In this document: positions 1-64,000 of the stretch, piece after piece
How the letters are laid out: each line of letters opens with the position of its first letter
Position numbering within the stretch: position 1 is the stretch's first letter
Assembly: GCA_021927905.1 (NCBI GenBank)
Contig: BLLK01000047.1
Span: 806,001-870,000, forward strand
Length of the DNA: 64,000 nt
Source of the DNA: Chaetoceros tenuissimus
Lineage: Eukaryota > Bacillariophyta > Thalassiosirophyceae > Chaetocerotales > Chaetocerotaceae
Direction: 5' to 3'
The notes under the pieces: model-generated
What the model was told of the DNA's origin: nothing
Seen by the model: only the letters and a program-made list of their open reading frames with translations
Databases searched by the model: none
Position numbers and translations under genes: made by a program

Positions 1-299
1 TCAGGATCAGCAAGTATCTTATGAGCAGCCATAGTCAAAAGGTCTGGATCTCCTGGCCCTGAACCAACCATAGATATTCTTCCTCCATTTGGCAATTCGG
101 AAGGAGGTAAATTCTGTTTAGATACATTTGACTTTAGGGACAAATCAACAACACCATTGATTCCAGAGTCTCCATCTGTATAAGCATTTACTGAAAAGAT
201 ATCTTTTTGCAAACCAGTTGCATGTGTAAACACTGGAGATTGTACAAAAGCAGAGCAAGAGATGCTCAAAGCAAGAACTGCTGATAGAATAACCTTCAT
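1..299 (-). CDS. Uroporphyrinogen-III C-methyltransferase, plastid precursor (5' part only)
   Basis: This is the N-terminal 99 residues of a minus-strand gene that runs off the left edge. The reading frame opens with a hydrophobic signal peptide (about residues 1-17) ending in SAFVQ, the diatom plastid-import motif. After about 50 linker residues comes ISMVGSGPGDPDLLTMAA, the glycine-rich first motif of the SUMT/CobA tetrapyrrole methylase family, which binds S-adenosylmethionine. The enzyme methylates uroporphyrinogen III toward precorrin-2, the first step to sirohaem, the cofactor of plastid nitrite and sulfite reductases. The start is the only ATG before the signal peptide. The rest of the catalytic domain is outside the window, so fusion to other sirohaem steps cannot be judged. 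Confidence 0.85.
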   Translation of the reverse strand, partial: MKVILSAVLALSISCSAFVQSPVFTHATGLQKDIFSVNAYTDGDSGINGVVDLSLKSNVSKQNLPPSELPNGGRISMVGSGPGDPDLLTMAAHKILADP

Positions 300-706
300 T
301 TTTGCAATTGAATAAAATATGTGATGTTTATGAATTCTTCAAAGATATGCCATCGGCATTTTTTGATGAGTAGATAGAGTTCTTCGCATCCAAAGAACAA
401 TTCGGAGGAAAAAAGTTTTGAAGTTTGTCACGATGATGATGGGTGGCTCCAAACTCTCTTCGAAATTCACTAAAATGCCGGCAGAGCTAAGACCCAAGCT
501 TAGAGGGATTAAATGAGAACTCCAAATCTTCGACCGTTAAAAGTGTCGGTTTTCGAGTGTCAAAACAGTGAGTGTATGTATCTGCGTCAGTGTTGATCAA
601 CACGACGTGAATTGAAAAAAAAAGAAGTGAGAAAGATGTAATTCATTGATTGATTGATCGAAACACAAAGAAATCGAAATACATTCCTTCATATATTTAT
701 TTTACA
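300..706. other. Divergent intergenic region
   Basis: This 407-bp stretch lies between the methyltransferase (leftward) and the ferredoxin-like gene (rightward). It must carry both promoters. I see no further coding sequence and no clear TATA box or repeat. Confidence 0.6.
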
Positions 707-1178
707 ATGTACAAGATTGCTAATATTGCTTGCCTTTTCCTTCTCCTAGCTGTTGCAGCTACAAATGCATTCACTGTATCTATGCCAAATGCAGTTCGTT
801 CCTCTAGTGAATTGAAGATGACTCTTCTTACCTACAATGGAAAGAAGAAGGATTTCAAGGCAGGAACTCCATTGAAGAATGCTTGTGCTAATTTGGGAGT
901 AAAGCCAAAGTACAGCTGTAAAAAGTAAGTCTTTCTCGTTAACGAGAGAATTTATAGAAGAAAGTGGATGAATGGAAAGAGTGTTCTTTCCTTTATCTAT
1001 CCATCGACACAAAATATTCAATCTCGTCGCTTGTATCTAACTCTCTTTATTTGATAGGGGAGACTGTGGAGCATGTACAATTTCTGTTGGAGGAACCCGT
1101 GTAAAGGCATGTGTTGGAAAGGTTCCACCAGAGCCAAGACTAAAGAGTTTACAAGAGAAGGGATTGGAGATCAAGTAA
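707..1178 (+). CDS. Small plastid-targeted 2Fe-2S ferredoxin-like protein
   Basis: There are two exons, 707-924 and 1058-1178, with a 133-bp GT-AG intron that splits a lysine codon. The product is about 112 residues. It starts with a signal peptide ending in TNAFTVS, the plastid motif type. The mature part has the cysteine pattern C-x4-C-x2-C-x11-C (SCKKGDCGAC...KAC). Classical photosynthetic ferredoxin has a much longer gap before the fourth Cys. The short gap is like that of 2Fe-2S domains in molybdopterin hydroxylases and some small plastid ferredoxin-like proteins. It probably carries electrons in the plastid, but I do not claim it is PetF. I placed the start at the ATG before the signal peptide; an upstream in-frame start would put a charged stretch ahead of it. 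Confidence 0.8.
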
Positions 1179-1977
1179 AGAAATGAAAAGCTGTATGAAC
1201 TCATATTAGTGATCAGGTTCATATTTGCAAATTTTGGATACTGACTTACAAATTGAGGCGATATAGAAATACTTTCTCAATATTCACGTATGTCACTTTA
1301 CAAAAAAATGTTTGAACACAATACCTATGATATCATCAATATTAGGTTCATAATCTAGAATAATGTCAGATCTTTATTCTCTGATTATGACAACTATAAA
1401 AGTTCCGATCTACATCAACTGCATTCATAGATGTGAGGAAATAGAACACAAATGAAGTAATTCTTTTTTTCCAGAGTAGGAGAGAATTATTTTCCATGTT
1501 GTTCATTTGATACTTCGATGTCTCTACTGTCTGTGCAGTGAAGAATCATTCTAATCTATGATTTCATTCTAGTTATTTTTCAATATACATGATCTATTGG
1601 TAGAATTATCAATTTTTCAATACATATCATTAATGGAAAGCTCGATTCACATGTAGAGACAAGCAGCGAAGAAAAATGAAAAAAAGTTGAGAAAATTCGT
1701 TGAATTGACATCGTGTATCCGGGTCTTTGTATATATGGTACTTCATAAACTTTTGCAACTTCAAACTCCTCATCGGGTTGGGTTGAACTACGAACACGTA
1801 TCTCCTGACGACGTACAGACGAGAGACATGAGGATTTTGAGGGTTTGTGGCCAAACAACACGCACTTGGAAGTTTGGTTACCCGCCTCGCGAAAAGAGCG
1901 AAGACGATGTATCTCCATGGAATTGAATGGAAACCTATCCCTCTGCATCGTTATAAGTTTTTACATAATAGCCCAAA
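1179..1977. other. Intergenic region upstream of atpC
   Basis: This 799-bp stretch is AT-rich. Short open frames on both strands have no recognisable domain or initiation context. It should hold the 3' end of the ferredoxin-like transcript and the atpC promoter. Confidence 0.5.
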
Positions 1978-3471
1978 ATGAAGTTGATTTGTTTGACTAG
2001 TCTCCTTGCATCTGCTGCAGCATTCACCACCAATGGTGCTGCTTTCACCACCCATAGCTACAATGTTGGACAGAGAGTTGCTTCCGAGGGACCTGCTCAC
2101 AGAACCAGAAAGGCTACCATTGTTATGGACGGAAAGGCTAATGGTACGTTGATGTTCCTGGCCTTTGAAGATTTCACGAGATGCATCGAGTCCATGCATG
2201 AATCCATATCAAGAAGAATCAAGATCAAGACAAGAAGTGAAGGCATGGAGTTGGTTCGCACTGCTTCATGACCACTGATGGGTCTGTATGCGTTGAATTA
2301 CAAAAGGGACGGAAAGTATCGAGAAATTCTCAGACCTTCGGCAAAGGAAGGTCTATTAGCTTCCAGAATTCATGAAGTTTTCAAGGTTATGGAGAAATTT
2401 TACATGGCAGAAAAAGACTCAGTAAAAAATGGATTCATGCAACGGACAGTTGAATCTCGTCATAGCATCTGGATGATATGCAATTGCATTCTATTATGTG
2501 TTCAACATCTTTCTCACTTGAATCTTCCTCTTTTTATAGCTATCCGTGACCGTATCTCTTCTGTAAACAACACCAAGAAGATCACCAGTGCTATGAAGCT
2601 TGTAGCTGCTGCTAAGGTACGCCGTGCTCAGGACGCTGTAATTGCTACTCGTCCATTCTCTGAGACTCTTCAATCTGTTTTCGGAGGACTTGTAGAGCGT
2701 ATGGGAGGAGATACCGCTGATATTCCTCTTCTTACCCAGCGTGAGGTTAACAAGGTAACCATCTGCTGTATTACCGGAGACCGTGGACTTTGTGGAGGAT
2801 ACAACTCTTTCATGATCAAGAAGGCTGAGGCTCGTTACAAGGAGCTTAAGGCTGCTGGTGTTGAAGTTGATATGGTACTTGTAGGAAAGAAGGGAATTTC
2901 ATACTTCGAGAACCGTAGCTTCCCAATCCGTAAGACTTTCGAGTGTACCCAAAACCCAGACTCCAAGCAGGCACTTGCTATCTCTGAGGAGCTTCTTAAC
3001 ACTTACCTTGCAGGAGAGACTGATGCAGTTGAGCTTCTTTACACCAAGTTTGTTTCCCTCATTGCTTCCGCTCCAGCTGTACGTACTCTTGTTCCATTCT
3101 CTGCTTCCGAGATCTCTTCTAAGGGAGATGAGGTATTCCAACTCACTTCTTCCGGAGGAGACTTCGATGTAGAGCGTACCGAGCTTGAGGCTGCTGAGCC
3201 ACAAGAGTTCCCAAATGACATGATCTTCGAGCAAGACCCAACCCAGATTGTTAACTCTATTCTTCCACTTTACCTCAATGGACAAATCCTTCGTACTCTT
3301 CAGGAGTCCGTTGCTTCCGAGCTTGCAGCACGTATGCAGGCTATGCAAGCTGCTAGTGATAACGCAAAGTCTCTCGAAAAGGATCTTTCCATGCAATACA
3401 ACAGAGCTCGTCAGGCTGCAGTAACCCAAGAAATTCTAGAGATTGTTTCCGGAGCATCTGCTCTTGAGTAA
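1978..3471 (+). CDS. atpC: ATP synthase gamma chain, chloroplast precursor
   Basis: Exons are 1978-2143 and 2540-3471, with a 396-bp GT-AG intron and an A codon split at the junction. The presequence is a signal peptide with an ASAAAFTT motif. The mature protein starts at AIRDRISSVNNTKKIT, the conserved N-terminal helix of the rotor shaft. It ends with the conserved C-terminal helix (NRARQAAVTQEILEIV). It forms the central stalk of the thylakoid CF1 rotor. The region after VRTLVPFSASEI lacks the nine-residue CDINGKC-type insert with the redox cysteines of land plants and green algae. This rotor therefore should not be thiol-regulated in that way, as known for red-lineage algae. Codon use is strongly biased (CGT, ACC, CTT), typical of very high expression. 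That bias creates a long antisense open frame. Confidence 0.97.
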
Positions 3472-3879
3472 ATTCGTTTTCAACCACAAAAAAAATAGAA
3501 AGATGAAACGAAATAAACAATAGCTGCACATGTTCTACTAACAAACTCTTATAGATTTTCAAATATGCATGATAAATACATGCAACTCATTTTGCAATGA
3601 CTAAAAGTAAAAACTTTCAAAGCAAAAACTATAGTTTTTTTGTCTTTCTTCATTAAAACAAAAATTAGAGACAAAGATAATACGTCTATGGTAGTTGCGA
3701 AGCCGAGGAAATATCTTCATGAAAAGATGTTGAAAAAACAATCAACAGAAAATACAAAAAGAACAAAAACAACTAGAAAAGGAGATGATAGACTTCAACA
3801 TGATCTCATATCAGCAGTGATTGAAAAAGCAAACGCTCATCTACTCATACTCATTATCAAACTACAGAAGCTGCAGAAC
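3472..3879. other. Convergent intergenic region atpC / FNR-A
   Basis: This stretch carries the 3' ends of two convergent genes. About 30 bp just beyond the FNR-A stop (roughly 3850-3879, containing aactacagaagctgcagaa) recurs beside FNR-B at 8011-8040. A plus-strand open frame at 3640-3954 runs into the FNR-A coding region antisense and is not a gene. Confidence 0.6.
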
Positions 3880-5434
3880 TTAGTATACCTCTACATGCCA
3901 TTGCTTGCTCTTCTTCAACCCCTTCAACCACTCATCATAGTCAAGACCCTTTGACTCCGCTACTCCCTTCAACATATCCTGAATTCCTGGCATCATACCC
4001 TTCAATCCGCAAAAGTAAATATGTGCTCCATTGTCAAGCTTGGTAAAAATCTCATCCGCATACTCCTCAACCTTATCTTGAATATACATCTTTCCTCCCT
4101 TCTTGTTCTCCTGCTCACGTGACAATGCATAGTCCAAACGGAAGTTATCTGGATAGTTCTTCTTCACCTCTTGCCACTCATCATCATACAACAATGCATC
4201 ACTGTTCGCTACACCTAGGAACAACCATGCAGTTCCCTCATATGCCTCTCCTGCTGGAGTCTTCTCAGTAAACAAACGACGAATGAAACCACGATATGGT
4301 GCAATTCCTGTTCCTGTAGCTACCATAATCAAATCAGTCTTTGGATCTTCCTCTGGCATCAACATCACCTTCCCTGCTGGTCCAGTCATCTGCACCTCAT
4401 CTCCAGCCTTCGTATCACACAAAAAGTTAGAACATACTCCCTTCTTCGCTGGATCATCGGCCTTCATCTCCGGACACCAGTAAGTCGCACGACGTACACA
4501 CAATGATCCAGTCTTACCACTCATATCATCTCCATAACGTGATGATGCAATTGAATACAAACGGACTGAATGTGGCTTTCCATCCTTCTCACGTACACCT
4601 GGTGGAATCACTCCCCATGATTGTCCCTCCCAATATGGGAAATCTCCCTCATGATCAATCACAATGTGGCAAGTCTCACCAGTTGCCTTTGGTCCTACGA
4701 TACGCTTGGTAGAAACAACCTTACCAGTGAAAGGAGCCTTGTTTTTGTACACATTGACAGGAACGTTGGACTGATCCCAATATGGATCAGCTTCAAGGAA
4801 GTCCTGCTTAGCTGGTGCAGCTACTGATTCTACAGATTGATCACTTACTGCCTTTGGCCAATTTGGATTTTGTTTATATACCTTTGGAGCTGGGGCTGCT
4901 ACAGGTTCAGGTGTACTTTCTCCTCCGAAAATAGCTCCAACCAAAGCAGCAGCGCCAACACCTGCTCCAATTCCTGCTCCGAATTGTTTTGCAGTCTCCA
5001 ACATACAAGTACTAGTCTCTACAACTTCAACAGCCTTTTTTGTCGATGCAAAGGCTGGTGGAACTCCCCCACTCATGAGAGCTGCGGATGCAACTGCTCC
5101 AGCAATCTTTCCAGCATGCTATGAATAGAAATGTGAGTCAGACATCACTACTTCCCAATAGTTTCTGATGATAGAAGACAAATATCTCGATCTTACCTTT
5201 AAAACACGTGCGCGCTTTGATGGTTTTTCTGCTGTCATTGAAAGGGAGACATCTGGTCTAATGGAGATGCAATGTAAGATATGTGGTAAGGTATGTGAGA
5301 AAGATTCAATCCGATGAAAGACATGCCAGAAGATTCCACTGCACTTACCTGCTAGTCTGAGGAACATTAGCAGGAGTGAAGGCAGAGGTAGACACTACCA
5401 AAAGTGCAGAGATTGCAGTAATGAACTTGACCAT
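3880..5434 (-). CDS. petH: Ferredoxin-NADP+ reductase, plastid, copy A
   Basis: Exons run 5434-5349, 5257-5197 and 5118-3880 (introns 91 and 78 bp), giving 461 residues. Order: signal peptide with STSAF motif (1-19); basic transit region; a second hydrophobic stretch ending PPAFA (about 51-74), like a thylakoid-transfer signal; a Gly/Ala-rich membrane span (about 95-116); a Pro/Ala linker (117-150) found only in this copy; then the FNR domain from KQDFLEAD (153). FAD motif RLYSIASS lies near 235-242, NADP motif [10 protein letters not shown] near 318-327, and the terminal WHVEVY carries the aromatic residue stacking on the flavin. It reduces NADP+ with ferredoxin at photosystem I. It is followed by two near-identical paralogues on the same strand. 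Only this copy has the first intron. TGACGT motifs lie 140-150 bp upstream. Confidence 0.96.
5258..5348 (-). other. Copy-specific intron in FNR-A
   Basis: This 91-bp GT-AG intron splits an arginine codon in the transit-peptide region. FNR-B and FNR-C read straight through the same position (QAARGN and HARVNN against QTS-R-PD). The intron was gained in copy A or lost from the other two. Confidence 0.85.
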
Positions 5435-6150
5435 TTTCTTATTGAAACTAGAAAGTCTACTAGCTCTATTTCACAGCTAATAAATAGTGCGTTCCTCCTA
5501 CTAGTAGGTAATAAAAAGATTGTGTAGTGTGTGCTGGCTGTTGTGTGCGAGAGGTATTTTGAGAATGCTATGACGTAGTTGTGACGTTTGCATTCTCTGT
5601 AAAAGGATCGCGCCGGTTCCAACCTCAATTAGCTAAAATAGAAAACTCTCTAATTTCACAGAAAGGAAATTTTATTTCTTTTTGTCAACCAAACTGTTGC
5701 AGTGATAGAAAGGAAACATTTTTAAATCAATAATTTTGGATAAGCGATGGGGATCTCTTTTTTACTATAATGAGAAAAAGTCTTTTTTTAATAAGCGCGA
5801 AGTATTTTCTGTATATTTTTATAACATTCACGCATTGTTTGATATTCTTACAAATTAAAGATTGTAATTGGGCTAACAAGTAATCAATAATTCAACTCTA
5901 TAGAATAGGTTTGATCTCTCTAGCATAAAAGTAATCATCCATTATTAAACTTCCAAAGGAAAAAGAAAACTTTCTTCCTTCCAGTAGCTAAATTTATTGA
6001 ATCGTGGGCTTTGACATGACGAAAAGTATGTGCCATCATCATCAGCAACTTCTTTTTCATCTCACTTTTTCATTTTTCAAGTCAATTTGCATAGATATAT
6101 TACCTTGTCAGATTGCAACTGGAACCCAAACTAACTTATATGATGCAATA
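5435..6150. other. Divergent intergenic region FNR-A / GH43-like gene
   Basis: This AT-rich stretch contains the FNR-A promoter on one side and the GH43-like promoter on the other. An in-frame ATG at 6007-6020 lies upstream of the chosen GH43-like start, but the intervening frame looks like leader rather than protein. No other gene is visible. Confidence 0.5.
5571..5589. promoter_or_regulatory. Two TGACGT motifs upstream of FNR-A
   Basis: TGACGTAG (5571-5578) and TGACGTTT (5582-5589) stand next to each other about 140-155 bp upstream of the FNR-A start codon. TGACGT is the core bound by bZIP factors. In Phaeodactylum a TGACGT element mediates CO2/cAMP response of a carbonic anhydrase promoter. 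Function here is inferred only from the motif and from its recurrence upstream of copies B and C. Confidence 0.45.
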
Positions 6151-7584
6151 ATGATGTCTAGTAGCAATATCTCTCGCATTTACTTGTTGATTGTTGTCAT
6201 CGCGTCAATATCATTGCCATCTGTATCCATACTTTTCGATGAGGAAAAGACAAGCAATGTGGTTGGTATTGGCTATGAGAGTAATCAAGAACAATATGAA
6301 ATTATTTCCATCAACGAAACTTCTTCCAGGAAGGAAGAACGTGTACAAACAGAAGTTCGAGAGAAGAAAGATCGATCTTTCAATCCAAACTCCACCAGCA
6401 TACGTAATGATGTGAAATGGTTAGATGATAGAGGTATGCAACTCGATACAACAAGAGGTGGAGAAATATCAAAGATTGATGGAGTATTTTATTGGGTAGG
6501 AACAAGGCCTTATACCCGCAAAAATGTAAGTTATAGACTTTATTCTACCCATTACAATCTGCAAAATACTGATTCAAGAGTCGAAACATAGGATGATCAT
6601 GGTGACTTATACCTTTACAAATCAAACACACTTGGGTCCAACTCTTGGACTTTTGTGAGGAAACTATATGATAATCCAAACTCTATGGGAGGTGCTAGTT
6701 GTCAGCTTAATAAAAACACAAAATATCAAACTTTCATGATTCATTGCAAAGGAGGGCAAATATATACAAGTGATAGTCTTGATGGAGATATTCAGAGACT
6801 TCCCTCTCCGAAGGTAATCGAAGAACAAAAGAAGCTTTACAAATGGGGTGATGCAACTTTCTTTGAAGATAAAAAATCTGGTGATAATGCTTTTTACATG
6901 GTCACAACAAGAGCTGAAAGAGCTGAAAAGACCGATGAAAATACATTTGGCATTGATGGAGAATCACGAACTCTTTTCATCTATAGATTTAATGACAAAT
7001 GGACCACATTGTGGAGGAACCCTGTTGCATCCTGGAAATGGAAAAATAGAGAAGGATTTTCATTGGTTTATAGCAATGGATTTTACTATCTTAGTGCTTC
7101 GATGACAGCAGGTTGGAGAGATTCCAGAACATATTACAGAAAATCTTCAACTATTAAAGGTCTGAGTGCAGTTGAAGACAAAGAAATGAAATTTTTTCCA
7201 GAAAATAATTATATGATAAAATCTGGTGGTTCGCAGCAGAGACAAATATTTAAGGCAGGTAAAGGGAAATGGTTCTTTCTAGGATCAAGACATCCTAGTG
7301 AAGATCCAAGTGAATACCATAAAAAGTATGGTCGAACCATTATTCTACCTCTCAAATTCAAAAATGGTGAGCCAGAAGTATACTGGAAGTATGACTATGA
7401 CACTGATCTATATAACTTCAACATTCGAGACTATGATGAGCACTTTCATGGAGGATTAGGGCATACAAACCTTAACTGCTCCAAACTACCAAATAAATCT
7501 CATTGTAAGAGAGCCAAGTATTTCTGTAAATGGAACACAGAAAAATCAGAATGTAAGAAAAAACAAAAGTATCAGCGACAATAA
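6151..7584 (+). CDS. Secreted GH43-like beta-propeller protein
   Basis: Exons are 6151-6525 and 6592-7584 with a 66-bp intron; the product is about 455 residues. A hydrophobic segment near residues 9-26 acts as signal peptide or anchor. The fold core starts at WLDDRGMQLDTTRGGEISK, followed by DGVFYWVGTRP and DLYLYKSNTLGSNSWTFV. This is the opening pattern of family-43-like five-bladed propellers, which hydrolyse arabinans, xylans or galactans. Aromatic-rich blades follow. The C-terminus is Cys/Lys-rich (CKRAKYFCKWNTEKSECKKK). I cannot identify all three catalytic acids, so enzymatic activity is not established. The gene sits between two FNR copies in the opposite orientation and looks unrelated to them. 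The start is the ATG just before the signal segment; a longer in-frame start at about 6018 is possible. Confidence 0.65.
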
Positions 7585-7857
7585 CCTTTGCAACGATTTC
7601 CATATCTATAAACATATAGAATAAGATAGTCAATAATCCATGAAGATATTTACCATAAATAATTCAAAAGAAAAGGCATTCACAAACAAAACCAATGATA
7701 AGTCGTTTGTAAATTAAAGCAGAATCAAACGAAAAAGAAGTGACCCACTGAATTAAACTAAAATAATCTTATAATTTGTATTTCAAAAGAAACAGAAAGA
7801 ATACAAAATAAGAGGAAGAAAAGTTTATATGCGGCAAAAACTATGGAGCTGCAGAAC
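7585..7857. other. Convergent intergenic region
   Basis: AT-rich 3' flank of the GH43-like gene and of the duplicated FNR-B end. I see no gene here. Confidence 0.5.
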
Positions 7858-8010
7858 TTAGTACACCTCTACATGCCATTGCTTGCTCTTCTTCAATCCC
7901 TTCAACCACTCATCATAGTCAAGACCCTTCGACTCCGCTACTCCCTTCAACATATCCTGAATTCCTGGCATCATTCCCTTCAAACCGCAAAAGTAAATAT
8001 GTGCTCCATT
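7858..8010 (-). pseudogene. Tandem-duplicated 3' fragment of FNR-B
   Basis: This stretch repeats the last 51 codons of FNR, including the stop, in the same orientation as FNR-B. It is followed at once by about 30 bp of shared 3' flank (8011-8040) and then by the real FNR-B end at 8041. The period is 183 bp. The fragment ends abruptly inside the codon run for NGAHIYFCG. It has only a few base differences from the intact copies. It lacks any start or upstream domain and is probably transcribed as part of the FNR-B 3' UTR. Confidence 0.9.
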
Positions 8011-8040
8011 CTCATTATCAAACTACAGAAGCTGCAGAAC

Positions 8041-9424
8041 TTAGTACACCTCCACATGCCATTGCTTGCTCTTCTTCAACCCCTTCAACCACTCATCATA
8101 GTCAAGACCCTTTGACTCCGCTACTCCCTTCAACATATCCTGAATTCCTGGCATCATTCCCTTCAATCCGCAAAAGTAAATATGTGCTCCATTGTCAAGC
8201 TTGGTAAAGATCTCATCCGCATACTCCTCAACCTTATCTTGAATATACATCTTTCCTCCCTTCTTGTTCTCCTGCTCACGTGACAATGCATAGTCCAAAC
8301 GGAAGTTATCTGGATAGTTCTTCTTCACCTCTTGCCACTCATCATCATACAACAATGCATCACTGTTCGCTACTCCTAGGAACAACCATGCAGTTCCCTC
8401 ATATGCCTCTCCTGCTGGAGTCTTCTCAGTAAACAAACGACGAATGAAACCACGATATGGTGCAATTCCTGTTCCTGTAGCTACCATAATCAAATCAGTC
8501 TTTGGATCTTCCTCTGGCATCAACATCACCTTCCCTGCTGGTCCAGTCATCTGTACCTCATCTCCAGCCTTCGTATCACACAAAAAGTTAGAACATACTC
8601 CCTTCTTCGCTGGATCCTCTGCCTTCATCTCCGGACACCAGTAAGTCGCACGACGTACACACAATGATCCAGTCTTACCACTCATATCATCTCCATAACG
8701 TGATGATGCAATTGAATACAAACGTACTGAATGTGGCTTTCCATCCTTCTCACGTACACCTGGTGGAATCACTCCCCATGATTGTCCCTCCCAATATGGG
8801 AAATCTCCCTCATGATCAATCACAATGTGGCAAGTCTCTCCAGTTGCTTTTGGTCCTACAATACGCTTGGTAGAAACAACCTTACCAGTGAAAGGAGCCT
8901 TGTTTTTGTACACATTGACAGGAACGTTGGACTGATCCCAATATGGATCAGCTTCAAGGAAATCCTGCTTAGCTGGTGCAGCTGCACTATCACCTCCGAA
9001 AATAGCTCCAACCAAAGCAGCAGCGCCAACACCTGCTCCGATTCCTGCACCGAATTGCTTTGCAGTCTCCAACATACAAGTACTAGTCTCTACAACTTCA
9101 ACAGCCTTTTTACCCCTTGCCAAAGCTGGTGGAACTCCTCCAGTCATGAGTGCAGCAGAAGCCACAGCTCCTGCAACCTTGCCAAGATGCTTTGAAAGAT
9201 TTTGCATATTAGTTCATCTTCTCTAGCTTTAATAAGGAATAAGTTAAGCAGGAACTTTTCTGTTGAATACTTACCTTAAGTGCACGCTGACGCTTCGAGA
9301 CTGGCTCTTCACTTTTCATGGAAAGAGCAACATTCCCTCTCGCAGCCTGTGGTACAGTTGCTGGACTAAAAGCCGAAGTGGATACCACCAATAGTGTAGA
9401 AATTGCAGTAATAAACTTGACCAT
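8041..9424 (-). CDS. petH: Ferredoxin-NADP+ reductase, plastid, copy B
   Basis: Exons run 9424-9275 and 9189-8041 with an 85-bp intron; the product is 432 residues. Signal peptide with STSAFSP motif, basic transit region ending KRQRALK, then a hydrophobic stretch ending PPALA. Next comes the Gly/Ala-rich span shared with copy A ([19 protein letters not shown]), and then directly the FNR domain from KQDFLEAD. It lacks the 34-residue Pro/Ala linker of copy A. The catalytic domain has [18 protein letters not shown] and the terminal WHVEVY, and differs from copy A by about one residue (KAEDP against KADDP). Most differences from A are single synonymous bases. The intron-exon boundary before HLGKVAG matches the second intron of copy A. 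It is the same enzyme with a slightly different membrane-proximal region. Confidence 0.96.
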
Positions 9425-10252
9425 CGTTAGGTGTATTGCTTTTGAGACTCTTCAAAGAACAGACCTTAATGAATATGATGAGGTCTTGAATGTGGAATGC
9501 TACTGATGTCGTCGTCGCATTTTGTTTTGCAGTTCTCAATCACACACATCTTACGTGCCACAGATGGTATGTGTTGGTCGCAAAATCTTGTGCAAGTATC
9601 TTTGGTTCAAGTTGGATTTTGAAACACACGTCAATTACCGAGTCAATACATACGCGTTTACAAAATAGACGGATAGTAAGGCTATTATAATGACGTCACG
9701 GACATGGGAAATTTCAAAAATTTTGAAAATGATATGAGACTGCGTCGACTACGAGAAGTCACTACATTATATTGTAGTTTTGGAATACAGTATAGATTTA
9801 GAACAAAAATTATAAGATTGAATTTAGAGAAACGATCAAAATCTGAAGAAAATTCCATGATATTATAATGATAAATGAAGATGATTGATTGGAAATAGAT
9901 TGTAAAAAAACATCTCAACAACATGTAGTAAAGCATACTTTTGTAGAACATCATAAATAATATTAACTTTTATTTTAGATAGAACTAAAAAAAAATTTAA
10001 AAAGTGATAGAAAAAAAAGTTTATATCTCATAAGAAAATTTAATGCAACCAAAAAATACGTATTCAACAAGTCCAAAAAGAAGAAAACAAAGCAATACTA
10101 AATGAAAAAGTTATGAAAACTTTCCTACAAAGTGAATATTGAGAACGATTTATATTTTAGTCCTCACAATATTATGACAAAACTATTCATCGATAACTCA
10201 AAAAACTGACTATCGTTTGCACAAAATAAGAAAAGAAAGAAAGCAACCGAAC
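9425..10252. other. Intergenic region FNR-C to FNR-B
   Basis: This 828-bp stretch contains the FNR-B promoter (right-hand side of that gene) and the 3' flank of FNR-C. It is AT-rich and has no supported gene. Unlike A and B, FNR-C shows little of the shared 3' flank beyond its stop. Confidence 0.5.
9596..9698. promoter_or_regulatory. FNR-B upstream block with palindromic TGACGTCA
   Basis: The block begins with gtatctttggttcaagttgg (9596-9615), has aatacatacg about 30 bp on, and ends with the palindrome TGACGTCA at 9691-9698. The last is about 270 bp upstream of the FNR-B start. The same three elements in the same order occur upstream of FNR-C. TGACGTCA is the classical cAMP-response/bZIP palindrome. 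Confidence 0.6.
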
Positions 10253-11652
10253 TTAGTACACCTCTACATGCCATTGCTTGCTCTTCTTCAACCCCTTCAA
10301 CCACTCATCATAGTCAAGACCCTTCGACTCCGCTACTCCCTTCAACATATCCTGAATTCCTGGCATCATACCCTTCAATCCGCAAAAGTAAATATGTGCT
10401 CCATTGTCAAGCTTGGTAAAAATCTCATCCGCATACTCCTCAACCTTGTCCTGAATATACATCTTTCCTCCCTTCTTGTTCTCCTGCTCACGTGACAATG
10501 CATAGTCCAAACGGAAGTTATCTGGATAGTTCTTCTTCACCTCTTGCCACTCATCATCATACAACAATGCATCACTGTTCGCTACTCCTAGGAACAACCA
10601 TGCTGTTCCCTCATATGCCTCTCCTGCTGGAGTCTTCTCAGTAAACAAACGACGAATGAAACCACGATATGGTGCAATTCCTGTTCCTGTAGCTACCATG
10701 ATCAAATCAGTCTTTGGATCTTCCTCTGGCATCAACATCACCTTCCCTGCCGGTCCAGTCATCTGTACCTCATCTCCAGCCTTCGTATCACACAAAAAGT
10801 TAGAACATACTCCCTTCTTCGCTGGATCCTCGGCCTTCATCTCCGGACACCAGTAAGTCGCACGACGTACACACAATGATCCAGTCTTACCACTCATATC
10901 ATCTCCATAACGTGATGATGCAATTGAATACAAACGTACTGAATGTGGCTTTCCATCCTTCTCACGTACACCTGGTGGAATCACTCCCCATGATTGTCCC
11001 TCCCAATATGGGAAATCTCCCTCATGATCAATCACAATGTGGCAAGTCTCACCAGTTGCCTTTGGTCCTACGATACGCTTGGTAGAAACAACCTTACCAG
11101 TGAAAGGAGCCTTGTTTTTGTACACATTGACAGGAACGTTGGACTGATCCCAATATGGATCAGCTTCAAGAAAGTCTTGTTTTACTACTTCTTTCTCTGC
11201 ATCTCCACCAAATATTTCACCTCCCACAAAAACTGCTGCATATGCTCCTGCTGTAGCAGCCACAATAGATTTTGTATCTAAAGTTTTTAGAAGAGATACG
11301 ATACTGTTTGTACCTTCCACTACTTCAGCTGCGTCTTTTGCTTTCTGTGCTGCAGCAAATGCTGGGTTAGCACCACCAGTCATGAGTGCAGCAGAAGCCA
11401 CAGCTCCTGCAACCTTCCCAAGATGCTATGAAAAACATTCATGAGTCTCATTTCATGCATATCATAGAAGAAGAATGTTGCTTTTTGCAAAACTTTTTTT
11501 ACCTTGAGTGCACGCTTACGCTTTGAAATTGGTTTCTCATTTGTCATGGATAGAGCAACATTATTTACCCTAGCATGTTGCACTGTTTGAGGAGTGAAGG
11601 CAGAAGCGGACACAATCAATAGTGTAGAAATCGCTGTGATGAATTTGACCAT
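10253..11652 (-). CDS. petH: Ferredoxin-NADP+ reductase, plastid, copy C
   Basis: Exons run 11652-11503 and 11425-10253 with a 77-bp intron; the product is 440 residues. Signal peptide with SASAFTP motif, basic transit region ending KRKRALK, and a hydrophobic stretch ending ANPAFAAA. After this it diverges completely from copies A and [19 protein letters not shown], then the span [17 protein letters not shown]. Identity resumes sharply at KQDFLEAD and stays near 100 percent to the terminal WHVEVY. The switch from unrelated to nearly identical sequence is the pattern expected of gene conversion or repeated partial duplication. The start was chosen by alignment with A and B; an ATG-like start 7 codons upstream is less likely. 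Confidence 0.96.
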
Positions 11653-12071
11653 TGTTTGAAGTATGTGTAGCACTTTAGTTAGATTTTACAATGATCGTGA
11701 TTGATGAACTATTGCACTTCTAATTTTAATTTATGCTTTCAGAATTGTGTTTGTGTCACGTATCTTTGGTTCAAGTTGGCGATCCGACACCCGTTTGATA
11801 CGAGATCGATACATACGTCTTACGTAATTAGCGTTCTCAAATGACGTCATCCAGTGTTCATAGTGAAAATCCTGTAAGCATTGTGTTGGTATGAAGAAGT
11901 AGTAAGTTTCGAAACATTTATAAAAGTCCAATTCAATTTAAATTATGTTTTATATAATGATGAGTGTCAATCAGTAATACGGCTCCAAACCGTCTACTGC
12001 TGGCTGTATCATTCTCAAGTTAAAACTGGTTGGACGTGTTTTTTAAAATGCTTTTCTGGCAGATGCAATTG
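11653..12071. other. Intergenic region cyclin 3' end / FNR-C promoter
   Basis: Besides the FNR-C promoter block there is only AT-rich sequence and the 3' flank of the cyclin gene. I see no further gene. Confidence 0.5.
11760..11849. promoter_or_regulatory. FNR-C upstream block with palindromic TGACGTCA
   Basis: The exact 20-mer gtatctttggttcaagttgg (11760-11779) is followed by gatacatacg and then TGACGTCA at 11842-11849, about 190 bp upstream of the FNR-C start. This repeats the arrangement upstream of FNR-B although the bases between have diverged. That suggests conserved promoter elements. Confidence 0.6.
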
Positions 12072-13875
12072 TTACAGACTCCTTGGCATAGAAGGAAGGT
12101 CATATTCGGTTGAGATGTAGCTATATTTCCTATTGTCGTACTTTTTCTTGACGGCAATTAGTTCACGATTTGATGCAGTGATGGGTTCCTCTGCTACCTT
12201 TCCTGCAATAATCTTGGCGATCTGGTAAATGCGCTTTTTGTCAAATCCAGTGTATTCGAGCAAGATTGGAGGAATGAATGCTTTCTTTGTGTTGAGGTCT
12301 CTTCCATCTTCTTCTGCAATTTCAGGATGGTTAAGAGCTAGTACCACGGAAGCAGCACAGATTTCAGATGGTCTATACTGAAGCATTTCATGTTCTTGTA
12401 AAGTCCTTTCATTGTAGTAACTAGCAGCATGCTTTACCACGTCGGATGCACGAACCAGTGTGAAAAATCTCTGAAGAAATGGATAAGCAGTTGGAACAGT
12501 AAAGCAAAATTGAAGCTTTGCAACAATATCCTGTTCCATGTCTAATACTTCCTCGTTTGTGTACGCTCTGTCAGTGATGTAAACACAGTCACGGACCTCT
12601 GGCGGATAAATTTCCTCATATTTGCAAGCTAGGAAGAGCGCTGTGACACCAACGAGTTGTAGTTGTGATCTTCTCACTTCTTGGATTGAACAGTATCTAT
12701 CAATAATGTTGACGCAAAGGTATAGTGTCTCAGGTACAAGACGGAACTTCATATGTACTTCTACAAGCCAATCAATAAGAATTGCCCGCATCTTTGAATT
12801 GATGTCGTTTTGTTTGTCGACGTATTGCTTTGGTCTAGTTTTTGTCTAAAGAAAAGAATGAAAAGTTAGTAAAGAAAGCAAGAAACAACAATTTTCTGAT
12901 AAATTTCCATTCTCACCTCTGCCGCATAAAGTTGTTGAAGCATGTCAGTAGCATATGGAGTATTTCTCAATACATCATTGCGCAGAAACTGATCATGCTT
13001 TGGAATCCCTAATGTAAGATTTTTCCCATCGAAAGAAGCCCTCTGCAATCGATATTCTGGGTGTACAAGGTAGTCACTTTCGTTTTCTATAGAATTGACT
13101 AAACGAGACTTTGCCTCTCTATTGATTTGTCTCATGGTCACTTTGGAAGCATTCGCAGCAGTCCTCATTTTCTTTGCAGGAGGCATGCTTCTCGCTTCGA
13201 ATGCAGCCGATCTTCTTCTCTTTGCCGCCTTTTTCTCCTGTGCAAGTTTCTTTGCTGCTTCCTTTTTCGCTTTAGAAGCTTCCTTCTTTTCTTGTGCAAT
13301 TTTCGCCTTGACTCTTGCCGATTGTCTTCTTGGAGCTGGTTTAGCATTGGAGGACGAATCATCCTCCAAGACAATCTGTGCTTGTCTAGAAAGCGAATTA
13401 CGAGTTCTTGGTCTCTGTTGTTGCGTTTCATCCTCTGCAATTTGAATTTGTGCTTGTCCTGCCCTTCCCATGGAACTACGAGTCCTTTGTCTTTTCGCAA
13501 TGTCATTTCCCTTTTTGGAGTTTGCATTGTTGGCCCCTTTGTTATTGGACAAGTCACGCTGTTGAAAGGAAACAAGAAGAGAAGAATTGAGTAAAAGATC
13601 AAAGAATGAATGAAAAAGAAAAAAGACCAGTGACTGAGCATTCAACTCGACTGGTCCTCAAAGACAGTTTCCCCCGTAACACGGATGTAGGAGGCTTCTC
13701 AATCACAAGAGCAAGTCAAGTAACCTCTCTTTCCCAAATCTCTGCTCATTCAGTTCTATCAACTCACCAGTGCATTCTTCCGTCTTGTAGTATTCGAAGG
13801 CTGTGTCGTATTTGCATTGTTATCCAAAGAGAGTCGAGGTCTAAGACGCATACCGCCTGCTTGTGTAGATGACAT
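12072..13875 (-). CDS. Mitotic (B-type) cyclin
   Basis: Exons run 13875-13768, 13558-12917 and 12845-12072 (introns 209 and 71 bp); the product is 507 residues. A destruction box R12-P-R-L-S-L-D-N-N20 (RxxLxxxxN) near the N-terminus marks it for APC/C proteolysis. A long Lys/Arg/Ala-rich disordered region (about 60-190) contains nuclear-localisation-like clusters such as KKAAKRRR. The cyclin box starts near QNDINSKMRAILIDWLVEVH (residues 262-281), the signature of mitotic cyclins. It continues through LYLCVNIIDRYC, LVGVTALFLACKYEEIYPP and a C-terminal cyclin fold. It should activate a CDK at G2/M. The first exon was recovered by matching GT-AG boundaries that keep frame. A-type assignment is possible from the sequence alone, but the MRAILIDWL core and overall layout favour B. 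Confidence 0.92.
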
Positions 13876-14152
13876 TATGTACTAGTATTTGAATTGAAAT
13901 ATGTAAAGTGCGTAGCTGTGATGTAATTGATGAAATGGCGAATTTGAATTATGAGCCCCTCGTTGTGTGTATTTGAAAAACAAAACTCCTGTGATGAGAG
14001 AAATCAGTGTGAGTGAATTCCTTTCCAAAATTGTTGATTTCAAGGAAATGAGAATTGGGAGAGAGAAACTTTTCATTGTTTCATTGCTCCCATTCGCTCT
14101 GTTGCTTCATTCAATATCCAATCTATTCTTTACTGCTTGACTTTGATTCTTT
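13876..14152. other. Intergenic region upstream of cyclin
   Basis: Promoter side of the cyclin gene. No gene or distinct repeat is seen. Confidence 0.4.
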
Positions 14153-14566
14153 TTAGAGTATCGACCATTGTTTCCATTGAATTGTAAAAGGCACAAGTTC
14201 CAGTGGCCTTGGAAGGACAACAACATCACTCGAGATGTCCTTATTGGCTGCTCCGAATGAATCACTGCAAACAAATGGAAATAACTCACCTTTTTCACTC
14301 CCAAGATTCTTGCTTCTAATGAGACATTGATTGCAAAGGATAATGGATGGACAATGTGTTGTACTCTTGTTCTCTGTGGTGCAGTTGTTGTTATTTGTTT
14401 TTGTAACTGTGTTGCTGTGACGAGTGATTGAGAATGCTGCTCCCTTTTTCAGAGGAGGAGCCAATGCACGTTGTAAATTCAAAATCAAATAGCATGTCAT
14501 TTGGCTATATAGCTGGTTGACTCTATATTTGAGCAAACGGAAAATGGTTGGATCCCGTAAAGGCAT
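14153..14566 (-). CDS. Doubtful small hypothetical protein
   Basis: This is an open frame of 137 codons starting at an ATG. It has no recognisable domain. Composition is partly protein-like (MPLRDPTIFRLLKYRVNQLYSQ at the N-terminus, one CNQC pair near residue 78). A canonical GTGAGT donor and a TTTGCAG end lie only 25 bp apart inside it. That is too short for an intron, or else the frame is a chance one. I list it because nothing else fills the interval; it may be noncoding. Confidence 0.2.
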   Translation of the reverse strand: MPLRDPTIFRLLKYRVNQLYSQMTCYLILNLQRALAPPLKKGAAFSITRHSNTVTKTNNNNCTTENKSTTHCPSIILCNQCLIRSKNLGSEKGELFPFVCSDSFGAANKDISSDVVVLPRPLELVPFTIQWKQWSIL

Positions 14567-15260
14567 CTAAATTCTTCACAAGATTATTTGAAATGTCTAT
14601 TTTACCATTCAAATACTGTGTAGTACTGTAACAGAAAAAAGTGAGAGTTAAAAATTTTTGTTCAAGTCAATGATAGACAGATAGACTGCCAAGATTCAAT
14701 ATTTGAACATTGTTCTATGAAATTGCATAAGACTTTGAGAGAAAGAGTTTTATTTTTAGAGGCATTCTTTCATACAATTTCACACTTCACACAACAGGAC
14801 GCAGGTTCGGGGGTCATTAGTCGGTCGCACTAAGAAATTCAAAATTTATGAGACTCATTTCGTAGGAGGAATGTAGCAACGGAAGAGAGAAGCCGAGAAG
14901 CCGTCCTCGAGAAAGAAAATAAAATAGAATATAGATTACTGTAGAACAAGTGTGATGACAAGGATTCGCTAGCTAGTGCAATCTACTTTTTCAGTTGTGT
15001 TGCAATTTTGATTTTATCAAAGTACGTACTGTTGTCATTTGAAAATTGAAATTACGCAATCAATTTATTTTTATTTGGAAGACCTGCAAGGTATAAAATT
15101 GAAATGATATCTCTTCATAAGTATTTCATAACATATTATTGTATTGGCCTAATTAGAAAGTGGTAGAAATCATTCACTGATTATTGCATTTAAAAATCTC
15201 TCATCTTTTTCTCTTTGCATCAATGTCTATCAACCAGAGGAGCTGGTAGTAAGTTACTTT
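14567..15260. other. Intergenic region
   Basis: This 694-bp AT-rich stretch has no supported gene, RNA or repeat. Confidence 0.5.
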
Positions 15261-16010
15261 CTACCTCAAGAAATTCCGTAATCGACCATCATCATTATTG
15301 TTATTACCTCCATTATTTCCATCATCATTATTATTTTGAAATAAATCATCTACATCATCCGTATAAACATTGTATACGTTATGATAGTAATCATCATACT
15401 TGTCAGCAATGTAATGATCATCATCATCCACAACAACATAATCTCTACTATTTCGACTTTTACCACCACCCGTCAACATCATTGCAATCGCAACTATAAA
15501 ATAAATAGCGGTAAAACCCGCCAACACCAATAAAATCCCTTCAATCGCCTGTCGTATCCGTTTCGGAATCCAACCGCAAAAGGGAAATGCACCACCATAA
15601 GATGAATCCTGTGGTGTCCAATCTCTAGCATCAAACAATGTATCTGACGACTCTGTCCTTGTATTTTCTATCGAGAGTGAATAAGATTTATTCAGTGCGT
15701 ATTGAGATTTACCCGTATGGTAGAGTAAATGAGAAGTAGCCTCTTCTTCCATTCGTTTGGCTCGTATTCTTTTTTCCTTGAGGACATAATTTTCATGTTC
15801 TTGACTTGTATATTGTGGAAGTGGGTTATTTGTGTGTGACATGCGATTGTATTGATGATGAATTGTATGTTGTGCCATTGCCTTTTCATCATTTCCAAAA
15901 CAGTCTTGAGTAGACTGATTCTTTGAAGAATCTGCATCTCCTCTAGGTGGTGGTGGAGGAGGAGGAGGAGGCGGCGATGACATGTTGGGAGGATCATAGG
16001 AACTACTCAT
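15261..16010 (-). CDS. Single-pass membrane protein with polyproline N-terminus
   Basis: This is an intronless frame of 249 residues with a clear ATG. The N-terminus has a run of ten prolines (about residues 13-22), followed by a polar, probably cytoplasmic region with a charged helix (KEKRIRAKRMEEEA). One strong membrane span lies near residues 157-181 (GILLVLAGFTAIYFIVAIAM). It is preceded by FCGWIPKRIRQAIE, with basic residues that would keep the N-terminal side in the cytosol. The tail is acidic and Asn-rich (DDDDHYIADKYDDYYHN, then NNNDDGNNGGNNNNDDG). I recognise no family. The polyproline run could bind SH3/WW or profilin-type partners. It may be a lineage-specific diatom protein. Confidence 0.7.
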   Translation of the reverse strand: MSSSYDPPNMSSPPPPPPPPPPRGDADSSKNQSTQDCFGNDEKAMAQHTIHHQYNRMSHTNNPLPQYTSQEHENYVLKEKRIRAKRMEEEATSHLLYHTGKSQYALNKSYSLSIENTRTESSDTLFDARDWTPQDSSYGGAFPFCGWIPKRIRQAIEGILLVLAGFTAIYFIVAIAMMLTGGGKSRNSRDYVVVDDDDHYIADKYDDYYHNVYNVYTDDVDDLFQNNNDDGNNGGNNNNDDGRLRNFLR

Positions 16011-16796
16011 CTTTATTCAGTTTCAAATAGAAGTGGTTAGTGGTTATATATTCTTCATAAGGTAAAGCTTTTGGTTGTTCTTGTAAAGAAAGTAAGCAGT
16101 AATTGGTTCTTAGCAATGAAGAAGGTTACCAACAAGATGTGTGTGTTGTACGTTGTAGGACGAGAACGACAAAAAAAGTCAAAAGAGGAGTGCATCCGCA
16201 GTTCGATCGTGTTAAATGCTAATTCCCTAGAAATGACAGCAGTTTTTGAACAATGACATTTTCAATTTCATTCATAGTTTAACAGCATTTATTATAATTG
16301 AAAATTCAAGCTAGTTACAGATATATTGTTGTGCCATTCATAGATCCTTTGAGTCATAGATGCCCTTTTATTTTTGATTATTGATTTACAAGCAAGTTGA
16401 GCTAGTCCTACTTCCCAAGTCCAGATTCAGGATCCTATAGTACTGTAACAACAATATTCTTTTTGCCTCAAGCATACGCATATAACTAACTTATATTATC
16501 AAAATGTTTTGTATATAATTGAATAAATGATTGTCGAATGAATTGAAGAGTACAATAGCATACTTACTACTTTCTCTAAAAAGCATTTCTTCACTACGTC
16601 CTGTCCCTTTGCTTTCCTTTTTTATCTATTTTCCTAAAAAATATCTTTGTTGGCGTTGGTTGGGAAGAAGTTGGCGTTGGCGGAAAAAATCAACGCTTCA
16701 CTCTCAACTCTGTCATCACCACCGTTTCTTCCATACAATAACCATCATCCATACTCAAGAGTTCTCACAGACTACTCATACACCTAATCATCAATC
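16011..16796. other. Divergent intergenic region
   Basis: This 786-bp region lies between the membrane protein (leftward) and the KH gene (rightward). It must contain both promoters. Short open frames here have no recognisable content. Confidence 0.5.
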
Positions 16797-19131
16797 ATGG
16801 CAGACGACCACTTGGACGCAGTAGCAAGAGCAAAAGCAATCGCAGCACGTTTACAAGGTCTTGGAGGAGCCACTGTCTCGACTCAACCTGAACCACCCAC
16901 CGATGCGAATGCCGTAGCTGATGCTGCCTTGGCTGCCCTAGGTCAATCTACAAATAGTGGCAGTAAACGTAAACGATGGGGCGATGACCCATCCAGTAAC
17001 TCAGGAGGAGGTGGAGGTACGTTCTACTTGGCTTACTTTTAATTTTCAAATTGTTGTAGCTTACAATCAATCTCACATTTTTTCCAAAACAGTAAGTTCA
17101 CTCGATGATGCACTCGCACAAGCCATGTCCGCCAAACGAGTAAATACAGGACAAACCACACAAAAACTAATGATTCCAGTTGAAAAATACCCAGGATATA
17201 ATTTCATAGGACTCCTTATTGGACCAGGTGGATCGAAACAGCGTGAACTCATCAATGAAGCGGGAGGAAATGTTCGTATATCCATTAGAGGGAAAGGATC
17301 TTCTTCGTCAAATGCCAACCCTAGAGGAGATGATGAACCTCTTCATGTTTTACTTGAAGGTGATGCTGAAAATGTACAGAGGGCGGCTGATTTGATTGAA
17401 CCACTTTTGAATGATCCTATCAAAGCACAAGAAGAAAAGGATCGTCAACTCAAGGGATTGAACTCTTCTAGTGGATATCAGCCAAAGCCTGTTGCAGAGA
17501 TTTTGGGATTGAATGGTGCTGGAGGTCATTATGGACCTGGAGAAGGAGCAGAAGTGATTGAAGAGAAAATTGGGATTCCAAATGGGTTCGTAGGTTACAT
17601 TATTGGTAAAGGAGGTGAGAGTATTACATCGATGCAGAGAAAGAGTGGATGTAGAGTTCAGATTCAGAAAGAGTCGGAAATGGAGCCTGGAACTACGCAA
17701 AGAATTATCACACTTACTGGAGCGACTCCAGAATCGGTGAGTATGTGCAGAGGAATCATTGAAGAAATGGTACAGGAACGTGCGAGGTTGAATGAGTCAC
17801 GTGGTGGTGGACAAGCTGGTGGGTCAAATGCAGCTGGACAGGCTGCTCAGTTGCAGAGGGCGCTTTCGGAAGGACAATCTCATGTGACTGTCGCTGTTCC
17901 GAATGGCGATGTTGGACTTATCATTGGAAAGGGTGGTATGACGATTCGATCCATTCAGGAACGTTCAGGTGCGAATGTGCAAATTCCACAAGGTCCAGAT
18001 CATGACAACCCAGCTATTCGTACAGTCAACATCACTCATCCAAATAAGGAAGGAGCAGAGTTTGCAAAGACTCTTATTGAAGAGACATTGGCCACGAAAT
18101 TGAACCATGGAGGAGGAGGAGTTAGCTATGGAGCTGCTGTTGGCGGAGCAGGTAGTACCAGTGTCACAGTACAGGTAAGTACCTTGTTGAATCATAGGCT
18201 ACATACTCTTTCAATGTTTACATTGCTTTGCAATCGTGCATTTTTGGAATACTTTGCCTTTCCTTTTTCTTACAGATCAAGGTAGTGTATGAATTTGCTT
18301 TCATTATTTGCTTCACCTCACCCTTTTGAATTTTATATTATCATTTTCAATGCTCGCTCTTGCTCGTTATTACTTGCTCTCTCTTACATTGAAATCACAA
18401 ATCTCTCTCTCTTGTCACTCACCAAACAATAGATTCCAGATGCAGATGTTGGAATGTGCATTGGTAAATCTGGATGTGTCATTCGTGAAATGCAACAGCG
18501 TACTCAAACTAGAATACAGATCCCATCACAGCCGACTCCTGGACAAATATATCGTTTGGCTACCGTCACTGGACCTCCTGAAGGATGTGCAAAGGTACAG
18601 GAAATTATTGCTCGTATTAGTGCAGAACAGTCTTCTCAATTTGTAATGACAGGGGAAGTATTTAATACTTATGGACAGCAAGCTTATGGACAACAGGCAT
18701 ATGGACAACAAGCATATGGTGGAGCTCAGCAGGCGGGAGGTCAAGCAGATTACAGTGCCCAATGGGCCGCTTACTATGCTGCACAAGGACAAAGTGCAGG
18801 TGCAGCGACTGCTGGAGCTACTGCTGGGACGGCGGCTACTTCCCAAGCTGCAACTTCGACTGATGCTGCAGCAACGGGAGGAGCAGACCAGTACTATGAA
18901 GATTTCTTCCGTTATGCATATCATTATGGTGAAGAGGCTGCAAGAAAGACATATGGAGCTTGGTCTCCTCCGGAAGGGACTCCAAATCCATATGGAGTCA
19001 ATCCAAATCTCGCAGCTGCTTCAGCTCCTACACCTGCTCCGGCTCCAGCAGCTCCGACCGCTGCAGATGTCAAGGATTCAAGTGCAAGAAGAGGTGTTTC
19101 CAATCTTCCAGCATGGATGACACAGAAATAA
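16797..19131 (+). CDS. Four-KH-domain RNA-binding protein (SF1-type plus FUBP-type KH)
   Basis: Exons are 16797-17016, 17093-18174 and 18433-19131; the product is about 666 residues. KH1 (about residues 98-160, IPVEKYPGYNFIGLLIGPGG...IRGKGS) is of the SF1/STAR type, which recognises branch-point-like RNA. KH2 (IPNGFVGYIIGKGG), KH3 (VPNGDVGLIIGKGG) and KH4 (IPDADVGMCIGKSG) are of the FUBP/KSRP type. The C-terminus has YGQQAYGQQAYGQQAYG repeats, a WAAYYAAQG motif like the FUBP tyrosine motif, and YGAWSPPEGTPNPYG, which resembles SF1-like tails. The likely role is in pre-mRNA splicing or mRNA control in the nucleus. Intron 2 contains a strong internal acceptor that could define a 6-nt exon (18276-18281), but skipping it gives the best KH4 alignment. 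A second in-frame acceptor at 17059 could add 11 residues at exon 2. Confidence 0.9.
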
Positions 19132-19533
19132 TTATATTGACTTATCAGAGGTGAAATGACTTGCATTTGACGGTTTTATTTTATACTTGCTTTACTTTTA
19201 CTCGTTGTTTATCCTTTGACTTCCTTACAAAATGCTTACCTTTTGAAATTATCTTGACTTTCAATCATGACTAATTACTTCCTTTGCACAATTACTTTTT
19301 AATCTAAACTCAATGTTATCTATCTTTGTGATTTTATTTTGACGTAACAGAATAACTAGAGATAGGCAAACACATCATAAATATGAATCTTTGTACTTTA
19401 TTCAGCTAGAATGTTGAAGAATTCGAGTAAGAACTAGTCCAGTTTATCACAGTAACAACTCTTATCGGTTTTCAGAAATATCAAGAAAATTGGTACGATA
19501 CTTATCCACATTCCAGGTACTTTTATTTGAAAT
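19132..19533. other. Intergenic region
   Basis: 3' flank of the KH gene and of the ankyrin pseudogene (convergent). AT-rich, with no gene seen. Confidence 0.5.
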
Positions 19534-20795
19534 TCATGTAACGACGAAAGGCATCGTTAAGTTCTTTGCATAAAACGGCACCATCGAGATTACTATGCTC
19601 CAGAATACAATTAGTTGTTGCCAATTGCTCTGCAAATGAATCTTGTGGAGCAAGAGGCATGTCTGCAACCACGTGGTGAAGGCAAGATCACAACTTTCTC
19701 CAATCAAGTAGCGCAAGCAGCTAAATTCATGCTTATCTGCAGCATTGTCAGAGCATATTTTATTCCATTCACAACCATGCTCATGAAGATATCGTAAACA
19801 CTCCAGATGTCCTCATCTAGCTGCACACTTGCAGCTATAAGTATTCCATTCGCAACCATGCTCATGCAGATAAACCAAGCACTTCAGATGTCCTCCTTCA
19901 GCTGCGTATCTACAGCTATCAGCATCCCAATCACAACCTTGCTCATGCAGATAAACCAAGCACTTCAGATGTCCTCCTCTAGCTGCACACTCGCAGCTAT
20001 GTATTCCATTCGCAACCATGCTCATGCAGATAAACCAAGCACTTCAGATGTCCTCCTCTAGCTGCACACTCGCAGCTATGTATTCCATTCGCAACCATGC
20101 TCATGCAGATAAACCAAGCACTTCAGATGTCCTCCTCTAGCTGCACACTCGCAGCTATAAACATCCCAACCACAACCTTGCTCATGCAGATAAATCAAGC
20201 ACTCCAGATGTCCTCCTTCAGCTGCGGAACTACAGCTTTGAGTATTCCATTCGCAACCATGGTCATGAAGATATCATAAGCAGTCTAAATGACCTGCACT
20301 TGCTGCATTATAGGAGCATTTCTCCGTGAAAGAACAGCCCTTGCTCTTTAGATATTTGAGCATATTAATTTGATTAGATTTTGCAGCAGCTTCAACATAA
20401 ATCGAAGGCAATTCTTTTTTTACGATAGATTCTTTCAATATAGACTCTTGAAGAAATGCAATATTGCGAAACCTTTCTTCGATGCACAAGTAAATGTTCC
20501 ATTTATACATCGTCCACTTGAATACGTCCAAAGTTCCTGCTAATGAACTTTGGATTCGTAGTTGAATTAAAGAATGATCAATACCAGTAATGCTGTCTCT
20601 CTCTCCACATGGCCTAATAACAAAGGGCTGACATTCTCGTATGAACATCTGAGCACAGGATATGGAAGAAGCCGCGCTTTTTATCCAAGTCTCCTTCCTA
20701 TATCGATATTGTCCTTGTCCAATAAATGAAGCGATCTCTACCAAAGCATCAAATGGAAGTAAGTCTAAACTTGCAATTTGATCTTCGGTATTCAT
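19534..20795 (-). pseudogene. Decayed F-box/ankyrin-like repeat gene
   Basis: The N-terminal 170 codons are open. They start with MNTEDQIASLDLLPFDALVEIASFIGQ, an F-box-like beginning. They lead into the diatom-type ankyrin-like repeat: GHLDCLxYLHExGCxWDxxxCxxAAxG, 27 codons (81 bp) long. From 20276 down to about 19740 there are seven or so repeat units, but the frame is broken. There is a TGA at 20274-20276 where other units have a residue before YLH. Two neighbouring units are 79 instead of 81 bp through the same 2-bp loss, and a GGA-to-TGA change lies near 19812. The last coding segment (GESCDLAFTTWLQTC...) is still open to a stop at 19534. Such repeat proteins are abundant in diatoms and act as binding scaffolds. 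It is most likely no longer functional. Confidence 0.8.
19819..20301 (-). repeat. Tandem 81-bp ankyrin-like repeat array
   Basis: Repeat phases (measured at the agctgc word on the plus strand) lie at 19819, 19900, 19981, 20060, 20139, 20220 and about 20301. Spacings are 81, 81, 79, 79, 81 and 81 bp. The two 79-bp units are practically identical, so the 2-bp loss happened once and the unit then duplicated, or it was spread by conversion. Confidence 0.85.
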
Positions 20796-21369
20796 TTTGT
20801 TTGTTTTTTGTGTCCGTCTTTCCAATTGCGTTCGTCTGTTCAATTGCTGCCAATGCAAAATATTGAAACATTTCTACTTTGCAAGTCACTGCAATCGGTA
20901 GAATCGTCACGTTTATCTTTCCACGCTGAGGTTCTTCACCCACAGTTACTATATTTCTTCTCCACGATGGCTTACCTCAATCGTGTTCACACCGAGGAGA
21001 AGCATTTGCATATGAGAAGATGTGATTCGTGTAGAAGATATCCATTTCAATCCACACTCCAAGGAGAAAACCAAGAGACGGCTTTAAGAAAGACCGATAT
21101 TCATAATCTATTGTCAGCGTATGTTTGTTCTCTTTAGAAACAAGATATTCCAAGGCAATTATTTTTACTTTACTGTGATATGAGTAGTACATTTTAGACC
21201 CCTACATGGTGTTTGCTTTATCCTAAATGTCTTCATCATAGAGTAGAGAGGTAAATGAGAAGAAAAGAGGATTTAGTTCGAATTTAAGTTATACTCATAG
21301 TTAGTAGTAGCACTTCGGTCAAAGTCCAGGCAAAAGAAACTAAAAGTTCGACCAAAAACATTCCCTTTC
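20796..21369. other. Intergenic region
   Basis: 574 bp between the ankyrin pseudogene promoter and the EFHC1 3' end. No supported gene. Confidence 0.5.
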
Positions 21370-23591
21370 TCAAAGCAAATCTCCACCGTCGTTCTGTAAC
21401 AGGTTCACTAGCTTTGTGAAGGATACCTTGTTCTTTTTCTTCTTATCAATCTTTCGCCACAATGTCATTACTTCTTGTGTTTTCAACTCTAGACCGACTG
21501 TTTGAAATACTTCCGTCAGAGCCCTCAGGTCAATCTTACTTGGACCTCGATAGTCGGCTGCAAAGTATTTGATAATTTCATCCTTCTTTGCCTCCAATTT
21601 TTCTCTTACAAGAAAGTAGTTGTTGTACGGAAACATCTTACTATCATTTTCCATGATGCGATAAGAGTATTCATCTGCATTCAGTAACTCAAAATGATGG
21701 CACATGATGTCAACAATATTGCCAGTGTACATATCTCCAGCAAGATATTTTGTCCCATCATGTTTCTTCACTTCTTGACGGCTCAAAAATTTTCCTCCCA
21801 TCACTCCACTGTTTCTGATTGGTGGTTCTTGAATTGCAATTGTATCATCCTCCATAAAGTATTGTATCACGAAACGACGATCGGTCTATGGAAATGAGAA
21901 AGAGGTAAGAAGAAAATTGCTTGAAATGCCTAACTACCCTTCAACTGTAGGTCTACTCAAATAATACATACCTTATCACTCAACAGACGAGCATTAAAGC
22001 GCAAAATGATTCCTTGCTTCTCTCGTAGCTTTGTTAAATCTCGTTTGACGGGAGGTGGGTTGATTCCACCTGTACAACTACGTAAGGAATCCTCCTCTGA
22101 TCCGAATCCATTATATGGTGGAATTTGACGAACAAAGTCAATCTTTTCCTCCTGAGGCTCCAGGGGTAAGTTGTCTTTTAGTGCAAGACCATTTGCCTCA
22201 TAGTGTGCTCTAGTAAAGGAATCACACTTTGCAAGAAGCATGGACCGCCCAAACACATCGATAACCTTTCCAATGCACAAATCTTTCCAAGAATAATGTT
22301 CCGAACGCGAACGATCACCGTTCTTGGGTAACTTCATTCTTTTTAAAAGCTTTGGAGATGGATACCTTCCGTCATTCTTCTTATGGATTGGTAAAATTTC
22401 AATTGTATCATCTGCCAAGAAGTAGAAGAGGCGATAGTATTGAATATCTCCATACAGACGCTGCCGATCATCCCATATAGCATGGAAACATAGAGTTTGC
22501 TGACCCCGGTCCAAGAAAGCCCCTCGATCTGTTGTCGAGAGTTGTTTTCCAAGCATTGATTCCATAACTTCTTTCAAATCGTGCATCTTTCTCTTTCTAT
22601 CCACTCCAGCGACTCCTGACTCCCTTCTCATCTTCTCTTTGTACTCTTCTGCAAAAGAATCACGAGGAAATGGAAGAGGCATAACATCAACTTCTTGCCA
22701 ACCATGATATTTTTTCACATATTCTTTGGTGCTTTGATTGCAATCTACAATTCGAAAGACTCTGCTATATATCTCCACATCGTTACCAATTTTCAAATCA
22801 TTAATACCATAATACTGCTGATTGGAGTCTTGAATATCATTCACGCTTCCGATGGGCTTTTCAACGCGTTTCCTACGTAGAAACACTCCTTGAGGTATAC
22901 CACTGTTTTCTTGTTTCGTCTGTATAATTTCAATGGTTCCATCTTCAACATAAAAGTAAATCTCACATTTCATTAACCTCTTGTCTTCGATTGCACTTTG
23001 TAAAACATCTTCCTCATAGTAAGCATTGAAAAGTAAAACTCGACGATCGTGTTCGAGGAAAGAAGGCAAAGGCGATCCTGGACAAAAAGGCAAGGAGATT
23101 TGATTGTTTTCGCGATCCTTTCTTTGCCTCAATAGACTGTATCGTCCACTCACATCATTCGGAGTAGTGACTTCTCTTCCTCTAGAAAAACTTGATGAGG
23201 ATAGTGGGGCAGTCATTGGTCGCTTAGGTTGCAAAAGAGTCGAATGGTCCAGTGTCAAATCATGTCGAGGAATGGGGGAGTTCACAATCATGTAGCCATT
23301 TTTAAAATTAAGCGATTGATTCTAGGGAAAGAACATTGTTAGATCTTCTCTTTAAGTCGGAAACTTTTCTAAAAAGTTCTCTAAACTTACTTTGGGACTC
23401 TGAGGTCGAAGAGATGAAAATTTTGAAAATCCTGGCAAGTTTGGAAAGTCAGCACGAAAGCGTTTCATCTGCTCCAAGCCTTGTCCATTTCGAATCGACA
23501 ATCCAGAGTTTCTTCCCCGAATCGCCAGAGGCGAAGCTGTTTGAGGTCGATTCCTCTGAAGAGAGCTGTACTGCATTAATTGCGAGGACAT
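21370..23591 (-). CDS. EFHC1-type axonemal protein with three DM10 domains
   Basis: Exons run 23591-23391, 23321-21972 and 21885-21370 (introns 69 and 86 bp); the product is about 688 residues. The leader NQSLNFKNGYMIV corresponds to the conserved SQTLSYRNGY segment of EFHC1. Three DM10 domains follow, beginning near LEHDRRVLLFNAYYEED, DRGQQTLCFHAIWDD and KQGIILRFNARLL. Each has the YFYVEDGTIEI-type strand and the GIPQG/GVMGG turn. The C-terminus is a degenerate EF-hand pair. EFHC1/Rib72 proteins are microtubule inner proteins of ciliary doublets. I would expect expression only in flagellate stages, such as sperm of centric diatoms. The start is uncertain: an in-frame non-ATG extension exists upstream, and I took the first ATG that gives the usual N-terminal length. 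Confidence 0.93.
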
Positions 23592-24302
23592 TGCTCGAAA
23601 TATATGCAATACAAATCTCAACAGTTGGTGATGGGATTTTGTTGAGTGTGACCCATTGAAGTCTTTGTGTGCTTGGTTGTGCATCTGGATCTAGAATCTT
23701 TGATCCAATGCCACGAGAGGAATATGAACCAACATTAAAATTTGGATGTATTGGTAGCTTTGACTCTTTACGACCTCCACCTTTTTATCTGCCAAAGTGA
23801 AAAAAAGGAAATTGTATTCTTTTCAACAGCACTATGGCAATGCGACGATTCGTCTAGAGAAGAGGTGCTTGGACGAGACTTTCACAACCATCTACAACAG
23901 ACATGATTGGATGACTACAAAAACGTCTCTTTTGGAAAAGAAGGGAACAGCTGCAGCAATTCTGGTGAGAAGAAAGGAGTACTCTCCATTCAATATCACT
24001 TTTACTAAAGATTGTTACTTAGTTCTAATCTATTTCGCCGTACTCTCGTTCATCCAATCAGCCAGAAGATAACACTTTCTCATGAACTTACGTATGATGC
24101 TTGGCTTGCAATGACACACTCAATTACATTCTACGATTGATAATGTTTAGGTTTAGGTTATCGTTCTATTACAATTGTTGAAATTCATACTACATAGTAA
24201 CATGACATCGATTGAAGGTATTTTGCAAACAAAGATCGCCGAAGACAACTCTGATCATGAATATCGTTGTAATGTTCTGGGTCAAAATAACTTTGTTCTC
24301 CA
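23592..24302. other. Intergenic region
   Basis: 711 bp with short open frames on both strands but no convincing gene, RNA or repeat. Confidence 0.5.
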
Positions 24303-24644
24303 TTATTTTGCTTCTTGTTTACCGTACAATTTGTCATGTAAACGATCAAGCTTTTCATCATAACGCTTCGTATTTAGTAGTCTATCTGCCTCTCGTAGTA
24401 TATGGGCAGGAATACAGCCTTCTTCTGGGAATAGTCTTTTAACCTCATATAGCTGCGAAGGAAGAGCCTGTGCTCTTTGAATTCGAGACTCTAGATCCAT
24501 AGGATATGGAGGTAAAGGTTGCATAGCTTCAGAATGATCTAGGCCTTCACGAATACCTTCAATGTATTGCATAATATCTTCTCTTGCAATACCAGGATTT
24601 TCTACCTTCATTTTTCTTCCATGGTAATCGAGTTTTTCCTTCAT
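24303..24644 (-). CDS. Small hypothetical protein
   Basis: This is an open frame of 113 residues from an ATG at 24644. Its composition looks genuinely coding: charged, helix-forming, low in cysteine. Segments such as KRLFPEEGCIPAHILREADRLLNTKRYDEKLDRLHDKLYG suggest a compact alpha-helical protein. I recognise no family. A TTTACAG-like acceptor lies upstream near 24680, so an unrecognised first exon is possible and this could be the C-terminal exon of a longer gene. Confidence 0.45.
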   Translation of the reverse strand: MKEKLDYHGRKMKVENPGIAREDIMQYIEGIREGLDHSEAMQPLPPYPMDLESRIQRAQALPSQLYEVKRLFPEEGCIPAHILREADRLLNTKRYDEKLDRLHDKLYGKQEAK

Positions 24645-25351
24645 CAAAACATCAAGGCAACATTATTAGATAGGTACTGTAAATGTGTACAATGTGGAAA
24701 ACGAGGAAATGTATGGATCGAGTCTACTTTGCAGATCATAATCGGATGCGACAGCTTAAAGGATATAGCATCAAGCACAATTGTGATCATGGTGTTGGGA
24801 AAGGTATTGTAATCATAAATATGAGGAATCCTTGCTGCCATCTATGGACGAGGCAGATCCAGAGACTTTATTTGAGCTCATGAGTGCCCAACCTCATTGT
24901 GTATCAAGGAGAAATCCTCATGAGGCAAATTTTGTCTCAAACATGTTGTAGATTTAGGATAATTGAAATGAATGCAACCTCTCCCAGAGTTTATCAAATG
25001 TCATTTACAAAAGAGTCTATAGAATCAATCACAATACTACCAATAAATCACATTCTTGGCTGAAAAGTTGAAGCATAGGTCGTTATACGTACAATTCAGA
25101 TTATAGCGTACATTTATATTCGAAAAGTAAAAACTAATTACCAATAAATACATTATTTTGACATGGAAAAGTAATGTTACCGAGTCAACATCCGAAATAT
25201 CCGGATGTAGATTTGAAATATATCAATTACTTTCTTTTGATGATGTGAGAAGTTCAAGTGATCAGCTATGAAATGAATGCGAAGCATAGTTCTAGTAGTT
25301 CAATCATTGATCGTTTCGTGAAGTCATTCCTCGTTTCATTACCTTTTGACT
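24645..25351. other. Intergenic region
   Basis: 707 bp, AT-rich, with no supported gene. It contains the 3' flank of the SGNH esterase. Confidence 0.5.
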
Positions 25352-26264
25352 TCAACATAGCTCACTCCAAAGCTTTTCTTCCAAAGGAACACCTTCTTTC
25401 ATTCCATCTTGCTTTGGTAACAAATGTGGATACTTTTTACCAATGACATCCACTAAACCTTGATACAAGATTGTGTTTCCTTCTTCATTCAAATGTAAAC
25501 CATCAGTCATGTACTTTCCAAATTTTTCCTCTCCTTCATCGCCACCCAACAAGTCAAAAGCATTGACAACTGCACAATCCATTTCTTTGGCAATGTTGAT
25601 GACTCGCTCACCATATTTTTTTGCATTTTCGTTACTACGCGGTGACAGCGGTCTTGGAGCTATGACTGTACAGTAATGGTCCCATGCTTTTGCTGCAACC
25701 GGCGGAGGAGTAATCAAAACAATTGGAAGCTTTTCGTTTGTATTTGTGCGTCCATGGCTGAAAAATGAAGGTTGGTCAGACGAAAATAGAGAAATCTATG
25801 AAAATCATTCTTACCTTTGTATTTCTGAGACGATTTTTCTTACGTTGGAATCATAAGATTCAATATCTAGATATTGCCTAGCTGTTGGTAAACTGCAATC
25901 ATTTGCACCAAAGAAAACAGTACAGAACAAAAATGGAGGCCTTACTGTATCATCTTTGTTGACATGACCGAGTACAGAAGGAAGCACATCGATTGCATGC
26001 TTTGAAAAGTACGAGATGGGAAAGTTAGACTTTAATTCCTACTTCATGACAACAATATTTTTCTATATTTGCATATGTACTTACTTTTGTATTGTATCCT
26101 GAAAAACCTCGATTCAATACATCAGCTCTTCGAGAATAGAGAGAGGACAAAAGACTTGCCCAGCCAAAGCGAACCTCTTCAATTCCAAATCCATATTCTG
26201 TAATAGAGTCTCCAAATAGTAGTATGGAAGGCCTTACCCTGAATGAAAGTGAAAGTCTACCCAT
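25352..26264 (-). CDS. SGNH/GDSL esterase, IAH1-like
   Basis: Exons run 26264-26085, 25999-25815 and 25757-25352 (introns 85 and 57 bp); the product is 256 residues, the usual length of the isoamyl acetate-hydrolysing esterase group. Block I is LLFGDSITEYGFG with the nucleophilic serine. Block II is LNRGFSGYNT with the oxyanion glycine. Block III is FFGANDCSLP with the oxyanion asparagine. Block V is DGLHLNEEGN with the catalytic Asp and His. The enzyme hydrolyses short-chain esters in the cytosol. There is no signal peptide. The ATG used lies just before the first strand, as in homologues. The 57-bp intron is among the shortest in the window. Confidence 0.92.
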
Positions 26265-26816
26265 GTTGTATGTTATGTCGATAGATTGAAATCTTGCCAA
26301 AAAACAAAAATTTTGAAATAGAATGGATAAAAAATAGGGCCGTTTTGATACGTACCTTTGCTCTCCTCTCCTCTTCTTTCTCCTTTTCTACAATGATTGA
26401 AGCGAACGGGAAGCCAAAATCCCTCAACTGCGAAGGATTGAATTGGTAGTATTATGTGTACGTACCAGAAGAGAAGATTCTCCAACAAACTGGAACCATC
26501 TCCCGAGTCCCGAGAACCGACAGTTCCAGCACTTGTAATGCAAGTGAATGTGAATTGTGAATGGTAGTTTGAACAAATAATGAACTTGAAGTGATAAAAA
26601 ATCGCGTTGAAGGGAAGTGATAAAAATCGCATTTCTTTTCATACTCTTTACTTTGCAATCAAAGGAAGCTTCTCGTTTTAGTGATTTAAGTGTGAGAATA
26701 CTACTTCGCATTCGCTACACTCAGATATAACATTATAAAATAATTATTTTGAATCTAATATAAAACTATACACTACGTAAATGTCACCAAGTATGAAATG
26801 ATTTTTGAGATGATAT
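26265..26816. other. Intergenic region
   Basis: 552 bp upstream of the esterase and downstream of the SPX-like gene. Overlapping short antisense frames are not supported as genes. Confidence 0.5.
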
Positions 26817-27720
26817 CTAAGACACAGTTGCAACTGCACTTGATGCATTCTTACTTGACGTTGGTTTTCGAAGAAGGAACCTCGATGCACCCAAAATCCT
26901 CTTGAATGATTTCTCTTTACTTTTCTTGTTCTCTTGTCCTTTTGTTCCTTGAGCAACCTGGTTGTCCTCTAAGACGACAGAACATTGAGTAGTTGTTCGG
27001 TATCTATCAGACATTGCCTTTCTGATGATCTCTGCTCTCGACTCCGATAAGCTAGATATAGAGGTACTTTCTGTACGAGACGTCGCGCGTCTACGTGATC
27101 GGTTCTGTTCTATACACACAACGATCGAACCGCTTTCTTCAATACCCAGACTCTCTTTAATTTCTATATAGTTGAAAAGATATTTGTTAGCGTTTCTGGT
27201 TTGTTTAAGAAAATCCTTCACACGGTGAAAACTTACTCAATTTGTGTAGAATCTTTTTGATAATTCGTAAGCGATGCCCATCTATAAATGGGTGCTCGGC
27301 CTCTAGCTGCTTCAATTCCTCCTTCTCTACATTAGTTCCGTGATGCTTATCGTAAGCTCTAAGAACTCTTACGTATTTGTCTATACTTTCTGCCAAAAAA
27401 CGTTGAAGGTTCAGGGTAGATTGCCGAACGTCAGCTTCTATCAGGACAAGTATCCGAGCTTTATTTTCATCCCGCTTGGATTGCTCCTCAGCTAGAAGAC
27501 ATTCAAGAGCTTTCTCTACCTTCCTTACTCCATGCTTGAAGATGTGCTTCTCTTGTTTTTCGTAGTATTCTGCTAGTCGATCAGATTGGCACTGGAGAAG
27601 GGTGAAGAATGTTTGAGGATTTTTCAAAGAATCTAGGGAGGTTAGGAAGTCCACGTCAAAACCATGGGTTCTGTGAGTGGACTCATCGCAAGGAGATACT
27701 TTAAATGTAAAGTGTGTCAT
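26817..27720 (-). CDS. SPX-like protein
   Basis: Exons run 27720-27237 and 27163-26817 (73-bp intron, lysine codon split); the product is 276 residues. After a short N-terminus there is FFTLLQCQSDRLAEYYEKQEKHI. Further on comes LQRFLAESIDKYVRVLRAYDKHHG. These match the two long helices of SPX domains (the FF..L..E..K...FY..KE pattern, and the ..N..AFRKILKKYDK pattern). SPX domains sense inositol pyrophosphates and report cell phosphate status. The C-terminal third is Ser/Arg/Lys-rich and looks disordered. The call rests on pattern and on context: the next gene, divergently arranged, is a phosphate cotransporter. It could instead be an unrelated helical protein. Confidence 0.55.
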
Positions 27721-28858
27721 TATCACTTCTTTTCCTTGTGTTTATATTTGAAGTTAATGGTTTAAAGATGTGATGTATAATGTGTCTAATCTATGAGATA
27801 GTTTGCGCTTTGTAAATAATCTACCCGTCAAATCTTGTGGTGAGAAGTGCATCTACCTCTACCATCAAGTCGATGAACGATTGTGCAAAAGCGTACGGAG
27901 AGAAGGCCAGCCATCGAGGAGTGACGATGGTTCAACACGTTGGTAGTATCTCCGGGTCTTATTCGGTAGAGATACCACAGAACTACGTACGAATGTAAAG
28001 TTCAAAGATAGTTGAGGATGAACTTGACAACAGTTGAAGGTGAGAACCCAAAGAGTTGTCAGAATCATTGTTCTCTTACTAGAGTGTTAACGGTCTGTCC
28101 GTATGCACGACACAGTAGTATGCTCCTCTCCGCAATTGGCACATTTACTATTACTCAAGTAAGTAATACTACTCTTCTCTAGACCAATAGGTCTATGATT
28201 GCTTAGACTGCTATTCAATTCATTGATTACAGTTCTATTCTAAACGCTTCCTTCTGTATCTGGCTTACAAGCCTTCTCCTTTTTCTTGGTGAGGTGCGAT
28301 GAGAAGCAAAAAGTGTGTCAGGTCCCCCCCGATGCCTTCCTCGTGGAATCAACTTAGGAAAAAAAATACGGGGGAAGGCTAAAGATTCTCTTGCTAGAGG
28401 ATAGGAAGTGGCTTCCCGCGCTTTTTTATAACAGAGAAGGCGTACGTTTCTCCGTTTCACCGAGAAGAGTGGTATCCTTGTATTGAAGGGAATTGAATAT
28501 AGGCTCATTTTTCTATTATGAACGAACCTATCACATGTACTACTTAGTCTTCACCATGAAGTCTTCTTTCATTCATTATTATTCAACACCACCATTCACC
28601 ACCATTCACATGTTTGAGATTCACTGAGATTCAAGGATTACGAACCATCTGGTCTGACTGGTCAACTCAAGATTCTACCATGCAGTCTTGTTCACCTATT
28701 CTAGCATCTGTTCAATATAAAATTGAGCGTGCTTTGAACAGCTAGTCTGCATAAGGAATGTAAAAAGATTCGACCATAAAGGCAGCAAGCCTCACATTTG
28801 ATCTCGTCCACCTTCATTTTTTTCACTCTTCCAAAACTTTGAGTTCATAAAAAAAATC
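27721..28858. other. Shared divergent promoter region, SPX-like / phosphate cotransporter
   Basis: This 1138-bp region separates two divergent genes. I looked for the plant/green-algal phosphate-starvation box GNATATNC and did not find it. There is a short run of caccaccatt repeats near 28589-28612. Open frames within it (for example 28227-28508 minus) have no recognisable content. Confidence 0.5.
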
Positions 28859-30646
28859 ATGACTGATAAGAAGGAACAATTCGACGAGGAAGCTGTACCT
28901 TCTCGTAAGGATCGTGCAACTGGATCTACTCACTTTGGTGATGTTGATTTCTCTGAGGAGCACACTGAGGACATTGGAGATGCTACTTGGGGAGAGGTTT
29001 GCCGTACCTGTTGTGTGCACACTCCACAAGAGTGGGGATTCATCTTTATCGGACTTGTGATGGTGTGCTTCTTCCTCTACTTCTTCCTGTTGGGACTCGA
29101 GTTGCTTGGAACTGCTGCAAAGGTTCTTGGAGGATGTACCGCTGGATCTCTTTTCGGAGATGATACCAACCCAGTCGCTGGACTTATGGTTGGAATCCTC
29201 TGTACCGTTTTGATTCAGTCTTCTTCTTCTACCACCTCCATCATCGTTTCTTTGGTAGGGGCAGGAAGTGTAACTGTAAAGTCTGGTATTTACATGGTTA
29301 TGGGAGCTAATATCGGAACCTCTGTAACCAATACTATTGTAGCAATGGGACACTTGGGTAATGGTGATGAGCTTGAGCGTGCATTCGCTGGAGCAACTGT
29401 TCACGATATGTTCAACTTTCTCTCTGTGGGAATCTTGTTTCCAGTTGAGGTAATTACTACTTACTTGTACTCCCTCACCAAGGCAATGGTTCCTGAGGAT
29501 CGTGACGGACAAGGAGAAAAGTGGGAAGGTCCTATCAAGAAGATCGTATCTCCGCTTGGTTCTCTTATCATCAAGGCAAACAAGGACGTTACCAAGACCC
29601 TTGCAACTGGAAAGGGAGACTGCTCTGAAGGAGGAATCTTTTATCCAGTGTACTGTGTCGGAGGTGAAGTAGGCTACAAGACCTGTGTTCCACCAAAGGG
29701 AGGATGTTTCGAAGAGGATGGAGTAACACCTGTTGCAGCTGGACAGGGAAGTTGTCCACGTGTTGGTCTTATCACCTGTGACAAGGCAGCTGGATGTCCT
29801 GCTTTTTTCCAAGATGGAGCTACTCGTCGCGATGACGAAATTTCTGGAGCTGTTGTTTTCTTCCTCGGTCTTGTCATCCTTATCGTATGTTTGATTGGAC
29901 TTGTTACCATTCTTCAGAAGATGCTAATGGGAGTTTCTACTCGTATCATTTACAAGGCAACCAATGTAAATGGATACCTTGCAATGCTTATTGGTACTGC
30001 TATCACTGTCCTAGTTCAGTCTTCTTCCATCACTACTTCTGCTCTTACTCCATTTGTTGGAATGGGTGCTCTTCGTCTAGAGCAAATGTTCCCATTGACT
30101 CTTGGAGCAAATATTGGAACTACCTTCACTGGTCTATTGGCATCCTTGGTTAGTGATGGTGTTGATTCTTTACAGGTAGCGCTTTGTCACTTGTTCTTCA
30201 ACATCACTGGTATTCTCATCTGGTATCCAGTTCCTTACATGCGTCGTATTCCATTGAACTTGGCACGTTCCCTAGGAAAGGCAACAAGAATTTGGAAGGG
30301 ATTTCCATTCCTCTATCTCTTCACTGTATTTGCAGCAATTCCTCTTCTTCTTTTCGGACTTTCTTCCTTGTTCGAACAAGGGTCAAAGGGATACACTGTA
30401 CTTGGTGCTGTTTTGTCTGCACTTTTGATTTTGATTGTTCTTTGGTTCGCATACAAGTGGTTCAAGGGAGGACTCAAAGAATCTATGACCACCTCTTTCG
30501 AGAAGAGACAGCGCCGTGCTCACGCATCTGAAGCTCTTCCTGATGACATGGATTATATCAAGGCTGAACTTGCACGTCTTCGTGACCACACTGGACTTCC
30601 TGAGGCTGATCCAGAGGTTGATGCAGACAAGAGCTCCGATGCTTAG
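28859..30646 (+). CDS. Na+/phosphate cotransporter, SLC34 (NaPi-II) type
   Basis: This is an intronless gene of 595 residues. After a charged cytoplasmic N-terminus (1-58) come two inverted Na/Pi-cotransporter units. Each has the QSSS motif: QSSSSTTSIIV near 120-130 and QSSSITTSALT in the second half. Both also have the GANIGT signature (MGANIGTSVTNT and LGANIGTTFTGL). Between the units is a Cys-rich extracellular loop (CVPPKGGCFEEDG...CDKAAGCPAFF), as in NaPi-II proteins. It imports phosphate with sodium across the plasma membrane. Codon use is strongly biased, as in atpC, suggesting high expression. That bias produces a 329-codon antisense frame. It lies divergent from the SPX-like gene, so both may belong to phosphate homeostasis. 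Confidence 0.95.
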   Translation: MTDKKEQFDEEAVPSRKDRATGSTHFGDVDFSEEHTEDIGDATWGEVCRTCCVHTPQEWGFIFIGLVMVCFFLYFFLLGLELLGTAAKVLGGCTAGSLFGDDTNPVAGLMVGILCTVLIQSSSSTTSIIVSLVGAGSVTVKSGIYMVMGANIGTSVTNTIVAMGHLGNGDELERAFAGATVHDMFNFLSVGILFPVEVITTYLYSLTKAMVPEDRDGQGEKWEGPIKKIVSPLGSLIIKANKDVTKTLATGKGDCSEGGIFYPVYCVGGEVGYKTCVPPKGGCFEEDGVTPVAAGQGSCPRVGLITCDKAAGCPAFFQDGATRRDDEISGAVVFFLGLVILIVCLIGLVTILQKMLMGVSTRIIYKATNVNGYLAMLIGTAITVLVQSSSITTSALTPFVGMGALRLEQMFPLTLGANIGTTFTGLLASLVSDGVDSLQVALCHLFFNITGILIWYPVPYMRRIPLNLARSLGKATRIWKGFPFLYLFTVFAAIPLLLFGLSSLFEQGSKGYTVLGAVLSALLILIVLWFAYKWFKGGLKESMTTSFEKRQRRAHASEALPDDMDYIKAELARLRDHTGLPEADPEVDADKSSDA

Positions 30647-30892
30647 AGAATATTCGTTATTAAGGGTGAGGAAAGTATGTTGTTTTGGTTTCTTGTTATA
30701 AAGTAAAAAAAAATAGTCGTTTTGACAAGCGGCAATATACTTGTAGATTTGTGTTTTCTCAAGAATTAGATTCCACAGTTTTATGTTTCATTTTTTTCAT
30801 GAAATGAAGGTGGAACGTGAAGATGTCGATGGTCCAAGTCTAAAGCTTTTAAAAAAAGGCAAGGAAACTATACAATTTTAATTTATTCAAAT

Positions 30893-32088
30893 CTAAACCC
30901 AGTCTCTAGGATTTTTGCATACATCAATGAACTCAGCCTCTGGAGAACCTGGTTCTGGTACATGATCATACTCCCATCTAGCAGTCTCTGGGAGACTCAT
31001 AAGGATACTCTCAATTCTACCACCTGTCTTCAGGCCAAAGATGGTTCCACGGTCATAAACCAAGTTAAATTCGACATAACGCCCTCTTCTCATGAGTTGC
31101 CACTCCTTCTGCTTTTGAGTAAATTCATCATCCTTGTGCTTTTCAATGATTGGACCATATGCCTTCACAACAGAGTTCAAACACTCTTCGCTAAATGCAA
31201 AGATATCTTCTGGATCTTTCTCGTTCTGATCATCAAAGAAAATTCCTCCAAAACCTCTTGTTTCATTACGATGTTGGATTACAAAGTATCTATCTGCCCA
31301 AGCCTTAAACTCTTTGTAGTAGTTTGGATCATGCTTATCACAAATCTCCTTGTAAGTTCCATGGAAATGCTTCATATCATCTTCATTAACGTAGGATGGT
31401 GTGATATCAGTACCTCCTCCAAACCACCATGCTCCTCCATCAGTCTCAAAGTAACGATAGTTGAAGTGCATGGTTGGACAGAAAGGATTTCTAGGATGCA
31501 TAACGCTACTCAATCCACATGCAAAGAACGGTACCTTCTCATCAGGTGCCATATCCTTTACAATTTCATCACCCTTTTCGGTAGCAGCTCTGAGTGCTTC
31601 ACGTGACATTGTCCCATACACTACACTAAGATTAACTCCAGCCTTTTCAAATACTTTTCCTTCGGAAAGAACACGTGATTTTCCTCCACCTCCAGTGGGG
31701 CGTTGCCAAGAATCTTCTTGGAAAGTAGCTTCTCCATCAATTTCTTCAATAGCTTTTGTAATGGAGATTTGTGCTTCCCTAAGAGTCTTTTCAAATTTTG
31801 CTCTCATTGGAAAGTTTCCTTCTAAATCTCCTTCATTTAAGAAGGACTCAAGATCTACGTCAGTATCTGCCTTTTCAATGGTGGAAGCGAGAGCACTGTA
31901 ATGTGTTCAACGTGTGAGTTACAATGTGCTACGTGGAACTTGTACCTAGATTTTCAATATTCGTCTTACCTATTGCTGCTTTGCATCCCTCCTCTGTGGA
32001 TACTGGTTGCTGCTCCATTACTAAATGGCAAAGTGAAGGCATTCGATGCCGATAAAAGCGCAAGGAAAGTCACTGAGAATAGTTTCAT
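30893..32088 (-). CDS. hemF: Coproporphyrinogen III oxidase (oxygen-dependent), plastid precursor
   Basis: Exons run 32088-31970 and 31895-30893 with a 74-bp intron; the product is 373 residues. The first exon encodes a signal peptide and the plastid motif SASNAFTLP. The mature enzyme has all family landmarks. These include [17 protein letters not shown], the [14 protein letters not shown] and [13 protein letters not shown] active-site segments, FGGIFFDD, and [34 protein letters not shown]. It decarboxylates two propionates of coproporphyrinogen III to give protoporphyrinogen IX in the chlorophyll/haem pathway. A TGACGT motif (32264-32269) lies about 175 bp upstream, as in the FNR promoters. 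Confidence 0.97.
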
Positions 32089-32263
32089 GTTTGTGAATAT
32101 TTATATAAGTTCAGGCTTGAATGAGATTGGCAAAAATTTGATGGGTAATAGGCGAAGCAAAAGATACGCTAGTGTTCTAGTTCAACAATCTTTTCACAGG
32201 GTTCGGATTCAATTTATGATTAGTGGTTGTGATGCACAGTTCCAGAACAATATGAGATCATTA

Positions 32264-32269
32264 TGACGT
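32264..32269. promoter_or_regulatory. TGACGT motif upstream of coproporphyrinogen oxidase
   Basis: A single TGACGT core lies about 175 bp upstream of the HemF start codon, similar in distance to those of the FNR genes. A six-base word can occur by chance, so this is weak by itself. Confidence 0.3.
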
Positions 32270-32523
32270 TACATCGCGATAATAAGCGGCTGAAAATCTT
32301 CTTCACTTTTTCGCAAGAGATTGTTCTATGAAACTTCAACATGGCTAAAAATAATGAATGAATGTATCATTCGTGTCTAAAACGAAAAAGAATGAAAAGG
32401 AAAGGGGACAACAAAAAAGAGGTTTTCGATCGATTTCCAAAGTTCCTTTCTTTCATTTTTGCTCTATACCTCATACTTTTGAATTACATTCAATTTATTA
32501 TTCTTTTGCATTAGTCAATAACC
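32270..32523. other. Divergent intergenic region
   Basis: Together with the preceding 180 bp this separates the HemF and TPR-Aha1 genes. No other gene is visible. Confidence 0.4.
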
Positions 32524-34155
32524 ATGGAAGTAGATGAACCAGTAGCTGCAGCTGAAGCGACACCAGAGGCTGAGACGATCGAGAGTCCTGAGGAAACTGA
32601 ATCAAAAGAAGCTGCAGCATCTTCTGAAGAACAAAACTCCTCCGATGAAAACCCTGCCGATGACGGTGACACTCCACAAGATGACAAGAGTACAACTTCT
32701 ACTGAGGAAATCGAGAAGGATCCAACAGAGATCATCACTCAAGCACTCATTCATAAAGATGAAGGAAACAACTCCTTCAAATCGGGTGACTTGACAAAGG
32801 CTTCTAGATCATATCGCAAAGGGACTTCCTTGCTCAAACCTCTCAACAGTGACAACCTAGGCGATGAACAAGTCAAAGAACTCTTGGTCAATTTACAAAC
32901 CAATCTAAGTATGGTATGTTTCAAACAAGAGAAATATCAACAATCTAAAGAAATTGCGAGTAAAGCTCTTTCTATCAAGAGAGATAATGTCAAAGCGCTC
33001 TATAGACGGGCTGTTGCAGCGAGAAAAATTAATGACTATGATACTTGCAAAGCGGATCTTAAGCAGGCGCTTAAACTTGATCCTGGTAATAAAGCAGTTC
33101 GTAAAGAGTTGATTGCTCTCAAAAAAGATTTGGAAGATTATAATCAGAAGCAAAAGGCTAGTCTTGCCAAAGCATTTCAAAAGGGTGGGAGCTTCTTGTA
33201 CGAAGATAAAGAAGAAGAGGAAAAGAAACGTTTACTGAAATTAAAAGAAAAGGAGGAAGAGGAGAAAAAAGCTAGAGAAAAGAGAAAGGCAGATTGGGAA
33301 GATGAATGTGTTCAGCGCATGTCGAGGGGTGAAGAAGCGATTTCATTTGAGGATTATGAAAAGGATTTCAAGGAAAAACAAGAGGCTGAGGAAAAGGCTA
33401 GAAAGAAGTTGAAAAAGGAGCAGGAAGAAAAAGAAAAGGAGCGTAAGCGAAAGGAGCGGGAAGAGCGAAAAAAGAAGGAAACTCAAAAGAAGGAAGCTGA
33501 ATCAGATAGTGACGATGAATTGACTGAACAAGAGTTGCAAATGTTGAGAGGGTACAAAAAGACTAGTGATGGAAGAACTACAAGTTACTTCACCAGAGAA
33601 CAGACAGAAGAAGAAAAGAAGTTGCTGGGATCCATCGCTCCACAACGATTGGATGCTATTCCAGCCACCACAGCCCCACAAAAATTGAAAACTCAATCAA
33701 GCAATGTCAGTAAAGGATCGGCATGGAATAATGCGGGTACATGGGAAGAAAAGGACACCTCCGATTGGTGCCATTCTACCTTGACTAACTATTTGAATGA
33801 AGCTGCTACTGAAATTGATCATTGTTCTGCCAAAGTGCAAAATGTCAAAGATTTATCAGGGGATGCCTCTGTAGCATTTGTTTCCGGAAAGAAAAGATAT
33901 GTATTCGATTACAATGCGAGTCTACAATATTCAATCTTTGACGAAGGCGATGAGAAGATTGCTAGCGGAACTTTGAAATTACCAGACATTAGTAGCGTAG
34001 GTATTAACGAAGAGCTGGAGATTGAAGTTTTAGCATGGAAAAAGACTCCTAGCGAAGAATACAATGCGATTGCTATCAAATGTAGAGACTCTCTCGTTGC
34101 ACAAGTGCGCAGCCAAGTGCATGGTTTCGTGAGTGCATTCAATGCAGAATACTAA
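32524..34155 (+). CDS. TPR protein with C-terminal Aha1-type Hsp90-activator domain
   Basis: This is an intronless gene of 543 residues. Residues 1-68 are acidic and disordered. Three TPR units follow (about 70-200). The first is DEGNNSFKSGDLTKASRSYRKGTSLL, and later ones are NLSMVCFKQEKYQQSKEIASKAL and ALYRRAVAARKINDYDTCKADLKQAL. This is the carboxylate-clamp style seen in FKBP52 and similar Hsp90 co-chaperones. A long charged coiled coil (about 235-330) follows. The C-terminal 140 residues start WNNAGTWEEKDTSDWCHSTLTNYL and match the N-terminal domain of Aha1, which stimulates Hsp90 ATPase. The protein should dock Hsp90 at both its tail (TPR) and middle domain (Aha1). The fusion is the notable point. 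It is cytosolic, with no targeting signal. Confidence 0.85.
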   Translation: MEVDEPVAAAEATPEAETIESPEETESKEAAASSEEQNSSDENPADDGDTPQDDKSTTSTEEIEKDPTEIITQALIHKDEGNNSFKSGDLTKASRSYRKGTSLLKPLNSDNLGDEQVKELLVNLQTNLSMVCFKQEKYQQSKEIASKALSIKRDNVKALYRRAVAARKINDYDTCKADLKQALKLDPGNKAVRKELIALKKDLEDYNQKQKASLAKAFQKGGSFLYEDKEEEEKKRLLKLKEKEEEEKKAREKRKADWEDECVQRMSRGEEAISFEDYEKDFKEKQEAEEKARKKLKKEQEEKEKERKRKEREERKKKETQKKEAESDSDDELTEQELQMLRGYKKTSDGRTTSYFTREQTEEEKKLLGSIAPQRLDAIPATTAPQKLKTQSSNVSKGSAWNNAGTWEEKDTSDWCHSTLTNYLNEAATEIDHCSAKVQNVKDLSGDASVAFVSGKKRYVFDYNASLQYSIFDEGDEKIASGTLKLPDISSVGINEELEIEVLAWKKTPSEEYNAIAIKCRDSLVAQVRSQVHGFVSAFNAEY

Positions 34156-34337
34156 ACATCCATCAGTATCATTAGAACATATATACAACATACAACATAT
34201 ATGATACACAAAACTTGGAACTATCATAATTTGTGTTAATAGCGCTAATTCTCATGCACATCAAATTATGTATCTTGGCTATGGATCATAAGGTATCATA
34301 CTCCCTTCTTCATCAATGAAACTTTCTGGAATTGATG

Positions 34338-36121
34338 TTAATGCAATTGATAGACCCACTTGCTTTGCTGACGATCTATAACTGATGATGGGCTTTCTAC
34401 AAAACTGTCTTCTTCGATAGAAAGACAAGACTCCAAGCGATCATCATCTTCGATACTGATACCCGATTCTAAAGCCATATCCATAGCAGGTTTCGGTGTG
34501 TCATCTTCTATGAGATCAATGTCGCGAAGATTCCCTTCAGTTTTGCTCTCAGCCTTTTCTGGATTTTTTTCCATTATTTCCCCTGTGTCTTGACTATCAT
34601 TCGGCTTTTTTTGGTCATTAGGTTTTGATCGCTTGCTTCTGAGATTACTAAACCATGATCCTACTTTGTCAAAAAAGTCCCCGATAAAGGCCAGACGATT
34701 TGTTCCCGAGGAAGATCTATCTTCCTGACGAGGTTGTCCTCTTGAACGACGCCCCGTCCTTGGCTGACAATCGAGAGGTACATCACCTCCATGCGCGATG
34801 ACTGTACAGAAAGCAGAAAGTCTAGAACAATTTCTCCTACTTCTAACAACATTGCACTTCTGTCTGGTATATACCATGACATTTAACAACCCACCCAAAG
34901 GATAGAATAGAAGTGAAAGGTAGTGGAATGTGTCGAAGTATTCTTTCGGCGTTGTTGCTTTTTTACCAAATGCAAACCTAACTGTCCCAATGATGGGCCA
35001 CATATAAATGAAAAGGAAGCAGCCTCCATAAAGCAAAGCTTGGATTGTAATTTCGCGTTCGCGCTGTTTTGCCTTTTGATGCATTCGACGAAACCAGCTG
35101 TTAGTGAAGAACAATATGTCGAAAATATGAAACATGCAAATAACATTAGAACTTCTCTTACCTTTTTCTGCTGTGTAGTCCGAAAGTTATTCAACGGACT
35201 AGTGTCATCTTCGAGGTCATTTTGAAAGTAGTTGAGCACTCTTCTAACAAAAGACGCATTCTTCTCCTGTTCTGAAAGATTACTCTCATCTCGTTCTTGT
35301 GTACTACTTGCTGCTGAAAAGCGAGAATTTGGTGGACTCATACTACTCACACGACTAGATTGTGGACTCGCACTTGCGCGACTTGACATTGGAAGACTTA
35401 TACTCTGACGAAATCTGTTTCTTGTTACATCTCCTATACTCACAACATGTCGAACTAATTTGACCATCTGGACAGTGATACAGATGAATGTAAAAACTGC
35501 AGCAATGATGATTGTGAACAATGAGATGAGATTCCCATGCTTGTTTCTCTTGCATTCACCAAATTGCAAAGGGTCCTCGTCGCAGCCATAAGGGTAAGGG
35601 AGTGTTGGAAAACAGTACGATCCTGATTTGGTTGGGTATAAATTCTTTGTCGCTACAATAGCAGTACATAGAGTGACAGTATAAACTGCCACGGCGATGT
35701 GGATTTTAAGATCATACTTTTTGATAAAGTCTTTGTCCTTCACATTGTGTTTAATTTTGAGCAAGAAGGATGTGGTTAAGGCAATCATGTAGAATGGGAT
35801 TCCGTATCCTCCCATTAGCAACAGAACACCATCTGCTACACACGTGTAAAGATTACCTTTCGCCAAGAAGAAATCTGAGGATACATCTTTTGGAACTGCG
35901 AGGGGTCCGAAAAAGAAAGCCGAGGACTGCATGATGTCACAGATGCAGATAGCGAACATGTATCTTCGGAAGGAAGTCGCAAATCGTTCTTCCTTACCCT
36001 TCTTCCAGATGAAGAAGGCAAGACTTGCTGAACAGATTGTAGAAATAGACGAGGACCCCATCGTAACGACGTAGTTTATCCTCAACAATCTTGAGTCGGA
36101 CGCAACTGAAACTGAAGACAT
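34338..36121 (-). CDS. Seven-transmembrane receptor, cAMP-receptor/GPCR-like
   Basis: Exons run 36121-35162 and 35063-34338 in the model I prefer; the product is 561 residues. Seven hydrophobic spans are visible. They include ISTICSASLAFFIW, MFAICICDIMQSSAFFFG, YGIPFYMIALTTSFLL, IAVAVYTVTLCTAIVA, LFTIIIAAVFTFICITV, QALLYGGCFLFIYMWPIIGTV and FHYLSLLFYPLGGLLNVMVY. The third loop is long and Ser-rich (about 235-315), and the C-tail is long and acidic/Ser-rich. This layout is that of slime-mould cAMP-type and related GPCRs. The obvious acceptor after CTAACAG breaks frame. Acceptors at CAAAACAG (35064) or CATCAAAAG (35073) keep it and join KK directly to REREITIQALLYGG. The ligand is unknown. Confidence 0.75.
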
Positions 36122-36702
36122 GATATTTTATAAGCGGGATGATTTATGATGTTTTACTCGAGAGTAGCAAGTAACAAGCTCACATGCAAAGCTCACTTCC
36201 TCTTCCATCACACAAAACAAAAAACATCTCCAACAATAAAACAGGCTTCTCAAGTAAAGAATTGAGAAGCCCAAAGACAAATTTTCTCCTTCATTTTACT
36301 ATTATGCACATACAAATAGTACGTACCGTAGAAAATAAGACATAAATGGATTATTTTAGTAACTTTCCTTGGTGTCATAATGTCATAATGAAGTCAATTC
36401 CAGGACGCAGAGCAGAGAAGCCTGGACATGACAACCATTTCGAATTCATCTGATCCGCAGAAACGCACGAAAATGAAAAAGGAGCACAGATTGATTAATT
36501 TTACGGTTTATGAGTTGAAAAGGGTGAAAAGGAAATCTTGGACTACCAAAGTTTAACACATGGACTACCGATTCGATGCCTTTTGGGTTTTGGCACTTCG
36601 AAGCTTTTCATCATGAAGGCATCCCCAAGTGGTGAAACTTTTGAAAATCAGTAAAACATGATCTATCTACATACTGTAAAAACAAAAATGGCATTTATAG
36701 CG
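36122..36702. other. Intergenic region
   Basis: 581 bp between the receptor promoter and the 3' end of the FABP-like gene. No supported gene. A short doublet of gtcataat occurs near 36374-36392. Confidence 0.5.
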
Positions 36703-38223
36703 TTACTGAATACGATGGAACGTTTGAACACTTTCCAGACTTTCTCTCCCATCCTCAAATATTGCCTTGGACGAGAGAACCATATTGTGACCATTGTTGG
36801 CCAAGGTTCTCTTCACAATCAATATTTGTGCCTGGTCTTTTGCTGCATTTTGCGCTACCTTCTTCACTTGAACCGCCTGCCCATTTTCTACGTATGTGAC
36901 ATGATCTTTGAATTTGATGTGACGAATATTGGAATCAGATGGAGGACCATCAAGCGTAAAAGTAGTGTCTCCCTTCACGATACCATCTATCTGTACTCTA
37001 AATGTACCCTTTTCGATATCGTGTGTATAGATATGTATCGGGCGCGCTTTATCTGCTGCTTTTCGCAAGAGCATTGGAATATTTTGTGTTTTAAGGAACG
37101 CCTCAAAGTTGTGATTATGTACAAGTTTGTACTTGCCAGTCAAATTCAATATCGATGAAGTACTCGTCGTTGCAGTAGTTTTCGTATTGGTGGTGAGAGT
37201 ATCATCAAGACCACTAATGTCAGTATCGTTCAGTTCTTCACGTGTACGCAGAGAGGTGTCAAAACTTAAATCTGTGTCTTCTTCTACCGACGAATCCCCA
37301 AATATTACATCTTTTTCAAATCCATGTACATCCATATAGTTCTCACAGTCAATATCTGGATTTTGAAATTTCGGCCTCTTTTCATGTTGATGCGAACAAT
37401 CCTTGTGATGGCATACCGTACTAAGCGCGTCTCTATCATCCACAATGTAAACTCCAGTCTGACAAGCTACACATTGATGTGGAGGAAGGACTTTATGACG
37501 GAATTTACTTGCTGCTCCATGAAACTGAGCTTCAATTCCTTCAAATGACTTACTAATTCCTGGAAAGTTATCTTTGAAAAAGCCTCCCATAGCAACATGA
37601 GGCGGTGTAAACACATGGTGCGCATGTTCATGATATCTCGCTCGATCTACATCGTCTACCTCAAATGATTCCGATATAGACATTGTCATGACTTGATGAT
37701 CTACGAATTTATCATCAGTCATCTGCTTCTGACTCTCTGGATCCTGAGAAATTTTAGAACGTTTCGACCTTTTGCTTGCCTTCTTTTGCGACTCTTGTGT
37801 TTCGAGGTATTGCTTCAGTGCTACTGGTTCCGGATTGTAATCATCTTCTTCTCCCTCGTTATTTACACAACAGAGGAAGAGAATATATCCTAGCAAGCAA
37901 GTAGCATAGATGGGTAAGTAGATGACGATGGAACTTTTCCTAGTTTCCTTGACTGCGAATAAAGCAATACCGGCTCCTGTTAAAAGAAGAAATAAAAATG
38001 TAATAATTCCATGGCCAGGTCTCCTCAGTTTCGATGACGATTTCGATATCTGTGGCAGTTCCGCGGATAAGTCAATCACAGATTGATCTTCAGGGATTTT
38101 GTGGTTAGATTTTTGCAGATCCTCATTCGGCTGAATTACACTAAGTGGTACTTCTATTTCTTCGTGTACACTAGTTTCATTACTAGGAGGAGCCGTACTT
38201 GTTTCTTTAGCTGTCTTGCTCAT
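36703..38223 (-). CDS. Two-span membrane protein with C-terminal FABP/lipocalin-like domain
   Basis: This is an intronless gene of 506 residues. A polar N-terminus (1-70) is followed by two close membrane spans, GIITFLFLLLTGAGIALFAV and IVIYLPIYATCLLGYILFLC. A long soluble region with Cys/His pairs (HQCVACQTG; CHHKDCSHQH) and acidic stretches follows. The last 145 residues look like a cytosolic fatty-acid-binding protein. They start LNLTGKYKLVHNHNFEAFLKT, and have the helix PMLLRKAADKARP, alternating strands, DGPPSDSNIRHIKFKDHVTYVENGQAVQV, and the end KAIFEDGRESLESVQTFHRI. FABPs carry fatty acids or similar ligands in a ten-strand barrel. Here the barrel would be tethered to a membrane by the N-terminal hairpin. 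The family call is by pattern and should be confirmed by structure prediction. Confidence 0.65.
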   Translation of the reverse strand: MSKTAKETSTAPPSNETSVHEEIEVPLSVIQPNEDLQKSNHKIPEDQSVIDLSAELPQISKSSSKLRRPGHGIITFLFLLLTGAGIALFAVKETRKSSIVIYLPIYATCLLGYILFLCCVNNEGEEDDYNPEPVALKQYLETQESQKKASKRSKRSKISQDPESQKQMTDDKFVDHQVMTMSISESFEVDDVDRARYHEHAHHVFTPPHVAMGGFFKDNFPGISKSFEGIEAQFHGAASKFRHKVLPPHQCVACQTGVYIVDDRDALSTVCHHKDCSHQHEKRPKFQNPDIDCENYMDVHGFEKDVIFGDSSVEEDTDLSFDTSLRTREELNDTDISGLDDTLTTNTKTTATTSTSSILNLTGKYKLVHNHNFEAFLKTQNIPMLLRKAADKARPIHIYTHDIEKGTFRVQIDGIVKGDTTFTLDGPPSDSNIRHIKFKDHVTYVENGQAVQVKKVAQNAAKDQAQILIVKRTLANNGHNMVLSSKAIFEDGRESLESVQTFHRIQ

Positions 38224-39538
38224 TTTCTAGAGTTTATTTGCAGGTATTCAGATTTATATAAATTGAAATAGGAACTAAGGTCAAAGTGCAAAGTACTAAT
38301 TGTTGCTACTGCTTCCTTTTGCTAATTCTTTTTCTATAGCTAGACTAATAGCTTCTCTTGGGAGTGAAGGTAAATTCTTGCTTAGCTAATTCAATAATTC
38401 GAACTTTGTTTTTGCTCCAACTACTTTGTAAAGGTATAGACAATAGTATATTCTGTGCAAGCTTGTGGTTCAACAGAGACAAACTATTTTACCCCTGTTC
38501 TATCAATAGAGTTTGTCTATTGCTGTACAAGAATGAGGAGTATACTACACAGTGCTATGGTGCTATGTTTGTTCTGTAATACAACTTCTGAAGGAGGATC
38601 GGAAGGAAGCTCGCACAAGCACTGAACAGAAGAGGAGGAGAAAACAAAAAGCTCGCGGAAAAACTAACACGAATAAGCATAGAAAAAATAGACAAGTCAA
38701 AAAAGTCTTATAATTTCAGGCTATTTTGGTAAGATATACCAGTTAAATTAGAATGACGGAAGTATTCATCCTTCAACGCTTAGTTTTCAATGTTCTATTC
38801 ACCATCAGTCCAAGATGAGATTAAAAATAAATCGAGCAAAGCCATCCAACGTCTGATACTTAGATTAAAATTTAAAAGTAAATTAATGCATACGTATGAA
38901 AATAGCATCAGGTTGAGCGACATGAATAATTCGTAGATGGTTGGTAACTATGATGAAGTATTTTTTTCAACCTTGAATCTGAACGATATTTCTTCATCAT
39001 TCGCGCGTATGAAGGGTTAGGGTTAGGGATAATATATTAGATGTCTATCCGTAGGGAGATACGGTAAAGATTCATATGAATGTTCTCTTCAAAAAATGAA
39101 ATATCTTTGGAACTGAAACTACTAAAAAGTAAATTACAAACTACAAGTAAAGTACATCATGAAAGCAATGAATAATATTAAGTTTTCAATAGAGTACACT
39201 CATACATTCCTCTAATCTATCGTGTTGTAGTTTGGTGAGTAGTGATGCTCGAAATAACTCTTGTCATTTTCAGAGAAAACACAAAGAGAGGAATGAGAAA
39301 AAAAGGAAAAGAGAATGATCGGCATTGTTCTTTCGCTACGTACGTAAAAAGGAGAAAAAAGCATTAGTGTCAATCCGTCAAAACTGAGTCAGTCCCGTCT
39401 ACACAGAACCTCATTGTTGATTGCGCTTCTTCCACCACCATCACCACTCTGCCGAAACCTATCGAGAGCTTGATTACGCTAGCATACCATCCGCTCTTCA
39501 TTATCTATCAAGATATAGAGTTTAGTTTTCTATTCAGT
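38224..39538. other. Long intergenic region with a short telomere-like run
   Basis: This 1.3-kb region has no supported gene. At about 39013-39028 it contains gggttagggttaggg, two and a half units of the common eukaryotic telomere repeat, in isolation. Confidence 0.6.
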
Positions 39539-41119
39539 ATGCGAATAACTATCACTAATTGGTACAAGAAGCTAAAGGAAAAGATCCGACAGTCGGGTTT
39601 TCTTGGCTTTGATGAAACGGTGAAAGAGGTCAATCTGAGCAAGAACTATCATCTTTTTCGAACACCGGGACGCAACTCAAACTCAAATCTTCCCGCTTGT
39701 TTGCAAGGTACAGATGATGCGTTTGATAGAGACGCATATTTGGAGGAACTTTGTCCTGAACTTGAAAGAATTGTTACCATACAGAATGAAACGGAAAGAT
39801 GCTGTTATCACAAGATTCAGAATATGATCATTGCCAGAGGAGGCCGGCCAACAACAGAAGAAGAAAAACATTGGATTGAAGATGTCGTGGTAGAGAATGA
39901 ATGGAAATATATTTCAACACAAGAATGGCAAGTAGAGATCCGAGAAAAGTATGGGGATGATTGTGGATTATCTGAAGCAAATGCATATAGAATCGCAACT
40001 TCAGTTTTTGGTCAAGAAACGCTTCGTGAGGTAAAGATGGAAGAGAGAAAATGGATTGAAGATGTTGTGGAAGCAAACAAATCAAAATATATATCACGCA
40101 AAGATTGGCAAGCAAAGATCATAGAGAACTATGGCATGGATTATGCTTTAACTGCTGGAAATGCGTATAGAATCGCAACTAAAGCTTTTGGTCAAAAAAC
40201 CTTTCGCGAGGTGAAGATGGAAGAGAGACAATGGATTGAAGGTATTGTGAAAGCAAACGCAGGGGAACGTATATCATGCAACGAATGGCAAGCAAAGATT
40301 ATCGAGAATTATGGCATGGATTATGCTTTAACTGCTGGAAATGCGTATCAAATGGCACTTAAATCTGGGATGAAGAGACTCCGTGTTCTCGTAACGGATG
40401 ATCATCGTGAATATATCAGCAATAAGGTGGAAGAATTGAATAAAAACAAAGAACAGTGGGGCGAGGAAGAATGGAATGAGGGTATTTGCTCCAAATTCGA
40501 AGAGGATAATAGAATCGCTGGTGTCACAGCATACCAAATTGCACTTGGATGTGGAATGAAGCGAAAATATGCTGAAGTGGATTATGATGGATATATTCAC
40601 AACAAGGTGAAGGAATTGAATAAAAAAAAGGAATATTGGGGAGAGAAAGAATGGAATGATGATATTTGCTCAAAATTCGAAGAGAATGATAGAATCGCGG
40701 GTAGCACAGCATACAAAATTGCACTTAGATACGGAATGAAGCGAAAGCAAAAATATGCTGTTGTAATGGATCATCATCGTGACTTCATCAAGAAGAATGT
40801 TATTGGAACAAAAAAGAGATGGACAAGTGAGAGAGAGTGGCATGATGGTATTTGCTCAAAATTCAAAGAGGATGATAGAATTACTGGGAAAAGGGCACAC
40901 AAAATTGCACTTGAATCCGGTATGCACACAAAGAAGCTCCAGATTTCAATTGATAATTTGACAGCATATAATCCAGACAACATTCCCATGTGCAACTGGT
41001 GTGGGGACTACCGTACAAAACTTCTTGAATGTACAGGTTGTAGATCTGTCAGATACTGCAATCGTGAATGTCAATTTGCTGACTGGGGAGAGCATAAGAA
41101 ATTATTCTCTCACAAATAG
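39539..41119 (+). CDS. Repeat protein with C-terminal MYND-type zinc finger
   Basis: This is an intronless gene of 526 residues from the first ATG. Six internal repeats of about 50-55 residues fill the middle. Three of one kind share the pattern W-I-E-x-(I/V)-V-x-x-N...Y-I-S-x-x-x-W-Q-x-x-I-x-x-x-Y-G-x-D...N-A-Y-R-I-A...F-G. Three of a related kind share the pattern I-x-N-K-V-x-E-L-N-K-x-K-x-x-W-G-E-x-E-W-N-x-x-I-C-S-K-F-E-E...A-Y-x-I-A-L...G-M-K-R. Each looks like a small three-helix unit, perhaps HTH-like, ending before a basic stretch. The C-terminal 45 residues are a MYND finger (CNWCGDYRTKLLECTGCRSVRYCNRECQ...DWGEHK), in which the usual last cysteine is absent (HKKLFSHK). Likely a protein-protein or DNA-binding factor; I do not know the repeat family. 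Confidence 0.75.
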   Translation: MRITITNWYKKLKEKIRQSGFLGFDETVKEVNLSKNYHLFRTPGRNSNSNLPACLQGTDDAFDRDAYLEELCPELERIVTIQNETERCCYHKIQNMIIARGGRPTTEEEKHWIEDVVVENEWKYISTQEWQVEIREKYGDDCGLSEANAYRIATSVFGQETLREVKMEERKWIEDVVEANKSKYISRKDWQAKIIENYGMDYALTAGNAYRIATKAFGQKTFREVKMEERQWIEGIVKANAGERISCNEWQAKIIENYGMDYALTAGNAYQMALKSGMKRLRVLVTDDHREYISNKVEELNKNKEQWGEEEWNEGICSKFEEDNRIAGVTAYQIALGCGMKRKYAEVDYDGYIHNKVKELNKKKEYWGEKEWNDDICSKFEENDRIAGSTAYKIALRYGMKRKQKYAVVMDHHRDFIKKNVIGTKKRWTSEREWHDGICSKFKEDDRITGKRAHKIALESGMHTKKLQISIDNLTAYNPDNIPMCNWCGDYRTKLLECTGCRSVRYCNRECQFADWGEHKKLFSHK

Positions 41120-41657
41120 ACCCTTTATTGTATGTATGTATATATAATATATAAAGTGTAGGTTAGATCAATTAGTCTACTTTCAATTGGCCCCTCCTTC
41201 TTTCTTCTTTAATTATCATACTTGATAGTCATCTCGGTTTACGGACAGCAATGATGGGGACAAGCGAACAGAAGAATGAGATGAAGATGGGACTAAGTAC
41301 CATAGCCTTTTAGTGAGATATTTCTAGCTACCATAGACAATTTTGAATAATCATTTTGATCTATTTTTTTCATCTATATTTTTCAGGTTTGGCGCTCCTC
41401 TACATGAAGTAAGGAGCCAATCACGAGATCAACGAGCCCGAATGAGACTATATCTACCCATTTCATACTTTTATGACATTCGAGGTGCGCAGGGGAACTC
41501 TTTACATGTTTTCCAAGAATCTTGTGATAAAGTGATGGGTGCTTTGTAGCGTTCACCTAATAAAAAATAACAAGATATCTTGTTTCTATTTGTGATTTCT
41601 ATCTCACTAGCACACCTAAACTTTCATTCTTTTTCATCTGAATAGATTGTTGCGGCT
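41120..41657. other. Intergenic region
   Basis: 538 bp with no supported gene. It contains the promoter of the first Ser/Pro/Lys-rich protein. Confidence 0.5.
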
Positions 41658-42689
41658 ATGAGATTTTCATCAGTGCTTGTGCTTCTCGCCTTGACGGCTA
41701 ATGGCGTGGAGAGTAAGAAAGTGAAGAAAAAAAAAGTTTCTCACACCTCTCATACAACAACAACTACTCATACTTATTCAAAAGGAAAAAGTGACAAGGC
41801 AACCAAGGCACCAAGTGTAAAGGTATCAAAGCCACCAAGTGTGAAGGCATCAAAATGTTCAAAATCCTCGAAATCTTCAAAATCATGCAAGTCTGAAGCA
41901 CCTTCTCAATTACCTTCAGAAACTCCAAGTGTTTCAATGAGTCCGAGTCTATCTGCAGCACCGAGCGATATCCCATCTGATGCTCCATCTGAGTTTCCAT
42001 CTACAAGCGTATCGCCTAGCTCTCTTCCAAGCGATTCCCCTTCTTCAGTTCCTTCGGATATCCCATCTGATGCTCCATCTGAGTTTCCATCTACAAGCGT
42101 AGCACCAAGCGTTATTCCGTCTGACATGCCTTCTGTAATTCCAAGTGTATCAATTTCTCCTTCTTCTGAACCTTCAGCTTCACTTGAGCCTTCGTACAAG
42201 CCAACAAAGTCTGGAAAGTCATCAAAATCTAAAAAGTCTAGTAAGGGAACCAAAACTCCAACTGTTTCGGTAAAGGGGTCAAAGAGTTACAAAAGTGCAA
42301 AGCAAGTAGAACTGAGATTTGACACAACAAATTATCTTTGTCTCGATCTCAGTCTAGAATCCAATCAGAATAATTGTTCTTCAACGACTAAGTGGCTTTA
42401 CAATGGCAAGTATCTGCATGATGGTGATCAGTACTTGACTATTGACGGTTCTGGCGACCCAGCTTTAACTGGAGCAGACCCAAATCTCAAACGAATCAAA
42501 TGGGATACTGCAGTATACGGTGATAACGACGACTGCCAGATTCTATACGAGTACACAAAATCCACAAAATCGTCCAGTGGAACCAAAAATTTACTATGTG
42601 ACGTTGCTGGTGTATTAAAACTTGAACCGTGGGACGGAGTTGGAATCCCTGCTTCTAATTGCTGTCTACAAGTTATTTATCTTACGTAG
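41658..42689 (+). CDS. Secreted Ser/Pro/Lys-rich cell-wall-type protein
   Basis: This is an intronless gene of 343 residues. Signal peptide at 1-20 (MRFSSVLVLLALTANGVES). A Lys/Ser region follows with KCSKSSKSSKSCKS. Then there are about 25 PSx-type repeats (residues about 80-178; IPSDAPSEFPSTSVSPS occurs twice), a second Lys/Ser block (SGKSSKSKKSSKGTK), and a globular C-terminal domain of about 125 residues ending CCLQVIY. Regularly spaced lysines between serines (KSSK, KSKK) are the kind of motif found in silaffins and other proteins that enter diatom biosilica. PS repeats are typical of secreted diatom wall and adhesive proteins. The C-terminal domain recurs in the next gene (NGKYLHDGDQYLTIDG against YGKYLKEADDYLTIEGG). 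I do not know it by name. Confidence 0.75.
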   Translation: MRFSSVLVLLALTANGVESKKVKKKKVSHTSHTTTTTHTYSKGKSDKATKAPSVKVSKPPSVKASKCSKSSKSSKSCKSEAPSQLPSETPSVSMSPSLSAAPSDIPSDAPSEFPSTSVSPSSLPSDSPSSVPSDIPSDAPSEFPSTSVAPSVIPSDMPSVIPSVSISPSSEPSASLEPSYKPTKSGKSSKSKKSSKGTKTPTVSVKGSKSYKSAKQVELRFDTTNYLCLDLSLESNQNNCSSTTKWLYNGKYLHDGDQYLTIDGSGDPALTGADPNLKRIKWDTAVYGDNDDCQILYEYTKSTKSSSGTKNLLCDVAGVLKLEPWDGVGIPASNCCLQVIYLT

Positions 42690-42894
42690 ATGTACTCATG
42701 CATCAATGGAATGAGAGATTCATACAAAACATGACCAATAGTTCTACCTTAGCCTCAAAGTGATAAGATTCATCTCGACGAAAGTTGTGTTGTTCGCGAG
42801 AAAGTAATAGATAGATGTAAACTGAGACGATACCTTCTCTTCTCCTTTATTTTAGTTGAAACATAGAAATTGTTCCTATTTATTTATCAATGGA

Positions 42895-43566
42895 ATGAAT
42901 TCATTACTAAAGTCAATGATGTCTACAAAAGAAAGACAATGGATTCCAAGCGAATTCCCTTCTTTGATGCCTTCTACCATCCCATCCGATACTCCATCTG
43001 TCGGTCCATCCGAATCAGTCGAACCAAGTTTTGAACCTTCGGACATACCTTCTGAATCTCCAAGTGAATCTTCTGCACCTTCGAAGTCAGGAAAGGCTTC
43101 AAAGGCGAGCCAAAAGTCTCCAACTGTATCAAAGGCTCCAAAGAGTCCCAAAAGTGTAAAGTCAGTAGCTTTAGAATTTGATGTGGATGGCACAATTCTA
43201 CGCATTCAGAATGGTGTAAGCAATACTGTAGTGTTGACAGATTGCAGTGCTCCTGATGCTTATTGTTTTTTATGGCAACAATACGGGAAGTATCTGAAAG
43301 AAGCCGATGACTACTTGACCATTGAAGGGGGAAATCTGGTGTTTACTGCATATGTTTCAGATCCAACTGAATGGAAAATCAAAAAAAAGGAAGGATGCAA
43401 GATGTTGTATAATCAGCCGGAAGGTGGATTGAGAAATGTTGTATGTGCAAGTCCAAGTAATTCTAATGAATTGGTACTTGTTGAATGGGAATACAGAGAT
43501 AATTCTCTAGATGTGCCTACTGGTGGCACTTGTTGTCTTGAAGATGGTATCTCATCTATCGAGTAA
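42895..43566 (+). CDS. Paralogue of the preceding wall-type protein, N-terminus unclear
   Basis: This is an open frame of 223 residues from the first ATG, 200 bp downstream of its paralogue. The PS-repeat region is shorter (IPSEFPSLMPSTIPSDTPS...), the Lys/Ser block is present (KSGKASKASQKSPTVSKAPKS), and the C-terminal domain is conserved to TCCLE. It has no visible signal peptide. A TTTATTTTAG acceptor-like sequence lies just upstream (42846-42855). Thus either a first exon with the signal is unseen, or transcripts splice from the upstream gene, or the gene lost its 5' end on duplication. The body of the gene is intact. Confidence 0.55.
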   Translation: MNSLLKSMMSTKERQWIPSEFPSLMPSTIPSDTPSVGPSESVEPSFEPSDIPSESPSESSAPSKSGKASKASQKSPTVSKAPKSPKSVKSVALEFDVDGTILRIQNGVSNTVVLTDCSAPDAYCFLWQQYGKYLKEADDYLTIEGGNLVFTAYVSDPTEWKIKKKEGCKMLYNQPEGGLRNVVCASPSNSNELVLVEWEYRDNSLDVPTGGTCCLEDGISSIE

Positions 43567-44371
43567 TAGCCAGCATCACTTCTGATGGTAGATGAACAAA
43601 GACTTGTACGGGGCCAAGTCTTTCACAAAAATATCAATCAGATCGCACATTGCCGTCTCGTTTCTCAAGAACCGAGAATCAAGTTTATATGTATCATTGG
43701 GGAATTGTTTCTTTTCATGCAAAGTTTTGATCAAAATAGATACCTTACATTATTTATAATTACTAAATTTTATAATTTACATTCATGTCATCAATTTTAT
43801 GACAAAAAACGAATATTACACGTACTACCTACCGTCATGAAGTCTACTAGTTTTTTTCGTTGTTGAAATTACAAATAAATCTGATATAATATTATAAAGA
43901 AAAGCTTTTATTGTCATAAAGAATGAAAGAGTAAGCACCATACATATGCTTTTTGCAACGTATGATGGACCATCTGGGAGAAGAATTAAAAAATGAATAG
44001 AGATGCAACGGGTAAAAACCGGTTATATTTCTAAATAAACAGGTTTTTCAGGAGAGAATTCATGATTCATTTGAATTTCATCAAGATCACAACTTTCTAA
44101 AAGTATTTCAATAGGAACAAATCAACAGACAGATCCCCTTTTCATTTGCTCTCTTATACCCTTGATAACATCGGTCGGAAGAAGAAGAAGGCGTGATCAT
44201 TGGAGCCCTTTAGAATAGCAAACGTCACTTTGATACAAAGCAAGATAGCTACAGAGCAAGATCGTAACAAACACATCAAAGTACTGCATGTATTTCCAAT
44301 CTATCTCTTCCTTTTCATTCTATTCTTGAAAGGACCATATCATCACCTCACAAAATCAACAACAATACATC
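43567..44371. other. Intergenic region
   Basis: 805 bp, AT-rich, with no supported gene, RNA or clear repeat. Confidence 0.5.
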
Positions 44372-47300
44372 ATGTTTCATCCCAGTGAAAGCATCATTAT
44401 TCAAGATGAAAGCGGTAAAAAGAAAAAGACAAGAATGCGAGCCTCAACTTGGGACTCAACATGGAGCAAAGATAAATTGAATCCATTCAGTCCGTCCAAT
44501 CGCAGGTCCAACATTTTCAATGCCAACTCGATTAACAATAGCAACAATGATAGCATACATTCTAGTGCATCAGCAGCAACGACACCATTGTCTAACCAGA
44601 CAAAACCGAATAGAATACATAAACGTTCCCCATCCAATTCTTCGACTAATTCCAAGAATTCTATCGCATCATGGGATAATGGACCGAGAAATAAATTCAG
44701 ACATCGAAATAGATTTTATTCTGTACAAAATTTAGACGTAAATTCTATACCCGAAGATGAAATACACTTGACTCCAAAATCAGGAACTGGGTCAAATCAC
44801 AGTCATGAAGATTTTAAAACCCCCCTTTCGTCCAGTACTACGAATAGCACAAGCATTACGAAATTGCCACCGATACCTGCTATTGATACACGTACTGAAG
44901 CAATGGATACAGATTTGTTATTTTCAGATAAAATTACACCGAAAGCAAGTGGAAGTAATGCTATTCCAAATCAGACTTGTCAACAGGTGGACTATCCACC
45001 GAATCAAAATTGTGTTGTATATTTAGATCCAATGGAGAAAAAGACTGCGGATGAAAAGGATACCAAGTCAGAAAAGGAAATGCAAGATGCTGAGTTAGAT
45101 ATTGATGATAATTTGCATACTGTCAGTCAGGAAGAACAAACGCAAAGTTTATACCCCAACAATATCGATATTGGACAAGATTCTCCAGTGTTGTTATCTA
45201 CCACATTTACGGATGATACTCAGACCAATGCATTGGAGGAAGGATGGAAGACGCCGAATATGAACATTGCAGGACAAAATAGTGTTGATACATTTGAAAC
45301 GCCAAACAGTCGCACGAGTAGAGCTTCTTCTGTAAGATTTCAAGTGCCTATAGATCAGACACCTGGTAGTTTTGTACGGAAACCGCCTTCGTCACTCGTT
45401 TTGGACGAGAATGATGTTATAGAATACAATCAACAGGGTCTGGAGTGGAATGCAGACATGTTGACAAAATCTGATGATGATGTCAATGAAAAGTGGAAAC
45501 AAATGGGTAACAATGGTCCCACCACTAATACTTCGTTGAGATCCAAGAGGGAGCAATATCTATCTCAAGAAGGAAAATTGTCTACTTTGCACTCGTTCAG
45601 AGTCATGTCTATGGATGTGAATGATCCTGATCTCAATGGTTTGAATACATTATTACAAAGTCATGTCTTGGGCGAGCCTACTCCTACCAATGGTGACGTT
45701 GTGAGCAAACCGTCGGGACATTTACGACAGGAATCTTATGGAATGTCTACCATTGGAACATTGGAAAACGATTTATTTGACGACTTGGTCAAGAGTGAAG
45801 GTGTGATTGATTTGGACAATATGGAATCCAATAGAAATGTTCAAAATGGACCTGTTCCTCCGAAAACTTTTATAGATAGAATGATGAGTTGGTGGATTTG
45901 CCAAGGATTCTTTTGTAAATCATTTCTTAGTCGCTGTTCCAAATTAAGTTGGAATCGAGTTTCTGTCGCAATTGTGAGACATGCTCCTTGCTTTTGGTGT
46001 TCTGCGAGAAGGTCGGAGACTGGTGGAACAGACCGAATCACTTTGATCCGTCTAATTATTTTATGTGCTTTATTTGCAACATGGCAATTGGCTGCAGGCT
46101 GTTTTGTTTTGGTCGTGTCACTTTCAGAGACTATTGTTGATAGGAATAAACAACCGGAAGAGTCTATCTACAAGCAGGCTCTATCACCGAACCTATGGAG
46201 TATTGGAGTAAACTTGTTGATCTTGTCCATTGTTGGATTGGTTTTGCTAGTCACTATTATTTTGGCAATACCTGCTATCCGACAAGTCAATCTTCTCGGT
46301 GCTATTCGATTCATGTGGGTGCTTTTTTGGATTCTCCCCTTGCAAATTTTCCTCGTTATTGCGCTTATTGACTACCACAATGTCACTGAAGTATGGATTA
46401 AACATTGGTGGGAAAATGCATCCTTTGCATGGTGAGTATGCATAGGTCGTTTTTGTCACACATTGAGTTATCAAAATGATCCAACATTATCTTTTTCCAA
46501 TTGTCATAGGTTTCGATCCAAATTGTGCGAACCAGGGACCGCAAATACACTCTGTGCCGCTCCATACGCTGGTGGTTCAGATTACGAAAGTATTACTGAG
46601 TGGTGTCAGGCATTGTATCAGTCAGACCGTTGCGAGGATATTCGAAAAGCGGCCGAAGACAAAATGCTGACCGCCACTTACTTTTTCTTTTATCTCAATG
46701 CCATTTTGGGAGGAGTATTGCTTCTTTTATTGTTATTATCATTGGGCCTACTTCATCAAATTATTTCATTCCCAATTGTACAAAGATCAAAGGAGGCGAA
46801 TATTCCTCTATGGTTGACATTTCCGATAATATTTTGCATTGCAATGGGCTCTATTCTACTTTTTTCTCCTTCATCAGTTCTAGGAAACCAGAAAGGGACG
46901 GAGTTATACTGGATTGGAGTCTTGTATATGCTCAGTGGGGCCACGTTCACAGTATCAGCCTTACTTGGATGGTTTATGTAAGTACATTGATGAGTAGCCA
47001 CTAACATATCTGATTCAAAACTTATGTCATTCCTCACTGTATCCGTAGTTCTGCAAAGACTGTACTAAACTTGAGAGATAAGAAGCAAAAGGTGGTTGCT
47101 ATTTATCTCTTTATAATTGTTATGATGTTCACAATAGGAGCAGTTTGTGCAAACTTTATTGCGAGTTTAGGGTATAGTCTTAGTATTGTCAAAGTATCAT
47201 TATCAGATAATGTCCGTGGAAATATTGCTTGCTTATTAGATGCAGTAGGATCATGTTCCAATTGCTATTGTGACGACGAAACAATCAATGATGGTACATG

Positions 47301-47487
47301 TACCTTTAATCCAGAAGCTACCGTATGTCCTCAGTGGACTTCATCCGATGTCAGCAAAATTGTTCAAACTCAACTGAAACAATCAGTAAGCCTTGCTGCG
47401 ATCTTTTTCATTTACGCCGTCTCAGCTTTGCAATTTGGATTTAGTTTGAGAAAAGCCCAGTCCAATTATCAAATTGATTATGTCTAG
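44372..47487 (+). CDS. Large polytopic membrane protein, unknown family
   Basis: Exons are 44372-46431, 46510-46977 and 47049-47487 (introns 78 and 71 bp); the product is 988 residues. The first 500 residues are hydrophilic and low in complexity (Asn/Ser/Thr-rich, many SP/TP sites), probably cytosolic and phosphorylated. About eight or nine membrane spans follow, including LIRLIILCALFATWQLAAG, GVNLLILSIVGLVLLVTIILAI, FMWVLFWILPLQIFLVIALI, FFFYLNAILGGVLLLLLLLSLG and VVAIYLFIIVMMFTIGAVCANF. Extracytosolic loops contain cysteine pairs (CEPGTANTLC; CLLDAVGSCSNCYC) that could form disulfides. The short neighbour on the other strand is also a membrane protein. I recognise no transporter or receptor signature. 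Confidence 0.75.
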
Positions 47488-47582
47488 ACATCAGATTCTA
47501 GACGGTGTAATTATCATCAAATCATATGTAGGTACATTTTATATAAATTTTCTTTTTCATGTCAAAATTGTTTGCATTTATT

Positions 47583-48227
47583 TTAGAACAAATCAACTGT
47601 GTTTACATAGACACATTTCCCAATCATGTACCATATACAAAAGTAAGCCGGTAATGTACTTAGAAAGAGAGTAGGAAATGGCTTCATAAAGACAAGTCCA
47701 TAGTAACTTCGAAAGAAAACCCACATCCAACCAAAAATTACTGCTTCGTGAAGATTTACAAACGTCGCATATGAAAACAGCGCAACCAGAAAGGGTATCA
47801 ATTGCTCGAGTAAATTGCCCGCCGAACGATCAGCACATAACTTTTCGCGTTCTTCTCTCGAATGCAAGACTTTGTTGTATTTTGCTTCAGTCAAAGAAGG
47901 CTTACTCTGAGTTTGTTGCCTTTGATTTTGTTGTGATAGTGAATTCAATAACTTTGTAGATTCCGAATTTGAAGTTCTTGCTTTGTAGTCACTCTTTTGT
48001 TTTGAGAGTACATGGAAGGCGGTTAAAGATTGGCGAAAGAAGTAATTATATAGTAGACATATAGCAGCGAATGCGACGAATACAATTGGAATGTAATCTT
48101 GAGCTTGCTGCGCTGGTCCTTCAATGTAAGAAGAATCTTTCTTTTTGTAGTAATGATATCCTGATAATGCCGCCACCGCTAGGAATGCACATCTTGCTGT
48201 ATAGACGCCTGCCTCTGCTATCCACAT
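47583..48227 (-). CDS. Four-span membrane protein, MAPEG-like
   Basis: This is an intronless gene of 214 residues, convergent with the large membrane protein. Four hydrophobic spans: CAFLAVAALSGYHYY, DYIPIVFVAFAAICLLYNYFF, LIPFLVALFSYATFVNLHEAVIFGW, and LFLSTLPAYFCIWYMIG. The segment RSAGNLLEQLIPFLVALF resembles the MAPEG signature (R-x-x-x-N-x-x-E-x-x-P-x-F). MAPEG proteins include microsomal glutathione S-transferase and prostaglandin E synthase. A polar loop of about 70 residues between spans two and three is longer than usual. The family call is tentative. Confidence 0.5.
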   Translation of the reverse strand: MWIAEAGVYTARCAFLAVAALSGYHYYKKKDSSYIEGPAQQAQDYIPIVFVAFAAICLLYNYFFRQSLTAFHVLSKQKSDYKARTSNSESTKLLNSLSQQNQRQQTQSKPSLTEAKYNKVLHSREEREKLCADRSAGNLLEQLIPFLVALFSYATFVNLHEAVIFGWMWVFFRSYYGLVFMKPFPTLFLSTLPAYFCIWYMIGKCVYVNTVDLF

Positions 48228-48385
48228 TGCACTTTTGTTTTATGATTAAATGATTCGATTATAACAATTGCGTGTTCAATGTTTACCTTGGATTCTCCAT
48301 TACTTTTCATGATCTCATTATTCATCACATTCATTCATTCATCACTTTTATTCCTCATCTTTCTCAATTAAATTTTTCAGGATAC
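48228..48385. other. Flank between MAPEG-like gene and TIR element
   Basis: Promoter side of the MAPEG-like gene, with short attcattc repeats near 48322-48342. No gene. Confidence 0.4.
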
Positions 48386-49082
48386 ATATCTACACGCGGA
48401 AAAAACGTTGACCGCGGTCAAAGCTCTGCTCTAGACAAAAAGTGATGACACTACTAACGGACATGGGTAAAATATATGTACAATTGAAAAACAATATTGT
48501 AAAAATACTAAAGCCATAGCATAATCATCTTCTATGTGTTTAAATGTATATCTTTTGTACTGGAACAACATTGAGATTTTGTGTTTTCGATGAGTTACCG
48601 ACATGATAGATGCCGACATTTCTACGTGAATCTGGTGTCCATCTACCGTACAAAGCATACCAGAGAGTTGAGTATTAACAAATGATGAAGAAATAAAAAA
48701 ATCAATATAGTTCCAATACAAAAGATGTATATTTATACACATAGAAGATGGTTGTGCAATGGTTTTGCTATTTTTACAATATTTTTTTCAATTGCATCGA
48801 CAACCTCTACGTGACATCCACCGTACAAACCATACCAGAGGGTTGAGTTTTCAAAAATGGGCAAAAAATGAAAAAATCGCTAATGTTCCAATACAAAACA
48901 TGTGTATTTGTGCGTGTTGAAGATGGTTGTGCTATGGCTTTTTTATTTCTGCAATATTTTTTTTTCATTGTTCGTAGTATTTTGGCTATGTCCGTTAGTA
49001 GTGTGCTTGCTTTCCCAGAGGTGAAAAGGGAAAAGTGGTCAAAGTTTTTCAACTGGTCAACGTTTTTTCCGCGTGTAGATAT
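48386..49082. mobile_element. Non-autonomous terminal-inverted-repeat DNA element
   Basis: The ends are a perfect 28-bp inverted pair at 48386-48413 and 49055-49082 (core tctacacgcggaaaaaacgt). A second inverted pair, cactactaacggacat, lies at 48449-48464 and 48988-49003. The flanks allow a TA target duplication (48387-48388 and 49080-49081), which would fit a Tc1/mariner-type source. Inside, about 150 bp occurs twice in direct order (about 48649-48800 and 48815-48970, sharing tagttccaatacaaaa-like and gaagatggttgtgc segments). It also occurs once inverted (about 48465-48620). There is no transposase gene. The frames inside repeat the same motif and are by-products of the duplication. At about 0.7 kb it is MITE-like. 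Confidence 0.8.
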
Positions 49083-49619
49083 ACCCCCCAGAAATTTTAG
49101 GGGTAAACTTGTCTACGACTACGTATGTACGTACTGCGTACATGATGAAGGACCTACGGTAGTTTGAGGCTACTACTTCTAACAGCTATCTTCAATAGAA
49201 TAAGGCAAGGTAGTATCATTATATAAGAAATTACTTTGCCCACGACGTGTTCACCATTTGGCCAAATTTCAGCTTATCGTTTTGCAACATCATTGGAACA
49301 ACTTCATCATTCTTCATCAGTAAAGAAAGGAAGGGCATGCAGGTGATTGGTCAACTTTAGATTGTTGAAGTTGAAGCAGGAATACTGAGTTTTGTCGTTG
49401 AATGATATTTTTCTGGTAGGTGACGCGCGCTTACCTTGTGGTTAGTTTAAGTTCTTTTTCTTTTTCTTTTTCTACTTCTATACTTCAAAGTGAAAGTGCT
49501 GTGGAAGCCATCCAGGGGTGGTATGCATAAATACTTGGAAGCGTTTTAGTCTGCATACTCCCTTGCTTAAATGTCATCATCATCAACAGCCAAGCATTTA
49601 CTTCTATTGATCATTTCAA
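49083..49619. other. Intergenic region upstream of the HSF gene
   Basis: 537 bp with no supported gene. A ctttttctttttctttttct pyrimidine tract lies near 49454-49474 and may be part of the HSF promoter or leader. Confidence 0.5.
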
Positions 49620-50879
49620 ATGACTGATGAGTACTCAAAAAGTACAAGCAAAATATTATCAAACAAAATCATGTCCAAGTCAGGAGCTATCAAAAGAATA
49701 AATCAAGAGGGTGGGGACAATGATCCCTATGAAGAGATGGTAACCTACATAACTGGGAAACACAAACATGAGCGACTGTCCAAAGAACGTGCCATTCGAT
49801 TTCCTACAAAGGTGAGAAACTTCGAAGAACAAAGACATTCGAATTTCCTTCTTACAATCAGATCACACCCTTACTCTATCTCAACTCCACTTGATTCCAA
49901 TGACATTCAGCTCATGTACGCAGCGGAAGAATGCAGCAATTATAGTCATATCATCAGCTGGAAAATCTTCAAAGATACCGACGAGCATCATCTTGTTATT
50001 ACAGACATTAATGAGTTTACGGAAAAAGTTCTGCCTGCTCTTTTCAAAGTAGCAAAATACGATAGCTTCCAACGCAAACTTTATAGATGGGGATTTGTCA
50101 AGACTCGCAGATCTAAAGTTGAGAAGGAGAAGTATGATCCAAATTCTGCTTCTTACTTTCACAAAAGCTTTCGTAAAGGTGACTACGGTCTTGCTGCACA
50201 GATGACTTGTAGTGGAATGGAAGTAGATTTGTATAAGAAAGAGCAAAAGAACCGCAAGAGAAATCAGCAAAAAGAAGATACTACCAGAACCAGTACTAGT
50301 AATATGGACGAAACAACCGACCTTCAACTTCCAGAGATACCGTTAGCAACTGCGAAAGGCAAGGGTGATATTGAACTCAAAAATATCCATGATTCGCAGT
50401 TCCTACAAGATTTCCCGAATCATGGCAGCTCTGATCATACATTATCGTATGCAAATACCGTGTCTAGTAGTTTGGGACCTAGCAGATATACGTCATTGAC
50501 CATTGCATCGTTATCAGGAGGAGCATCGTATTCAGACAATCATCACTTGCTTCATACTGCTTGTCTTCAGCAAGAAAACCCTGTGTCAGATATGAATATC
50601 ATCAACAATGCTATCACACTTATTGAACAAGAATGTGAGAAAGGTTGCGTGCAAAATGGCTCGATTTCAAGTACTCATGAATTAGATTATGAGGCATTCC
50701 TGAGGATTGAGGACCTTCCTGATTCATCGACCTTGCAACGAAAAGATTGGAACAAACACGCGCGACTAGAAGATGAAGAGTTAGTGTTGTTCCATCAACT
50801 CCAGGGAAACATAGCAAACAGGCAGGTGTTGATTAATGCATTGCTCGAAGACATCTTAGAAGACGCTTTGAAGGATTAA
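49620..50879 (+). CDS. Heat-shock-factor-type transcription factor
   Basis: This is an intronless gene of 419 residues. The DNA-binding domain spans about residues 73-195: SNFLLTIRSHPYSI, CSNYSHIISWKIFKD, ITDINEFTEKVLPALFKVAKYDSFQRKLYRWGFVKT (recognition helix region), then SASYFHKSFRKGDYGLAAQMTC. The FHKSFRKGD element corresponds to the FxHPxFxRG part of HSFs in its diatom version. A basic segment follows (KKEQKNRKRNQQK). There is no clear heptad oligomerisation region, which is common in the large diatom HSF family. The C-terminus is acidic (LLEDILEDALKD), a possible activation region. It should act in the nucleus. Confidence 0.9.
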   Translation: MTDEYSKSTSKILSNKIMSKSGAIKRINQEGGDNDPYEEMVTYITGKHKHERLSKERAIRFPTKVRNFEEQRHSNFLLTIRSHPYSISTPLDSNDIQLMYAAEECSNYSHIISWKIFKDTDEHHLVITDINEFTEKVLPALFKVAKYDSFQRKLYRWGFVKTRRSKVEKEKYDPNSASYFHKSFRKGDYGLAAQMTCSGMEVDLYKKEQKNRKRNQQKEDTTRTSTSNMDETTDLQLPEIPLATAKGKGDIELKNIHDSQFLQDFPNHGSSDHTLSYANTVSSSLGPSRYTSLTIASLSGGASYSDNHHLLHTACLQQENPVSDMNIINNAITLIEQECEKGCVQNGSISSTHELDYEAFLRIEDLPDSSTLQRKDWNKHARLEDEELVLFHQLQGNIANRQVLINALLEDILEDALKD

Positions 50880-50953
50880 CACCATAAGCTTTTAATTACT
50901 TCCATGTTGAAAAATGTAATGTAATCTACGTGAATATGTTACGTTAATTCTCT

Positions 50954-53064
50954 TTAATTAGTACTATCAAAAGTACCGCTTAAGCAAGCACCTATCACAT
51001 TTCTTACACTGCCATGTGGAGAACTCCCTGGGGAATTATTCGCGCTTTTGAGGTGGTCTCCCCATATTGGCGTATTAACTTGCTGAGTTTGAACAAGTAC
51101 AACGTTGTGATTTGTGGTGTCAAGTTCTTCAGGGTTGCAAACTTTGTGCATACTCTCAGTCCATCCTCCTCCAGTCACTGGCGTGTATTTTATAACAGTG
51201 TGCATCGGCACTTCGATAGATGTACATTCCTTGATTGGCGTCCGACGGAAATAAGCCATAAGAACCTGTAGAGTACTCACATGACTTACTACACATGTCA
51301 TGTTTACTTGCTGTTCCATATCAATGATACAGGTTTCAAGACGATGAATCAAATCAGCGTAACATTCGCCTCCTGGAAATCTTGTAGCAAAAGGATCCTT
51401 TTCAAGCATTGAATACCATTCTGGATCCACATCTTTTACCTCTTCTAATTCCATCCCAGAGTAATCGCCCTTATCGAGTGGATTCAAGTTTGGCAATTCA
51501 TCAATATTAAATGGAAGAGATTGCCACGATGCTGTTTCGACTGCACGAGGCATTGTTGAAGACATTATGTGAATGTTGAAAGGAACTTTCAGATCTGCAT
51601 TTTCAGCATCGGATATTTCATAGTCTGCAAGTCCACTAATTGAAGTTCCTGTCTCTCTTCCATGTCGCGGAGCAAAAGCCATACGCAGAGCATCTTCAGA
51701 CTTCTTTGAAAATCCCTCTCCTTCTTCGGTCATGAATTTCTCCAATGCTTCTCTGAAATGTTTACCCCTTGGTCCCAATTTGTCACCTCTTGTGATCTTT
51801 CTTGGCTTTGTTGGATCTTCTTCATGTGCCGAACCTATAGTTTCTCCCGCACGAATTAGATAAATCGGTCTTGCTCCAATATTCCAACTCATTAAACAAG
51901 GTACAATTACCTTAGCCATCCTTCCGTAAATATTGGTGGTTAGCAATTTTGAGGATTAATTAAAAATCTTGATGTAACATTGTGTATCATCTTCGATTGT
52001 CTCATACGCAGCTTCATACTTTCCAACTCTTACCTGCCATAGATGTGGTTAACGAGCAGCTTTGAAGAAAGATTGAAAATCTTTATGTAGGATTGTGTAT
52101 CGTCATCTATAGTCTCATACGCTTCTTCATATTTTCTGACACGCTTTCTCAAATCAGCAATAGCTTCTTCTTGCGTCATGTTTGCAAAATCAGGCGAATT
52201 TTTAACTTTGAATGCAAAATTTTCTTCTAGCAACTCCTCATCATCGCAAATACTCTCAACAAAGACACAACCAGTTTTCTTTCCAGCTCTTTTTTCGGGG
52301 GATGTAGCCTCTTCAAGAACCCATTTCCTGCGCTCGACAGTCGAGTTTGTAGCGTCGAAAATTGCAATACGACTTGAAACAATACTAGCTTTGGCAGCAA
52401 TCTGCTCTACAGTGGTCAACCCTTTCATCGTTTCCTCTATAGGTTTTTCATAGTCTAACCAAGCCAACATATCTTTCATTGCAAGTTCAGCACTTCTCTG
52501 TCTCATCTGCTGCGCCTTCGGATTTTTGCTATCAAAGAAATCAGCATCACAAGCACCAACTTTCTGTCTTAAATCGTTTGCTTCTTCTGCCTCTGCAAGT
52601 TCAGCTTCCTTTTGTACTTGTCTTCTATATTTTCCTACATTAAACACCTTACATTCATTTCCACGCCACGTGAGGAACGATTGAAGCTTGCGTGCAATGA
52701 AACTTTTGCCTCTTCCTGGCAATCCAACCAAAACAAGAACAAGTCTTTCGGATGAACCTGTTAAATTGCGTCTCTAAACAAAGAAAGATTTGTGAGTCGT
52801 GAATATTTCATAGGTGATTGTGTATATGAATATGGTAGATCCTTCTGAAATATGCCATGGACACGAAGAAACCTTATTCTTTTACAAATATTTTCTTTCC
52901 AAGGGATGCATGAAGAATCAGAGGCCCAATCATCCTTTCCCTATATGTAACTCGTTTCTCGCATCACATACCTGAGCTAGCTTCTTTAATGTCACAGCAG
53001 AAACCTCTGTAACCTGGGTAGAACCCTTCTCATAATAATCTTTTGGTACTTTAGTGTCGGCCAT
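50954..53064 (-). CDS. 6-phosphofructo-2-kinase/fructose-2,6-bisphosphatase-like
   Basis: Exons run 53064-52972, 52773-52034 and 51920-50954 (introns 198 and 113 bp); the product is 599 residues. The kinase half has a Walker A motif GLPGRGKS (48-55), CKVFNVGKYRR, DATNSTVERR and CDDEELLEEN...SPDFANMTQEEAIADLRKRVRKYEEAYE. These are all typical of PFK-2. The phosphatase half begins at ARPIYLIRAGET. The family's catalytic RHGE is here RAGE (Ala at about 302), so the phosphohistidine cannot form; the second histidine (VVSHVSTL) remains. The protein is therefore probably a kinase making fructose-2,6-bisphosphate, with an inactive regulatory phosphatase fold. The second intron is exactly one duplicated copy of the end of exon 2. 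The cytosolic role is control of glycolysis and gluconeogenesis. Confidence 0.93.
51921..52146 (-). repeat. 113-bp tandem duplication that forms PFKFB intron 2
   Basis: Copy 1 is the last 113 bp or so of exon 2 (52034-52146, ending HIYG at a GGCAG/GTAAGA boundary). Copy 2 is the intron itself (51921-52033), reading AAYETIEDDTQCYIKIFN then a stop, then SSKLLTTNIYG. Equivalent points (gtctcatacgc at 52112 and 51999) are 113 bp apart. The intron is 113 bp long. The copies differ by roughly one base in six. Confidence 0.9.
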
Positions 53065-53652
53065 GATCCAAAAATGATAGGAATGTGTTTGGTTCAAGCT
53101 CTTCTTGTTCTAAAAGGAATATTGAATCTTTCTTCTTTCTTCCGAGACTTTATGTGAAGGAGTGGAAGAATGGAAGCCATTCAAACGCACGAAGTGGTAC
53201 TGGAATCAAAATCATAACAACTAAAAAACGCTTTTTGGCGCGCTTTTTTGAGATGGGAGTAAAAATATGAAGCACCCGGAGATTGCTACCGCACTACTGA
53301 ACAGGTGCGCGTACGGGTGCCTGACGGACTTATTGAAAATATGCATACTGCTTGAGTACATGCAGATCATCTTCTTTCGGACTTTCTCCTCGTTAGACAA
53401 TCAAGTGAGACTAAATTTAAATCTTGACAGGATGAAATTTGCACACATGGAAGGGTCATCGTCTTTGAATTTGCAGTTCTCGCCGTCGCAGTGTGCAATC
53501 TGTAGTGTTAAAAGAAGCAGCAGCCACACCACCTTTGATAGGGATTCATCAAACACTCTGAGACACTAATTGCACTTTATTTTTTCGCCTTTCCTACCAA
53601 CCACGAAGTCATCTGGTATTTCCAAACCATCTTGAAATACTAGCAGAATATA
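53065..53652. other. Divergent intergenic region
   Basis: 588 bp between PFKFB and the FG-GAP gene. The plus-strand open frame at 53267-53569 shows no domain. It could hide an upstream exon for the FG-GAP protein, which lacks a visible signal peptide. Several gcgc and ttttttgagatgg-like words lie near 53236-53260 without clear meaning. Confidence 0.4.
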
Positions 53653-55659
53653 ATGTTGAAGAGATCCCTTTTCACTCCTGGACATAGTACCAGGAGGAAT
53701 CTATTGGACTCCAAAGAATTGGTCTGGAATGCGACACATGCTTATGAGTTCGAATTGTATGAGGCCACAATGGAAGGTACAGATCAATACGATTATTTCG
53801 GTTCAGCTGTGGCAATGTCAGGGGATGGAAGCCGTGTAGCAGTAGGCAGTGACGGCAAGTATGGTTACAATGGAGCAGTGTTGATCTACGAACACGATGA
53901 TAATCTAGGGTCTTTCACTCAGCTTGGCCCTACCATCCGGGGTGAATTCAACGGAGGCTTTGCTTCATCCCTCGACCTTTCTCATGATGGCAATACCCTT
54001 GTTGTAGGTGCACCTGATGGACACGAAAATAAGGGCTGCGTTACAGTTTACAAATTTGATGCTGTATGGAAGAAAATGGGCGATGAAATTGTTGGGCATA
54101 TCAAAAGTGCTCATGCTGGACACAGTGTTTCCATTTCTGGCGATGGTTCAACAATTGCTTATGGGTCACCATATGCACTTGATGGCTTTGGTAATATTAG
54201 AGTCATGACATTTGACAGTTCCAAGAATACCTGGAATCTAGACTTTTCCCTTGATGGAACTGAAAAAACGTTTCTTGGCGGGTCAATATCTTTGAATTTT
54301 GCAGGAGATCGTTTGGTGGCAGGCGCACGTCTAATGACACCTGTCATTGGAGGGAAGCCTTATGAACATGCTGGAGGCTTTGAGGTTTTTGACTTGATTA
54401 ATCAATCATGGAAAAAGAATGGGAAAACTATACATGGTGACCAAAGTTATGGACGCTTGGGACACGCTATTGATTGTTCCTATGATGGTCAAAGAATTAT
54501 TGCTGGGGCCTTTACTAGTCATGAAGGTACAGGAGCAGTATATGTTTTCCAAGAAGACCAAAGTAATGACAATGGATGGTCTTTACTTGGGCAAGTCATA
54601 CAGGGTGAAGAAGAGCATGATCAGTTAGGTAGCGCAGTGAGCATTTCGGGCACTGGATCGATAATTGCAATTGGAGCTCCAGATAACAATGATATAAGCC
54701 CAAATGGTGGCGAGGTAAAAATTTATCACTTTGATGAATCAGAAAATCTCTGGGAAGAAGTTGAGATCAATATATCTGGATATGATATCGGCGATGATAA
54801 TAAGAACTTTGGAGATGCTATTGGCCTCAATGAGCATGGCGACCATATGATAATTGGATCGCAAATGGGAAATTACTACAAAGGTGTTGTCCAAATATAT
54901 AGGGCTGTAAGATCTACTAGTCACAAACAAAAGAATCCCTTACACATCAATGAATTGAATGGAAGTGACATAACCAGTGTGTCAATTGGTGCTCTATTTA
55001 TTATAACAGTTACGATGTTACTCGGCTTGAGAATGCACAAAAGAAAAAAAACGGAGAAAATTAAGGAAAGTAGATCTGAAAATATTTTAAAGTATATCGA
55101 CGAGAGCTTCGATGACACGAAAGGTGCCAAACACACAGTATATGTCCGTAAAAGTTCGACAGCGGGAGTACAAGCTGTGTACGCTCCTTCCGATCAATAC
55201 AAGACAGCAACTGCTTTGGCTGATTCATGGAGACTTCAAGACGATGTTTCCATTAGACCCAGAACAGCTCCAGTTAGTAGGCATTTATCACACACATCAC
55301 GAAGTACTCGTACTGTAGACGATGATATTTCTGAGATCTTCGGTGAAGTGCAAATGTATGGCTCAGATGATCATCGATTATCTGCTATGTCCATGGGTTC
55401 TTCAAGATCCCTTGCATCGAGACAAGAGCTTGCTAGGTCTGATTCACGGAGGCAGCAATTTCGTGCGAGATCAGGTCTCGACCTCCTCGAAGAAGAGGAA
55501 GATCTTAGTATTGCAGAGAGTCAGCCACATACAAATGACGATGATGATAGCAGATTAAGTTACGAGTCTGATTTGCCATCGCAAAAATCAAAACCAAAGT
55601 CAAACTATTACACAAAATGGTATGGAGACGATGAGTCTACTACAGGGAAAATAGTGTAG
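53653..55659 (+). CDS. FG-GAP (integrin-alpha-like) beta-propeller membrane protein
   Basis: This is an intronless gene of 668 residues. Seven FG-GAP-like blades (about 45-425) have the pattern (F/L)G-x-(A/S)-(V/I)-x-(M/L/I)-S-x-D-G-x-x-(V/I)-A-(V/I)-G. Examples are YFGSAVAMSGDGSRVAVGS, HSVSISGDGSTIAYGSP and QLGSAVSISGTGSIIAIGAP. One membrane span follows (SVSIGALFIITVTMLLGL, about 438-455), with stop-transfer RMHKRKK. The 200-residue Ser/Arg/Asp-rich tail is cytosolic. FG-GAP propellers bind extracellular ligands or matrix. No signal peptide is visible at this start (MLKRSLFTPGHSTRRN), so an upstream exon may be missing. Likely a surface adhesion or receptor-like protein. Confidence 0.8.
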   Translation: MLKRSLFTPGHSTRRNLLDSKELVWNATHAYEFELYEATMEGTDQYDYFGSAVAMSGDGSRVAVGSDGKYGYNGAVLIYEHDDNLGSFTQLGPTIRGEFNGGFASSLDLSHDGNTLVVGAPDGHENKGCVTVYKFDAVWKKMGDEIVGHIKSAHAGHSVSISGDGSTIAYGSPYALDGFGNIRVMTFDSSKNTWNLDFSLDGTEKTFLGGSISLNFAGDRLVAGARLMTPVIGGKPYEHAGGFEVFDLINQSWKKNGKTIHGDQSYGRLGHAIDCSYDGQRIIAGAFTSHEGTGAVYVFQEDQSNDNGWSLLGQVIQGEEEHDQLGSAVSISGTGSIIAIGAPDNNDISPNGGEVKIYHFDESENLWEEVEINISGYDIGDDNKNFGDAIGLNEHGDHMIIGSQMGNYYKGVVQIYRAVRSTSHKQKNPLHINELNGSDITSVSIGALFIITVTMLLGLRMHKRKKTEKIKESRSENILKYIDESFDDTKGAKHTVYVRKSSTAGVQAVYAPSDQYKTATALADSWRLQDDVSIRPRTAPVSRHLSHTSRSTRTVDDDISEIFGEVQMYGSDDHRLSAMSMGSSRSLASRQELARSDSRRQQFRARSGLDLLEEEEDLSIAESQPHTNDDDDSRLSYESDLPSQKSKPKSNYYTKWYGDDESTTGKIV

Positions 55660-55759
55660 AAACTTCTACTACACTACATCTATCCAAAATGGGAATGATA
55701 ATGGCAATGATAAGATATAAATATGTAAAATTCATTTCTATTTTACTTGGAATATTTCT

Positions 55760-57754
55760 TCACATTCCTTCTGTATTGATAACAAAACTAAAGATTTGTG
55801 ACAAATCATCATTGTTAATTCCTAGAGCTGTTCGGAATACATCATACAAAAAGAATTGCCCAGAAATAATAGCTGCAGCCCAAACACATCTAGAGCCTAA
55901 ACCTCTAAACAAACTAGATACTCCTTCTTCATCAATCATTGATGCGACCATATCAAACGTTGATTTCGAAGACTGATCTTGAACAGTATTATTGCTCTTG
56001 TTTTTTGCGATATATGTTAGAACTGAATCAGCTGGTTGACTCACTACCGAAGACAGTGCCCCTGATAGTGCACCAGCTACTATAGTAACTCCCAAAGCAG
56101 TAGCTGTAGAGTCTCTCAAAAATGGCCAAACAAGAAAGAATGCTTCACACACTCTTTCAAATGCCAAAAACTTCACAGACCCAAAAATTACCTGCCGTAT
56201 CATTAAACTTGGTAAACCAGCATATAAACTTTTTAATCCCAAGGCAGATGAATAATCTTCAGCCGCTACAACTTTCATAGTTCCTACCAAACCAAGGCTT
56301 CTGTAGGTGTCTGGTTCAGCAACAGTTCTAATCCTACAAGCTTCAAGTGGTGTCAATCCAATACTCGCAATCACTGCCGCCACTGCTCCAGCTATTAAAG
56401 CAATCATATCCCCATTTGCAGTTGCATATGCTGGATCTAATACTATATTCGCCAACAACCATTTCACAAACGCATAGCTTGGATATACAGAAAGACCATA
56501 CCAGAAATATCCAGCTACGGTAGCTTCTGCACCCAATGTAAATCCTTGTAGTCCTTCTTCCTTTGCTATGGTTTGACAACCATCCCATATATTTTCATAT
56601 CGATCTGTGGTTTGCATTCTTGTCTTCACAACATCTGCTGGTATAACAAGCGAATGCGTTAATGCACAAGCTAATGCACCATTCATACCTAATAAAGCAT
56701 AAAAAATAGGATCTCTGTACGAATCAGGGTTTTGTCTTTCAAGAGGTGAAGATGCCATTGGTCCAAAAAGAGTAGCGACAGCATTCTGACCGAATTCATC
56801 ATCGACTCCAATCTCATACAAAGAAATGGATGGTACAATTTGATACTTGGACAAAGAAGAACTAAATTCTGCATGATATTTCGATGGGAGCAATTTATTC
56901 AATTCTTCTGTAAATGCTACGGATGGATTGGCACTGGCTTCCACCTCTATGACTTCCTCTTGAATGATGGATTTCAATCCTTTCGGTTGAAATTTCGATG
57001 GTAGCATACAAAATAAAATTCCCAAGTGACGCTTTACTTCTTGCTCATCTTTCGCAGCATACTCTTGTAAAAATGTGTCCAGTAACATTTGATATTGTTG
57101 TCGAATTTCCTCATCGGGTATATTTTCATAATGTACAAAGTCAAACAAACTCAATTGAATGGAGTTTGCCATTTTCCCAAATGCTTTTCCTAATGCATTT
57201 CTCTCCTCTTGCGATTTGAGAAGTGAATATTTAATTTTTGTATCATTCCACCACTGACTGATGGCATCATCGTATGTGATCAAAAATCGCGTCAGATAGG
57301 TGACAAAATTTGGAGTAACGATTTTATTCATGAGTTTTGCACTTGCAGTTGAAGTAGGGGTAGATATCCATTTTCCTTGACCAATTGCGATATCTTCTAA
57401 TTCTATCGCATTGGAAGGTTCCGTGGCAGTAGTCATGATCATCGTTGCTGCTGTCAAGGAAGTGAACAAAGCTTTTCGCCTAGATATACTTGTTGCTTGA
57501 AACATTGCTGTGTCTCCTTCACTTTCTTCATCTTTGTTCATTTGCAGTGTCTGTGATGAAGACATAGAGCCAAAAGAATCTCTGCTCAAATTTCGATGTA
57601 TTGAATTCAGGGTCGAAGTTCTAGATATATGGTTATTCGAGAAAGCATATATTTGCATCGACTTGATGGAACATACAAAGAGAAGAACGCCAATGAAAGA
57701 TATTTTCTGCAAAGATATCCATCTCGTTCTCATTTCATGTCTCGGCAAATTCAT
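55760..57754 (-). CDS. Mitochondrial-carrier-family protein with plastid-type presequence
   Basis: This is an intronless gene of 664 residues from the first ATG. The C-terminal 300 residues are a six-span carrier (ALACALTHSLVIPADVVKTRMQT is the first P-x-D-x-x-K-x-R motif; LTPLEACRIRT and SQPADSVLTYI are the others), nearest in style to phosphate carriers. The first 350 residues are an extension. It starts with a signal peptide plus YAFSNN (plastid-type), then Ser-rich sequence. A twin-arginine segment follows, SRRKALFTSLTAATMIMTTATEPSNAIELE, which looks like a thylakoid lumen signal with an ANA-type site. After that comes a helical domain of about 200 residues of unknown family. Location in an inner plastid or thylakoid membrane is inferred. 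A GTG-started longer frame exists upstream, but I do not use it. Confidence 0.8.
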   Translation of the reverse strand: MNLPRHEMRTRWISLQKISFIGVLLFVCSIKSMQIYAFSNNHISRTSTLNSIHRNLSRDSFGSMSSSQTLQMNKDEESEGDTAMFQATSISRRKALFTSLTAATMIMTTATEPSNAIELEDIAIGQGKWISTPTSTASAKLMNKIVTPNFVTYLTRFLITYDDAISQWWNDTKIKYSLLKSQEERNALGKAFGKMANSIQLSLFDFVHYENIPDEEIRQQYQMLLDTFLQEYAAKDEQEVKRHLGILFCMLPSKFQPKGLKSIIQEEVIEVEASANPSVAFTEELNKLLPSKYHAEFSSSLSKYQIVPSISLYEIGVDDEFGQNAVATLFGPMASSPLERQNPDSYRDPIFYALLGMNGALACALTHSLVIPADVVKTRMQTTDRYENIWDGCQTIAKEEGLQGFTLGAEATVAGYFWYGLSVYPSYAFVKWLLANIVLDPAYATANGDMIALIAGAVAAVIASIGLTPLEACRIRTVAEPDTYRSLGLVGTMKVVAAEDYSSALGLKSLYAGLPSLMIRQVIFGSVKFLAFERVCEAFFLVWPFLRDSTATALGVTIVAGALSGALSSVVSQPADSVLTYIAKNKSNNTVQDQSSKSTFDMVASMIDEEGVSSLFRGLGSRCVWAAAIISGQFFLYDVFRTALGINNDDLSQIFSFVINTEGM

Positions 57755-58241
57755 TTTGAAGTTTGCCTTTTGTGCTGATGTATCAAATTTAGTGCTGAGA
57801 CTTTGTAATCTTTTCTCATTCCTTTTCACAATGAATTGTAGACTACTATTCCAATGATTTCAGTGAATTGAATAACAGTAAGAAAGAAGCATCAAATGAT
57901 TTTGAAGAAGGTTGAAGTAGAGGGTTCTTTCTCTTTGCTCGGTTGATGTTTTGTGGACACAAGATTTTCGCGCCATTTTCACCGAGATCATAAATGGCCT
58001 AGAGATGTTGAAGAAAAGATGAGAGAGACGATCGCACTTTCATGTGGAAGCTTGAACGTTGACAACAACTCATCATCAAAGAAGAAAAGGAGAAACATAC
58101 AACAGATACAAATTTCAATAGCAACTTTGTTCTATTTCTACCAGTAGCGTTGAATAGCAGAAGATCCAACAATATATATTTAGAAATAAAGCTCCACAAT
58201 CAAGAAAGACCCAAAGCAAATCTTGTCGAGAAAAAGAAAAC
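57755..58241. other. Divergent intergenic region
   Basis: 487 bp carrying the promoters of the plastid carrier and of the small plastid membrane protein. No other gene. Confidence 0.5.
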
Positions 58242-58760
58242 ATGAAGAAAACTCTCCTCCAATCGCTACTTTCTATTGCTTGCCTATCTTCAACAATGGC
58301 ATTTGCACCATCTTCAATATCCTCCACAACAAGAGCTCAATCGACATCACTTAATTTCTCACCTGCAACAACTAATTTAATCAGTACAATCTCTGCTGAT
58401 ATCGATAATATACCACAGGATGACTTTGCAACAGTCTTTGCAGGAGGAATAGCAGTAATGATTGGTGGTGTACTCTCTACCGTCATCGTAGGTTTTTTAT
58501 TAGAATCAGGAAATAGCTATGCAAACGTAGTCGCTGATTCCTATGCACAAGGTGGAGATGAAGATTTCTGGAATCAGTTGAATCCTGAAGAGAGGGAAAA
58601 GGCTGAATCTATGTTGAAGAAATTGAGAGAAAGCAAAGGGGAAAATGTTGATTTGCCTATCCCACCTCCGCCATCTGCTTCTGAATCCAAGCCTGAAGAA
58701 AAGAAAGAAGAGAAGGTCAAGGTTGCTTCAAATGACATGTTTAGCGATTATGACGACTAA
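58242..58760 (+). CDS. Small plastid-targeted single-span membrane protein
   Basis: This is an intronless gene of 172 residues. Signal peptide at 1-19 followed by the near-perfect plastid motif TMAFAPSS (18-25) and a Ser/Thr-rich transit region. One membrane span lies at about 62-87 (FATVFAGGIAVMIGGVLSTVIVGFLL). After it is a helical charged region (EEREKAESMLKKLRESKG) and a Pro/Glu/Lys tail ending DYDD. Import to a plastid membrane is well supported by the presequence; the function is unknown. The span's GG and GxxxG-like spacing suggests helix packing with another subunit. Confidence 0.8.
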   Translation: MKKTLLQSLLSIACLSSTMAFAPSSISSTTRAQSTSLNFSPATTNLISTISADIDNIPQDDFATVFAGGIAVMIGGVLSTVIVGFLLESGNSYANVVADSYAQGGDEDFWNQLNPEEREKAESMLKKLRESKGENVDLPIPPPPSASESKPEEKKEEKVKVASNDMFSDYDD

Positions 58761-59020
58761 AGAATGTGTAAATACGTACTTATATATCTGATGATGGTTC
58801 CAATTTGAAGAAAGAGTAGGGCAATATTGAAAATAGTTTATTTCCATCTTTGATGTCCACGACGAGTTGAGATACGGTAGAACATGGCAAACACCTACAC
58901 CTGAATGGCAAGCCTTAGTAACAAAAAATAGTATTCAAGTTATAATTAAAAGGAAAACTGACTGGCAGCATCATTTAAACAAAAATTAATGTATTCATCT
59001 AAAGCCGCAAAAACTATTCC
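58761..59020. other. Convergent intergenic region
   Basis: 260 bp of 3' flanks. No gene. Confidence 0.4.
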
Positions 59021-59959
59021 TCAATTCATTTCATCAAATGTCTGATCAAAAGGAGTATCATAGTATTCGTCTACATCAAATGGTTTCAAATCACTTACAC
59101 CACCTGCTTCCTTCTCTACAAGTTTTTCGTCCAAATGTAGTTTCAATTGTTCCATCCCCGCAGCACCACTAGCAAAGACAATCTTTTGCTTCGTCACTGG
59201 ATCAATAAATGGCTTCACCATGTTCCAAAAAGTACGAAATAGCAATGGTGCATTTGTAATATAAACTCGTTCCAATCGTTCTACATAACATTCTTGTAAA
59301 ATATGAATTGTCTCCTTGGTAGTCTTCATTGGAGGATTATGTCTCATACTCCAATTGGTAAAATCCATCACCATGACAATCTTTTCTTTTTTATTTTTCT
59401 CAGTACATGCAATGACTCTTTCAAGACTATATACCAAATGTTTTATATTGTCAGTGTGATTGTTACTATTTTCTCGTACAGGATACATGTACAAAATTGC
59501 TCTTCCTTCCTTGTCATGGTTTCGTACATACATTTTACCAGGACTGCTTTCCTTCTTGAGAATAGCATAAGTTGCCTTTTCCTCTTTTGATTCAGGATTG
59601 GTTGCTGATTTTAAAATATGTTGTACACCAAATTCTTTTCTCCATTGCAATGCATATTTAATTCTCTTGATGGCTTTGGTGGTGTTTCCCTTGTCAGCAC
59701 GAAAATGACGAAGGGGCAAGTTGGCATCAGGCATGATTGACAATTCCTCTGATGTGAGTGCTTCAATAATTTTGAGACAACCTTCTTGTTCTTTCTGTGC
59801 ATCAAACATTCGAGGTTCTTGGATAGAATCATCATAGCCAAGGGGCGTCTCTGCCATGTTGCAACTTTGTTCGGCAGGAGATGTGATAGCTGTAGATGGA
59901 CTAGTCATTGTGAAAAAAAAGAGTAATAGTGGGAGAAGCAGATTCCAATACTTTTTCAT
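59021..59959 (-). CDS. Sec14/CRAL-TRIO lipid-transfer protein
   Basis: This is an intronless gene of 312 residues. The N-terminal part LPLRHFRADKGNTTKAIKRIKYALQWRKEFGV is the CRAL-TRIO N domain. The lipid-binding CRAL-TRIO domain runs from about KMYVRNHDKEGRAILYMYPV through VMVMDFTNWSMRHNPPMKTTKETIHILQECYVERLERVYITNAP to IVFASGAAGMEQLKLHL. Such proteins exchange phosphatidylinositol and phosphatidylcholine or carry other lipids. A hydrophobic N-terminus (YWNLLLPLLLFFFTMTSPSTA) is unusual for this mostly cytosolic family and may be a signal. A start at Met18 would remove most of it. Confidence 0.9.
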   Translation of the reverse strand: MKKYWNLLLPLLLFFFTMTSPSTAITSPAEQSCNMAETPLGYDDSIQEPRMFDAQKEQEGCLKIIEALTSEELSIMPDANLPLRHFRADKGNTTKAIKRIKYALQWRKEFGVQHILKSATNPESKEEKATYAILKKESSPGKMYVRNHDKEGRAILYMYPVRENSNNHTDNIKHLVYSLERVIACTEKNKKEKIVMVMDFTNWSMRHNPPMKTTKETIHILQECYVERLERVYITNAPLLFRTFWNMVKPFIDPVTKQKIVFASGAAGMEQLKLHLDEKLVEKEAGGVSDLKPFDVDEYYDTPFDQTFDEMN

Positions 59960-60155
59960 AGATGAATTCTTTGAACTACGAGTAGAAGGAATGTGTCTTG
60001 TTATTAATCAGGAGAAGATTCTTTTTGAATGGAAGATGGAAGAGTTTTAGGAGTTTTCTTCATTTTCCGTACCTTTCCGTCATTGCGAAGAGAAGTTGCG
60101 TATAGTCCAAAATATATGATTATATTTGTCAGTAGCGCTGCACCTGACAATAACA

Positions 60156-60228
60156 TCCGATATAGTGTAGGTGGTTATCACAGGAGCCTCTCACGTTCCA
60201 AACCAGGGTTCGAGTCCCTGTATCGGAA
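60156..60228 (+). tRNA. tRNA-Glu (anticodon CTC)
   Basis: The acceptor stem is TCCGATA with TATCGGA, plus discriminator A. The D arm is GTG...CAC, with box A like TAGTGTAGGTGGTTATC. The anticodon stem is GGAGC/GTTCC and the loop CTCTCAC gives anticodon CTC. The variable loop is AAAC and the T arm is CAGGG-TTCGAGT-CCCTG (box B). There is no intron. A short T-run follows near 60240, as expected for RNA polymerase III termination. CCA is not encoded, as in eukaryotic nuclear tRNAs. Confidence 0.95.
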
Positions 60229-60372
60229 AAAGGCAATCTTTTGCTTTTGCCGCTCTTGATCAGCTTCATCCACATGTTTTTATGCCTGCAATAATGAAAA
60301 CAAACGATATTCACATTTTGTGAATGTACCGTAAGTACTTTCACAGTATTCTAAAAATCGTCAAAACTTTCA

Positions 60373-61603
60373 ATGCGCGAAACCATATTGAAAAAAGAAA
60401 AAAGTTTGTACGCAGTATTCAGTACCTTATTTCTTATTCGAATCTACAAAAGAGCATTCATTGCGTTTCTTCTTATCTGTAGCACTCTGGGTTGTAGTGT
60501 TTCAAGTGCATTCATTTCATTCGAATCGAATTTCTCACAGAAAACTCGTACACTATTTCAAAATCAAATTCCAATCACTCTCTCTTCATCCTTTACAAAT
60601 TTTAGATGCCATGGGAAAGAATAGTAGAAGGCGTAATCCTCCAAGAAAGGCATCAATTCCAACTGTGAATACAAATTCTTCAAACAACAAGCATCGGAAG
60701 AAATCTCGTGGAAAGGCTATTTTGGCTGACAATGTCCAAGAACAGAAGAATGAGACGTTGGCCATTGCTTGGACCAATGACAAGGATGCAAATGATGCTC
60801 CAACTGCGGAACATTCTGCTTCAGCTACGGAGGAAAGTATAGAAGAGGACGAGGAAGTAGCAATCGATTCAAAGTATCAACCAAAGCATCCACCAAAAGT
60901 AGTAACATTTGAAATGCTAAAAGATTACATGCACAAGCCTGAATATCTTGACCGAAATTTACTACTAGAGATTATTGAGTTGGGCAAGCAAGCCTTTGAA
61001 ATCCTGCTCAGAGATGGAAAAGCTGTATCAATGGAAGAATTTCGCAAAATCAACAAAATCTCCCAATCTGCCCAAGAAGTCTATTCGACAGGTGATACTC
61101 GAATCAAGAGTCCAAGGATTCCTCGCGAAGACAATGAGATGAACGAAAACTATTCGAAAGTTTGTATTTATGTGATTATCTTTATTGATGAACATGGAAA
61201 GATCTATGTTATCAAGGCTGGTATGAATGGTGATGGAAAGAGAGAGGGTGATTATGATCTCAAGTCAGGTCGATTTCGATATGTTGAAATTGTCTCTTTT
61301 CATGCTGCTTCAGACAAGGCTGAGGCTGAACTAGTTCAGGTATACAAGAAATTTCTACAGCGCATGGTAGAGAGAGAGGATTGTCCTAGCGATTTTTTTG
61401 TCTGCTTCATCCACATCACAAGAGACGAATACAATGGAGCATCTCCTTCTGGAGATATGGTGATTTTACGTAGAGTGCTCAGGCTTCATCTTCTTCATTT
61501 TTCAAGCTTATACTTGCACAAGATGAAGTACCGCATTTGTTATCTATTGTCATGTTTACAGCATTGTTTTTTTTCCACAGTACAGCATTGGTGTGGAATT
61601 TAA
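60373..61603 (+). CDS. Hypothetical protein, possible secretory/plastid first exon
   Basis: The main frame is 60611-61603 from an ATG (MGKNSRRRNPPRKASI). I propose an upstream exon 60373-60547 that ends in C and joins at 60606 across a 58-bp GT-AG interval, keeping frame. It would add a hydrophobic signal-like segment (AFIAFLLICSTLGCSVSSAF) with an SSAF motif. The body has a Lys/Arg-rich region, an acidic stretch (TEESIEEDEEVAID), helices, then CIYVIIFIDEHGKIYVIKAGMNGDGKREGDY. Later comes SFHAASDKAEAELVQVYKKFL. The strand-GKIYVIKAG pattern with a later conserved E is weakly reminiscent of GIY-YIG/T5orf172 nuclease-like folds, but I would not assert it. The last 30 residues may be intron or UTR read-through. 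The two-exon model is inference. Confidence 0.45.
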
Positions 61604-62829
61604 AATGAACAAAATTACAGAAAAGGTCATTGAGTCCATCTTTGTAACCCTCACATCTTTGTGTCATCTTTGGAAGCGTCATGAATACCATCATTTCATA
61701 AGCGCTACAACTCTGCATATCCAGAATAATTGAAAAAGGTAACACGGCTTCCTATTGTAATGTCCGTTTTTTGTTCTTTTGCAGCTGGGGTGCGGTGCAA
61801 ACATTTTGATTCAAGCAGCCACAGCATTGTTTGGAACCACCGTGATCATTTTTCGAATATTCATTTTTTAAATACCAAGTAGAACTTACATATTTTGGTA
61901 CTCCATTCTACCCAGCTTTTCATGCTGATTTCATTTTTAATATCCTCTTGACTATCTGTATTTCTTTTGGCCTTTCTCCTTTTTTTACCACAGTCAGGAA
62001 CGAATACGAGCTAGCATATACTTTTTGTGATATGGTATCTTTACTTTTGCCGTTGCGGTTTGATCCGCACACACTTTTTAAGCCTAGAAGACTACGCTAG
62101 CATTAGTTATCGATTATTATGTTTGTAGATAGCATTGTCTTTTTTTCATTTATTGGAATGCCATCACGGCATTGGAATAAAAAGAAGAAAATCACATATG
62201 TAGGTACGTACGGCATTGAGTTGAGTCCCATCTTTCAACCTTCACATCTTTGTCTCAAGTTGGATCCCTCGGGGTAGGTTTTCTTCATCTTTTACTGTGC
62301 TACTTAATTAACATCTACTGAACCTGTTTGATTGATAGCACGACCATGAATCATTTCGGCATGGAGTTTGCGAGAATAATTGAAAAAAGGACATTGAGTC
62401 CCATCTTCATCTTACCTTTGTCTCATTTTTGGCATCTCCAGTAATGCCTATATCTTACGCTGTAACTCAACCTACATACCTGAATAATGAAAATATAAAT
62501 CATTTTGGTATATTCATTCACCTTGTCTATTTTACAAAATTCTGAAATTCATTTTCATTTTGGCATCATGGATGAAAGGTGCGCCAAAGGAAAACTATGT
62601 GAAAGAAAAGACAATGACGTTAAGATCATAAAAAGCCTAATTAGACGTGCGAATAGGTGTCAACATTTGAATGCTCATCGTCCTTTTCTAGCCACACAAA
62701 AACTAAAAATTGCATCTCCCCATTTTTGAATTTGTATATTTTACATCATCGTTGTAGCAAAACAAAATGATAGAAACAGTCTAAAGTTTATAATTCAAAA
62801 TTTATCTTCAATTCAGTATCTAAAATAAA
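61604..62829. repeat. Noncoding region with three degenerate copies of a ~110-bp unit
   Basis: Similar blocks occur near 61615-61740, 62205-62275 and 62365-62495. Each carries a cattgagtcc(c)atctt core, then cacatctttgtctcat or a variant. Two of the three also have gaataattgaaaaa nearby. They are diverged and in the same orientation. No protein-coding frame of note crosses them. The interval is otherwise AT-rich and serves as upstream region of the MYND-RING gene. Confidence 0.6.
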
Positions 62830-64000
62830 ATGGACGGTCTCTCGGCTCGGATGATGATGCAGATGTTGGATGACCAGGTGAACATGTCATGTAATATTCC
62901 AACCCAACTTGATGTTGGAAAGTTCGTACCAGAGCATTTACTCCTGGAATGGCATCGGAAGATGCAAATCAAAATGCCACAGGTATTTACTCCTGATGAC
63001 AAAATGTTTGGCGAGCATGGAAGGCAGCACCCATATGGTACAAAACTCATGACGTTTTTTGATGATGATCCAAGTAAACCCATGAGATGTGAAGTGAAGG
63101 GATCGAAATGGAATAAAGAAATGTACATGGGACTACCAGATAATCGAGAGCCTTACTATGTCGTTCTGATCAATGGAGAAATATCGCAAATTCCTTTTAC
63201 AAGCGCTCATGAAGAAGGAGGGTGGCAAGTTGGATGGGATAGAAAAGGCCCAGTCGAGCAAAAGGACGAGGAAGAAGATGAATTTCCAAGAAAATGTATC
63301 ATGTGCAGTAATCCTCAATGTGCGAAAACTAATCCCAAAATACGTTGCCTTTGTAAAATCGCATATTATTGCTCATATGGATGTAGAACTGATGATATGG
63401 ATGAGCATGCATTCTACTGCAGAACCGCAGAAGACATGCGCAAAATAACGATGCGCACCTACGGCTCACAACGATTGGATCCTTCTGAAATCCCTCTACT
63501 TGTTTGTGTTGATTGCAAAATTTGCAACAAAGATGCAAGGGACAGACATCCCCATTGTTTTAAAAAGTGTGGACATGTGTATTGCCATGACTGTTTAGAA
63601 TCTTGGTATGAAATAAAAGAGCAAGGTTGTCCATGTTGTCGTGCCGAGAGATCGAAACTATCGCCAATTTCGAAATATGAGAAAGATATATACTTTCTCG
63701 CACATTTTTGTGCAGCAAAGGCTAATGCAAGACCAAAGGGTTCCATTGAAAGACGTATGCTCTGTGATCAGGCCTTGGATTATATCACTAAATTGATTGG
63801 TAGAGAATTAAACAATTTTGCTAAGTCAGAAATATCCCTCTCCATGGCCAAGATTCTCAATCTTCATGGGAGAGAAATGCACAGAACTATGTCCCTTGTA
63901 TTAGCTAGATCCGAGTTCTCGAAAGGATCTTATAACGAGAAAATCGTACTTGCAGAGACTGAAGGTCACAATGGAAATTGGCAAGAAGCTTTGGATATAT
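62830..64000 (+). CDS. MYND-RING finger protein (3' end outside window)
   Basis: The frame is open from the ATG at 62830 to the window edge, at least 390 residues. After a Met-rich N-terminus there is a conserved-looking region of about 150 residues. A MYND-like finger follows (CIMCSNPQC...CLCKIAYYCSYGC...HAFYC, about 157-198). A RING finger comes next (CKICNKDARDRHPHCFKKCGHVYCHDCLESW...CPCCR, about 227-275). The tail is helical (RRMLCDQALDYITKLIG, SEISLSMAKILNLHG). The RING suggests an E3 ubiquitin ligase and the MYND a partner-binding module. The C-terminal helices could be TPR-like but are cut off. Confidence 0.8.
   Translation, partial: MDGLSARMMMQMLDDQVNMSCNIPTQLDVGKFVPEHLLLEWHRKMQIKMPQVFTPDDKMFGEHGRQHPYGTKLMTFFDDDPSKPMRCEVKGSKWNKEMYMGLPDNREPYYVVLINGEISQIPFTSAHEEGGWQVGWDRKGPVEQKDEEEDEFPRKCIMCSNPQCAKTNPKIRCLCKIAYYCSYGCRTDDMDEHAFYCRTAEDMRKITMRTYGSQRLDPSEIPLLVCVDCKICNKDARDRHPHCFKKCGHVYCHDCLESWYEIKEQGCPCCRAERSKLSPISKYEKDIYFLAHFCAAKANARPKGSIERRMLCDQALDYITKLIGRELNNFAKSEISLSMAKILNLHGREMHRTMSLVLARSEFSKGSYNEKIVLAETEGHNGNWQEALDI

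Follow-up and report, generated by a model that had tools for sequence, protein, structure and literature searches.

Introduction

In the passages drawn on here, the review PMC3443670 distinguishes seven mechanisms of intron gain and, as of 2012, counts 188 events of tandem duplication, 5 of break repair and 3 of intron transfer; evidence for break repair consists there (2012) in resemblance to mitochondrial, not to nuclear DNA. Genes with paralogues are reported in the same passages to gain introns more often, a trend tied to intron transfer. A variant of the duplication model is treated in a part of PMC4974935, where the cases of ATP2A1 and of the potato RdRp are recounted. For most newly gained introns the source is untraced, according to excerpts of PMC4974935 and PMC4202315.

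The case described here is intron 2 of a PFKFB gene (the W gene) in the window, i.e., the whole stretch of 64,000 nucleotides of DNA that was analysed. P44 denotes its paralogue on contig C44, and P34b a third PFKFB gene on contig C34. With a probability of about 0.78, intron 2 would be a recently gained spliceosomal intron built from the coding sequence of a paralogue, inserted beside the homologous resident segment.

Like the tandem-duplication introns of ATP2A1 and the potato RdRp (as recounted in the cited part of PMC4974935), it lies at a coding segment duplicated in register, has a length equal to the repeat period and leaves the protein unchanged. Unlike introns of the Rogers model of tandem duplication, it has a second copy whose source is a diverged paralogue on a different contig, not the adjacent resident segment; the W gene had no AGGT to duplicate, and the donor would be new at the joint. 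As in break repair (cited passages of PMC3443670), foreign DNA entered an exon and would then be spliced out, and the identifiable genomic source by which such introns are recognised is here an exon segment of P44 (C44:1117655-1117743); unlike in the break-repair introns described there, the filler is the exon of a nuclear paralogue, inserted at its homologous place. The likeness to intron transfer (Chironomus globins; mechanism as defined in the cited passages of PMC3443670) is that sequence exchange between paralogues gives an intron, whereas the donor P44 has no intron at the site, and exon sequence became intron. Recent gain is shared with introners and transposon-derived introns (cited part of PMC9860276), but intron 2, unlike introners, matches only itself and P44 in a search with very common words skipped.

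The case thus combines the geometry of tandem duplication, an origin from foreign filler and an intron-free paralogue as donor, and it stands between tandem-duplication and repair-insertion intron gain. It is a rare case of a new intron with a traceable source that is not the neighbouring exon, a repeated element or known organelle DNA, and donor gene, recipient gene and an intron-free orthologue protein are all identified. In the open-licence papers that were searched, no intron derived from the exon of a paralogue was found, which is no proof of priority.

Gene structure

The W gene, on the minus strand, has three exons (Table 1), which encode a PFKFB (6-phosphofructo-2-kinase / histidine phosphatase) of 599 residues. 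Both the 6PF2K and the histidine-phosphatase domain are present (Pfam PF01591 and PF00300), and the best PDB match of the protein is PFKFB3 (E 5.2e-58). The arrangement of exon 1 and intron 1 is also found in P44. The G+C content of the window is 38-42% (4-kb steps).

Table 1. Features of the W gene and of its second intron (window positions; a slash marks a splice boundary)
Feature	Coordinates	Strand	Remarks
Exon 1 (ATG ... LKKLAQ)	52972..53064	-	Open frame, then CAG/GTATGT
Intron 1, 198 bp	52774..52971	-	Position common to W and paralogue P44
Exon 2, 6-phosphofructo-2-kinase domain	52034..52773	-	Pfam PF01591, E 2e-55, on exon-2 frame
Resident copy (copy 1), final 113 nt of exon 2, still coding	52034..52146	-	
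Intron 2, 113 bp, predicted to be newly gained	51921..52033	-	GTAAGA...CGGAAG/GATGG
Intron 2 nt 4-92, P44-like segment	51942..52030	-	84/89 vs P44 exon, G000:C44:1117655-1117743
5' splice site GTAAGA at putative resident/P44 joint	52028..52033	-	Retention gives AGG TAA stop
CTAAC, branch-point-like motif; putative branch role	51939..51943	-	Second A 19 nt before last base of intron
Intron 2 tail with acceptor AG at end	51921..51941	-	Resident and P44 tails fit equally, score 8.0 each
Exon 3, histidine phosphatase domain	50954..51920	-	Pfam PF00300 (His_Phos_1), E 1.6e-18, on exon-3 frame

Tandem copies and the source of intron 2

Direct repeats in the W gene extend over 51920-52023 and 52033-52136, with a spacing of exactly 113 bp and 74% identity over 104 nt; this pair was the sole direct repeat family found by a repeat search of 51500-52600. 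An earlier note, made from the window alone, had read the locus as a recent intron gain through duplication of the AGGT-containing end of the gene's own exon. Recent gain at a duplicated exon segment stands, and the gene's own AGGT-containing exon end as source does not. The intron does have the length of the repeat period (113 = 113), and the in-frame stop claimed for the duplicated copy is confirmed (TAA). A divergence of one difference per six bases was too low an estimate, since intron 2 and copy 1 agree without gaps at 79/113 positions over their full length, or about one difference per 3.3 bases. Derivation of the donor from an AGGT-type site in copy 1 is contradicted by AAGCGT, which stands at that offset of copy 1, and AGGT is absent from the places in the resident copy and in P44 that correspond to the splice points. 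P44 has TCTAGA at the place equivalent to the donor and GGGCGCATGG at that equivalent to the acceptor.

The genome searched (G000) comprises 41,027,912 bases in 68 contigs, and the window sits on C34 (4,456,483 bases). A family search yielded five matches at three PFKFB loci, namely W, P44 on C44 and P34b on C34. Intron 1 is common to P44 and W, and one P44 open frame of 529 codons runs through the intron 2 site. A whole-genome search with intron 2 alone, which skips very common words, returned two places, the intron itself and the P44 exon (nt 4-92, 94%, E 6.7e-33). Compared with P44, copy 1 is 81% identical over 99 nt, exon 2 71% and exon 3 75-78%.

Within nt 4-92, intron 2 agrees with P44 at 84/89 positions and with copy 1 at 68/89, against 70/89 between copy 1 and P44, so that the adjacent exon named in the earlier note is the more distant of the two. 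Among the 22 variable sites of this segment, 17 are shared by the intron and P44 only, three by copy 1 and P44 and one by the intron and copy 1; at the remaining one all three differ. Over all 113 nt the informative sites divide into 19 for P44 and 3 for copy 1 (sign test, p 0.0004); outside the P44-like tract, nt 93-113 give two sites each way and nt 1-3 none. In the first 28 codons, a single third position separates the intron from P44, whereas copy 1 differs at 13 third positions from the intron and at 13 from P44. For comparison, identity in the codon alignment of W and P44, cut into 530 overlapping windows of 90 nt, had a maximum of 85.6% and a median of 72%, and third-position identity per 28 codons peaked at 22 in this W-P44 control, compared with 27 between intron and P44. 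Because of these identities, the split of the sites, the third positions and the 530-window control, P44 or a close allele is the predicted source of intron 2, with no role for the resident exon as template.

The first 3 and last 21 nt of the intron match both parents poorly, so that the joints of the insert are approximate. In tail alignments the resident gene and P44 score 8.0 each, and 76 and 85 of 2000 shuffles, respectively, were as good; as for the short end repeats expected of gap filling in break repair, the tail motif TAACCAC aligns with the resident tail only via a 4-nt gap, with 76/2000 shuffles scoring equally. The flanks of the insert are of the W type. In the tree, W joins P0001, its closest listed orthologue, at 100/100 support, and P44 groups with P0018, likewise at 100/100, on a separate long branch. 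With P44 intact and the flanks of W type, parsimony applied to the ingroup DNA argues for the direction from P44 to W.

Several other classes of event were considered and rejected. A transposon or introner is opposed by the genome search (skipping common words), in which intron 2 matches just itself and P44. A chimeric gene formed by crossing-over with P44 does not agree with exon 3, which is of the W type (75-78% identity with P44; 307/321 amino acids shared with P0001), and transfer of an existing intron from the paralogue does not agree with P44, which has none at the site. As a mutually exclusive exon the second copy is unsuitable: it carries a stop and, by eye, has no flanking splice sites of its own.

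Predicted splicing and origin of the splice sites

Joining exons 2 and 3 gives an open frame of 1704 nt, compared with 0 nt across the 5' junction and 999 nt across the 3' junction in unspliced form. GT-AG ends and frame rescue, as expected of a spliceosomal intron, are both present in intron 2. The predicted spliced junction is ...ATGGCAG joined to GATGGCTAAG, corresponding to ...NHIYGR/MAKVIV... in the protein, and the spliced W protein is collinear with P0001, gap-free at the intron 2 site. Splicing is thus predicted from the exact frame rescue, the GTAAGA donor and a CTAAC motif 19 nt before the last intron base. CTAAC occurs once in intron 2, at a place occupied by CTTGT in P44 and by CTCGT in copy 1; as a putative branch site it is only suggestive, a CTRAY match somewhere in a stretch of this kind being expected by chance at about 1/16 (hand estimate, equal base frequencies). 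Read past the donor, the exon-2 frame stops immediately (AGG TAA; stop at 52030), so that retention of the intron would cut the protein short at 278 residues, close to where the kinase domain ends. Because of this immediate stop, unspliced W RNA would give at best a kinase-only protein, or would be degraded.

The donor-side joint of W reads ...TATGGCAG/GTAAGAGTTGG... At this place W without the insert would read GGCAG/GATGG, and P44 reads TCTAGAGTTG. Given these two sequences, the GTAAGA donor is predicted to be new at a chimeric joint, with CAGG contributed by the resident exon and AGAGTTG by P44. The donor of P44 intron 1 is GTAAGA too. At the right end of the insert, AG/GATGG belongs to the resident gene, whereas P44 has its own sequence there (given above).

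Proposed origin and alternative explanations

In the proposed sequence of events, the W gene would have been broken just after ...GGCAGG, and its left end would have been connected to P44 in a non-homologous first joint, at a place some 110 bp upstream of the homologous position. Roughly 90-110 bp of P44 (or a close allele) would have been copied into W at the homologous position, and the product would have returned to the resident gene through homology in the short tail. The chimeric joint would yield the strong donor CAG/GTAAGA, and the right end would contribute AG/GATGG; splicing between the two would take out exactly the inserted length and bring back the ancestral protein. Copying of P44 during break repair would be the most economical path.

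Formation in two steps, with tandem duplication of the gene's own exon end first and later overwriting of the second copy by gene conversion from P44, is unlikely. It would explain copies in perfect register with the resident exon, and a conversion tract would stop ahead of the last 21 nt, whose likeness to P44 is not clear; however, it requires that two rare events struck the same ~110 bp, and the outer parts of the insert are no closer to copy 1 than to P44 (two sites each way, equal tail scores). Other conversion-like stretches between the coding sequences of W and P44 are absent as well, the best 90-nt window being the one at 85.6%.

Insertion of a reverse-transcribed piece of P44 mRNA, instead of P44 DNA, appears improbable. 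The source lies within one P44 exon, so that RNA and DNA templates look alike, but the insert contains no poly(A) stretch and is accompanied by no clear target-site duplication, the 7-nt TAACCAC tail match needing its 4-nt gap.

It is quite improbable that the 113 bp are not an intron and represent either an insertion that made a young pseudogene or an assembly error. Although the unspliced reading stops at once, P44 reads joined in error should match P44 completely and not at 84/89, and a misjoin would not be expected to place GTAAGA and AG at the exact protein-restoring spots. A pseudogene is opposed by exon 3, which is still open and 307/321 identical to P0001.

A model in which an AGGT-containing piece of exon 2 was simply duplicated in tandem within the gene and then diverged matches the intron length and the exactly restored protein but is scarcely credible, since nt 4-92 share 17 sites with P44 only and one with the resident copy only, a single third-position difference from P44 in 28 codons would demand synonymous convergence that is not believable, and AGGT is absent at the donor-equivalent place of copy 1 (AAGCGT) and at the corresponding places of P44.

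As an intron built from P44 illustrates, a seemingly textbook tandem-duplication intron may prove otherwise after a check of the paralogues; published tandem-duplication introns in gene families therefore deserve such a check. The predicted class consists of introns that are closer to a paralogue's exon than to their own neighbour. Paralogue-templated break repair, in which a sister exon is copied ectopically beside its homologue, may tentatively be considered as a general route of intron birth, though a doubtful one. If true, the diverged tandem pair would already be too different for easy recombinational loss, the chimeric joint would supply new splice sites, and the more frequent gain of introns in genes with paralogues would have a further explanation.

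Orthologues and probable timing of the gain

P0001 is a protein of 555 residues from a contig of 5839 bp. It shows 96% identity to W (534/554 aligned residues; 227/233 in the exon 2 part and 307/321 in the exon 3 part), with zero amino-acid differences in copy 1. Its frame is uninterrupted through the intron 2 site, and its start corresponds to a TTG inside W exon 2 (L46M). As a prokaryotic gene caller would start at that TTG with intron 1 present, the P0001 contig is probably genomic DNA that still has intron 1, judged from start codon and length. P0018, which differs from P44 by one residue besides the start, likewise reads through the site. The intron is thus absent from P44 and from the P0001 and P0018 reading frames.

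The protein searches list 120 of 852, 120 of 640 and 120 of 327 matches. Of 242 proteins compared, 216 align across the junction, many of which may be transcripts or spliced predictions, so that absence of the intron is testable just from those on long contigs; one of the 216 (P0145) has extra residues there, which seem to reflect a frame that enters an intron a few codons later. A query for the intron-bearing form (the exon-2 frame up to the donor stop) found nothing closer than 71% among the 120 of 327 matches listed; intron-bearing fragments could sit hidden as members of the P0001 cluster. In viral contigs there were four pattern matches, none of which was confirmed as a relative by tblastn.

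Since P0001 has a frame that lacks the intron and is 96% identical to W, and in view of the tree, the gain of intron 2 most likely postdates the split of W and P0001. A recent gain agrees with the five differences in 89 bases between the intron and P44, and the intron could even be polymorphic. NG86 dS (codon model) was 1.63 for residues 32-240 and saturated in the other two segments.

Search for similar cases

Direct repeats with offsets of 45-600 were scanned in the window and in C34:1-200000, together 264 kb (0.26 of 41 Mb); such a scan is blind to introns with a dissimilar neighbour, and a single case gives no frequency. It returned 23 clusters, six in the window and 17 in C34:1-200000. 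Among the 22 clusters other than that of intron 2, five had GT...AG at the repeat period and a spliced frame of >400 nt. Three of these (window 39860-40933, C34:79874-80441 and C34:123796-127223) were rejected as introns, the unspliced frame being as long or longer. C34:3386-3732 has 642 nt spliced vs 174 and 708 nt unspliced. C34:41694-46816 (+ strand; 1137 nt spliced vs 453 and 795 nt unspliced) was rejected as an array inside an open frame of 1833 codons on the other strand.

The window also contains two-copy direct repeats at 7847-8197 (period 183, 97%; lacking period-spaced splice sites that give a long frame) and at 48640-48963 (period 175, 81%; splicing rescues no frame), and an array of ~80-bp units at 19761-20307. 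The ~180-bp repeats at 39860-40933 lie in a frame of at least 1749 nt and probably belong to a repeat protein.

Paralogue P34b, phosphatase site and gene neighbours

P34b (C34:3001811) has an intron of 83 bp, CTCAAG/GTATGT...TCATAG/GTT, at LK/VVHF (L006 reverse complement 3185-3267). It was rejected as an intron at the same position as W intron 2, lying by eye some three codons further downstream. Because it sits only a few codons from the W site, the PFKFB stretch around this site may take up introns repeatedly.

In the phosphatase domain (Table 1), W has YLIRAGET where PFKFB3 has YLCRHGEN, with Ala in place of the catalytic His; the catalytic phosphohistidine of the bisphosphatase is therefore missing (RAGET aligned to RHGEN), which bears on the enzyme and not on intron 2. 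RAGE or RAGQ is found in P44 and in 11/11 relatives whose sequences were inspected, and the distant paralogue P34b keeps RHGQ. This pattern suggests that kinase-only enzymes occur in this group of diatoms.

Downstream of the W gene lies a gene of the HSF-type DNA-binding family (window 49611-50879, + strand), and an FG-GAP-repeat gene adjoins W on its other side (window 53644-55659, + strand). By eye, a similar-looking frame is found next to P44 (L007 reverse complement 4495-6000), in an orientation that differs from that of the FG-GAP neighbour of W. The FG-GAP-like neighbours of the two genes may reflect chance in a large family or the trace of a segmental duplication.
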